Assembly: GCA_009602725.1 (NCBI GenBank)
Contig: WELB01000014.1
Span: 1,072,584-1,136,583, forward strand
Length of the DNA stretch: 64,000 nucleotides
Source of the DNA: Spirogloea muscicola
Taxonomy: Eukaryota > Streptophyta > Zygnematophyceae > Spirogloeales > Spirogloeaceae
Direction of reading: 5' to 3'
This document shows positions 1 through 64,000 of the stretch, piece after piece. Within the stretch, counting starts at the first letter, position 1, and each line of letters opens with the position of its first letter. Both the position numbers and the translations under genes were made by a program. Under the pieces are notes generated by a model that was not told where the DNA came from, did no database searches, and worked only from the letters and a program-made list of their open reading frames with translations.

Positions 1-1
1 G

Positions 2-250
2 TCGCTCTTGCGACGACGAGTTTCGGCCTGTTTGCAGCGTGCTCAGGCTAGTGCCTTGCACCAGAAAGCTGGACGAGCTCTAGTAGGTGGCAGAAGGGCT
101 CCGTTCCTGGCATCTAGTATTCATGCATCGAGTAGTGACCTTTAAGTTTTGACCCGTGGTTATTGAGCGGGTCAATCTGCTGTAGGTCATGTAGATTTTT
201 AGATGTGCTTGCCTTTGTACCTGGCCATTTGGCCTACATTTCTTTCTAAT
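2..250 (+). mobile_element. LINE subfamily D, C-terminal end and 3' tail
   Basis: An open frame from base 2 to a TAA at 143-145 encodes 47 residues. It matches the pattern seen at the C-terminus of the other LINE copies here: a V-S-A-C-L-Q-R stretch, then Q-K-A-G-R-A-L, then a final S-S-D-L. The copy differs enough from A and B to be its own subfamily. Just after the stop is a perfect 7-bp hairpin (150-156 with 168-174, GACCCG core), placed where the other subfamilies carry their GGGCTGG hairpin. The element continues upstream of the window. The 3' boundary near 250 is a guess. Confidence 0.6.
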
Positions 251-832
251 ACACGATGGCTCTCTCGCAGAGAGGGTACCCGCAAGAGGGTGAGGCCGCT
301 CACAAAGAAAGTTCTTCCAAGAAGGGGCTATGGCTGTGAAAAAAGCAGCTCTTCCACAGGGGGCGAAAGCTGTAAAATGCCTAGCCCACACAAATAACAA
401 GCTTCAGAACCAGAAGCGCGGCCAGATTGACTGGTGGCTGGGAAACGGGTGTGAAGCTGGTGACTCTGGGGCGAGGGCTGTGAAAAAAGCCAGCCCAAAA
501 CTTATTGACACACAGGCGAAATGCGCAAAAAGACATAAGAAATCGAGGACCATGTCAGATACTCACTTAGGTCATCTAGTAGTCGCAAGTCAGAAAGACT
601 AGCCGCCGGAAGAAAGCGCGGCCAGATTGACTGGTGGCTACTAGATGAAGCCGGAAACAGTCCCCTTGACGACAGAAGATTCCGTGTATTGGAAAAAACC
701 GTGTATCAAAAGAGGCACCCCGACAAAGTCCCGGTAGGATAAGGAACCGCTTTTTCAATTGAAGGCAGTGGCTGTGAAAGATGTGAACAGCCAGCCCAAA
801 AAGAATCGACAAGGTCCGAAGGGGCCACAGAG
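251..832 (-). mobile_element. Mosaic of short reverse-strand LINE 3' tails
   Basis: This stretch is made of minus-strand scraps of LINE 3' untranslated tails. A GCGGCCAGATTGACTGGTGG block, the very end of subfamily B tails, occurs near 420 and again near 618. GGCTG...CAGCCC hairpins occur near 475-496 and 785-815 (the latter with a wider loop), as in the E-type tails at 23.3 kb. No coding sequence is convincing. Each scrap looks like a severely 5'-truncated insertion. Boundaries between scraps are uncertain. Confidence 0.55.
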
Positions 833-979
833 AGACCCACTTCCAGGAGCCTAGCATCTCTGATCTGCGGCTGCTTAGCAGGGGTCTTAGCGCTTCCCCT
901 GGCCCCCTTCTCGTACTCTGTTCATTCTTTTTCGGGCTGGTTGTTCCAGCCCCTATTCCAATGGGCGAGCACTTTCTTC
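833..979 (+). mobile_element. LINE subfamily A 3' end, copy 1
   Basis: The last codons of the subfamily A ORF (T-H-F-Q-E-P-S-I-S-D-L-R-L-L-S-R-G) are followed by the A tail: a pyrimidine-rich leader, the hairpin GGGCTGG-TTGTT-CCAGCCC near 940, then a CAATGGGCGAGCACTTTCTTC-like end. Compared with other A copies it lacks about 45 bases between the last codons and the tail. It is a heavily 5'-truncated insertion. Confidence 0.75.
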
Positions 980-1128
980 TAGCAGGGGTTACTGAGTGAT
1001 TCGTAGCTGCTTTGTTTCTGTGTGCTTGGTTTTCTTAGCGCTTCCCCTAGCCCCCTTCTCGTACTCTGTTCATTCCTTTTTGGGCTGGCATTTCCAGCCC
1101 CTGTTCTCGATGGGCGAGCACTTTCTTC
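980..1128 (+). mobile_element. LINE subfamily A 3' tail, copy 2
   Basis: It begins with the A-type sequence around the ORF stop (AGCAGGGGTTACTGAG), followed by the A tail with hairpin GGGCTGG-CAT-TTCCAGCCC near 1083-1101 and the terminal GAGCACTTTCTTC. It sits directly behind copy 1 in the same orientation, so two 3' ends are stacked head to tail. Confidence 0.75.
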
Positions 1129-1210
1129 AAGACGCTTCCATGAGGGCGATGGCTGGGAGAGGCCAGCCCAGGAAATTTTTTGGACAAATGTCAAAGAGGC
1201 CAAGGGAAAG
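1129..1210 (-). mobile_element. Short E-like LINE tail, reverse orientation
   Basis: Read on the minus strand, this 80-base piece contains TTTGGACA-like lead-in and the hairpin GGGCTGGCCTCTCCCAGCC, as in the E-type tails at 23.3-23.45 kb. It lies between the plus-strand A tails ending at 1128 and a minus-strand A copy beginning at 1211. Confidence 0.5.
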
Positions 1211-1659
1211 AAGAAAGTGATCGCCCATTGAGAATAGGGGCTGGAAAAGCCAGCCCAAAAAAGAATGAACAGAGTACGAGAAAGGGGCCAGGGGAAGCGC
1301 TAAGAAAAACAAGCACACAGAAAAACAAAGCAGCTACGCATCACTCAGTAACCCCTGCTAAGCAGCAGCAGGTCGGAGATGCTAGGCTCCTGGAAGTGGG
1401 TCCCCTGGCCAGAGCCAGAGGCAGCAGCGAGGGCTCTGCCGGCACGAAGGTGCAACGCCCGGGCCATAGACCTCTGCAGCGAGACGGCCAGGCGCATTCG
1501 ATACACTTGCGCCAGCGACCCGGCTGCAGGAAAGTCTACCGGCTCCCCATGGAAGCAACGGGCGATGGTGTTTACGAATCACTCAGAAACCTCTGCTAAG
1601 CAGCCACAGGTCGGAGATGCTAAAGCTAGCACACATGGAATCAAGCAGCTACGAAATAC
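1211..1659 (-). mobile_element. LINE subfamily A fragments, reverse orientation
   Basis: On the minus strand, the A tail (ending at 1211) is preceded by A coding sequence to about 1572, including the G-S-L-A-Q-V-Y-R-M-R-L-A-V region and the H-L-R-A-G-R-A-L block. A further small A fragment with the last codons (near 1573-1625) is fused to it, followed by unassigned sequence. Together with copies 1 and 2 this makes a tail-to-tail arrangement of A elements around 1130-1210. Confidence 0.7.
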
Positions 1660-2440
1660 TCAGTCACCCCTGCTAAGCAGCCGCAGGTCGGAGAAACTGG
1701 ACTCCTGGTAACGGGTCCCCTGGCCAGGGCCAGAGGCTGCAGCTAGGGCACGACCGGCACGCAGATGCAACGCACGAGCCATGGACCTCTGCAGCAAGAC
1801 AGACAAGCGTATGCTGTACACCTGCGCGAGCGAGCCTGCTGCATGGAAGTCCACCGGCTCGCCATGGAATCGGTGGGAGATGGTCTGCCGCGATAGCTGA
1901 TTGAGCAGCTCGAGCCACCGAGCGCCCAACGCGCCGTGGGTGTCGATGGCGAGTGGGAAGAACTCGTCGTCCCGCGGATGGTCAGCGTACTTCAAGTCCT
2001 TGGCCCGAGCGGCGCGGGCCACCGCATACCCAGCCGTGGAGGCACAATGTGCAGGGTGAGAGCCGTCGTAGGAGTCGGTGGTAACCACGTCTAGGATGAG
2101 ACGCAGCCCGACAGCTAGTGGGGTGGCCAAGAGGTCGACGCAACGGGCGGGAGACCGTCCGCCCGCTGCTGTAGCGGCATGACTGCGGAGTTCTCGGCGG
2201 CCACCGAGAAGCCGGCTTCCATGAGGATGCCATGCATGGCATCCCAGAGGAGGTCGTGCGCAGCTGTCCGGTCCCCACCGCGGGCACACCGCAGAACATG
2301 GTCGGCCAGCTCCGCAAGCTTGGCCCCCCCCCTCGCCGCATTCGCACTGACGCACTCCCTGGAGGCATGGCGGCGGGAGACCGAGAAGCCGGTGGATGGC
2401 ACTACGGAATGCCTCATCCGGGATGGTGAGGGCGTCGGTG
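1660..2440 (-). mobile_element. LINE subfamily A, C-terminal half with endonuclease region
   Basis: The longest A copy. On the minus strand it encodes a zinc-knuckle-like C-E-C-G...H-V-L-R-C segment and R-T-A-A-H-D (read in the frame seen at about 2417-2115), then C-V-D-L-L...L-D-V-V-T-T-D-S-Y and the C-terminal G-S-L-A-Q-V...S-D-L-R-L-L-S-R-G ending at a stop at 1660. The order CCHC, R..HD, D...DVV is that of the restriction-like endonuclease of R2-class LINEs (family knowledge). The halves lie in different frames, so the copy is a frameshifted relic. It is 5'-truncated at a P-D-E-A-F-R-S-A-I codon block near 2440. Confidence 0.75.
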
Positions 2441-2884
2441 AAGGGGAGGGCCCTCACCTTCCCGGACGAGGTATTCCGCAGTGCCATCCACTGGCTCCTG
2501 GGTCTGCCGCCGCTAAGCCTCCAAGGGTGTGCGTCAATGCGAATGTGGCGAGCGAGGGGCCGAGCCTGGGGAGCTGGCCGCCCACGTTCTGCGCTGTTCC
2601 CACGGCGGAGAGCGGACAACGGCACACGACCTCCTCCGGGATGCGATGCATGGCATCCTCGTGGAGGCTGGCTTCTCGGTGGCCGCCGAGAACTCCGCAG
2701 TCATGCGCTTCAGCAATGGGCGGGCGGTCTCCACGCCCGTCGCGTCGACCTTGTGGGCACCCCACCACCGGTGGGCCACGTCTTTTCCTTGACGTGGTAA
2801 CCACTGACCCCTATGACCGCACACACCCCGTACAGTGTGCCTCCAAGGCTGGGTATGCGGTAGCCTACGCCGCTCGGGCCAAGG
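2441..2884 (+). mobile_element. LINE subfamily A, second arm of a head-to-head pair
   Basis: Starting at the same P-D-E-V-F-R-S-A-I block as the opposite copy, this arm runs plus-strand through C-E-C-G...H-V-L-R-C, E-R-T-T-A-H-D, L-D-V-V-T-T-D and A-A-R-A-K-E. It stops abruptly at 2884, where subfamily C sequence begins. It mirrors the minus-strand copy and forms the right arm of an inverted repeat with a short spacer near 2441-2455. Several frames are used, so it is decayed. Confidence 0.7.
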
Positions 2885-3913
2885 AGGTCAATCGCGGTTT
2901 TCCCGTGCTGCAGACGAGCAACCACTGGAGCATCTCCGGAGTCTCCTCCAAGGGGATGCTCGAGGCCAGGCTCGGCTCCTATCTGTTTCGTCTCTGGGAG
3001 CGTCTGAGTGGCTCTGCGCTTTGCCTTTGCATGCGGGCTTGCGGATGGAAAATGCTTTGTTTTGCGATGCTATTTGCCGCCGCCTTGGCTTACCATCCCT
3101 GTGCTTGGCAGGGGTGACCCAATGTGAATGTGGGCTAATTGAGCATGATGGATTGCTCATGGGTGACCACATGCTCAGGTGTGCCAGAGGCAGTGAGCGC
3201 ACGAGCTCCCACAACCTCCTATGTGACGCCATGTATGGCATCGTCAAGGAGGCGGGATATCAAGTGGCGTTGGAGAGCACCGGGGTGATGCCCGTCCAAC
3301 TCCGCAACGGGGTCCCTCGGACGAGGCGTGTCGATCTGATAGGCGTCCCCCTGGGAGGTGGCAAGCGGCTCCTCATGGACTTCGTCCTGACCGACAGCTT
3401 CCGAATGAAGGGCCCCACTACTTCTGAGACCGGCTATGTTTTGAAGGTGGCCGAACAGAAGAAGTTGCACAAGTACAAGGACCACCCGGCGGGGGATAAC
3501 TTTTACCCCCTGACCATGGACATCCATGGGTGTTACGGGGGTCGGTGGTCCTCGTTACTTTCGCTGCTGGCCTCTCAAGCTGACCAGCGGCGCCGGGAAC
3601 AGGGTGCAGCCCTTTCTCTTCTTCCTGGTGGCTCGGTACCTTCGGGTCTTGTTTCCTGCCACCAAATGCGTTTATCTATTTGCCTACAGCGGTCCCAGGC
3701 TGATTGCTTTGCATCGCTGGGCTGGTCGCGCCCTTGCAGCAGCCTCTGGTTTGCGCAGCGCGGTTGCGCTTCTTCCCTCAGCTCATCTGGCTTCCTACTG
3801 CTGACACGGAGGTATTGAGGGCGCCCTGTCTGCCTAGCCTTTGGCTCCGTCATGAACACCTGTATGCATCTGGCTGGCAGTCTACAGCCGATTCTTTAAT
3901 ATCAGCAGCCGCA
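2885..3913 (+). mobile_element. LINE subfamily C, endonuclease domain and 3' end
   Basis: An open frame from the C junction at about 2886 to a stop at 3818 covers the C-terminal part of a LINE ORF2-like protein. In order: R-F-S-R-A-A-D-E-Q, a C-E-C-G-L-I...H-M-L-R-C knuckle (about 3124-3186), S-E-R-T-S-S-H-N, R-R-V-D-L-I-G-V...L-L-M-D-F-V-L-T-D (about 3318-3393), then K-Y-K-D-H-P and the C-terminal block. This fits an R2-type restriction-like endonuclease with H-N in place of H-D. Relative to the 37-kb copy there is a compensated shift near 3690-3780. The 3' tail ends about 3913 and carries a weak GGCTG...CAGCC hairpin near 3871. The RT part is missing (5' truncation). Confidence 0.8.
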
Positions 3914-4281
3914 TCCTTCTTGGAAATGGCAGAAGGTCCAGCCACCGACTGCCGAACGCCCCGTGCACATCCATCGCCAGCGACAACGATGACGAGTGCC
4001 GAAAGGCGCCAAAGCCACAGGCAAGCCACTCACCCATCGAGCTTCGCGGGGAGGCCCCATGGCCACGCCGTCAGCCGGAACCACTCACCGCGCCATGCGC
4101 CGCGCCAGGCGCCGTCGGGCGCGGCGCGCCTCCTGAGGCGGCGCCCCCCCCGCGGGCAGGCGGCGCAGCGGCTGGCGGTGCGGCGCGTCGGCGGGAGGCC
4201 GCGCTGGCGACGCGAAAAGGTGCAGCCGCCACCGCTTGTGGTGCGATTGTGGTGCAATTGTGAGGCCTCCGGGGCGCCGCG
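3914..4281 (+). promoter_or_regulatory. GC-rich upstream region of the kinase gene
   Basis: No gene is visible. From about 4080 the base composition rises sharply (runs of GCGCC and CGGCGG) up to the kinase start codon at 4282. I read it as promoter plus 5' untranslated region. No TATA box or other element can be singled out. Confidence 0.35.
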
Positions 4282-10241
<5,960 letters not shown>

Positions 10242-10738
10242 TGGATCAACTTTTGCCTAGCACAACCACAGCCTGAGGCCTGCGTTTGTACAGCCACTGA
10301 TTCACTGCTTTCATATTGGATGGCCAACACTGCTTATCAAGTCACAGGCAACCTTGCACAGCTCAAGCATCCGGGCACAAGGTACAATCATCTGGCTCAA
10401 GCACCGCCAGCAGCATACTAATTACGAGATTTGCAGCTTCTTTTGGCATGGCTGCTCCACATCTTCATGGTTGCTGCTGCTGTGTAGCTGGCCGGCGAGC
10501 GTCATCAAGTATTGGTTGCCAAGCCAACCAACTATGTCACGTATCTGTTGCTTGCTCCGCAGTTGCAGTGCTGGTGGCTCAGCTGCTCCACTTCTGTATC
10601 GCCCAAGCAAAACATAGCTCTCTTAAGCTCAGCTTGAATGTTGGTCGATTAGCGCCGCCAAGAATCAGGCATTGGTTTCTTGGAGAACCACTCAACAGTG
10701 CGTCAGCAACCTCTTGGGCAGTGAAGTGCTTTGCAAGT
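10242..10738. other. Kinase 3' flank, nothing recognised
   Basis: After the kinase stop at 10239-10241 there is mixed sequence without a convincing ORF, up to the LINE tail that starts near 10739. It should include the kinase 3' untranslated region. No polyadenylation signal stands out. Confidence 0.4.
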
Positions 10739-11245
10739 GAAGAAAGTGCTCGCCCATTGAGAATAGGGGCTGGAACAAACAGCCCGAAACAGAACAGAGT
10801 ACGAGAAGGGGGCCAGGGGAAGCGCTAAGTAACAAAAACAAAGCTGCTACGAGACACTCAGTAACCCCTGCTAAGCAGCCGCAGATCAGAGATGCTGGGC
10901 TCCTGGAAGTGGGTCCCCTGGCCAGAGCTAGAGGCAGCAGCGAGGGCTCTGCCGGCACGAAGGTGCAGCGCCCGGGCCATGGACCTTTGGAGCGAGACGG
11001 CCAGGCGCATTCGATACACTTGCGCCAGCGACCCGGCTGCAGGGAAGTCAACTGGCTCCCCATGGAAGCGCCGGGCGATGGTGTGGCGGGCGAGCTGGGT
11101 GAGCAGCTCGAGCCACCGAGCGCCCGGCGCCCCATGTGTGTCGATGGCCAACGGGAAGAACTCGTCTTCCCGCGGATGATCCGCGTACTTCAGCTCTTTG
11201 GCCCGAGCAGCGCAGGCGACCGCATACCCAGCCGTGGTGGCAAGT
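10739..11245 (-). mobile_element. LINE subfamily A, 3' part
   Basis: On the minus strand a continuous frame from about 11245 to a stop at 10858 encodes T-T-A-G-Y-A-V-A-C-A-A-R-A-K-E-L-K, E-F-F-P-L-A-I-D-T-H-G and the C-terminal block ending S-D-L-R-L-L-S-R-G-Y. The A tail follows with its GGGCTG-TTTGTTC-CAGCCC hairpin and ends at about 10739 in GAGCACTTTCTTC. The frame is uninterrupted, so this looks like a relatively young 5'-truncated insertion. Upstream of 11245 the frame runs into unrelated sequence, which marks the 5' truncation point. Confidence 0.8.
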
Positions 11246-11829
11246 GCCTTGACTTGCTGCTGCTTCTCCGCAGCAACGTGGACGACTGGCTGAACCGAAA
11301 GAAGCCGCTTGCAGTGAAAGGGAGGCCAACTTAAGCCAATACAATCTCCAGGCAAAGCGAGTGCAAAGAATGGGGCATACAGCAGTAGGGTAAGCCAGTG
11401 AATACGGCGTGGACGTGGCCAACCTTCAGTGACCAGTCTGGCTGTGGATTGGGTTGCACTGAGATGGCAGCTTCGCATTACACGAACTACGAAGCGAGAG
11501 GCTAAAGTACGTGGTACTTGATAGGCAGATGTGTCCTCGTCAGCACCCCGCCTGATGCCGTCGCAGAATTTGGGGCTTTCCCCAACGGAGTCGCTCATCT
11601 GGATGCCGACTACAGAGTTGCGCTTTCAAATTCAGAGGCTTGTGCTGCGGTTGCATTGGCGGCCCCATCAGCTGCACCAATGCCGTTGCTATCATAGGAC
11701 ATGAGGCCTATCGGTCACTCGCGCATACGCTTCCTGGCTGGTCCATCACCCAGCCCGGAAAAAGAGCAGCGACCAGGTCGGAGGCTTCATCAGCCGGCCT
11801 TGCACAGCCCTCCCCGGCCTTTGCATAAA
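11246..11829. other. Unassigned stretch between LINE insertions
   Basis: No gene or LINE block is recognised. A minus-strand reading frame of the adjacent element extends into it but shows no family similarity. A GCCAATACA-containing segment near 11331-11345 loosely resembles one near 39336-39352. Confidence 0.35.
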
Positions 11830-12048
11830 GAAGTGCTCGCCCATTGAGAATAGGGGCTGGAACAACCAGCCCGAAAAAGAATGAACAGAGTACGAGAAGG
11901 GGGCCAGGGGAAGCGCTAAGAAACAGAAACAAAGCAGCTACAAGACACTCAGTAACCCCTGCTAAGCAGCCGCAGATCAGAGATGCTGGGCTCCTGGAAG
12001 TGGGTCCCCTGGCCAGAGCCAGAGGCAGCAGCGAGGGCTCTGCCGGCA
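11830..12048 (-). mobile_element. LINE subfamily A 3' end, interrupted by another A tail
   Basis: Minus-strand A tail plus the last codons of the ORF up to the C-T-F-V-P-A-E-P region (H-L-R-A-G-R-A-L in the other frame). It breaks off at the GCCGGCACGAAG position, exactly where the next A tail begins. That suggests the neighbour inserted into this copy. Confidence 0.75.
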
Positions 12049-12145
12049 CGAAGAAAGTGCTCGCCCATTGAGAAAAGGGGCTGGAACAACCAGCCCGAAA
12101 AAGAATGAACAGAGTACGAGAAGGGGGCCAGGGGAAGCGCTAAGT
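12049..12145 (-). mobile_element. LINE subfamily A tail running into the assembly gap
   Basis: Minus-strand A tail with the hairpin GGGCTGG-TTGTT-CCAGCCC and the GAGCACTTTCTTC end. It is cut off at 12145 by an N and the giant T run. Its other end joins the preceding copy at a CTTC shared by tail and target. Confidence 0.75.
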
Positions 12146-16585
<4,440 letters not shown>

Positions 16586-17817
16586 TCGGCGGCGGCGGCG
16601 GCGAGGCGGCTGCCGCTGCTGCTGCCGCTGCTGGTGCCGCTGCTGGCGCTGGCAGCGGGCGGCGGCGGCGGCGCGGCGGCGCTGCGCTTCGACGTGAACG
16701 CGTACAGCAAGTGCGTGGGCGAGGAGATTGGCGACCGCACGCTGGTCGTCGGCGACTACCGCGTCGTCTCCGGCGACGCGCCGTCCAACAAGGTCTCCGT
16801 CACGGTGAGGCCTCAGGGTCTAGGGTTCAGGGTTCAGGGTTCAGGGTTCAGGGCCGCGTCGGCGCGCCGGCGGCGAGGGCTGGGGCGCGGAGGAGGACCG
16901 CTGGCAGTCCCCGGGGAGCCGGCTGGCCCTGACGCGCTGACGCGGCGATGACGCGGCGATGACGCTGACGCGCCGGCCTCGCCGCCGCCGCCGCCGCCGC
17001 GGGCGCAGGTGACATCGCCGTACGGGTCGCAGCTGCACTACCAGGACCACGTGGAGAGCGGGCAGTTTGGGTTCACGACCAAGGAGTCGGGGCAGTTCAT
17101 GGCGTGCTTCTGGGTGCCCGGCGCCACGCCCAACGTGCACAACGTGCAGCTGGAGCTGGACTGGAAGACGGGCGTCGCCGCCCAGGACTGGAACCAGATC
17201 GCCAAGAAGGACCGCCTTGACGTGGGTCCCCTCCGCCGCCGCCGCAGCTGCCGCGGCTGTCGTTGCCGTCACTGCGCCCAGGTCGGGTTGAGGCGCTGAG
17301 CTAAGAGGCTCCCATTGCCGGGGTGTTGCAGAGCATGGGCCTGGAGCTGCGGAAGCTGGACGATGCGCTCGAGCAGATCCGCAAGGAGATGAGCTACTTT
17401 CGCACCAGGTGCACGCCCTGTGGCCTCCCCATATCAGAAGGACAATGCATGTTGCGCGGTTGTCCAGTCAAAGGCACATTCTCGTGTAAGCCGCAGCATT
17501 GGCCTGCATTCAGGGCCAATTCATGCCAGCTGCGTATGGCGGCATGCTCCGTTCCAGGGATCATGAACCCAGGGATTCCAAGCTGCTGGGCCTGTGCTTG
17601 CCAGAAAGTCCTGGTCTGCAGGTATCGCTCGGTGCTTGCCTGATGATGTTGCGACGGCGGTGGCAATTGCAGGGAGGAGGAGATGCGCAAGGTGCAGGAG
17701 CGCACCAACGGCCGTGTCGGATGGTTCAGCCTGCTCTCGCTTCTCGTCTGCATTGGCCTTGCAGCGCTGCAGCTCTGGCATCTCAAGTCCTTCTTCGAGC
17801 GCAAGAAACTGCTCTGA
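16586..17817 (+). CDS. p24/emp24/GP25L cargo receptor (5' end missing in gap)
   Basis: Type I membrane protein cycling between ER and Golgi in COPII/COPI vesicles. Four exons: 16586-16804, 17009-17221, 17332-17408 and 17673-17817 (stop 17815-17817). The first exon starts in the N gap, in frame with an alanine run and the hydrophobic leader R-R-L-P-L-L-L-P-L-L-V-P-L-L-A-L, a signal peptide. The GOLD domain follows with L-R-F-D-V, a K-C-V-G-E-E segment and a second cysteine in F-M-A-C-F-W. Then come a coiled-coil helix (L-E-L-R-K-L-D-D-A-L-E-Q-I) and one membrane segment (W-F-S-L-L-S-L-L-V-C-I-G-L). The short tail is F-F-E-R-K-K-L-L, fitting the aromatic and dilysine-type COPI/COPII signals of p24 tails. 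Length is normal for the family apart from the missing start. Confidence 0.92.
16816..16853 (+). repeat. Interstitial telomere-like TTCAGGG repeat in p24 intron 1
   Basis: About four consecutive GGGTTCA units preceded by a GGGTCTA variant, inside the first p24 intron. The unit is one base from the plant-type TTTAGGG telomere repeat. The same unit recurs at 32917-32945. Confidence 0.85.
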
Positions 17818-18736
17818 CCACCCACCCCTCCTCCACCCAAAGTGCAGACTGGGGTGCTCATGCTCGCGCCACTTCCCTCTATCGCAGCCGCACAACTGCC
17901 CCGCACATTCCCCCAGTCTCTGTATAACACTACGAAACATGAGGAAGAACATCTTCCCTTGTCGAGCCCGAGCACGCCATGCAAGTCTTGCTTTAAGCGG
18001 CACCACCTGCAGTTGTCGTTCCACTAAACAGAAGTAGCAGCAATTGTTGCGCAGAGGTCGGTGGTGCCATCCTCATACAGCCCGGCAACTGCACCTCAGT
18101 GATACGCATCATTGTGCATGGTACTGTCAGGGATAGGAGGCTCCTGCAGAACAAGCCAGTTGACCTTGTCTGCCTCTCCCTCAGCACTCGTAGCCTGCGA
18201 GCAGGACTTTGGTGCAGAGGCATGTCTGGCTTCCTGGGGTCATTACCTGAGCGCGCATTCGACCAATTGCGCTGGACCTTTGAGAAGGAGTACTAAAGCA
18301 AGCCACCCACCAACCATTCTTTACAAGTCATTCTTGACAGAGAGTTGAACAGCAAAGATGCAGAGGGGAGGTCAATGGTTCTGTGCTTAATGTTGAAGTT
18401 CATCATCATGCATGGCCAAAGCTTCCGTTGTCATGCACTTCTCTGGCAAGCAGCACGGTTGGTCTACTGTGCTGTGCTCCTCCTCTAGTAAACAATTAGC
18501 AAGTATCCTGCAATGCTCAGTTGTGCTTATATCTGTGCCACACGAGAGTTAAGCCTTGGCAGGAGCAGCTGCTAAGGGAGTTCATCCTCGCTAAGTATCG
18601 CACATTGTGCACAGCGTATACAGACCTGATTAAAGGTTGCTCGTTTCTTAGCAAGCTTGCCGACAAGCGTGGCAAGGCTGTGCAGGACCTTAGACTTGTC
18701 TGACTGCTACGCGTGCATTTTGCGCCCTTCCATGGC
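17818..18736. other. Convergent intergenic region, p24 to receptor kinase
   Basis: Both neighbouring genes end here, so it should hold two 3' untranslated regions. The ORFs seen are short, on both strands, and show no family features. No repeats or LINE tails were noticed. Confidence 0.45.
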
Positions 18737-21700
18737 TCAAGGTCTGTCCACTTGTAGAGGCACAAGTCGGGGCTCCAGGAGCGGCAGCAGCAGCCGCACC
18801 ACCTCCTTCATGGTAGGCCTGTCCTTGCGCTCATGAAAGGCCGTTAGTTAGGTTACTTATTGACAAGTGTCTACTCATAGTGTGCGGCTCAGGATGCAAA
18901 AGACAAGCTTCCTGGCTGCTCAAGATAGACTCTGATTGGGTAGAAAGTACCTGAGCTCAACTGTCTGCTGAGTGCAAGCTGCTGCAATGGAGGCGAGATA
19001 GTGGAATGAGTGCTGGCAGAAGTCGCCCCTCAGGGTAGGGTCCACCAGGGCTAGCATTTTCCTGGGGTTGTCCACGAATTGACTCGCCTGCCAGTGTACA
19101 TATAAACGTCAAAAGAACAGCTGAGCTCTGTCATATATGCCTAGAATAGCAGCGAGGGCAATTGATCACAGGTGCTTACTGGTTCTATGTGAATAACGTC
19201 AAATATCCTGCTCAATATCTACGACGTGCTGATTTTGCTGACTGCACAACCAGTCATATGTTCGGGCCAGCAGTAAAGAGGTACACAGACCTGGTTGACA
19301 ATTGATTCTGCTCCAGGAGGTAGGTTAGAGTTAATAGGTCGCCGGCCTGTGATAAGCTCCAATAGCACTACCCCATAGCTGTAGACGTCGCTCTTCTCAG
19401 ACAGGATGCCTGCCTGCACATATCTGGTTGCAGATTGGAGCAACTTCACTCGGAATTTGCCCCTACTTGTCCTGCCATTGCTGTCATTTGGCCCATGGAC
19501 TTGGTAACACTGCGACCCTACGACCATCATTCTGAGTTCCATACAGTGCTGCTGTGCCGCATGGTTCTCTAGAACGACTATACAATGCAACAGGCGTCAG
19601 AGGCTCAAGATGCAGTGACTCACTCAGGAGCAACATATCCAAAGGTGCCCAGCACTCTGGTGCTTGGGGGTCGATTTGTGTCAAGCAGGGAAGCCAATTT
19701 TGCAAGGCCAAAGTCAGCTACTTTAGCTGTGTAATGTTCGTCCAACAAGATATTGCTTGGCTTCAAGTCTCGGTGGATCACTTTGGGGTCTGCAGTATGA
19801 TGTAAATACTGCATGAAACACGCTTGTTAAGCTCAGAGCAATCCTGTTAGCAGAATCCATGCATGCATTTGGGAGTGGTCCTAGTTGACTTTAGGGACTT
19901 GCATGATGTAAGAGTTGTCCACATAAGAGCACAGTTGTTGAAGAGGTTGAAACATAGATTGTGGATTGGAACCGACATGAAGGCCCCTAGCCGAGTCAAT
20001 AGCGATTTTGACGCGTGCTGCCCAATTTAGCGGTGTCTGGAAGCCATGAAGATGGTCCAGAACACTTCCCCCAGGCATGAGCTCGTATACCAGAAGGCGG
20101 TGCTCCTTGCTGGAACAATGACCCAGCAGCTCGACAAGGTTTGGATGGCGTAGGTGGGATAAGAGGTCAACCTGTCAGGTAAGCAGAAAAGCCACGAAGT
20201 ACTTGATTAAGCAACGAAGTCATCTGCTACTCCCTGCAAGGTGGCAAGTCAATGAAGCTCCACCGCAGAGTTGATGTCGATGGTAGCAGCCATTATCCTC
20301 AGAGCAGTGTGTGTCAGTCGGATAACTGCATCACCTCCGCCTGAAATTCTTTCTCCCCTTGCGTACTGCCGATTGCAAGGTGCTTGACTGCTGCCTTCCT
20401 TCCATCCGCAAGAATAGCCTTGTAGACCTTGCCAAAGCCTCCTTCCCCAATGACCTGTGTCTCACTGAACTTATCTGTTGCTATTTGGAGCTGCTTAAAG
20501 CTCAGTGCTTGTGTGGTTGTGTGCCTTCGGGGCGTCGTGACAACCTCGTCATCACCCGAACCCTTCTTCTCGGGGCTGGTCCACTCTGCGACAGTCAGCG
20601 GCTCATTGAATCTCAGATTGCTACATCATGCTGACAGCTTGTTGAGGCTGCTTGTTCACTGAAGCATTAGCATTCTCTCTGATCGTGTAGCAGATCCTTT
20701 CATTTGGTACAGTCAAACACGGCACCAGCTGAATTCTCGACATCTGTATAAAGTGTGCCAGCCAGCCAGCAAGACAGTAAGATGTGGATGTCAATGCAGT
20801 TGAGGGTGGGTGGAGAGGTATCTGTGTTGCCCAATATTCTACGGAGCGTGCGGCTCCTGTAATGGATCACCACATACCTACGTCTTGCTGATGCTTTTCT
20901 GGCACCAGTGCCGAGCTTGTCCTATGCAGACGGTGAAAGTGCTTGCCAGAACCCCAATAGCGCCACTTGTAGAAGAGTAATGCAAATATTGACATGCAGG
21001 CCACTACTGGTGCCAAAATGGCCCATGTCAAAAGGAAGGCTCTTCTTCCACCAGAACTTTGCCTGCCGAGACACAGTGGATGAGTGGTTGCTGCACTAGT
21101 GCATCTTAGACTTAAATTGGGTCGATGTATCACAAGATAAAGCCTCATCAGTGAACACCAGCTGAGTCACATCAAGCACATGCAGAAGTATAGGTGTGAT
21201 TTTCTTTGGATGAGCTGCTACGCTTAGATACACAAGGCCTATCCGCACACCAACAATCTCCAATATCAAATCTGATTGTGGTACAGGTACTCAAGTTTTT
21301 GGGGCTTATGCAGAGCATACCAGGGATTCTAGCGCTTGCTTAAAAGGCATATGCAGCAAGATCCTGCAGGCCGACTGAGTTTACAATCGTGAGCAGTGAT
21401 GTTACCTCTGCTTTCCGATTGTTGGTGGAGCTGCTTGGTGGATTTGTACTTCTGTCATGTTTGCAGCCTGCAGAGAAGCCCATAGTGTGCTTGATTATGT
21501 ACATCAGAATGACAGTCTTTGCTGCCAGTGCACAGGCAGGTGCTAGCAGAGCATATTGACATTGCTTGCAGAGACCATGTTACTGTCTTGTGCACTTGAT
21601 GATCAGCTAAAGAATATCACATTTAGATGTGGTCGCGTTTCTCTTGGACATGGACACTTGTACAATCAGACTCATATATGTGAGGCTTACAGATTACATC

Positions 21701-22442
21701 TATCGAACTTCTAACTAAATAAAATCTTCAACAAATATATTATTGTCGACATCTATGTCTCCGTTCTCTACTGATGGACAACTACAGCATCATAGACACA
21801 GATGCAAGAATACAGAGCCTCAACCTAAGATATGAATGTAGTATTTGTGAATTACTGACCTGAGGTGTTTGTGGCCCTCCTACAGTAAATGGGATGATAA
21901 GCTGCATACGATTGCCACTGGGGAGGCAGCTCATCAATGTGCTCCTCACAACGAGCATCTCTGACTGAAAAGCATGAGCGATGACAACTATGCAGTCCGG
22001 TCTTATTGGAGTCCAGTAGCTCACATGCATGAGCAATACAAGAACTGGGAGTGGCGCAGCAATAGCTTACTCCGATGTCTGGCCAGTTCACCGTTAAGCC
22101 AAGCCGGCGCGTTATGCTCACATCTCCACCCTCCATCTGTACGTATGTCCCATTGGACCAGCCTCCTGGGGTGTTGGAGAAAAGTACCATGTTGTATAGA
22201 AGCCCAGGCTGCAGGCAGACCTCAGCCTGACTGCGCTCCCAGTCCGCAAACTGCTCCCCAGTAGCCGCGATCTTCCCCGAAAGCGCTTCATTGATCTGCC
22301 ACGATGCTCCGCCCGCTCCTGGTGTGGCTTCATAATAGATCGTCACAAGCAGCTCATGGGCTGGACAGGTCGTCAACGAGCTCGGCGATTTTTGACCAGA
22401 GGCGACACTTAGCGCGAGAGTGACGACAATAATCGAGTGCAT
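18737..22442 (-). CDS. Plant-type receptor-like kinase with unassigned ectodomain
   Basis: Minus-strand gene. Exon 1 (22442-22071) opens with [16 protein letters not shown], a signal peptide, and an ectodomain with a few cysteines. Exon 2 is 21964-21860. One membrane span ([16 protein letters not shown]) lies in 21062-20882. Kinase exons are 20585-20335, 20171-19977, 19809-19624, 19423-19291, 19087-18951 and 18829-18737. Motifs: [27 protein letters not shown] (RD kinase), [30 protein letters not shown], and R-P-T-M near the end. It should sit in the plasma membrane and phosphorylate cytosolic targets. Splice phases of exon 2 and the membrane exon do not match, so at least one exon in 21063-21859 is unresolved. 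The ectodomain is not LRR, LysM or lectin by eye. Confidence 0.87.
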
Positions 22443-22778
22443 CCGCAATGCAACAGCAAGCCCTGGCAAGCCCCATGTGTGCAGCTCTTTGTGCTGGCCC
22501 TTGAGCTCCCCGAGGTCACGCATGCCGACAGCTTGTGCAGGTCATGACCATCTCGCGGCGGCGCTGACCGGCGTGCCTGTCTCGCCGTTTCTGCACCAAG
22601 CTTTCAAGCTTTCTGTTGTTTGTAGCTCGCGATCATCTGCGCCCTGCCCGCAGCTGCAGGCCGCGAGGGGGTGGGGTATGGCTGCCAAGCCGCCTGCGCC
22701 GTTGCACTGACACGGCACCGCGGCCGGAGGTCTAGCCCGCGCCTCAGACTGCGTCTGGCCACGGAGCCGGCGGCGCTG

Positions 22779-22814
<36 letters not shown>

Positions 22815-23107
22815 TGCGCGGAGGCTGGGAGTGGAGTAGGGGGCGGTTGATCAAGGCATTTGACGATGGAAGTGATCAAAGGGGTGCCCCACACGGTGGG
22901 CCTTTCCGCTGGGGGCCGCGCGGCGGTTGCGCAGGAACTGGAGATGGGAGAGTTCAAGAAAAAGAACCGCTCCCAACCGCCCTGATCAGGGCCTTCCTCG
23001 GGCGGCCAACTGCTCGGGCGGTTGCACCTCCGGCTGCCACCTGGCGCCGTCCTGTGCGAGGCTGCAGTGGCTGCAGCCTCTGCTGCCCGGAGACCAGTTT
23101 CCCAGTG
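22443..23107. promoter_or_regulatory. Upstream region of the receptor kinase, with CGG repeat
   Basis: Contains a (CGG)n run of about ten units near 22782-22813 in a GC-rich block, then LINE-like material toward 23107. It probably includes the receptor-kinase promoter. An in-frame upstream ATG at 22523 exists, but the ATG at 22442 gives the better signal peptide. Confidence 0.4.
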
Positions 23108-23222
23108 GCCCGGGCGCTGCACCTTCGTGCCGGCAGAGCCCTCGCTGCTGCCTCTGGCTCTGGCCAGGGAACCCACTTCCACGAGCCTAGCATCTCCGAC
23201 CTGCGGCTGCTTAGCAGAGGTT
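23108..23222 (+). mobile_element. LINE subfamily A C-terminal fragment
   Basis: Encodes A-R-A-L-H-L-R-A-G-R-A-L-A-A-A-S-G-S-G-Q and E-P-S-I-S-D-L-R-L-L-S-R-G, then leaves the A pattern. Only the last 38 codons are present. Confidence 0.75.
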
Positions 23223-23480
23223 AGTTTCTCGGACCTGCGGCTGCGGCTACGGCTGCGGCTGCCGAGTGTTTCGTAGCTACTTGATTTCCCGTGTGCTTCA
23301 GCGCTTTCCCGGACCTTGTCCGGGAAAGGCAGTTTGGGCTGGCCTCTCACAGCCGCCTGTCAATTCGGAAGCGCTGTCGTCTCTCCCTGGCCCCCTCGAA
23401 CTGTGTTCATTCTCTCTTTGGGCTGGCCTCTCACAGCCACTGCCCTCCTGGAACCGTCTTTTCTTCCTGTGCGAGGAGCC
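23223..23480 (+). mobile_element. LINE subfamily E tails, two in tandem
   Basis: Two TTTGGGCTGGCCTCTCACAGCC hairpin units occur, at about 23333-23354 and 23417-23438, each preceded by a pyrimidine-rich block like the other tails. A separate perfect hairpin with an 11-bp stem and 3-base loop lies at 23304-23328 (CTTTCCCGGAC / GTCCGGGAAAG). These look like stacked 3' ends of a distinct LINE subfamily. Confidence 0.6.
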
Positions 23481-24631
23481 GCGGGCCCGCTCCCCATTGG
23501 TAGAGCCACTTCTTCTGCTTTTCCGGCCCTTGACTTCCGTGACAGCGCTCCGGCTCCCCAAGGTGGCCTATCGGCTATGTATGTGCTCACTCGAGGGAGG
23601 GTACTAACGTCACACTGTTACCTTAACCACCTTAGCATAGGGCTTTGCTTTTCAGCCCCGCTTTTGCACTAGCTTCCTTTCATACACAGTATCGGCTTAC
23701 TTGGCCATTTGTCATTTACTGCGCACCCTTCTCGCTCTTTCAGACCTTGTACGTTCCTTGGGGCTGGCAGTCAAGGACTGCCGCCTTGTGGTCTCGGCGT
23801 GGTGGCCCTCCTCTATTGACTTACTTGACTTCTTGTTGCCGCCTCGGGCTTACTGGGAGGCTGTCTGTAGCGGCCACTCGCTTGCTGAGGGGTTTGCTCG
23901 CTGGTCGGTGCTTACTTGCAAACACTTGCTCAATTTTGTAATCCATTCGGCTCCTTTAGCATCTATGGTCTTGCCGTGGTTGTGGTGCAGCCAAGGGAGA
24001 GTGGCGGCCGCACGCTCCGCATGTTCACTGCAACCAGCAAGCCCCATGAGCCTGGGGCAGCAGTCATGCAGGCAGAGCAGACCCGTCCCAGCATTTGTAT
24101 CTGCCACCGCGCTTTCAAGTAGTAGTCGCCATAGGGTGCTGTGATTTACTTTTGTAAAACGAAGAATATTGGTCTTTGTTTGTACATCGTGGTGCTGGAT
24201 GGCGTTGCGTGCACCGTGGCTGTTGCGCCACTGCCCAGCCATACCTCCTATTGATCTCAGCGCATGAATAATTGCAGCAAGCATTGCCCTTCAACAGTTG
24301 CCTACCAGTGGCTTTCGTTTAGATGAGAGGAAAGCAGATGCACACTGGCCGTGAGGGAATTTGTCAGATACTAAGCAATTGCAAGGTGCAATCTTACATC
24401 CATGACGAGACCTGCACTTGCAAATTGAACGCTAGGGTGGACGTCTGTTGTGGGTATCATGAATTTAGAGAGCCGTCCGATGCCCTGCATCGACGGTCTT
24501 GGCGAGCCGGGCGGGGGAGGCTGATCAAGCCGCGCCAGCGACGCCATGCGCGAGCGTGCGGCGCCTGCCCTGCATGGCCATGGCGCCCGCGCCGCCCCGA
24601 GGGCGCCTCAAAGCAGCAGCTCCTGCGCCGC
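23481..24631. other. Unassigned region with a possible LINE tail relic
   Basis: Near 23735-23790 the sequence TTTCAGACCTTG...TTCCTTGGGGCTGGCAG follows the same order as the B tails (CAGACCTTGTCCATTC...GGGCTGG), so a degraded tail is likely. A 147-codon frame (23701-24144) shows no recognised domain. From about 24480 the sequence turns GC-rich, consistent with the start of the next gene. Confidence 0.4.
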
Positions 24632-27600
24632 CATGGCAGCACCTGCGCCCAGGCTCGCCAAACACACGTTGCGCGCCGCCGCGGCCTCCTCGGCGCCGGG
24701 CTCGCGGGCCGCCTTGAAGCGTGCGCCGCTGAGAGGCCGCCGCGTCGCCGTAATTACCTCCAGTGGCGCACGACGCGGGGCTTCCGCGCGACTCCATCTT
24801 GCTGCAGGGTCGGGCTCCGTGCATTGTCTTCAGTGCCGCTCGCCTATGACGTGATTGGCGTGCCGGGTCATCTAAACGACCAGCTGCTACTGGAATTCAT
24901 GTACTGTTGTCAGCAGTTTTGTGTCCTCGTGTCGCACTTGCGTTGCACCCAGTGATGAGGAGTCAAATCACAGTGAAAAATCTATGTATCGACATTCTGC
25001 TGTTGAGAGAGCGTCAACTGCCCGCCCCGGTCATACTTGGATACAGAGGCTGTAGCAGATCAGGCATCATGGTCCAGCTAGAAACACGATATCTGACTGG
25101 TTGATGACATCGTTTGTCACAAGCAGATGCAAGCATACTGATACCATGCCCACAATCATGAATATCATCAGACGCGGCACCAATCTCGTGACTCAGGTAC
25201 TGCGAGTCTCAACGCCGTCCTTGTCCAGGGTTGTAATTACAGCTACAGCTTGGCAAACTTGTAGGAGCTTGAGGAACTTGAAGATGACCTCCTCGCAGAC
25301 TAGCTCAGCCAGAACGGCTTGTACATGCCCTCGTTCAAGTCACGGAGTACAGGATTTTGTTCTCAGACATACTGTGCGGTTCCTCAGAGGAAGCAGGCTC
25401 AAGCCATGCCTGTCTTCACTTCGACATTAGAAGGGGCTAAGTGTGCAGTATGGTATCTGCCCTTCGTTCTGCAGGGAGCTGTTGCAGTCGCCATAACCTG
25501 CTCTCTCCCGATCCTGCTGCCAATGATAAGTATAGTCTTCCTCTCCGGGAGCATCTTTCTTGTACCAACATTTGTCATCAGCTTCCTTGGATACTGCATT
25601 TACGAGGCTTCACAAGCTCAGCAGGTACGTCCCTCATCGATTAACACAAGTGCATTATTTGCTTCCCATTTGCAAGATGGTCAAGATCTGTTGACTAGTC
25701 GGTCGAAGCCCACCATAAGCTGAGACTAGACCTGCTGTCAATGCTCTTGAGAACGCCCACTATGCATACACATTGCTCCATACGAGCCGTTTTAGAGAAG
25801 GTGACACATACAGGATGGGGACTGAGAGCTGTTCCGTCACTGATTTCATCTATCAGAAAGTATTTCCAGTAAATCAGCGTCCAGGTAAGAGCAATGGTAC
25901 GCCCTTACTCGATATTGTCCGAGTGCACTTCTGGCTCGCATTAATAGACATTAACTTAGCCATCACATCAGCCACTTTAGACATCTCTGAGCTGCATCTA
26001 TCATCTTTGGCAAGACCCACAACCTTGAATGGATGCATCAACTGCCTTGTAACTCGTTCTCTAGTGCGTATCATTGGCGCCAGTAGCATATCTACGTGAA
26101 AGGATCAGAGATGACGCAGTCCAGGAGCGTGGAATGGTGGAGGCTGCACAGGGCACAGGAGCGAGCCAGAAGCGAGAATACGCGGAAGCTGAGCAGAAGC
26201 AGCGTGCAGAAGCAGCAAGGACGGACTTCCGACCAAGCGATATAACAGTAAGCACCGAGGGCAATCTTCGTCAGCAGGTGCCAGTGCTGCATGGAAGGAC
26301 TCTTGTGCAACCACTGAGGGTTGTCCGGAGACCGCAAGAGCTGCGTGACCTGCGGGAAGTAAGGACCATTCTTTCAAGCTTGTTATGCCAGTATGCATTG
26401 AGAAGCTAGTACTTGCTACATTGAGTGTAAGAAGACGAGTGCATCTTACACACGTCAACAGAGAGTCACAGGAGCCACCCAGGCCCTTCTTGTTCTTGAT
26501 AGATGCTAGCTTATAGAAACACCTGGAGTAGGTATTAGAAGATCATGCCTATGAATGTAATGCAGCTGCCAACCATGCCTGTGTGTGCAGCGCATGAGAA
26601 GGGGCACAGCAACTGCACTTCCCAGCAGCCAGCAGAGGAGCAGCGGTCCAAGGAGAGTGGTTTTCATCATTGGGCCGCACGGAGTTGTCAATGTAGTCCA
26701 AGCTGAGGCGAATGCCTCTGAAGGACAATTGGCCCCGGCTAGGAGCGCACCTCCAGTGCAGGTTAGCACCCTCTGCTCTCTAGCTGCTGGCTATGACCTT
26801 CGCACCTGCATTGACTCTTTGAGCCACAAGCACTTCATGCTTTGCCCCTTCAGTTACTGTTGTTCTCGGCTGCTGATTTTGTCATGTCACATCTATGACA
26901 TCTCCAGTGGCCCGCACAGCAGGTTTGGCTCGACTCCTGATCATGGCCCACAGTGGAGCTTTGTCACAGGAGGGCAGCATCATGCCCAGCCAAACTGCCG
27001 GCGCAGTCATCCCCGTGGTTGAGCGTTCACCTGCTTCACAAGGCGTTTCAGTGCATGACAAAGCCCAAGCCCCTGCCAGGCAGGTAGTGCTGTCTGCAAA
27101 CTGCCTCTGGTTCTGTTTTGCTGCTACATATAGAAGAAGATCACATCTTGCAAAGGAGACAGCTGTCAAAGGAGCATGGTACAACCCACGCTCAAGATCC
27201 TCAAGGAAATATGTTGGCATAAAACATATCATTCAGTATCTGCTACTTTTCAAGCAACGAGGTTGGTGAGAGCTGCTAAACGCAGGTACAGCTTCCCCAA
27301 CTGTTGGTTGCCTGTGGCTGTTCCTTCTATCCTGCTTGACCATGCAGCCACATGCCTGCAGGAGCCAGTAGCTGAGCCAGCAGAGAAGAAGCTCCGAGAG
27401 GACATCAGCAGCATGAAAATGAGCCTGGGGATAGAGCCGGCATCGAGCCAAGGCCCGCTGCTCAAAGAGGTGACACGCATTAGCAAGCGCCTGGGAACAG
27501 ACATCATGCCCATCTTAGTGCAGCCTGGCGTCCCTGACCTGCAGAGCGCCTCTGCTGCCGCTGCTGCATTGCAAGAGATCCTTGGAGTGAGGGTAAGTGC

Positions 27601-28018
27601 TTGACTGCGCCAGACCTGAACGACTAACAACTGCAATTCACTCGACTTAAAGCAAGGCTGGAATAATGACAACGGAATTTTGGAAGTACAGTATCCTGGC
27701 GGTAGGCATTTGCTGGCAGTAAGCTTGGCCTACGGAGCCCTGTGGTGGCAGGAGCGAACACCCGTGACTGAAGAAGAGCTGCGGGAGGACATCTCAAATG
27801 TGAAGAAGGTTCTAGGCATGCGGCCAACCGCCACCACTGGTCCGCTAGTCGACGAGGTCACCGCGGTAGGCGAGCAACTGGGCACAGACTTCCCAACCGT
27901 AGCAAAGCGTAAGAGCTGGACTGACCTGAGGCAGGCTGCCAGCGCCATCTTCTACATCAAGGGGATTATAGGCATAGACGGGCCACCTTCCTCTCAATCA
28001 AGGAGTTCAGAAGAATAA
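24632..28018 (+). CDS. Unrecognised membrane protein with duplicated C-terminal domain
   Basis: I do not recognise this gene. A GC-rich first exon (ATG 24632; another in-frame ATG at 24546) gives an alanine-, arginine- and serine-rich, acid-poor N-terminus like a plastid transit peptide. Well-supported later exons: about 25474-25625 (two hydrophobic spans around P-I-L-L-P-M-I-S-I-V-F-L and F-V-I-S-F-L-G-Y-C-I-Y), 26097-26249 (charged, likely helical), 26278-26358, 26590-26760, 26906-27081, 27361-27591 and 27752-28018 (stop 28016-28018). The last two exons each encode a related unit of about 68 residues: L-R-E-D-I-S, then G-P-L, E-V-T, and L-G-T-D, ending in a hydrophobic stretch. Exons between 24850 and 25470 are not resolved. 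An organelle membrane protein is inferred only from the N-terminus and the two spans. Confidence 0.6.
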
Positions 28019-28933
28019 GCTGAGCAGTAGTAGAAGCTACTCATACCAGCTTGTATCATAAGCGCCAGCGCACATTTTATCCCCATGGCAACCTCTCCCG
28101 GCATAAATTGCAAAAGCGGGCATCTAAAAGAGCACAAGCCTGGAGACCTCCAGGTGGTACGGCTGACACCATGAGAAATCAGGTACTAATACAGCACTGC
28201 AAGTTCAGCAATTGCTGTCGGGTATCATGGTGCTATTACGGATAAAACATGCCGGACATAATGGACAGGAATTTTCCTCGCACTGCCTGACACTGTGCAC
28301 AATATGGAGGCCGTCTGCTAAAGCAGCCAAAACCCACGAGGAGACCGATTTTTCGAGATGCTTCAAAGTACTAGTAAGCTGAAAGCTTTGGTTGGACTGT
28401 GACGACGGTTGGCCGTGCCAACTTGTTGAAGTCATGGTGCAAAAGTCATGGAGATTACTGAGCTGTCCACCAGAAGAGTTGAGCGCTGCAGCCAAACACC
28501 CAGGCTTTGGCTGCCAGGTACTGAAGTACTCGACTGTGCGCTCCACCATTGATTGTCACTGGCAGTGCTGTGGGATGCACACGTGCATCCCCTTGCAGAT
28601 GCTGCAACCACGTTGGCACCCGCCAGGTATTAGTGTCAAGAAGCACGTCCACAGTGGTTCCTGCATAGGGCACATGTCGGCGCTAATGCAGCTGTGAAGC
28701 AACTACAAGGTGAACAACTGTGACTTTGCATGTGACGCTCTGTGACGTGATTCCTTCCATGATGCACATTGGGTATGCTTTGGCAATACCTTATTCAGTC
28801 TTCCATGCGTCAATTTCAGCAAGGCCTGGGGAACTATCCAGCTTCACAGTAAGCTGGGTGTGGCAAATATAAATGTCATAGCTCGCGCCTGTGGTCCTCG
28901 GTCTGCTTGAAGTCCTAACAGTTGCAGCACAGA
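28019..28933. other. Convergent intergenic region, nothing recognised
   Basis: The gene on the left ends at 28018 and the minus-strand GTPase ends at 28934, so both 3' flanks lie here. Short ORFs on both strands have no family features. No repeat or LINE tail was found. Confidence 0.45.
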
Positions 28934-31900
28934 CTATGTTCCTCGAAGCATGCCTTCCGGTAGCGCGGGGAAGTAGAAGTCCTCCTGCTCCTTTTTCCTC
29001 GCCGCCTTCTCCACGGCCTTCTTGGCAACAGTTTGGAGCTGTCTGATGTTGACCTCATCGTCTGGTACATCCGCATACTCCTCCCACAACCGGCTTGCAG
29101 ACAGCAACTCGACCACTCGCTGTTTCAGCTGCCATACAAGGACTGTGTGTATAAGGTCCTCGTACACTTTAATGGAAGCTCCCTAACACATTTGAGCATG
29201 TACGATATATCCACGTACTGATGCCAGCACTTGTGATTTTTCCAACAAAGGATCAGTTTGTGTGATGGTGACCCAAACCCTGCATCACCTGCTTAGAAGA
29301 CTTCGCATACCTCAATTAACCCATTGCCAGTTTCTGTGGAGACATAAAGCGCTCCCAGCGGGCCTTGCTGGTGATACGCCTCCATGGAGTCTCCCAGGTT
29401 GGCAGCCATAGTATCTTCTGGCCGGGGCTGAGGGAGGAGATCCGACTTGGACACGACGTCAATCCAGGGGCGTTCTGCGAAGCGCTCCTTCAAGGACAGG
29501 TGGAGGAAATACTGCACAAGGCCCACAAACATTCACAAGGCCCACGCATATATAAACAAGCATCCTGACGGTCACTTCTGGTGCACAGACACTAGTATCA
29601 AGTATAGTGAGCTGGTCACTTCAGCCATACATAGGCGTGTTGCCTTCTCACAATGAAGCTAGTAATCAAGCTACCACAGCTAAGTCATCTGTTTGTAACG
29701 GTTGGTCACAATTCTGCAAGCTGGTAAAGAGGACCAAGAGCGCAACTTTCTAGCTATTATCTGTCACCTGGTCGGCAGTTGACATGCCACAATCGCCGGT
29801 GAGGTCGTGCACATAGAGCACGGCGGTTGGCAGGTGGCAGAGCGCAGCCAAGGTCAGCTTCTCGATGTTGTTGCGCTCAGCTGCCAAGAAGGTGGATGCT
29901 ATGAGCCCCTCAGCGACCACTTCAGACAGACTCATTTTTGTGCTTAGAGACTCCACTTCAAAGAAAACCCTTACAACTGGTAGTTCAGAGGCCATGCAGG
30001 CCATTGAAGTGTAAGTTGGGGTTCCGTGTAGATTTGCAATTGTTGATCAAAAGAGCTCTGGACAGTGCAGGTGGAAAGTTGCCTGTGGCGATGGTTTGGC
30101 AAGCTCACCATCCGGTCGATGTAGCAGGCCAGGCGTATCAGTGACCTGGTGGCGGCGAGTGTCCACAAAGAAGTGGCCCATGGAGATGCCCCGCGTTGTG
30201 AACGGATAGTTGCAGACCTGCACAACAAAGTGCGTGCTTAAAACATCATGTAATCCATAGCATGGCCAAGACTTAGAGGGACAAACCACATTGACTAATA
30301 TGACACATGTTACTACAACTTGCACCTTCTCGATGTCAGTAGGACTCAATTGCTACAAATCCTGGTGGTTATCAACATCCAGTAGCACCTCGGGCTTGCC
30401 AGATGAGAGCACACGAACGAGCGAAGACTTGCCAACGTTGGGCGCGCCCACCAAGCACAGCGTCGGCACCTTTGTGTGCACTACCGGCATTGCCCGGAGC
30501 GTCTGCAACAAGCAATGAGCCCTCACCTTTGAGATTGTCAGCACCATCATCCACAGTACACTAGACTACTGCTTCTGGGCATGCCAATAACATCCAATCC
30601 AGTGTAAGGTCAACCTCATCTAGAATTACTAATCCTCAAATCTCTCACGATGCTTCGGATGCAGCCCTTGCTTCTCCTTATCAAGTGCATTGCTGCATCA
30701 AGTCCGTGCACAGCCATGACGATGCGCAAGGATTATGCTTTTACATATTCCACTATTTTGTTGGAGCACCTTTGCAACCTCCTTGAGGCCGTCTACAGCA
30801 GGGCTGAAGCGCTTGAAGAGCTCCTCCAGCCGCATGAAGCCCTGCACAGATGACAGGGTCAATACCTGCCTCCACAGTAGCAAGCAGCACTGAAGCGCCT
30901 GAATGGGATGCTGACAACAGGTGGCCACAGGACTACGTTTGAGGGAGAGCTGAGTTTAATATGTAAATTTTCTTGACGATTATGGAGCTCCTTTAGGCTG
31001 CAACTCTCAATTCACCTCAGCTGCCACGTCCTCGGCCTCCTTCCTTGTTGTAGTCTGAGGAAGAAAGTTGGAAAAAGAACTTTGTCAAAGGACTTCCAAC
31101 ATAAGCCATCAGACAGCTGGTTGAGCAAATTAGATGTGATTAAACGATTCCTTTGTTTAGACCCTAAACGCCATGGTAGACGACCCAACTCACGCCCAAA
31201 TATTGCCTTAGCACGACGAGGAGCCCTGCTTGTGTGAGAGGTAGCCCGCTCATGTGAGAGGAAGCAGAGAAAGGGGTGCATGGGAAAGCGAGGCTCACCT
31301 TGTTCACAAGCAAGGCGTAATTCTTGCCAAGGTCCAGGACCCGCTTCCTCAGGGCGTCCACCTTGCTCAGTGACTGCACAACCACAGCCTGGAGATTACT
31401 ATGATATCCTAGCTGAAGTCCACACATTATTGCTTAGCCCAGATTACAATCAACACATTTAACAGGTCATTTAGCCTCCCAAAGCCACAAGACTCAGTGC
31501 AACCGTCCATAATTACAAGTTGCACTCCTTGTAGTAGGACCTCTGATGCATAAGCCCTCCGGCTGAGCCTCTCTGGGTGCTTGTAAGCTCTATGAGAGCA
31601 GGGCTTTGACTTGGGCGTTCATGAAGCTGAAGGGTTCGAGCCTTGGTGAAGCCTGCGCACAAGTTGGTAGTTGCCGTCCCCCAGAGTGAGCTCCAGCAGG
31701 CAGCGCTCAAAGGCGTGCAGCCTTCTGGGCGACGGGAACTTGGTGATGTAAACGCCCAGAGGGCCCGCCAACTCCTGAACACGCCAGAGCCAGCCCGTGC
31801 CAAAGGACTAGCAGGTCATTACATCACTTCAGGCAAGGCTTCCTGGCTTGCTTCCCGTGCATCAGCAAGGCATGAGAGACTCAAACCCTCACTTCCATGC

Positions 31901-32639
31901 TGCACTTAAACCCCTGACATGAATCAAGCAAGTCCTGATGAGACCAACTTCCCATGCCTACTAGCAAGGAGGTACGCATGCTTTGCTTCAGCACATCCTT
32001 AGGCTCAGAGATAGCTGACCACGCAAGATATCCAGGGTTTGTGGTTTACTATTAGGTTTATGGTTCGAACCCTAGTTTTCAAACCTCGAACCACACGATT
32101 GAGCATGCGGCTGCGCCACATTGCTCCAGAGAGGGCAGCGGCAGGCAATTTAGTGGCTCGACATTCTCACAAGCTGCACGTGGCGCCTTTCGTGACTGCA
32201 TATAAGGGGCCAGGTTGATGCTACTGGCCTTGGTGAGCATATCGAGCTGCTTGGCGCCCCTGTTGCGCTCCCGCTTTGGCCGCGTTCATGATACCTGCAA
32301 GTTGGCGGCTACGTGCCTCGTCAAAGGTGTGCGTCTTCCTCCAGGACCGCATTCATGACTCTCACTGAGCCTAAATTCACAATTGTCAGGAAGGTGATAA
32401 ACAAGTACAAAGGTGACAGTTGTAGGGCACCTTGCAAGCTTGCCTAAACCCTAAACACTACACCTAAAGTCCAAACCCAGCACCAGGTAGATATGCAAGA
32501 TTGCGCTACCTTTGGTGGGGCGGATGAGCTTGGCGCGACGGAGCGCGGTGCCCAGGATCTCATTGGCTGGCGACACTGCCGGCAGCTGCTGGAAGGCGCC
32601 CACCGACAGCAGCGAAGGCTGCGCCGGGGAGGCTGCTCC
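28934..32639 (-). CDS. NOG1/Obg-type GTPase, possibly plastid (PDE318-like)
   Basis: Minus-strand gene. NOG1-type N-terminal helical region: F-Q-Q-L-P-A-V...R-P-T-K-G (32639-32510), then Q-E-L-A-G-P-L-G-V-Y-I-T-K-F-P with L-H-A-F-E-R (about 31785-31640), V-D-A-L-R-K-R-V (about 31360-31300) and T-R-K-E-A-E-D-V-A (about 31050). GTPase motifs: G-A-P-N-V-G-K-S-S (G1, about 30450), D-T-P-G-L-L (G3, about 30135) and S-K-S-D (G4, about 29450, where N-K-x-D is usual). The exon around 29868-29780 carries E-R-N-N-I-E-K-L-T-L-A-A-L. The C-terminus ends L-P-E-G-M-L-R-G-T at 28934. NOG1 proteins act in 60S ribosome maturation; the plant relative PDE318 is linked to plastids (from memory). The protein is shorter at the C-terminus than nucleolar NOG1, which favours the organelle type. 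The first exon is unresolved; a GC-rich frame at 33320-33060 is a weak candidate. Confidence 0.8.
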
Positions 32640-33401
32640 CTGCACGCGTCAATCACAGCCGCAGCAAGCTGTTGGAAGGTATGCCTGAGGACATTGTGCT
32701 TAAACTAATTGCCAGAAATTTCAGGAAAGATAGGTGCATTTATATTGGAATTGCTAGAGACAGTAGCACTAGGAAATCCATCGGTATTGCCAAATGCGTT
32801 GGCAATAGAATCAATCGGAACACACATAAGATAAGAAGAGAATAAAAAGTTAATCGATGCAGATAAGCAAGGGGAAAGGATGCCAGCCGCAAATGCTAGC
32901 CATCATAGAGGCCCCCAGGGTTCAGGGTTCAGGGTTCAGGGTTCAAGGGCGAGGGTTTTAGGTTTAAGCATCAGGGTGGGTTGAGGGGTCGGGGGTAGGG
33001 TTTGGATGTTCTCAGCATTGCATCGGCGGCCAGAAGGACTTGGAATGCACGCTGAGAGGTCAAGTCAAAACACAGCAAGTCGCGGCATCTCGGGTGCCGG
33101 AATCGAACCCCGGCGTCAGAAGCTGGCGGCGGCGATGGAGCTGCGGCGCCGCCGACGTCCTCCTCGCCGCGCAGCGCCAAGCCGGCCGGGCCTGCGAGGG
33201 ACTCCTCTCCACGACCGCCCCCACCAGGGACGGCGCCGCCGACGGCTCGTGAGGCTGGCGCGGGCACCGCGCCGCGGTCGCGGCCGCAGATTCCGGCGGC
33301 GGCGGCGGCGGCGGCGGCATGGCCTGGGAGAGCGGTCCCGGGTTCGACCGCTCCGGTAGACCTGGACCCGGCTATCTTCCGTCGGGCGATTGTGAGTAGC
33401 C
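32640..33401. other. Upstream region of the GTPase gene
   Basis: Contains a telomere-like patch (32917-33003) and, from 33110, a GC-rich segment with a (CGG)n run at about 33291-33318. This is the composition seen at other gene starts in the window. It may hold the missing first exon and promoter of the minus-strand GTPase. Confidence 0.4.
32917..33003 (+). repeat. Interstitial telomere-like repeats
   Basis: Four GGGTTCA units (32917-32945) followed by degenerate GGGTTTTA, GGTTTAA and GGGTAGGG variants. The unit matches the patch in p24 intron 1. Isolated GGTTTA/CCCTAAA words also occur at 32036-32080 and 32443-32460. Confidence 0.8.
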
Positions 33402-33454
33402 GCCAGAAAGTGCGGCCAGATTGACTGGTGGCTGGGACAGGCCAGCCCAAAGAG
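33402..33454 (-). mobile_element. LINE subfamily B tail end, about 50 bases
   Basis: Minus-strand GGGCTGGCCTGTCCCAGCC hairpin plus the CCACCAGTCAATCTGGCCGC end of the B tail. Only the last 50 bases of the element are present, interrupted by the A copy that follows. Confidence 0.7.
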
Positions 33455-33650
33455 AGGAGAAGAAAGTGCTCGCCCATTGAGAATAGGGGCTGGAACAACC
33501 AGCCCGAAAAAGAATGAACAGAGTACGAGAAGGGGGCCAGGGGAAGCGCTAAGTAACAGAAACAAAGCTGCTACGAGACACTCAGTAATCCCTGCTAAGC
33601 AGCCGCAGATCAGAGATGCTGGGCTCCTGGAAGTGGGTCCCCTGGCCAAG
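33455..33650 (-). mobile_element. LINE subfamily A 3' end
   Basis: Minus-strand A tail ending GAGCACTTTCTTC at about 33458, plus the last A codons (S-I-S-D-L-R-L-L-S-R). It breaks at CCCCTGGCC at 33648, where a B tail begins. Compared with uninterrupted A copies the junction is at GCTCTGGCCAGGG. Confidence 0.8.
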
Positions 33651-33889
33651 AGAGGAAGCGCGGCCAGATTGACTGGTGGCTGGGAAAGGCCAGCCCAAAA
33701 GAATGGACAAAGTCTGAGGGAGCCTGAGTGCGAACGACTAGGACTAAGACATCTGCCAGGGAACGCTCAGTAACCTCTAGACAGGAGATGCAGGTCCGAG
33801 AAGCTAGCTGGCCCAAAGGAGTGGACAAGGTCTGAAGGCGCTGGAGTGCGAAGGACTAGGACCAAGACATCAGCCAGGGAACGCTCAGT
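33651..33889 (-). mobile_element. LINE subfamily B 3' ends, two stacked
   Basis: A first minus-strand B tail with hairpin GGGCTGGCCTTTCCCAGCC reaches the last B codons (S-F-S-D-L-H-L-L-S-R) near 33805. A second, diverged B tail piece then repeats the TCGCACTCCAG...CTGAGCGTTCCCTGGC block to about 33889. Both are truncated insertions. Confidence 0.7.
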
Positions 33890-34240
33890 AACAACGCTCA
33901 GCTGCAAGGCAGTCGCCGGGGGTCCATCGATCGCGCATGCTCGTTGAGCACTCGCGGGAGCTGTGTGGGGAGGACGACTCGGAGGATTTCGGTTTGCTGC
34001 TTCGGGTCGCGCAACATGTTGCGCGTGGACACCTCACCCGTCGTGTAGGCGCAGTCCTCCGCACAAGCAATCTCATTGCTTTGCAATCAGACTTGCATCT
34101 CCTGACCAGAGGTTCCTGAGCGTTCCCTGGCTGATGTCTTAGTCCTACTCCCACTCGCACTCCGGCTCCTTCAGACCTTGTCCATTCCTTTGGGCTGGCT
34201 TTTCCCAGCCACCAGTCAATTTGGCCGCGCTTTCTTTCTT
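33890..34240 (+). mobile_element. LINE subfamily B-like 3' end, plus strand
   Basis: Coding remnant with a D-L-H-L-L-T-R-G-S ending (stop near 34119), then a B tail with hairpin GGGCTGGCTTTTCCCAGCC and the end GGCCGCGCTTTCTTTCTTT. It opposes the minus-strand B copies to its left. The tail abuts the RT fragment of subfamily C at about 34241. Confidence 0.7.
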
Positions 34241-36187
34241 TGCAGAAGGACAGCGGGGGAGTGCGTCCTATCTCGATGGGGAAGGTTTTGTCGCGCCTCG
34301 TGGGGCGCACCCTAATCATGCAGATCCAGGACGATGCCCAAGCGCACTTCCATCCCCACCAGTTTGGGGCTGGATGCGTGCTGGCGCTGAGACCCTGGTC
34401 CACGGGGTACGAGCGGCACTGGATGTCAACCCCCATTGGCTGGCCTTGAGCGTGGACGTACAGAACGCCTTCAACTCCGTGGATCGGCAGGTTATTACCG
34501 AGGAGCTAAGGCAGTACTTTCCCACCCTCCTCCCTCACTGCCGCTGCATGTATGGCTCGCCATCTGCATTGTTGTGGGGGGCAGGGACTTCTTTGGCTGT
34601 TCTGCAGTCAAAGACGGGGACACGCCAAGGTGATCCACTGGGTGATTTCCTCTTCGCTCTGGCGCATCACCCGTGCTTTGCGCAACACAGCGAGCGCTCA
34701 CCGTGGCGTTCTCCTCCCGAGCTATGCGCATGATACCATGCTCCTCGGCCCCCCCAGAGGAGGTGCTGCGAGCTTTCGGCACTCTTCAGCACCAGCTCCA
34801 ACTTATTGGGCTTGGGGTCAATCCGGCTGAGTGCTCTGCCTGGTCCCCCATTGGCATCCCTCTTTCCCTCTTCCCCTCGTTGCCGACATCTTGTCAGACT
34901 CCAGAGGGCTGCTTGAGGATCTTGGGAGTGCCACTAGGGGACCCGTCTTTCTCGGAGGGTGCTGTCCTTGCTCGTCTCCAAGGATACATGCAGGTCCTGC
35001 CAGAGCTCCCCAGCCTTGGGGACTCTCAGTTGGCAGTGGCCATTTTGACCAGGAGTGTGGCACAGCGGCCGTGCTACCTCCTGCGTACGGTCCCACCGTC
35101 GGTCAGCTTGGATGCTATCTATGCATCCATTGATGTCAAGCTTCAGCAATGCCTTGCTGATCTGATTGCTCACCCACTCCTAGAGCAGTCTCCAGCAGCA
35201 CTGGTGCAATATACGCTGCCCATACGCCACGTTGGGCTTGGTTGTCGCCCCTTGGTCCGCTTATGCAGACCAGCGTACCTTGGCTGCTGGGCTCGAGTGG
35301 CTTCGTCTATATCTGGACGATTCCTCCTTGAGCGACAACGTGTATTGGCGCCTCACATCAGTAACGTGATTCAGGGGAGTCTGCCTTTCCCAGTGACTCT
35401 CAAAGCATGCCAACAGGACCTCTTCGCCGCATACCGCCTCTGGTGAATGAGCCTGTTAGTTTTGCTGCCTGGGCTGACGTTTCTGATGTTAAGGCTCAAT
35501 CGCGGTTTTCCCGTGCTGCAGACGAGCAACCACTGGAGCATCTCCGGAGTCTCCTCCAAGGGGATGCTCGAGGCCAGGCTCGGCTCCTATCTGTTTCGTC
35601 TCTGGGAGCGTCTGAGTGGCTCCGCGCTTTGCCTTTGCATGCGGGCTTGCAGATGGAAAATGCTTTGCTTTGCGATGCTATGCGCCGCCGCCTTGGCTTA
35701 CCATCCCTGTGCTTGGCAGGGGTGACCCAATGTGAATGTGGGCTTATTGAGCATGATGCATTTCTCATAGATGACCACATGCTCAGGTGTGCCAGAGGAA
35801 GTGAGCGCACGGGCTCCCACAATCTCCTACGTGACGCCATGTATGGCATCGTCAAGGAGGCATGATATCAAGTGGCGTTGGAGAGCACCGGGGTGATGCC
35901 CGTCCAACTCCGCAACGGGGTCCCTCGGACGACGCGTGTCGATCTGGTTGGCGTCCCCCGGGAGGTGGCAAGCGGCTCCTCATGGACGTCGTCCTAACCG
36001 ACAGCTTCCGGACGAAGGGCCCCATTACTTCTGAGACCGGCTATGCCGTGAAGGTGGCCAAACCGAAGAAGTTTGAGCAAGTACAAGTACCACCCGGCGT
36101 GTGATTATTCAATGCCCTGGCCATGGACATCCATGGGTGTTACGGGGGTCGGTGGTCCTCGTCAACTTCTGCTGCTGGCCTCTCAAG

Positions 36188-36966
36188 CAGGTGCATTGGT
36201 GGAGGCGGGCTACGCAGTCGGCCAAGCTGTGGGCGAGAAGGAACGGAAGTACTCGGACCACCCGGTGGGCGACGAGTTCGTTCCATTGGCAGTGGACGTG
36301 CATGGAGCCTTTGGCTCCAAATGAAGAAGGTGCTCGCCCATTGAGAAGAGGGGCTGGCAAAGCCAACCCAAAAAGAATGGACAATGTTCAAAGCCAAAGA
36401 AAGAGGTGCTGAAAAAGGACTACACTACAAAGTGCAAGATGGTGCAGAGGGAGATGCAGATGGCTGCTCAGTATCCACGTGTGAGCAACAGCAGATCAGA
36501 GTAACTCGGAGCAGGAGAAGCGGCACTTTGCCGAGACCCGGAAGCAGCAGCCATAGCACGGCCAGCCCGCGCGTGGACAAATGGCTTGACTTGCTCCACC
36601 GCCTGGCGCGGCGTGCAGCGGCCCGCCGCCTCGGGCAGCAGGGCGAGCAGCCCGGCTTCAACATAGCCGGGTCCCTCGCTCAGGTTTCCCGTTTGCGTTT
36701 GGCTGTCTCGATGCAGCGGTCCCTCGCCTTCGCGGTTCACTTGCGCGCAGGCCGAGCTTTGGCGGCGGCCTCCGGCTTCCGTCGGGGCGACGTCTTTCCG
36801 CTAGCTAGCTTCTCGGACCTGCATCTCCTGTCTAGAGGTTACTGAGCGTTCCCTGGCTGATGTCTTAGTCCTAGTCGTTCGCACTCAGGCTCCCTCAGAC
36901 ATTGTCCATTCTTTTGGGCTGGCCTTTCCCAGCCACCAGTCAATCTGGCCGCGCTTCCTCTCGCAA
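36188..36966 (+). mobile_element. LINE subfamily B inserted into subfamily C
   Basis: It enters C between L-L-A-S-Q-A and Q-R-R-R-E-Q-G, which are contiguous at 3565-3605 in the other C copy. It starts with A-G-Y-A-V-G-Q-A-V-G-E-K, is itself interrupted at 36322-36574, resumes at V-D-K-W-L-D-L-L and ends S-F-S-D-L-H-L-L-S-R-G-Y (stop 36843-36845). The B tail carries hairpin GGGCTGGCCTTTCCCAGCC at 36917-36935. CAAGC flanks both ends (36183-36187, 36965-36970), a likely short target duplication. Confidence 0.8.
36322..36574 (-). mobile_element. LINE subfamily F inserted into the nested B element
   Basis: Minus strand: A-R-A-G-R-A-M-A-A-A-S-G-S-R, then S-Y-S-D-L-L-L-L-T-R-G-Y and a stop at 36468. 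The tail has hairpin GGGTTGGCTTTGCCAGCCC and the end GAGCACCTTCTTC. Its C-terminal codons differ from A, B and C, so it is a separate subfamily. It splits B between H-G-A-F-G-S-K and V-D-K-W. Confidence 0.75.
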
Positions 36967-37009
36967 GCTGTCCAGCGGCGCCACGAACAGAGTGCAGCCC
37001 TTCTTCATC

Positions 37010-37116
37010 TTAGCGCTTCCCCTGGCCCCCTTCTCGTACTCTGTTCATTCTTTTTCGGGCTGGTCGTTCCAACCCCTATTCTCAATGGGCGAGCACTTTC
37101 TTCTTCTTCTTCTTCC
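37010..37116 (+). mobile_element. LINE subfamily A tail inserted into subfamily C
   Basis: Only the last ~95 bases of A are present: pyrimidine leader, hairpin GGGCTGG-TCGTT-CCAACCC and CAATGGGCGAGCAC followed by TTTC(TTC)n. The empty site is visible at 3605-3628 in the other C copy (GCAGCCCTTTCTCTTCTTCCTGG). The filled site reads GCAGCCCTTCTTCATCTTAG...(TTC)nCCGG. Confidence 0.85.
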
Positions 37117-37574
37117 CGGTGGCTCTGTGCCTTTGGGTCTTGTTTCCTGCTACCGAATGCGTTCATCGATGTGCCTACAGCAGTCCCAGGCGATTGCTTT
37201 GCGTCGCCGGGCTGGCGCCCTTGCAGCAGCCTCTGGTTTGCGCAGCGGGGTTGCTCTTCCTCCCCTCAGCTCATCTGGCTTCCTGCTGCTGACACGGGGT
37301 ATTGAGGGCGCCCTGTCCGCCTAGCCTTTGGCTCCGTCATGAACACCTATATGCATCTGGCTTGCAGTTCACAGCCGATTCTTAAATATCAGCAGCCGCA
37401 TTCATTTCTCCTTGGCTGCAGCTCCGTCGGAAGTGGCGAGTTTTTCCCCCGAGGCACCGAGGAGCTCGCGCTCGTGTGCGGCGCGGCGCATTTGGCGCCG
37501 CAGTCTCCGCCGTGCATACCGGCGGCGGCGGCGGAGGCGGCGGCGGCGGCGGCGGCGGTGGCCGGCGGCCACGG

Positions 37575-37607
37575 NNNNNNNNNNNNNNNNNNNNNNNNNN
37601 NNNNNNN
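37575..37607. other. 33-base assembly gap
   Basis: N run embedded in a (CGG)n microsatellite that begins near 37520. The gap lies just upstream of the ATG at 37620. Confidence 0.95.
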
Positions 37608-37619
37608 GGCGGCGGAGGC

Positions 37620-38731
37620 ATGCTGCCGTGGTGGCGGCGCATCGTTGCCCTCCAGTGGCTCGAGGACTGCGGCGACGTTCAGCTCGCTGCCACCAAGCTG
37701 CTGTATGCGCAGGTACGCAGCTCCTTCCAGTAGCCCCCGTGAGTTCAGGGTTGGACTTTAGATCTATACCACAGCGGCGGCGGCGACGGCGACGGCGACG
37801 GCGACGGCGGTCGCGACAGAGGCGGTAATTAATTGCTGCACGCCGCCGCAGCTGGCGTGCGGCGCAGCTGCGAGCGCGGGCCCGTGGTACACGGGCGCAG
37901 CGGCGGCGGACCTCGCGGCGGCGCTCTTCGCGCTGGTGGCGCTGGAGAGCGGCAGCCAGGCGCTGGGCCGCACCTACGCCGCCCTGCTGCTGCCGGCGAC
38001 GCTCGTGCTCGATGCCGCTTGGCTCGCCACCTTCTCGCGCGCCGCCTGGTCAGCGCCGCCCGCCTCCGCTGGGGCCGCGTCATGTACGCTGTCCCAGCCA
38101 GCGCTAGGATGCCTTGCCAATGCAGCTATGGAACATGCAGTTGGCCAGCTTCGACGGAAAGGCCTGCGCTTCTTGGCACCTGACACCGTGTTGCGCCGTT
38201 GGTCTCAGGCACTCCCACTGCGGCGGTGGTGGCGACAGCTGGTTCGAGGTTCTGTCACTCAAGGTCCTGCTCCTGGCGCAGGCGGCCGGCGCGGCGCTGC
38301 GCCTCGCTTCGGCGCTCCTGTGGTGGCAGCTCTACCGCCTCGGAGCCTCGGCTGGTGCACCTTACGCGCTGCTGGACCTTGAGAATAGTGGCGCTTCTGG
38401 GCAGCTGTTCACGCCAGACCGCGGCGCCTCGTCCTCGCGGCGCCACTCCCTGAGCTCTGCTGCCGATGTGCTTGGTGGCTCCATCTACAACCCTGCCGCA
38501 TATGCCACGTCCCTCTTCGAGGCCAGCTACCAGCAATACAGTGAACGGCAGGTTGGTGCGAAATGCTGTGGCGATAATCATCCGACCTCCTCTGTGTGCA
38601 CTTTGGCGCTGCACCTTACTTATATAGCAGTCTCTCTGGCCTCGGTCTGCCTGCAGGATGGCGGCAAGGACAGTGATGAGTCTTCGGATGTTGTCAAAAA
38701 GCACGGCAGTGGCAAGGAGGCGCCTCCATAG
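37620..38731 (+). CDS. Multi-pass membrane protein of unknown function
   Basis: Four exons with consistent phases: 37620-37712, 37852-38048, 38209-38551 and 38657-38731 (TAG at 38729-38731). The product, about 235 residues, starts M-L-P-W-W-R-R-I-V-A-L-Q-W-L. Hydrophobic segments: A-A-A-L-F-A-L-V-A-L, A-A-L-L-L-P-A-T-L-V-L-D-A-A-W-L, and V-L-L-L-A-Q-A-A-G-A-A-L-R-L-A-S-A-L-L-W-W. The last is followed by Q-L-Y-R-L-G-A-S-A. The C-terminal third is hydrophilic and serine-rich (S-S-S-R-R-H-S-L-S-S) and ends with charged residues, so it probably faces the cytosol. I recall similar uncharacterised plant proteins with an L-W-x-Q-x-Y-R-L-G motif but cannot name the family. The start is uncertain because the N gap is just upstream. 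Confidence 0.75.
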
Positions 38732-39464
38732 GGTCAGCATGGTGTGCTGGCGAGGGAAGGACCAGAGCAATGAGCGACTGTAAGGCATTGGTGTCGTGCA
38801 AAACAGAGCTTCTTGGGTCAAGCCTTGCAACATGCGAGCGCCGGAGCTCTGTTTGGGCCAAGTGTACAGTTGTGAGTGGGCAGTGTGGTCTGAGGTGGAT
38901 ATTGGTCGGCAAATCCTGGGGCGTCTGAGAGAGCGAGGAGGACCCTCGATAAACGAGCTGCAGGGCCCAAGGCAGCACCAGTAGCAGGCCTCTCAGCGGC
39001 GGCGCAGAGGAGCACCCTCTCGGGGACCTAACAAGATGCACTGGGTTGCTTTTGTTGGAAAGGTCGGGGCCAGGGGGGGAATGGCCAGTCGCGCATGCAT
39101 GCATGCTGGCATTGGAAAGAAAGAATGTTTGGCCTGGCATAAACGCCAGGCCGAACACCAGTGACAGTAACCGTTCAAGATGGGCAACACGAAAGCGGAT
39201 TGTGCAAGGGAAAGAGTACGACCATCCAGACCCGGCGATTGCCAAAGACCAGCTTAAATACCACTAAGTTACTTTCATTGCGGCTCACCTGACAGGGAGA
39301 GGGCGCGCGGTGCGCATGACATGAAAAGGGTGGCCACTTGAGGCCAATACACTGTTCAAGCCGAAGCTAGTGCAGAAGGGCCTTCATAGACTAAAGCCCC
39401 AGCAGAGCTTTTGCTTACCGGACGGCAGGACAGTGCCACCTGCCCTGCGCCTCCGCGACGCGCC
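38732..39464. other. Intergenic region with one hairpin
   Basis: Lies between two plus-strand genes. It should hold the 3' end of the membrane-protein mRNA and the promoter of the CysRS gene. Apart from the hairpin at 39127-39156, nothing was recognised. Confidence 0.4.
39127..39156. repeat. 12-bp inverted repeat, 6-base loop
   Basis: GTTTGGCCTGGC - ATAAAC - GCCAGGCCGAAC pairs along 12 bp with one G-T wobble. It resembles in size the GGGCTGG tail hairpins of the local LINEs, and an AAAGAAAG run lies beside it, so a very old tail is possible. Confidence 0.8.
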
Positions 39465-39524
39465 ATGGACGGCCCCCCGGGGGCGGCCTCCGCGAGATGG
39501 CACCCGCCGCCGGGCACGGCAGGC

Positions 39525-39557
<33 letters not shown>

Positions 39558-42500
39558 TTGCGCGTGAGCAACAGTCTCTGCAACGAGAAGGTGCCGTTCG
39601 TGGCGAGCTCTGGCGGCCGCCAAGGTAAGCTAGCTCCATCACGTCGCGGCCTGAGCGGGCAGACGACGCGCTCGCCGTAAGTCCCATTGCCGTGGACGCC
39701 GCGCGGCCGCGGCTTCGCGGAAGCTGAGAGATCAGCCTGCTGGCTCATGGTCTCGCTGACTCCCGGCGCTTCGCTGGCCAGTGACGTGGTACATCTGCGG
39801 TCCGACGGTCTACGACTCGTCTCACGTCGGCCACGCCCGGACGTACCTCGCCTTCGACATCATCCGCCGCATCCTGGAGGTCACGAGCCACGCCCCTCGT
39901 TCTAGCTTCTGTCTGTCCGTTCTCCAGTATGCGCATCTTTGGAATGTGCTCTGTCACAGCCACTCTTACTGGCTGTGAGCTGCCAGTAAGAGTGTCAACA
40001 CACTGCGCCTGAGCAGGCTGACTTAGCCAGGGGGCTTGCTAACGGCCTGAGGTAGAGCTGTTGGACTCCTTTGAAGTGTGCCTATTTGGTCTTACTAATC
40101 TAGAGGACAATGTACATGCATTGGAATTCTGTCCGGCTGCTCACAGCTGCTCACAGGTACCTGTACTTTGCATCTCTGAGCTCAGGACTATTTTGGCTAC
40201 CAGATTTTCTATGTGATGAATGTGACGGATGTGGATGACAAGATTATCCACAGGGCTCGCCGGAATCACCTTCTGAATGAATACTTGGGCAACAACATAG
40301 ACCCAAAGCAGGTGGCTTAGCTGTCTCAGGCTGTACTCTCCAGTTAAAATGCTGTAGAGCTTGACAGAAACAGCTTTCTCAGTGTGCCTTGTCAACTTGT
40401 AGGCAGCTGCAGGCATGTAAGAATTTGTACTTCTCGTCTATGTTGGCAGGTCCAGGTTGACGTGCAGCAGGCACTGAAGGCAGGGGTTGTGAAGCAGCAA
40501 GAGAAGGTACTCAGTTTGAGATGTCCTACAGACGGCCCTTAGTGTTGCGTACCCAAAGCTCCTCCATCAGCGTCCATGCAGGATGTGTGTTCATGCATCA
40601 TTGGTCTAGGTCCTGTCGTTCTTTCAGGGCATGTGGCTTGTCAAAGGTAGATGGTCCAAGTCATCATCAATAGCCATGAGCTCGCTGGAGCTTTTGCAAT
40701 GTGGGCATTGAGATAAATCTAGCTGCACTACGCCAGCAACTGCAGCAGCATCTTAGAATGATGTATTTCGTGGATTGCAGAATCTAATGTCACAATGTAG
40801 CTATCCTTCCCAGTTAACACTTCATCCTGTGACACTGCAGATTCGCAGAACGCAGGAGACAGCTGCTGCTGCTGCAGCCTCCCGCCAGAAGGAGGAGCTT
40901 GCTACAGTAAGATCTTTGCTACGATGAAGTAGTGCTGTTTGTCGCGATCTTATTGTGGGAGGGGATGCTCAATGTATTGCCCAAATTTTATCCAGCATTG
41001 GGGCCAGCTTGTAGAGCCTGTAATAGGCTACAAAGCCTTGGGCCTAGGAGGTTCATTGATCCACTGACTATTTTTACTCTTCACAGCAAGTTGCTCAGGA
41101 GGAGTTGAAGTTGCACCAGCTCCAGGAGAAAATAAGTGGACTTGAAGAGAAGCTGGCAGGTGCTCAAGATACGATGAGTGTGGCTGATCTCATCGCACTT
41201 GGAGGAGATAGCCTGTGTGGGGAGCTGGATGCTCAAGGAGGAGCCCAGGTCACAGATCATTCAATATATCGCAAGCACGCAGCCAGGTTTTGCAACCCAC
41301 CTATGTATCTTTTAAGGTGTGTTTGAGATGCTTTAAGTGCAGATGGTTGATAACATACCTTGCGGGTCGTCCGCTAAACGTGACATACTCATGCAGGTGT
41401 GAAGAGGAGTTTTTCAAGGACATGGCAGCTCTTGGTGTGCGACCTCCCGACGTGCTTACTCGTGTCACAGAGTAAGCTGCTGCATTGTGGCCCAATGTCA
41501 TAGCTGCGGCTGCTGAGGGCAACTGCGGGCAAAGAAAGAGGTCCAAGTGAGTGATCAGGTTAGGATTCAGCATAGAGGAGTTTAGGTCATAGTTGATTCA
41601 CGCCAAAGTCTGGTCTATTGCCAATCCTTCGTGGCTCCTCTTTGGTTTCAGCCTGTCCATCAGCTCACCTCGTTATCCTTTCAGTACACACTAGTTCTTG
41701 CAAACTGCAGTCACTGCATCACTCAGCACAACCCGCTTCATGGAATGGCCTTGTACTTCGACATGTAGCAAGTGGTTGACTCCTTACCTTGCCTGCAGGT
41801 ACATTGAGCCAATTATCAACTACGTGGCCAAGATAGTGGAGAGGGGTCTCGCCTATGAGTTGAGTCAAAGTGTTTATTTCGATACACAGGCCTTCAGGTG
41901 CTTCATCTGCTTCAAGCACGCTCAAGGAGGATTTGTAGTTGCAATGGAACAGTACTTACTGCCTCTCACCATCCATAGCATGAGTTTCTGGAAGAACCAG
42001 ATGCAACGCCCCTCCTTGGTGGGATCTCGCCAGTAACAAGACTCTCTTGCTGAAGGACTCAAATAAGCCAGAGAGTCACCTTGTGCAGCATAGTAAGTGA
42101 ACATGGGGTGCAACTGTTTTAATGTAGCTCACAATGCCGGCAGGAATGCAGGGCATGTGTATGGGAAGCTGTGCCCATGGGCAGTCGGCAGCGCCGCTTT
42201 AGCATCGGAGTCTGAGGCTGACTTCGAAACTACTGAAAAGCGCAGTCCCAATGATTTTGCTCTTTGGAAGGTATGGTTGCATGGCAGCAGGATGCAGAAG
42301 TTGCGTACTTGTCCAAGTATTACTTTGGGTTGGCAAGCTCAGAGCTTTGCATGCAGAGACACATAGGTACTACCGAGAGTGTGAGTATGACATGTTGTCA
42401 CCCACAAAGCAGCCTTGCAAGACAGCTGCAATCAGATTTGGAGAGGTGGTCCTCTCAGATGGTTGTTATCCAACTGCTATATATGATATGGCAGGCCAGC

Positions 42501-45500
42501 AAGCCAGGCGAGCCCTCGTGGGATTCACCCTGGGGCCGTGGGAGACCTGGTTGGCATATTGAATGCTCAGCCATGGCCAGCGATATCATCGGCCAGAGCA
42601 TGGACATCCACTCCGGAGGCATGTGAGTACTGATCAAATACAGTGCTGATGGAATTTCTTAATACATCGTCAAAGAGTTGCAAGGGGTAGTAACCCCAGA
42701 TCCTGAAGTTGGATGTGTCATGAATGGGACTGATTGAGCTGATGACTTGCTTGTTTTCGACAGTGCCTTTGAATCTGAGTGGGCAGTAGTGCCTCACATT
42801 GGTGATACTTTGCTTGTCCTCTTTGACAGGGATCTTAGATTCCCGCATCACGACAATGAGCTTGCTCAGGCAGAGGCCTTCTTTGACTGCAATCAGGTCT
42901 GCCATCAACATGTATCTCTAGTTTCTCGTCAACTGCGTCACCCTAGAGCTCATATCAGACATGTAAGCTCTAGTCTGGTGAATGCAGCTCTGATGTTGTT
43001 TTAGCATTTCCAACAGCTGATGTCTTCAATACTGGTACCCGTGAATTAGTTACTTTTGAATTGCAAATCTCGTACAGTCTCAAATTTGCCCTTGGTCATT
43101 CTGCAGTGGGTGAACTATTTCCTTCACACAGGCCACTTGCACATTGAGGGACTCAAAATGTCCAAGTCCTTGAAGAATTTTATCACCATACAACAGGTAC
43201 AAGGATGTGCACCGTTCTTCGGGCCCTTGTGTATTTTGTCTACCCGTCATTGCAACCTGCCTGGGAACTTGGTCATGCATTTAGATAGCCGCAGCTGATA
43301 ATAGGTCAAATACACAGGATTGGCAGAATGACTTATGCTAGACAATCAGCATCACTGTGCCGCTTTTGCCCCACTATTGCCAATGTGTTGACAGGCTCTT
43401 GAGAAGTATACAGCCAGGCAAATTCGGCTTTTATTTGTACTTCAATCTTGGGACATGGTAAGTAGCAAGGCAAAGAGATGCATAGTTCTGCCAGTCTTGC
43501 ATGTGGTCCTTGTATATCCACAAAAGCTGCGAAGCACAAGTACTAGTATCATCATGAGAAAGTACAGTTGATAATGCAGGGTGCTTACATATTTTGTCCA
43601 GCCTATGAACTTTGGGGAGTCCACAATAGCGGAGGCTTTGTCTAAAGAGAAGCAGCTGAAAAACTTCTTCCAGAATGTGGAGGTTGCCCTCAGAGAAGCG
43701 GTTGGCTGCTTCATTCAGCCCAATTGCTTCTGTATTATGATGTACCTACTCCCTATCATTCATGAAGCAGTCAATCATGAGGATGACAGCTATCATGGTT
43801 CTTGTTCAGCAGATTTTGCTTCTCATGCTAGATGCAAATGAACATTTGCCATCATGGATAATGGAGCACAACATCTTGCAACTTCATGCCAGGGTGAGGA
43901 AGGTGAGGAGCGCTGGGCAGCAGAGGAGAAGGAGCTCCATAATCACCTTCTGCTTAGCCAGGTCGAGGTAAGGGTTATGCTGCTTGTGGTGTCACAATGC
44001 ACTTCCGTACTTGCATTGAAGCAATTGCACGTAGCATATGGAACTTCCTTAGCGAACCAGAGCTCAGCACTTGTGGTAGCAACCTTCTTATAATCAGGAC
44101 GCATAATACCCAGGTACACAGGCGATTGGAGGATAATTTTGACACGTCAAGAGCCATGCTATCTCTCTCAGAGTTATGTACAGCAGTCAACATATATATC
44201 AGCCAGGTTTGTAGTGATTGACTGTTTCTCATATACACAACCCTAGAATGGTGAAAACAAGGAGAGCTCTCTTGCTGCTTGTCTTGCTCAATGCATTTTG
44301 ATAACTGTGCACAGATTGAGCAGAAGGTCAGGAACCCGGCATGTATGGAGGCCCCTTCAGGAGGTTATTGTGGTTGCAGGACTGATGGATTGGTGGCCTG
44401 TGGTGCAGAAGAGTGCAGTGAGGCAACGAGTCAGACCCCTTCTCTTGAGGAAGGCTGCCTCTCACATTAATCGCATACTGGCTGTGTTCGGTGAGTCCAA
44501 TCGTCCATCACAAAGGCCTGTGCCCCCCTATATAGCAGCCAAAGTCGTGGCATTGTACTGCTAGTACTGCAACCTTGACGGCTTGATACGCAAAAGTACT
44601 GGTGTATTGTGCCACCTTGTCAGTTTTTGTGGTCAGCTGATCAAGCTCCTTGACTGCCTGTTGTATTGATTTGTTCCTCAAACCTCTTTCACAGTCCTGG
44701 TATTTCGTCTGATGACAGGTTTGGTGGAGGCAACAGACGAGCTTGCTTTCAGCAGGGGGACAGGGGCTGGTGCTCCTGGAGGTGGTTCTTTGCTTGCTTC
44801 TCAAGTTGTAAGCACTTCACTTTTTCTGGCCTGTTGCGCTCAGGCTCCATATTTGACGGGAAGAAGGCTGCAGAAGGCTGCCAGGACTGTTAAGGATGGC
44901 AGCTCGTATGGAACCCTGCAAATGTAGCTGGCTAATGCGCGCTTGCGGATGCCAGGGCCCGTATTTAGATGCCTTCTTGGCCTTCCGAGATCAAGTACGG
45001 GCTGCAGCAAAAGAAGGTGCTTCGAAGGTGTGGGCTTTCAAGCACCTTGCTCGTGCATGGATAGTTTTGACTTCTCTGCATTCTGAACATGAAAGACGGA
45101 CGTCATACAAACTGTACTGCAGTCCATGACGTGACGGTCTACTCAACTTGCCCTTACTTCTTTCCAGGAAACAATGTTGGGACTGACTGATAAGGTGAGG
45201 GACTACACACTTGTGGACCTGGGAGTGAGGCTGGAGGACCGGACAAATGCACCTTCCATCTGGAAATTGGACAATGCAGATATGCTGCGACAGGAGCGGG
45301 ATGAGAAGCAGCGGCTGATATCCAACGAGGCCCTCAAAAAGTTGGAGAATAAGCGCAGTGTCAAGGTCCAGGCGCACTCCTTATACACACTCTGGTCACA
45401 GGTTGCAATAGCTTATGCGTAGCCTACAAAGTTGGGGCTTGCCAAGTTTGTTGTGTCGTGGAGGTGCAAGGAATTTGACGTTTTGAGAATGCCATGCCAT

Positions 45501-45931
45501 GGCTCAAATCCAGGTGAAGGAGCTGGAGAAGTGGGAAGCAGCTGCGCTTCCGCCTGGCGACTTCTTTCTTCGGGACAAGGATAAGTTCTCCACCTTTGAC
45601 TCAAGCGGCATTCCCACACACGACAGCGCCGGCAAGGACCTCTCTGGGAAAGCTCGCAAGGTTTCAATCAACAGCCCAACAGGCTTCCAGAACCCATCCA
45701 TGTGCCACCAAGGGCTATTCTACTTGCTTACGAATTCACTGTGATAGAATTGGCACTTATTTGGTGTCTTAATGACAACTATGAGTGCAGGCGGCTGAGA
45801 AGGATGCAAAGAAAGCTCAAGATGGCCACGACAAGTTCCTGCAGAAGCAGGCAACTGAGCCCGGTTTTCTGGAGACACTCAGAGCAGAAGTCCAGATATT
45901 GACGGATGAAATCACCAGACTAAGTTCTTAA
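39465..45931 (+). CDS. CARS: Cysteinyl-tRNA synthetase, long eukaryotic (opisthokont-like) form
   Basis: Charges tRNA-Cys with cysteine; class I synthetase, here probably cytosolic. Exons with clear borders include 39465-39624, 39782-39879, 40186-40311, 40450-40506, 40841-40906, 41087-41285, 41397-41471, 41799-41897, 42144-42270, 42495-42622, 42830-42896, 43107-43196, 43395-43457 and 43603-43700, then several more to a TAA at 45929-45931. Motifs: Y-I-C-G-P-T-V-Y-D with the HIGH-equivalent [13 protein letters not shown] zinc-site segment, H-H-D-N-E and K-M-S-K-S. Between N-H-L-L-N-E-Y and P-P-D-V-L-T-R-V it has the helical insert typical of animal and fungal CysRS. The C-terminal extension has [15 protein letters not shown], again as in animal enzymes. 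A (GGC)n run gives polyglycine near residues 20-30. Some exons at 43.9-45.1 kb are uncertain. Confidence 0.93.
39961..39994. repeat. Perfect 13-bp inverted repeat in a CysRS intron
   Basis: CACTCTTACTGGC (39961-39973) and GCCAGTAAGAGTG (39982-39994) flank an 8-base loop, inside the intron after the HIGH-motif exon. The match is exact. Confidence 0.9.
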
Positions 45932-46097
45932 CTGACAGCTGAATATTCTTTGCGAGGCCTTTGTAGGTTCTCATAGGCGGCTGGCAACTGACATGTGGCT
46001 GTGAAGCAAACACTTGCTCTCTGGCTCATGGGTGTCTATGAGGCGTGCAGGCCTTCTCTCAGCATTTTGGCCATCTATGCATTGCTTGACGGTCTTC

Positions 46098-49000
46098 TTA
46101 TGCTCCAAACTTCGACTCCACATATGCCATGGCCTTGGCTTTCACCTGCTCCGCACGCTCTTCGCCACCTTGAGCCTTTTCATAGTCCAAGTATTTCTTA
46201 AAGAAAAACTGCAGAAAGAAGATAATGTGTGAAGTCAGTGCAAGTGCCGCACAAATACACTGGCTTGGAGTCCAGTTTTTGCTTCTGTTGATGCCAAAGT
46301 GACTCAAACCCTCACCTTCATCTTTTTCGGCGAGAGATTGAGGCAGATGACGCGCTCAAATAGGCCCCGTACAACAACCTCGTCTCCCTTCTTGATTTCC
46401 TGCAGAGAAGAGATGCATTTCTGACTTACTATTCAAAGGTCCTTTGAATAGAAGATTGGAAAAGTTGTGTGCTTGCTTCTGTACAAGCTCATAGGCCTCA
46501 CATGAAGCTTTGAAGTACTCCACGACTTTGACCCATGCCCATTGTCCTGCACCCTAGGCCCTACAATGTAGCCTTGGATTACCACACCGCATACTCCAGC
46601 ATGCTGGGAGTGATGGGTTGGCTGTATGGGGGGTGTGTAAGCGGACCTGGTCTAAGTAGATGCTCCAGAGGTCAATGCGCTTTGGGTAATTACGAAGGAT
46701 GCCCTCAAACATGGCCCGCCCACGCTCCACCGACCCCAGCTTGAACTCCAGGAGCGCCTCCTTCGAGATGACCTGCAGGGGCAAGGGAATCGTACACCAG
46801 CTGTTGAGTTGAGTGGCACCATGTATGTATATGCATCTAGTAGTATGGCATAAGTGATTGAGAATCTGACCTCTAGGTACTAAGGTCGGCTAGGAGGCTA
46901 TGCATAAGTTGACCAATGCAATAATTGATCTCACAGTGCAGAATGCTAACATTTGTAGCATGTTGAAAATGTCACTCAGCGTAGATGAGGTACTACTACT
47001 CGTATGCTCTCAACAACTCCGATCGTACCTTGATGTGCTTACGCTTTGGCAGGCTCAGCAGCGAGCGGTCCAGAGCCTTGTGCGCTGCTTCACTTAGGCC
47101 CCTCTTCAGGAGGTTCTCTATACTGCCTAGCCACACCTAGATAAACACAGTCAACCCGTCATTAAATCTCCGTGCCAAGCTCGGCAAGCTGCTGCTTTGC
47201 AGGAGCCTCTGACACAGAAGCCAATGCCGTAGTTGAAATCCAGGACTCCATCTCAGGGCACGCCAGAAAGAGTAGCTTCACGTAATCACACTATCACAAA
47301 GGAGCAGAGATTTATCCAGAAATAAGAGAGGGTCGACGCTGCTGAGTTTTGCCAGTTAAGCATGAAAGCTCGAGTAAATTCTAAGATCATGTCACGGGGA
47401 ACACCAGGCCACACAGTACCTTGGCCGAGGTGCTGAATTTGCGGGTCATGGAGCGGAAGAGCTCGTCGACCATGTCGTGCTGGTCGCCCCGCTCGAAGAT
47501 CCCCAGAAGGGCAAGGTGCAGCTTCTTCTTGTCCACGTACTGCAACGCCCGCTGGAACAGCTTCAGGACAGCTTCCTGCCAGGAAGAAGGTCACTCTCAA
47601 TAGCAGCACACACGTCACTTATCACCTTCCACAAGTGAGATCTGTAATTTCAGCTTCGGCTTGTTAGAGAAACTGAGCACTTAAAAATTTGAAATGACAA
47701 CCTTGAAACTGACGCTGCACTTGCAATCTGGCAGCCAACGTATGTCAGTAGTGACGAGATACTCCAATCCGTCCACACACAAAGACCGTGATGTCTGCCA
47801 AGCAATGCTTCATGCTTATGCCTGCCTCGAGCGCCCCAGTCACACTTGCCTGTGGCGGGCTCCCATACATGTTCTCAAGGTTGAGGTAAGCAATCCAGAC
47901 ATTCAGCTTTTCTCCTTCTTCACGGTAATTGATTGTCTTCAAAGCACTGCAGAATTACAAATAACAAGGAATAATAACCTCGATTTATTTTCATTGCTCT
48001 ACCAGACTCATAGGCACAACAACAACAAGGCTGTGCAGCCAAACCATTGTAGAAGCAGGTACACACAGCTGCCCCTAACATGCAAGTCATTAGTGTCAGG
48101 CCGTCAAGGCCCTGCAGGGCTCCAAGAGGTTAAGCAAATAAAGGGGCATTGGAAATGCCATGCACCGCTCGGCCACGTTGCGCGCCTTGTCCACCTCGGC
48201 AAGGTCCAGATAGTAGCCCATGTACTGGACCCAGATGAAGCTGCTGCTGGACGACGTCAGCAGCAGCCGCTCAAAGTCGTCCGCCGTCTCCGGCTTGGCA
48301 TCTTGAGCGAGGCGCCTGCTCTCCGCATCCTCAATCGCCAACTCCCTGATATTCCGTATACATCCAACATTGCTGAGCACCTCTGAAGCAAAAACAAGAG
48401 CGTGGCACCAAGTGCATCGTGACCCAGTAGATGATGCACAAGAGCAAAGAAGCCGCGCATGACATGCAATCAGGCCATGGCACTTGCACGTGGCCTCACT
48501 TCAGCTCCCTCTCCTTCCGCTTCTCCCTCTTGCTCCGCTTTCTGGCCACCACCTCCTCAAGCTGCTCTTGGTCTCCACCTCCCGCCCGCTCCTCATTCTC
48601 GAGCACGCCCTCTTCGTCCTCCAGGTCGACCTCAAGGGGAGCTACATCGCTCAAATCAATCACCTTCATGCCCGGGGCTTTGCTCGCCTGCCTCTTCTTG
48701 CCGGTGCTTGTGGGTTGCTCAGCCTCCTCGTCCACTCCTCCCTCCATGCCAAAGTCAACGTCTCTGTCACTGCGAGCTGGCAACTCGTTTCCTTCTGTAA
48801 ATGCGTCACCCCCACTTATCTCCAGCTCAGTCTCCAAGCCCTCAGAATGAGCCTCGGCCATGGTGTCGATGGCGTCATCGGAGTCATTATGGGAGCTGGT
48901 GTCCATATCGCCGCCAAGGTCTTCCTCCTGCCTCTGCCCTGAGGGTGCTGCGGCCTCTCCCTCTGCAAAGTAGGACGCCTTCAGACCCAATGAAATGCGC

Positions 49001-52000
49001 TCCTTTTGCGGATCCACCTTGAGAACTTTGGCCTTGACGAGATCGCCAGGTGTGTACGACTTGCTTAGGTCCTTAGTGTAACCGTCTGACACAGCAGAGA
49101 TGTGGCAGAGTCCGGTCTGCCAAATAGCAAAGCAGCACATGAGATTCACATTCAAAATGTAGGCATTGGTCAAGTCAACAACAGTGGCCAATTGCAGCAG
49201 CGACCTGCAAAATGGTATCCTTAAGCCCACATTGACATTCAATAAGACAAGTTTGCAGCTACAATTAACCTGCCCAAGCTTGAGTTTGCAGGACACTATT
49301 AAAGTTCCTGTAACAGGACAGCTGGTATGACTTACAAGGTTGCTGTGGTCCAGGATGATGAAAAGCCCAAAGGCCTCAACCCGCTTCACGCTGCCGGTGA
49401 CCACGTCTCCAATATGGACGTCCTCGATGCCCTTCCATGCGTCCAAGCTCCCGGCCTCCTTGTTGGGCTGCGAGAGCCGCAGCGTCATCTGCACGCGCTT
49501 GGACAGCAGCTCGACCTCCAGTATCCTGCCAGAGAGTAGATCGATCTAGTCAGATCAGTGCACTGAAGTACAAGTTCGAGGGCTCGAACTTGTACTTCCG
49601 CTTAAATCCGTCAAAACTGCCGCCAATGCATTCAACGTTGCAGCTTGCGTCAGGTGCCAATCCCCAAGAGCAATAACCGCATGACGGACCTGCCATGAAC
49701 AAGCTTGCCAGGAGGGAATGCTGCAACTGGGTCGTCCACAAAGTTGTCCGCCAGATTGGACAGGAGGACCCGAGCGTCTATGTCGATGCCCAGCGTGACA
49801 AAGCAACCCTTCTTGTTGCAGCTCTTCACGTAGCCCTGGCATCACAACAACAGATGGGTGATGGTCTAATACTACAATCGCTCTGATTGCAATCTTCCAT
49901 CAAGACGTCCACGAATGAGAGAGTTGCATGGCCCCTCGGAAAGTTTGAGGTATGTTCGTCCATCACGCTTGGTGTCAGCCAAGGCTGAAATCTTATCGTC
50001 CCTGGGGCAGTATGCACGAACTCCTGACAATTGCTCGTGTTGCATCAATGCCAGTGGGCCAGACTGACCAATGAGATGCCACACTGATGCCTCAATGGCC
50101 AGCAATTATAGCAAGATGGTTCGGTCACCTGAACTTCCTGGCCTGGCTTCAGGTCTTCAATGCAAGCAATGCGGGTGTACTTGCTTGACCTGCAGCGCAG
50201 GAGCTTGCTTGAGTGGAATTATACGCCGTGCAAAGTCAAAACAAGGTGGTCAAGCACCCACTCTTCCTATCAAAAAAATATATGTAAATGACATAGGCAT
50301 AATAGCACATATCTATATCCTTCACTTTGATGATGTTGAAGGAGCAACAAAGGGCAATCATTTGGAAGACAATTATCATGTTCGATAACAACCTAGATGC
50401 CACACACTGACTTTGTTACCTGTCAGGAGAGCCGTCCATCTTCAGGTTCTGCCTCGCTTCCAGGCCGCCACAGCCGCCAAGCGAGGGCCGCAAAGACAAC
50501 TCCACAGCATCTGCTGTTCCATTGAGGCCATCGCCACCGGTGCCCACACTGACCACAGCGCACGTGACAAACTGCCCGACCTCGAAGCCCTCGAAGGGCG
50601 CATCCCGCCAGCTATCTGCGAGCTCCGTGATGAAGACGCGACCCGAACGCCGCATCCCGAGCTGGACGATAAGCCCACGGTTGTCTGACAAGATCCGCGA
50701 GATCCTTCCGTTGACGACATCGCCAGGACTTAGTGCAAGCTACGCGGCACTTGACCGTCTGCCCACTCCTGCCACAGCAGATCAATAAGAATCTGAGAGT
50801 TCTTATCACAGGTCGCCCCATTTTTCAATGCTGTCAACGTCATGTGCTAGGTGGTGCAGCGATGGATGCGTTGTAAGGACCAACTTCAGCAGTGTATTCC
50901 TTGATGCAAGATAGTGATTCGCAGCAAGTAGGGCCTTGGCTCAATTCTCTAGGCTTGATAAAACGTAAGCGAATGAATTCTTGAGTCCTCCTTGACTCCT
51001 CACCTGAAGCGCTCCGCAAAGCTTCGAAGCATCCCAGGATTGGGGTCAGGCGTAGAGTCAAGGACATGCAGCCGGCCACGCAGGTGCGGCGACAGCATGA
51101 GCCATGCAAAGTCTTCGTGAACCTCCTGGACGAACGCCATGACCTCTTCACCAACCGCCGCCTCCTCCACAGAGTAAGGCAGAGCACCTTGTTCTTGCGG
51201 AGGAGCCTGCAGGCTGGAGCCAGTAGCTGCAAGGCAAGGGCGAGCAGCAATAACGTACTGAATGAGGACATTTAGTGCCAAGCAAATACCATCTAAGAAA
51301 ACAATCTTTGCACTGATCTGAACGTTCCTGTATGCAAAGTAAGTATGACAAGGTACACTAAGGTACCAGAATGGTGTACCTATGAGCTCTGCTTGGCGAC
51401 TGGACAGCTCAAGGAGAGCATAGCTGCTGTGGCCCTTTGCGGCGCCAGCTGAGATCCCGTAGTTGGTGCCAAGAATGCGGGCCGTCACTTCATGCTCTGG
51501 CTCAAATTTTTCCAGTGGGCAATCGCCATCAGGTGGATCACCCACAAGCTCCGTGACATGGACTCTGCCACGGACCCGTTTGCCGAGGCCCATGTCCAGG
51601 TAATGGGCTTGAATGGCAAGGACCTGCTCTCAAGGCACAGATGAGACCAATGTCTCATGGCTATGAAATGACTGATTGATTTTGTTTCAGGATTGAGTTA
51701 GACAGATGGTCACCGATTAGAGTCATGCTGCACGTGTGTCTCAAAGGCAGACTAGAGCTTGACCTTGCCAGTAACTATCGACCCCACATCGAAGCGATTT
51801 GCAGTGGTGCGGGGCTTCTTGGGAACGCCGGCATCTGCGTCGAGGAGCAGGAGGAGCCTTCCTCCTGTGGCCTTCTGTGGCAGACTGCCCACCTTGGCGA
51901 CAAGCCTGATACCATTGCCCACGTTGTCATTAAAATTGAGTTGCTGGAAGAAGGACGAGCAGTAAGCTTTGCCACGTTGTTTTGCAGCTTGTGCTCTAAA

Positions 52001-55000
52001 GATAACTTAGGCAACAATATGATAGGAAGAGTATAGGGTATGATCTTGGCAATGTGCCTTTGGCCAGGGTGGTACGCCTGATGCGGGTCTAGGACGGCCT
52101 GGTTGTAGTCCCTCGTCGCAGCGAAGCCGACTGCATTGTTATGTTCTGGCAAAGTCAGCACCTGCACAAGAGCATCATTTGGCAGCTTGAATAAGACATT
52201 CTCAGGGCTCCTTTGGAATCCTCGAGTTGAGCACAAACATTGGGCAACATGCATGGCGCAACATGTCAAAGCGTCAAAGCCCACGTACCAGATAGTCATC
52301 CTTGACCAGCTCGACAACCACCTCCAGCTTATCATTGACTGCTATGCTGGCCTGTCTTGTACTTCTCACCACCTTCCTCTTCTGCCAGAGCACGTGACAA
52401 CATTATATGAAGGCAGAGTCCTCCAAGCTCACCACCGAGCTGTAAAGAAACCTGCACTATTGGCAGACACCCCAAACCCAAGACCATGACCCCTTCACAA
52501 CTTCCCTCACAATTGGCTCTGCATCAGGGTCAAAAGCTTGTCATAGCGTTGCTCAGCTGGCTCAAGCAGAAAGCCCCAGATGTGATACAACAACAATAAG
52601 ATCTGCCACCAAATAAAGTAATCAGCCACTAAAAACGTTCCCACCCTTTATGCCTATCTGCAGGGATGCGCCTTCCACTGGCACTAGTAAGACGGCATAT
52701 TGACATAGCTGTGACAAAACGACAACCCTCAAAACGACGAGTGCTTCATGTATTTGGCTTTAAAGCCAGGGTGCATGAAAACCCCTGGGCAAACATGCCC
52801 TAGGAGCTCCCATGCATCCTGACTATGGCGTCTGGCGCAGAGACCTTTCACAAGGATCTCCGCTGGTTTGCTTGAGTGTTTCTTGCCAGCAAGGGCATGG
52901 GACAATTTATGTTCGCAATTGTCAAAGGTTTGCAACTTCAAATCTCAATTACAGCATATCATGCAAGTATTGAGATGCAAAAGTATGCAGATGCCAGATA
53001 CATGTCAGTGCGGTTGGCAAGTTGCGGCCATACCTTGCCTGCCTTCTTAACATGTCGCCCTGCAGCAGAAACGAACTCAGGTCTCATGCTTATGTCGACC
53101 ACGCCATCAACTTTGCTTATGTCCAATATCACGCCCTGCACCTTCTGTCCTATGTCCACTTTTCTCCCGGCTATTACCAGTGTAGACAAGAACATCACCA
53201 ACAAATAAGAACGAACGGCAAGTCAATAAGCAAAGAGGAATTCCAGGTCTCCTTGCAGACTCCTTGCAATTTGCCACCAGCCTGCCCTGCAAGCTTCCAT
53301 ACAATCAGAAGGACCCAAAGGTGTGCCTCTACATTACGGCCAGGATAATGCCACAGCACACTAACAGAAGACTGACACCACCTTGGTAGTGTGTTACGAA
53401 TGCGACGACATCGGCATGGCTGGGCAGGTTGACGATGACTCCATAGTCCTTCACGTCCTGCACTTCGCCAGTCACAATGTCGCCAATGGAGAATGCATTT
53501 GCCCAAGTCAAGCTGGGGGTGGCCTCCACCTTCGCTTGCAGCTCGGCAATCTGCCAATTGTCCAAGCCACCAAAAGCGTCTTCAGGGTTGAGTATCTTCA
53601 TTGACGGGTGGAGTGATGTAACTGAGCCCTAGCCTGTGAAGTTGGGGGGTACCCAAAGACATGGCAAACAAGAAAAGGTCTGCTGCTCTAATGCTCTCAT
53701 GCTCAAATGCTCAGAATGCTCAGAATGCTCAAATGCTCAAATGCTCAAGTGATCAATTGCTCGTCTCATATTATTCCCGTACATTACTGTTAGAAGATAT
53801 TATGATGCATCCATAGCAAGGCAAGAATGGCCGTACTTTCTCCTCTTCAAGGAAATAACCAAACAACAAAATTGTGTCTGAAGAGGCACAAACAGACTGC
53901 TTTAGGCTCACAGTGAACCGCTCCTTCTCCAAATCAACCTGGCAATGCATCCACACAAACAGGCTATAATTCAGGTCACAAGGGAAATGAGTAAATGATG
54001 TACATTATGAATTGACAGCAGTACAAGCAGCCCTTCAGACAGCTCAGGGCAATTAACAGCAATCTCTGAACCGAACTACCAGAGGTAGTCACGGAAGAGT
54101 CGCTGCATGTGTTGCTCAAGTTGCTGTGTGTATATAAGCCACGGTCAATGCCTATATGATCTTTGCCTAAGTCAATTTCATCAGTTTGGCTCTCCTGCTG
54201 ATCAGCTTCTAGGTACATAGCTGAGGCAGACTGAACGAAGAATCTGTTCTAGATATCCGTGCCTATGTCCACCTTACAAGTGACCAACAAGTGTGGCACA
54301 TTTTATTATAAGCAACAAGCTACCGTTACCCACAAAAACACACAGGGCAACCCAAGCTGAGCCTACCTCAAGAATCTGGGAGCGGACAGAGTGGCCCACT
54401 TTGAAATAGTCAGCGGGGTTGCCAACGAAAATGTCGGAGAGCTGCCAGAAATGTAGCTCAAAATCCTTAGTATCACATTTTTCAACTCAACATTGCAAGG
54501 ACTCGCTGAACACTCCCATATCTTGTGCATTCCACCACTGCCTTGACCCGATGACAGGCATGCATCATGCTCGTATGTGGAACAGAATATCAAGCAAGAG
54601 GAGCGCTTTCCGTTTTTCACCTGTGAGACAGGTGCTAGCCCAGAGAGGCGATTTAAGTATCGAACGAAGCAGCCGCGAGGCGTAATGCTTGCAACAAAAC
54701 CCTGTCAGCGACCACCTTGATTTCATGAGGTTGCGAATGGGCTGTGACATAAGTAAGCAGAAGGCCTGTTGGTCTCTGTTATCAGGCTTCAGTGTGTCAA
54801 TGGTGTAGCAGCAATGCTAAGGTGTTCAGCTCCAACAGAAATGCAAAAGAGACAGGTAAAGGACACTCCAATGCACAAGCGTACCTGCAGAAGCGCCTGT
54901 GGGTGCACGTCAAGCAGGGAGGATGGCAGCGAGGCTGCTGAAGCCACTAGTGAGTACTTTGCAGTCAATGTCACCTTCAAAGCATCCCTCTCTGCACAAG

Positions 55001-58000
55001 AACACCCTCTCATTGAGCTCTATCAGAAACTGAATGCAGGTGAAACAATCACCACAAGCCATAAGTCAGACTTGTGACAGATAGATGAATGTATGAGTGC
55101 AGCCAAAGCAGTAGATTGAAAACCTTAATATCATTGTGTCATGCAGTAATAGCTAGACCCTCATAAACTGCTACAGGCTTTCCGATGTATCTAGTCGCCT
55201 AAAGACACAACAATGTTTTTGAAGGTATTGTGGACTTGGCTACAGGAGGCTAAACAGGAGCAATTATCTACGCCTGTGCCAAACGCACCCAGCACAAGGA
55301 GCTGCTCAAGCACATCGCCAGCCCTCAGATTGGCCTTGAGCTGCTCGGCGTGCCCTGTTGAATGCACGGAACACTGCTGCAAGTGTCAAGCTTGCTTCAA
55401 GCACGCAAGAAACTGACATCATACTTCTCAAGGCCTGCTTACAGTCAAATTGACAGAAGCATAGGTCCAGTGAACGCCACTTTGTGCTAAGAGCGCGAAT
55501 CGAGACCAGTGGCTCCGCTTCACCTGAGAAGTCAGAGAGGTGCTCAAACTGCAGTATTCCTGTGAGGGTGCCCTCCGGAGTCACAATGTCCAGGAGAAAG
55601 GCGCGATCACTGAGGCTCCGTATGAGCCCCGCGACGACCACGCCGGGAGCAGCATTCTCAGCATTCTGGAGCTTGCCACGAAGTGCGAGCTCCTTGCCAG
55701 CCGATGCTGTGCCCTCCAGCAATCTGCATTCAAAACCCAAAATCCCAGCAATGACACTCCCCTCTGTGAGCAAGTTGGGTTAAGCACGGAGAAGTTCAGG
55801 GAGTAGCCGCATGGTGAGAGGAAGTTACTTCTTCCTGCCTCAGCTCGAAACAAATTCACACCACCATACAGATTTTGCCACTGGAAGCACACCAAAGTGG
55901 TAAGTCCTAGAAGCAGAATGTGAAGAGCGTAGACCTATCGCTGGAGGTGATGAAGCTGAGCGACAGCTTTTGGGTTTCCAGGTTCCTCCGCAGCACCCGC
56001 GCCTTCACAACCTGGCCGACCTCAAAGGCCTTGCTCGGAAGCGAGTCTGCCTCCAGACCCAACTCCGACCTGTGCCACATGCAATGACAATAGCACCTTG
56101 TCACTAACATCTCGGACTAAATGCCCAATGACATTCAGCTACATACCAACATGTTTGATTACAGAACCAATCTCCCATAGCCTTGGATGCTCCATCCAGG
56201 ATGACAAGGACCTATCAAGTCCATGGCACAAGCTTCTCAACAATACAAAATATAGACAATCTAGTACATTGAGCTGGGGCCCATACCTGTGTGCAAGTCC
56301 TTTCACGTTGTTGTAGAAGCTCACAAAGCAGCCGTAGTCCTTGACACCCGTTAGAACACCGTGGCTGACAACACCTTCCTTGGCATCCTCAATGGATGTA
56401 ATGATTGGAAGCTTTGTTGCCACCTGCCACAACCACAACCAAATACCCTTTCAGTCGACTTGGGTGAGCCACACTGTTAAAAGAAGCAAGAGAACCCCTA
56501 CGTCTAGTCAGATGAAGATGTAGCTGGCAAGAACGTGGTAGGCGAAGCTCTTACCAAGGACCTCTTGTGCGTCACTGTGATCTTTCTTGTGTCGATATTG
56601 CACATCAATACCCGCACTTTCAACTTCATCCCAACCTGTGCCATCAGCCAGCAGTCAGCTGATGAAGTTCACTGCCCTCGTCTAAACAACATGCATACCA
56701 GAAAACATGTCCTAACGAATGTTGCGTCTGTCCACATGCTACAGATTCAGTAAGAGGTAAGTAAGAGGTAAGAGGTAAGAGGCGCCGTAAAAGTGAAAAC
56801 CGTATATGCAACTTCAGCAAGAACGAATGAAGGCCCTTACTTGAAATCTTGAAGGAGGCTTGTGGTACTGGACATCAGATAGGTGTTGCAGCGGACAGAG
56901 AGCCCGGATGCCGTCTGCCAGCTTCAGCAGAAACCCATACGGCTCGATGGCGCTTATGGTGCCATGCAAGAGCATGCCTGGCATGATATCGCTTGGGCTC
57001 AGAAGCAGCTGGTCAATGACGGATGCCTGCAGATATCAGAGCAGCAGGCACTAGAAGTGTTCAGCACTCACTTGACCCAGCAGGTATCTCGCATCTATTT
57101 GTGGGTGGGTGTGAGAAACGACTATTGGAACATTTGCAGTAGAAAGAAATCCATACGTTTACTCTGACAAATGTACCATGCTAAGCATCCACAGAATGTA
57201 AGGACACTCAGAAAACATCATCTCAGGTAAACAGCTATGTCTGCAGCTTACCTTCATGGAAAGTATGGCGAGGGCATCCATAGGCCGGAGCCCAATCACA
57301 CGTGTCCTGACCTTCTGCCCCACTTTGAAGGACTTCTCCAGCTTGTCCACTCTCTCCTCCGCTGCATTTGAAATCTACAGCAGGTCGCCTCAAGAGATAT
57401 ACTCAAAACACCAACATCACACAGCAGCCTTTCATCCAAAGAAAGAGCAACTTTGAAAATTAGTATCTTGCAGCTAGATGTTGAAACAATCGTCTCCTGC
57501 ATTCGGCCCTACCATGCAAGTTAACTCAGAATATCGCCAACTTAACGTACATGGACATAGCCTGCGCCAGCCTTGGGTTCCTTTGGGAGCTCCAGCAGCA
57601 TGCCAACAACAGGGTCAATCCTACGAATGACGGCTTTCTCAAATACTTCACCAACTTGTGCTACCTGCTCACTTCTCACAAAAAGTGAATTGATTAGCAA
57701 ATGCAACCTTAATTCCACAGATTCAAGTAGCTCTGATGTCCGCCTTCTCACAACTGAAGGGTCATGGCACATTGACTAGATGGCTTGTCGCAGATTCAAA
57801 CCAACATCCTCCTTGCTTTCGGTCCAGCTCTCCATACCTGTGCAGGGGGCTCGCCCTCCACAAGGTCATGATTTAAAGTCAAGCCCACTCTTCTAGTAAC
57901 TGCTTGTACATAAAGTATCCGCGCTCGTAACTGCACAAGTTGCAAGACAATTGTGCAATCTGAAGGGCAGATCGAAGTATAGCAAAGCACTATGATTGAT

Positions 58001-60776
58001 ACAGTGATTGAAAAATAGAAAATCCTGAAACTACTCTGTGCAAATCGTCCCTCGGACTCTATGAGTCATCTTTCTGATAGACTCCAGTCTATTCCACTGG
58101 CTAGCGATCCACATCACTGAAAATATCTAAAATTACAGCAACAATAAGGAGAGCAGAAGATGTTGCTTGCCCGCATGTTCTCTGAATATTTTGCTTTCCA
58201 GTCAGCATCAGGCAGCTCTGTCTCCAATTGGAAATGATCAACTTGCACATGAGGATACATAACAATGTATCCTCATGCATGATGGAGGAGAAAGTGTGCA
58301 GAATCGTGGGACATAGAAGACAGCAGCTTGTGAAGAGGTCCACCGAGAAGCTCACTGTCCCAGTGAAATACATGAGAAAGATGAGGAGGAGCCCGTCATT
58401 CAGGACAGCTTTCACACGGGCATTCACGAGGGCGCCCGGAACAAGCGAATCCAGAGTCAGCCCGTCGTACTCCCTCATCTGCACGCAAAAGCAAGTCAAC
58501 CAAATGTCTAACAAACTGGTCAATGGACCATAATGACTTTGTGATTCCCACTGCTGCACGGCAAGCTGACAGACATAGGCAAAATGGCACCAGTGCAGCA
58601 CAACATGCGAGCGCAAGGGACTAGAAGAGACCTCCACCACCTAGAGGATGCCTTGCCTCAGGTATGCATCTCACCGTGGTGGTGGCAGCCGCTTGAGTGT
58701 CGGTGGAGACCATGACGAGCTTCCTGACCTTGTCCACTGAGCTCACCAGGCAAGGTATGAGCTGTCCAACCTTCCATGGCTCCGCCGTGCCTTCAGCACG
58801 TTCTCCTGCTCGACCAGACCGTTACTATAATAGTTGAGTATTATTGGACATGAAAGTCTTGATGAGCAGCACGTGTCAACAGGCATATCCAGATTGTCAG
58901 AGGCAGAGTTGAGCACCTGCTACTGGTGGAAATAATAGAAGTGTTATTTACCATTGGAGGTCTGGGCCTCGTGGGGATGAAGCCGGACACGTTTGGAGGC
59001 CCAAAGGTTAGGACGCAACCGTGGTCCTCCACGCTCTTCACGCATGCGGTTACAACCAGCGGGAGCACATTGAGGGTTTGTCCGTATAAGATGGGTTCAG
59101 GGTTGAAGGTATTATTGAAGGCACAATAGATACTGGCAGTCACCATAAGAGGCATCACAACTATGTCCCCTCTCTCTCCTCTCTGCCGCCTGATTTTGGG
59201 ATATTGAAAGCATAATCAGGGCAAGTCAAATCCGAAGAATGGCAGGCTGCAGAAATTACACCATTCCCTCATGGGCAGTCTCCGCTGAGAAGCCGTTGTT
59301 AATGAGAGAGAGGCGCAGGGAGAGCTCGGCGCGTTTCTTCTTGGCAGCGTCCTCGGGCCCGAGTTGCGCACGGACCACGCATGCCACGAGCTGGCCGATG
59401 CAGAAGAGCTCGTCTAGGGCAGAAGGGGCACTCTCCCACTGGCATGGCACAGTCGCACCACACGCGGCCGTCACGTGCAGGGCTGTGAAGCAGCAACGCA
59501 GCATGCCTCCAGAGGCATCGAGCTTAAGTTTGCAGTTTTATATAAATAATCTTAGCACCGCAGACGCATTTGTCGTTGCGGTTTTGCAAGGTGCCACGTC
59601 AGGACGAGCTCGCTTCCATCCGACGCTGAGGACCCAACAAAGAGACCTCATCTCTACACTGATGTCTGCTTAATCAACGACTTGCCATGATCCTGTGGAG
59701 TAACACAAAGGCTTTCGAGCGCTGAGGCTAGGAGGCAATGGGCTTCATTGGGCGGGACGGCAAGCGGACCTCGTCGTCCCTGGCAGCCTCGTGGGCCTCT
59801 GGGGCCGCTGCTGCTTCGCCATCGGCGCCTTTGCGAAGCTTCCTTCTTGCCTGCTGGAGCTCCTCACTGGCAAGCACGTCCGAGGCCTCGAGCGCGCCGA
59901 CGTGCCCCCGCAGGCCGCCGGGCAGGGCGACCGACAGGCCCCACGCCTGGACGTTCGTCACCACGCCCAGCACCTTGGTCCCGGCAGTCAGGTTCTGCAG
60001 CCACGCAAGGACACCTACGGCAGGTGAGCAGGCTCCATAACCTTTCCATAAGGATACCAACTTGATTTACCTGTACCTGATTAAGCACCTCGTGAAGCTA
60101 AACAACGAAAAAGGAAACGACAACAGCAGAAGATCCTATAAACAGAGCAAAATCGACCTGTCATAATGCATCGACTTCGTACTCGAGTTTGTGAACTAGT
60201 TCTAGGTTATTGAGCTGATTACTATCTGCTCCACCAGGCTCGCCCCACTGCGCAGCTTCTAGCCGATGCTCCAGCGACTCAATTAATCGCAGCCTCCAGC
60301 ACTAACGGCATAATATTGAGTCAAGTTGCGCAATGACAGCCAAGTAGGTGATGGCCGTCACAGGCGTGCGCCCGTGCCTTGAGCTTGAGGAGCTCCACGA
60401 ACGCCGGGAGCTTCCCGGCGAGCTCGCGCGGGAGGCCGGCGACGCCGGCGCCAGTGGCCGGCTCCTCCTCGCCGTCGGGCGCTCCGAGCACCCGCCGCGG
60501 CAGCCGACGCTTGTGGCCCGCCGCCGCCGCCGCCGCTACGTGGCTCAGGGCCTCGTCCTCGGCCTCGAGGCGCGCCTGGCGGAGCTCCAGCGGCGTGAGG
60601 GCGCCGCTGCCGCCTGCACGGAGCTCGCACGCAGCATGGAGCACGTCAGGCTGCGGCGGGGCCGTCGCCATGGCGGTGCGCCAGGTCATGCGGCTTTCTG
60701 GCGTCACGGAAAGCACGTCGGAGAAGCCCTTGCCGCGCGGGAAGTCCTCCTCCTCGCCGGCTGCCATGGCGGTCAT
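46098..60776 (-). CDS. RRP5: RRP5 (PDCD11-like) rRNA processing factor
   Basis: Nucleolar protein needed for 18S and 5.8S/25S rRNA maturation. The minus-strand gene spans 14.7 kb with dozens of exons. Exon 1 (from ATG 60776, with a second ATG at 60767) encodes E-E-E-D-F-P-R-G and [12 protein letters not shown], the RRP5 N-terminal signature. A long series of S1 RNA-binding repeats follows, visible near 60015-59740, 59430, 59090, 58450, 57740, 57350, 57020, 56640, 56420, 56060, 55700, 53590, 53160, 51590, 51180, 50740, 49830, 49500 and 49110. An acidic, low-complexity linker lies at 48950-48500 ([11 protein letters not shown], ending K-R-S-K-R-E-K-R-K). HAT/TPR-like repeats come last, including [30 protein letters not shown] and the C-terminal K-K-Y-L-D-Y-E. 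The stop is at 46098, 166 bases from the convergent CysRS stop. Exon borders are only partly resolved. Confidence 0.92.
46429..46451. repeat. Perfect 11-bp palindrome in an RRP5 intron
   Basis: CTATTCAAAGG and CCTTTGAATAG are separated by a single T. It lies between two C-terminal RRP5 exons. Confidence 0.9.
49565..49598. repeat. Perfect 16-bp palindrome in an RRP5 intron
   Basis: GAAGTACAAGTTCGAG (49565-49580) and CTCGAACTTGTACTTC (49583-49598) are separated by GG. This is the longest exact hairpin noticed in the window. It lies in the intron just upstream (in gene sense) of an S1 exon. Confidence 0.93.
53690..53762. repeat. Minisatellite of 8-9-base AATGCTCA units
   Basis: Seven or more copies of AATGCTCA/GAATGCTCA in direct repeat within an RRP5 intron, degenerating at both ends. 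Confidence 0.85.
56751..56782. repeat. Short GTAAGAG tandem repeat
   Basis: Four GTAAGAG-type units with one shortened spacer lie in an RRP5 intron. On the plus strand each unit resembles a splice donor (GTAAG), but the gene is on the minus strand. Confidence 0.8.
58248..58277. repeat. Perfect 13-bp inverted repeat in an RRP5 intron
   Basis: CATGAGGATACAT (58248-58260) and ATGTATCCTCATG (58265-58277) flank the loop AACA. The match is exact. Confidence 0.9.
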
Positions 60777-60895
60777 CGTAAACGCGCCGCACGGAGGCTC
60801 GCCCGGTGACGACGATCAGCAAGGCTCCAATGGAGGATCGCGGAGGATCGGCGACTCGTTTCGTTGCGCAGTCGCGGCGCGACTGGCGCTCCCGC

Positions 60896-60932
<37 letters not shown>

Positions 60933-61349
60933 TGTAGACGGCGCTGCAGAGGCTCGGGGCTTTGGCAAGGGTTTGCGGCTGGGGTTAGCCAGTTCAGGGT
61001 AACCATACAGATCGACGCTGCCGCGGAGGCTCGCCCAGCGGTTACCGCAACGGTGCGACGGTTAGCCGGCCCCACTTCTCCGCACCATACTGAAACCGCG
61101 ATATCGTAGATCTAGTGGGTGGGCAGCTTATCACTTCACTATAAGGGTGGGCAGCTTTAATCCATCACTTCAAGATCCTGCTGTTGGGGACAGATCTGTA
61201 GATGCTCTAGACTCTTTCTCCAGATACCCGCGACGCTCACACACGCCCGTCTCTGTACCTGCCGGCTCCGCCGCCGCGGCGGCCATGGCGGGCGCCTGAG
61301 CGGCGCGCGGCGCTGCAGCGGCGNGGCGGCGGCGGCGGAGGTTGCCGCG
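60777..61349. promoter_or_regulatory. Bidirectional promoter region, RRP5 / SEC31
   Basis: 573 bases separate the two divergent start codons. The RRP5 side is GC-rich and holds a (GGC)n run of about eleven units near 60898-60931. The middle is AT-richer, and the SEC31 side becomes CGG-rich again with one unresolved base at 61324. A shared promoter is inferred from spacing alone; no TATA box is evident. Confidence 0.5.
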
Positions 61350-64000
61350 ATGGCGCTCAAGCAGGTGGCACGGTCGGCGACGGTGGCGTTCGCGCCGCTG
61401 GCGACGGCGCCGCTGCTGGCGGCGGGCACCATGGCGGGCGCCATCGACCTGGCCTTCAGCTCCACCGCCTGCCTCGAGCTCTTCCGCCTCGACTTTGCGG
61501 ACGCCCAGCCCGACCTGGCGCCCGCCGCGGGCGCCGCGCCGGCGTCCGAGCGCTTCAACCGCCTCTCCTGGGGCACCATCGGCGTCGACTCAGGCGACTA
61601 CCCGCTCGGCGTCGTCGCCGGCGGCCTCGTCGACGGCTCTGTCAACCTGTGGAACCCCGACAAGCTCCTCAGGTGCGGCCTTCGAACCTCTGCTGCCACG
61701 GCGGCTCGTGCGGTTCGGTTCTTGATCGCGCTGCCTCATACAAGGCTATATTGTAGGTAATGCAGCTAAACCTTTGTAGTCTGTGCTGGTTAATACCTAG
61801 TGTATAAGAAGAACGCACAGCAACTGCTGTTGGAGCGGTCAGCTCGAGTCTCATCCTGTTATTGGGCTTTGCAGCAAGGGCAGCACCCCAGAGGACTGCG
61901 TCGTCGGCCGCCTCCAGAAGCACACGGGCGCGGTGAGTGCCAGGCATCGGCTCACTAGAAGCTCCCGGCGTCGTGACCAAAGACCGGCAGCCAGCGGCGT
62001 CCATCAGCTGGAAGACGGCACGCGCGCCAGGCGCTTGGTCACAGTCGTGAAGGGCAGCTCTTTGTTAAAAGCACAGGTATTGTGGGCCAGCAGCAAGCTC
62101 GGTCCAATGCAGGCCAAACACTGACTGTCAAGCTCATTGTCAAGGGCAGGTACGCGGCCTGGAGTTCAACGCTTTCAGCCCGAATCTGCTTGCCTCGGGA
62201 GCCGAGGATGGCGAGGTTTTCATCTGGGACCTGGCCAATCCGTCTGCACCGTCCCTCTACCCTGCACTCAAGGTTTACGATCACTTGACAAACTCTGCGG
62301 AAAGGCAGTTTGTCTTGGCAGGCAGATCATCAGAGTTCACCACTTTGGAGATAGCCGTTTTGCAGGGTGGTGCCTCTGGTGCGTCGGGCGAAATTTCTTA
62401 CCTGGCTTGGAATCACAAGGTTCAGCACATACTCGCCTCGACGTCTTACAGCGGCAATTCAGGTGTGCCCTCAGAGGTGCTGGTAATCAGTAATGAGGTG
62501 TTTGAAGACAGATCAGGGCAGCAATTTTGCCTCAACAATGGAGGGTGGGAAGTGTGAGAGTGGGAGAGAGCAAGGGTTAGAGAGAAGGCCTGTGACATGG
62601 TAGTTAGTAAGTGATGTGATGCATTATGCTACAACCTGAGATGATAGTTGGTACTCCTGGATATGAAGTGGTCAGCGAGTCACTGATTCCCATTGACTGC
62701 TTTGTGTTTGCAGTTGTCTGGGACTTGAAAAGGCAGAAGCAAGTGATTAGGTGAGCTGCTTTGAGGTTCACCTCCTCAATGTTCATGGGGTTTTACACAA
62801 CAACGGCTGTGCATATAATAATGCATAATGACCTCAAGCTAGGTTGGCTTTGTTTGTTTCACACCATGACTTCTGCTGCTGTGTCTGACGCTGTGTCTGT
62901 TTTCATGGACATTGTTCTCAAACTCAGTGAGTGTCTGTCTGACTGCATGTTATGTTTGTCCCTTCTTGACCAGCTTCACAGACCCAACAAGCCGGCGACG
63001 ATGCTCCTCTTTACAGTGGAATCCTGAGGTTGCAACGCAGCTCATCGTGGCTTCCGACGATGACAGATCGCCGGCTGTCCAGGTCAGAGACCAGCAGTGC
63101 AGCTTTCTGCAAGCTGAATGTTGTCACAGTGTTGTGGCCCCTCTATGCACTCTGGCAGGATGGCATGCTAGGGTTGACGATTATTGCTAAGTGGATGGTC
63201 TCATGAGTGCTACCCTGAACATTGTACACAGGTGTGGGACTTGAGGAACTCTATTTCGCCCTTGAGAGAGTTGACTGGGCACTCGAAAGGTACCAACAGG
63301 ATAAGTACCAACTGGATAAGCATGAACATGAATGCACAGATGCTTGCGTTGTTCCTTACTAAAAGCACATAATTGTGATGTGCTTGGTCTGAGTGGCAGG
63401 CTTTGATTGTCAGGATTCGTCTAGATGGCAGCCCATGACTTGCATATGTATACATCTGCAGGTGTGCTTGCCATGGCGTGGTGCCCAAGTGACAGTGGTC
63501 TCTTGCTAACCTGTGGCAAAGATAATCGCACTCTCTGCTGGGATACAAACTCTGGAGAGGTTTGCTTTTCACTCACTACCTTAATTTTGTGAAATGAGCA
63601 AGTGAGCTGCAGATGCTTTTTCTGAGGTGCTAGGCTCTCTTGATGGCCACTGTCCAGATAAGCAAGAAAACAACTGCTTAGAATGTCCATTGCTCCATCA
63701 ACGAAGCATTGAAGGTTGTAGTGAGACCGATGAGGAGTAGCAAAACACTTGAAGTAGCTAACACTTTGTGACTGCTTTATCTAGTGCAGATTCTGTACGA
63801 GCTGCCTTCAAGCAATAACTGGAACTTTGATCTGCAGTGGTCCCCTACAAACCCAGGGATACTGTCAACATCTTCCTTTGACGGGAAAGTTAGTATCTAC
63901 AGCATAGAGGTAGGATGATCAGGACAAGAGCATCAAGTACAAGTGCGTGTATCCATGAAGCTCCAGTGTCTGACACAATGTAAAATTGGCTCACTCCATT
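61350..64000 (+). CDS. SEC31: SEC31, outer COPII coat WD40 protein (3' part beyond window)
   Basis: Forms the outer cage of COPII vesicles at ER exit sites with SEC13. Exons seen: 61350-61671, about 61875-61932, 62150-62272, 62365-62461, 62714-62751, 62973-63082, 63232-63289, 63462-63558 and 63788-63909; the gene continues past the window. The protein opens [18 protein letters not shown]40 blades are marked by [34 protein letters not shown] and G-K-V-S-I-Y-S-I. The [12 protein letters not shown] and E-L-T-G-H-S-K-G segments match the SEC31 family pattern. Start chosen because this ATG gives the conserved N-terminus. The first exon is far more GC-rich than the rest. Confidence 0.93.

Follow-up and report, generated by a model that had tools for sequence, protein, structure and literature searches.

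A decayed, repeatedly interrupted LINE copy, very probably of an APE-less family with an R2-like nuclease, in a putatively streptophyte-like genome

The window analysed here (the whole stretch of DNA, 64,000 nucleotides) carries at 33353-37403 a decayed LINE copy that is split by four nested inserts. We regard it as very probably a dead member of an APE-less LINE family which encodes a single protein, composed of zinc finger(s), a reverse transcriptase (RT), a knuckle, a PD-(D/E)XK-like restriction-like endonuclease (RLE) and a constrained C-terminal module, and which would move by target-primed reverse transcription with no fixed site. The lineage is best read as a non-site-specific, recently active RLE-LINE. 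Its mechanism is ordinary for RLE LINEs; what is unusual is the host and the abundance, together with the C-terminal module and the measured differences from R2.

Structure of the copy in the window

DNA comparison with an intact relative (L069, on G000:C81) resolves the copy into five pieces, hereafter the host copy, separated by the four inserts:

33353..33406, + strand: 5'-most recognisable piece of the host copy, L069:3429-3482 at 93% (blastn; also tblastn), from about residue 508 of L069; insert 1 follows
33407..33899, - strand: insert 1, a composite of 3' tails of other LINE subfamilies, with an imperfect target repeat of about 9 bp
33900..34085, + strand: host copy, start of the RT region, L069:3474-3658 at 88% (blastn)
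34086..34234, + strand: insert 2, a 149-bp 3' tail of another subfamily with a GGCTGG..CCAGCC hairpin word and the end CGCTTTC; target repeat of about 10 bp
34235..36188, + strand: host copy, RT, thumb, CCHC knuckle and part of the RLE, L069:3649-5602 at 95% (blastn), with frameshifts and stops
36189..36960, + strand: insert 3, a 5'-truncated copy of a further subfamily, with the end of an RLE (36202-36321) and a C-terminal module (36651-36842); imperfect target repeat of about 8 bp
36961..37003, + strand: host copy continues, L069:5595-5637
37004..37111, + strand: insert 4, a 108-bp 3' tail of the L072 subfamily with the end CACTTTC(TTC)n; target repeat of at most 4 bp
37112..37403, + strand: the host copy's own C-terminal module (37112-37300) and 3' UTR with the end ATATCAGCAGCCGC, L069:5634-5924 at 87% (blastn)

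The first-pass annotation had placed a LINE at 34241-37401; the match is real, but its start lies further upstream, at 33353, and the four inserts interrupt it. DNA identity to L069 is highest in the main block and 87-93% in the smaller pieces, and the match is not a chance one. The motifs NAFN and RQGDP share one reading frame (34374-34670, 94% amino acid identity to L069), with YAHD where YADD would be expected, and are followed by the thumb (34748-35434) and by the knuckle and the first part of the RLE (35434-36189), so that RT motifs followed by knuckle and nuclease, as originally read, are borne out by these frames and by the match to L069. The copy is dead, because frameshifts and stops lie within it.

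At the junctions, L069 positions 3474-3482, 3649-3658, 5595-5602 and 5634-5637 are found on both sides of inserts 1 to 4, respectively (9, 10, 8 and 4 bp); the repeats at inserts 1 and 3 are imperfect, and the 4-bp repeat could be chance. Part of insert 1 (33461-33581) is an L072 tail, identical over 121 bp, and a reversed tail near 36323-36383 sits inside insert 3. A seven-piece alignment of the window fragments was discarded, as its pieces were misplaced.

Intact relatives and domain organisation

Searching the genome with the thumb region gave at least 146 matches (144 of 1,967 candidates scored), about 50 of which lie in stop-free frames of at least 1,100 residues, some extending far past the element; the nuclease region gave at least 129 (121 of 11,407 candidates scored). 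Full-length relatives are thus present in the same assembly, and we read and aligned four intact frames. They align throughout, with identities to L069 of 95% (L070), 53% (L071) and 47% (L072). The several subfamilies proposed in the first-pass annotation are supported.

All four frames follow the same plan: one or more N-terminal zinc fingers precede the RT, and after it come the CCHC knuckle, the RLE and, over the last 100 residues or so, a C-terminal module. The R2-like order of RT, knuckle and nuclease is thus common to them. The finger has the form CxxC-x12-H-x3-C (two in L072), the RT carries NAFN, RQGDP and Y/FADD, and a CX1CX12HX3C knuckle stands between RT and RLE. The nuclease motifs R-x3-H-N/D, A-x-E, R-V/L-D, D-V-V and K-x3-Y recur in every frame, as does the C-terminal end SD-x3-L-T/S-RGY. 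Pfam searches at E≤1 found RVT_1 in all four and otherwise just sub-threshold zinc-finger matches; neither an APE nor an RNase H family was found in any of the four at that threshold. No APE domain thus lies upstream of the RT in these full-length relatives, and the description of the family as APE-less stands.

Genome-wide profile searches, whose sensitivity for eukaryotic LINEs is uncalibrated, gave 10 matches to Exo_endo_phos (all above the cut-off, the strongest at 39 bits, in frames between 104 and 552 residues long, by scores only), none to Exo_endo_phos_2, and no APE match within any frame of LINE length. The best RVT_1 match in the genome, L001 (L002-L006 score equal), lies in a frame that reads as a Gypsy-type LTR retrotransposon; the top RT matches are therefore not LINEs.

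Relationship to R2 and the predicted nuclease

When a profile of the four sequences was compared with the PDB, R2 chains scored best (E = 7.2e-12, 1.1e-11 and 1.3e-8), followed by 8c8j, named RNA-directed DNA polymerase (E = 2.9e-4), and by L1 ORF2 chains, which matched over the RT portion only (E = 5.6e-4 at best). R2 and L1 are the only LINEs among these matches, and the RT is closest to R2-type elements within that two-way comparison. The N-terminal finger aligns with the R2 finger at 4-5 bits, which alone is not significant.

One-way searches of the PDB with the RLE alone found no R2 chain, and R2 nuclease sequences were therefore compared separately. The family RLE and the RLE of R2 chains align in hhalign with a score of 27.8 (P 0.0012, 87 columns, hhalign probability 19%), which none of 100 column-shuffled R2 profiles reached (maximum 18.3). 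The register places D1150, D1165, K1193 and Y1197 of L069 on D996, D1009, K1026 and Y1030 of 8gh6, which we take to be silkworm R2. This favours a match of the predicted RLE to R2 nucleases and points, as a profile-level match only, to a C-terminal endonuclease of the PD-(D/E)XK type with the lysine far from the aspartate pair. A catalytic lysine distant from the aspartates is known in LINE RLEs (PMC5678591; here and below, PMC numbers refer to excerpts of the papers concerned). An AlphaFold model of two aligned C-terminal stretches from the window had a mean pLDDT of 32 (from a two-sequence alignment).

Like R2 (PDB 8gh6, 9dou, 9nl2, 9nl3), the present family combines an N-terminal zinc finger, RT, knuckle and RLE in one protein and has the catalytic D, D, K and Y of the RLE in register. 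It differs in that K-P-D of R2 is replaced by R-V/L-D and R-H by S/A-H, in that varied flanks take the place of a fixed 28S-type target, and in that the R2 tail is not alignable with the C-terminal module. Its CX1CX12HX3C knuckle also departs from the spacing published for LINEs, CX2-3CX7-8HX4C (excerpt of PMC5678591).

The C-terminal module and selective constraint

A C-terminal extension had been described beyond the nuclease, but the stretch quoted for it (36345-36845, with the module at 36651-36842) was read from insert 3, a nested foreign fragment, and the host copy's own module lies at 37112-37300. Each of the four intact frames nevertheless carries such a module. Comparison of L069 with L070 shows it to be constrained, with 13 synonymous and 0 nonsynonymous changes over residues 1206-1307, and its similarity to the R2 tail does not exceed chance (score 7.5, a value reached in 181 of 200 shuffles). 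Tails of this kind are also seen in unnamed animal and algal RT proteins.

Over the whole frame, dN/dS between L069 and L070 is 0.22, with values of 0.16 in the RT, 0.17 in the thumb, 0.14 in the knuckle and RLE and 0.34 between finger and RT. The N-terminal 265 residues are weakly constrained (0.76).

Insertion, spread and age

All 28 3' ends compared reach the family end CAGCAGCCG and are followed by varied DNA; none of the 28 carries poly-A, and the next letters are often TTTCTC or TTTCTT. At 19 of 20 cut 5' ends (L079 being the exception) we find CAACGGCTCCC after variable flanks. Across 11 pairs of 5' and 3' flanks, the shared words sum to 76 (mean 6.9, against 4.8 in 319 mismatched pairs), a sum reached in 0 of 20,000 re-pairings, in a test that, with its window sizes, was set after a first look at the pairs. 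Words of at least 8 bp are shared by four of the 11 true pairs, as opposed to seven of the 319 mismatched ones, and these four are clear target duplications (8 bp in L089/L052, 10 bp in L090/L066, 14 bp in L091/L063 and 8 bp in L092/L056); the other seven pairs share words of 3-6 bp only.

The last 30 bases of the 5' flanks are 72% pyrimidine, compared with 52% further out, although the element's own C-run may account for part of this; the 3' flanks are 60% pyrimidine, compared with 55%. L094, whose flank is too short, was left out of the flank test, and L095, for which no 3' end was found, out of both the duplication and the flank tests. In 13 of 29 copies, family sequence follows downstream within about 265 bp, compared with 77 of 400 random window pieces; nesting therefore looks preferred, against a background drawn from one LINE-rich window. 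By eye, L095 (G000:C50:772150-772650) is a truncated copy that has inserted, at a pyrimidine run, into the part of a near-identical copy that encodes the C-terminus.

Matches fall on many contigs, and the 28 3' flanks vary, as opposed to three places found in a 5.8S rRNA search, one of them under the cut-off; a fixed single 28S rDNA target does not fit this distribution, and the family is indeed dispersed, and apparently not confined to rDNA, as first proposed. A short family match at C30:41286 is about 10 kb away from one of the 5.8S places. Near-identical copies are frequent: in 27 of 30 loci from the thumb-region search (the window copy L009, L028 and L036 being left out), nine copies are identical over 687 bp, and of the 42 matches listed for a 121-bp L072-subfamily tail, 40 are identical (40 of 1,074 candidates scored). 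RNA folding of the 3' tails gave z-scores of -3.2 for L072, -2.0 for L071, +0.1 for L069 and +0.9 for L070; given the last two, a stable 3' structure is not general in the family.

On the preferred reading, the probable partner of the N-terminal CCHC-type zinc finger(s) is target DNA or the element RNA, and the C-terminal module may have a role as well. The RLE would nick one strand, the free 3' end would prime reverse transcription from the 3' end of the element RNA (a short UTR with no poly-A), and a second cut, offset by about 8-14 bp, would yield target-site duplications and many 5'-truncated copies. Targeting would proceed without a single fixed site, and existing LINE copies would be hit often.

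Affiliation, host and significance

Among LINEs, the RLE type is regarded as the older one, and most descriptions of it are of site-specific elements (PMC4640811); the hosts named for RLE LINEs in the excerpts used are animals, some protists and oomycetes (including PMC4640811 and PMC5678591). We consider it an evenly balanced question whether the family is simply a member of an existing, widespread RLE-LINE group (HERO-like, NeSL-like or an unnamed animal or algal one) newly noted in such a host. In favour of this, unnamed coral, fish, haptophyte and dinoflagellate proteins contain comparable RT, nuclease and C-terminal strings. Numerous RLE LINEs without target specificity fall in HERO (PMC4640811), and the cockroach BLAG elements are R2-like and not site-specific (PMC7650587); both resemble the present family in being APE-less RLE LINEs not bound to one gene, but the hosts named for them in these excerpts are animals, whereas the present host belongs to the green lineage. 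Against it stands that no relative was found in viral contigs or prokaryote genomes, collections that could hardly be expected to contain one.

Descent from Dualen/RandI by loss of the APE is improbable. These elements share with the present family an RLE (PMC4640811) and an occurrence in green algae, having been reported in all core-Reinhardtinia of one study (PMC8226300), but they encode an APE as well (PMC4640811). APE and RLE in one protein, which would mark a Dualen/RandI element, are not seen in the four intact frames, which contain neither an APE nor an RNase H family at E≤1, and the N-terminal finger sits where R2 has its own, albeit with the weak match of 4-5 bits. Zepp of Coccomyxa likewise inserts into existing copies of itself, mostly as 5'-truncated 3' ends, but is treated as L1-type and clusters at one place per chromosome (PMC8226300), in contrast to the R2-like present family on its many contigs. 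That the motif order arose by chance in GC-rich sequence and that the locus is no LINE might be argued from the broken and interrupted window copy by itself, but we dismiss it as having next to no probability, given the abundance of thumb and nuclease matches, the long stop-free frames and the purifying selection; the intact copies rule it out.

The host is judged from a single gene. For one LHCII gene, the top match is a multi-domain light-harvesting protein, and land-plant LHCII chains, the leading ones presumably from moss and spruce, are best among single-domain chains. This match supports, on one gene, the green, streptophyte-like host originally proposed. The LINEs usually described in land plants are L1 and RTE. 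Among the matches listed from the open-access literature, no title or abstract names an RLE-only LINE in a streptophyte, which is weak evidence of absence.

Only tentatively do we propose the wider picture of a streptophyte genome in which the LINE load consists almost entirely of RLE-type elements. These would form a lineage without APE or site specificity, marked by a knuckle spacing of its own and a constrained C-terminal module, by a preference for its own relatives and for DNA rich in pyrimidines, and by a hairpin word and a CTTTC-like tail common to the ends of several subfamilies. If this is true, LINEs of the old type would be present in the lineage that led to land plants. The range of RLE LINEs would be widened by a green-lineage genome in which such elements are abundant, dispersed and recently active, and their natural proteins would help in studying how RLE LINEs manage without strict target choice, a matter that bears on R2-based gene-insertion tools. 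Because the intact copies differ little from one subfamily to the next, what the knuckle and the C-terminal module do can be tested directly.

Other family fragments in the window

Further pieces of the family lie towards the start of the window:

1643..2452, - strand: L072-type RLE and C-terminal module, about 81% to L072, inverted relative to the next fragment
2450..2886, + strand: L072-type RLE fragment, 83% to L072:4626-5063
2888..3920, + strand: second fragment of the same subfamily as the window copy, with knuckle, RLE, degraded C-terminal module and 3' UTR, 92% to L069
10739..11544, - strand: L072-type C-terminal fragment and tail, 97-98% over 10739-11242, full span by blastn/tblastn

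The same domain order had been claimed for 1660-2884 and 2885-3818. A nuclease region is indeed present in the latter, within the fragment at 2888-3920, held in a 333-residue open frame (2817-3818), but the former consists of the two inverted fragments of a more distant subfamily.

The word GGCTGG-N1-9-CCAGCC was counted 12 times in the window, where 0.07 would be expected, and is found in several tails. At 935-1255, 11736-12095, 33430-33695, 34193-34210 and 36917-36934 it sits for the most part in the 3' tails of various LINE subfamilies, which end near CTTTC. The stretch 12144-16697 is about 4.5 kb of nearly pure T between N, probably an assembly artefact, and beside the LINE cluster, at 4458-7400, open frames resemble, by eye, exons of a STE20-type protein kinase.
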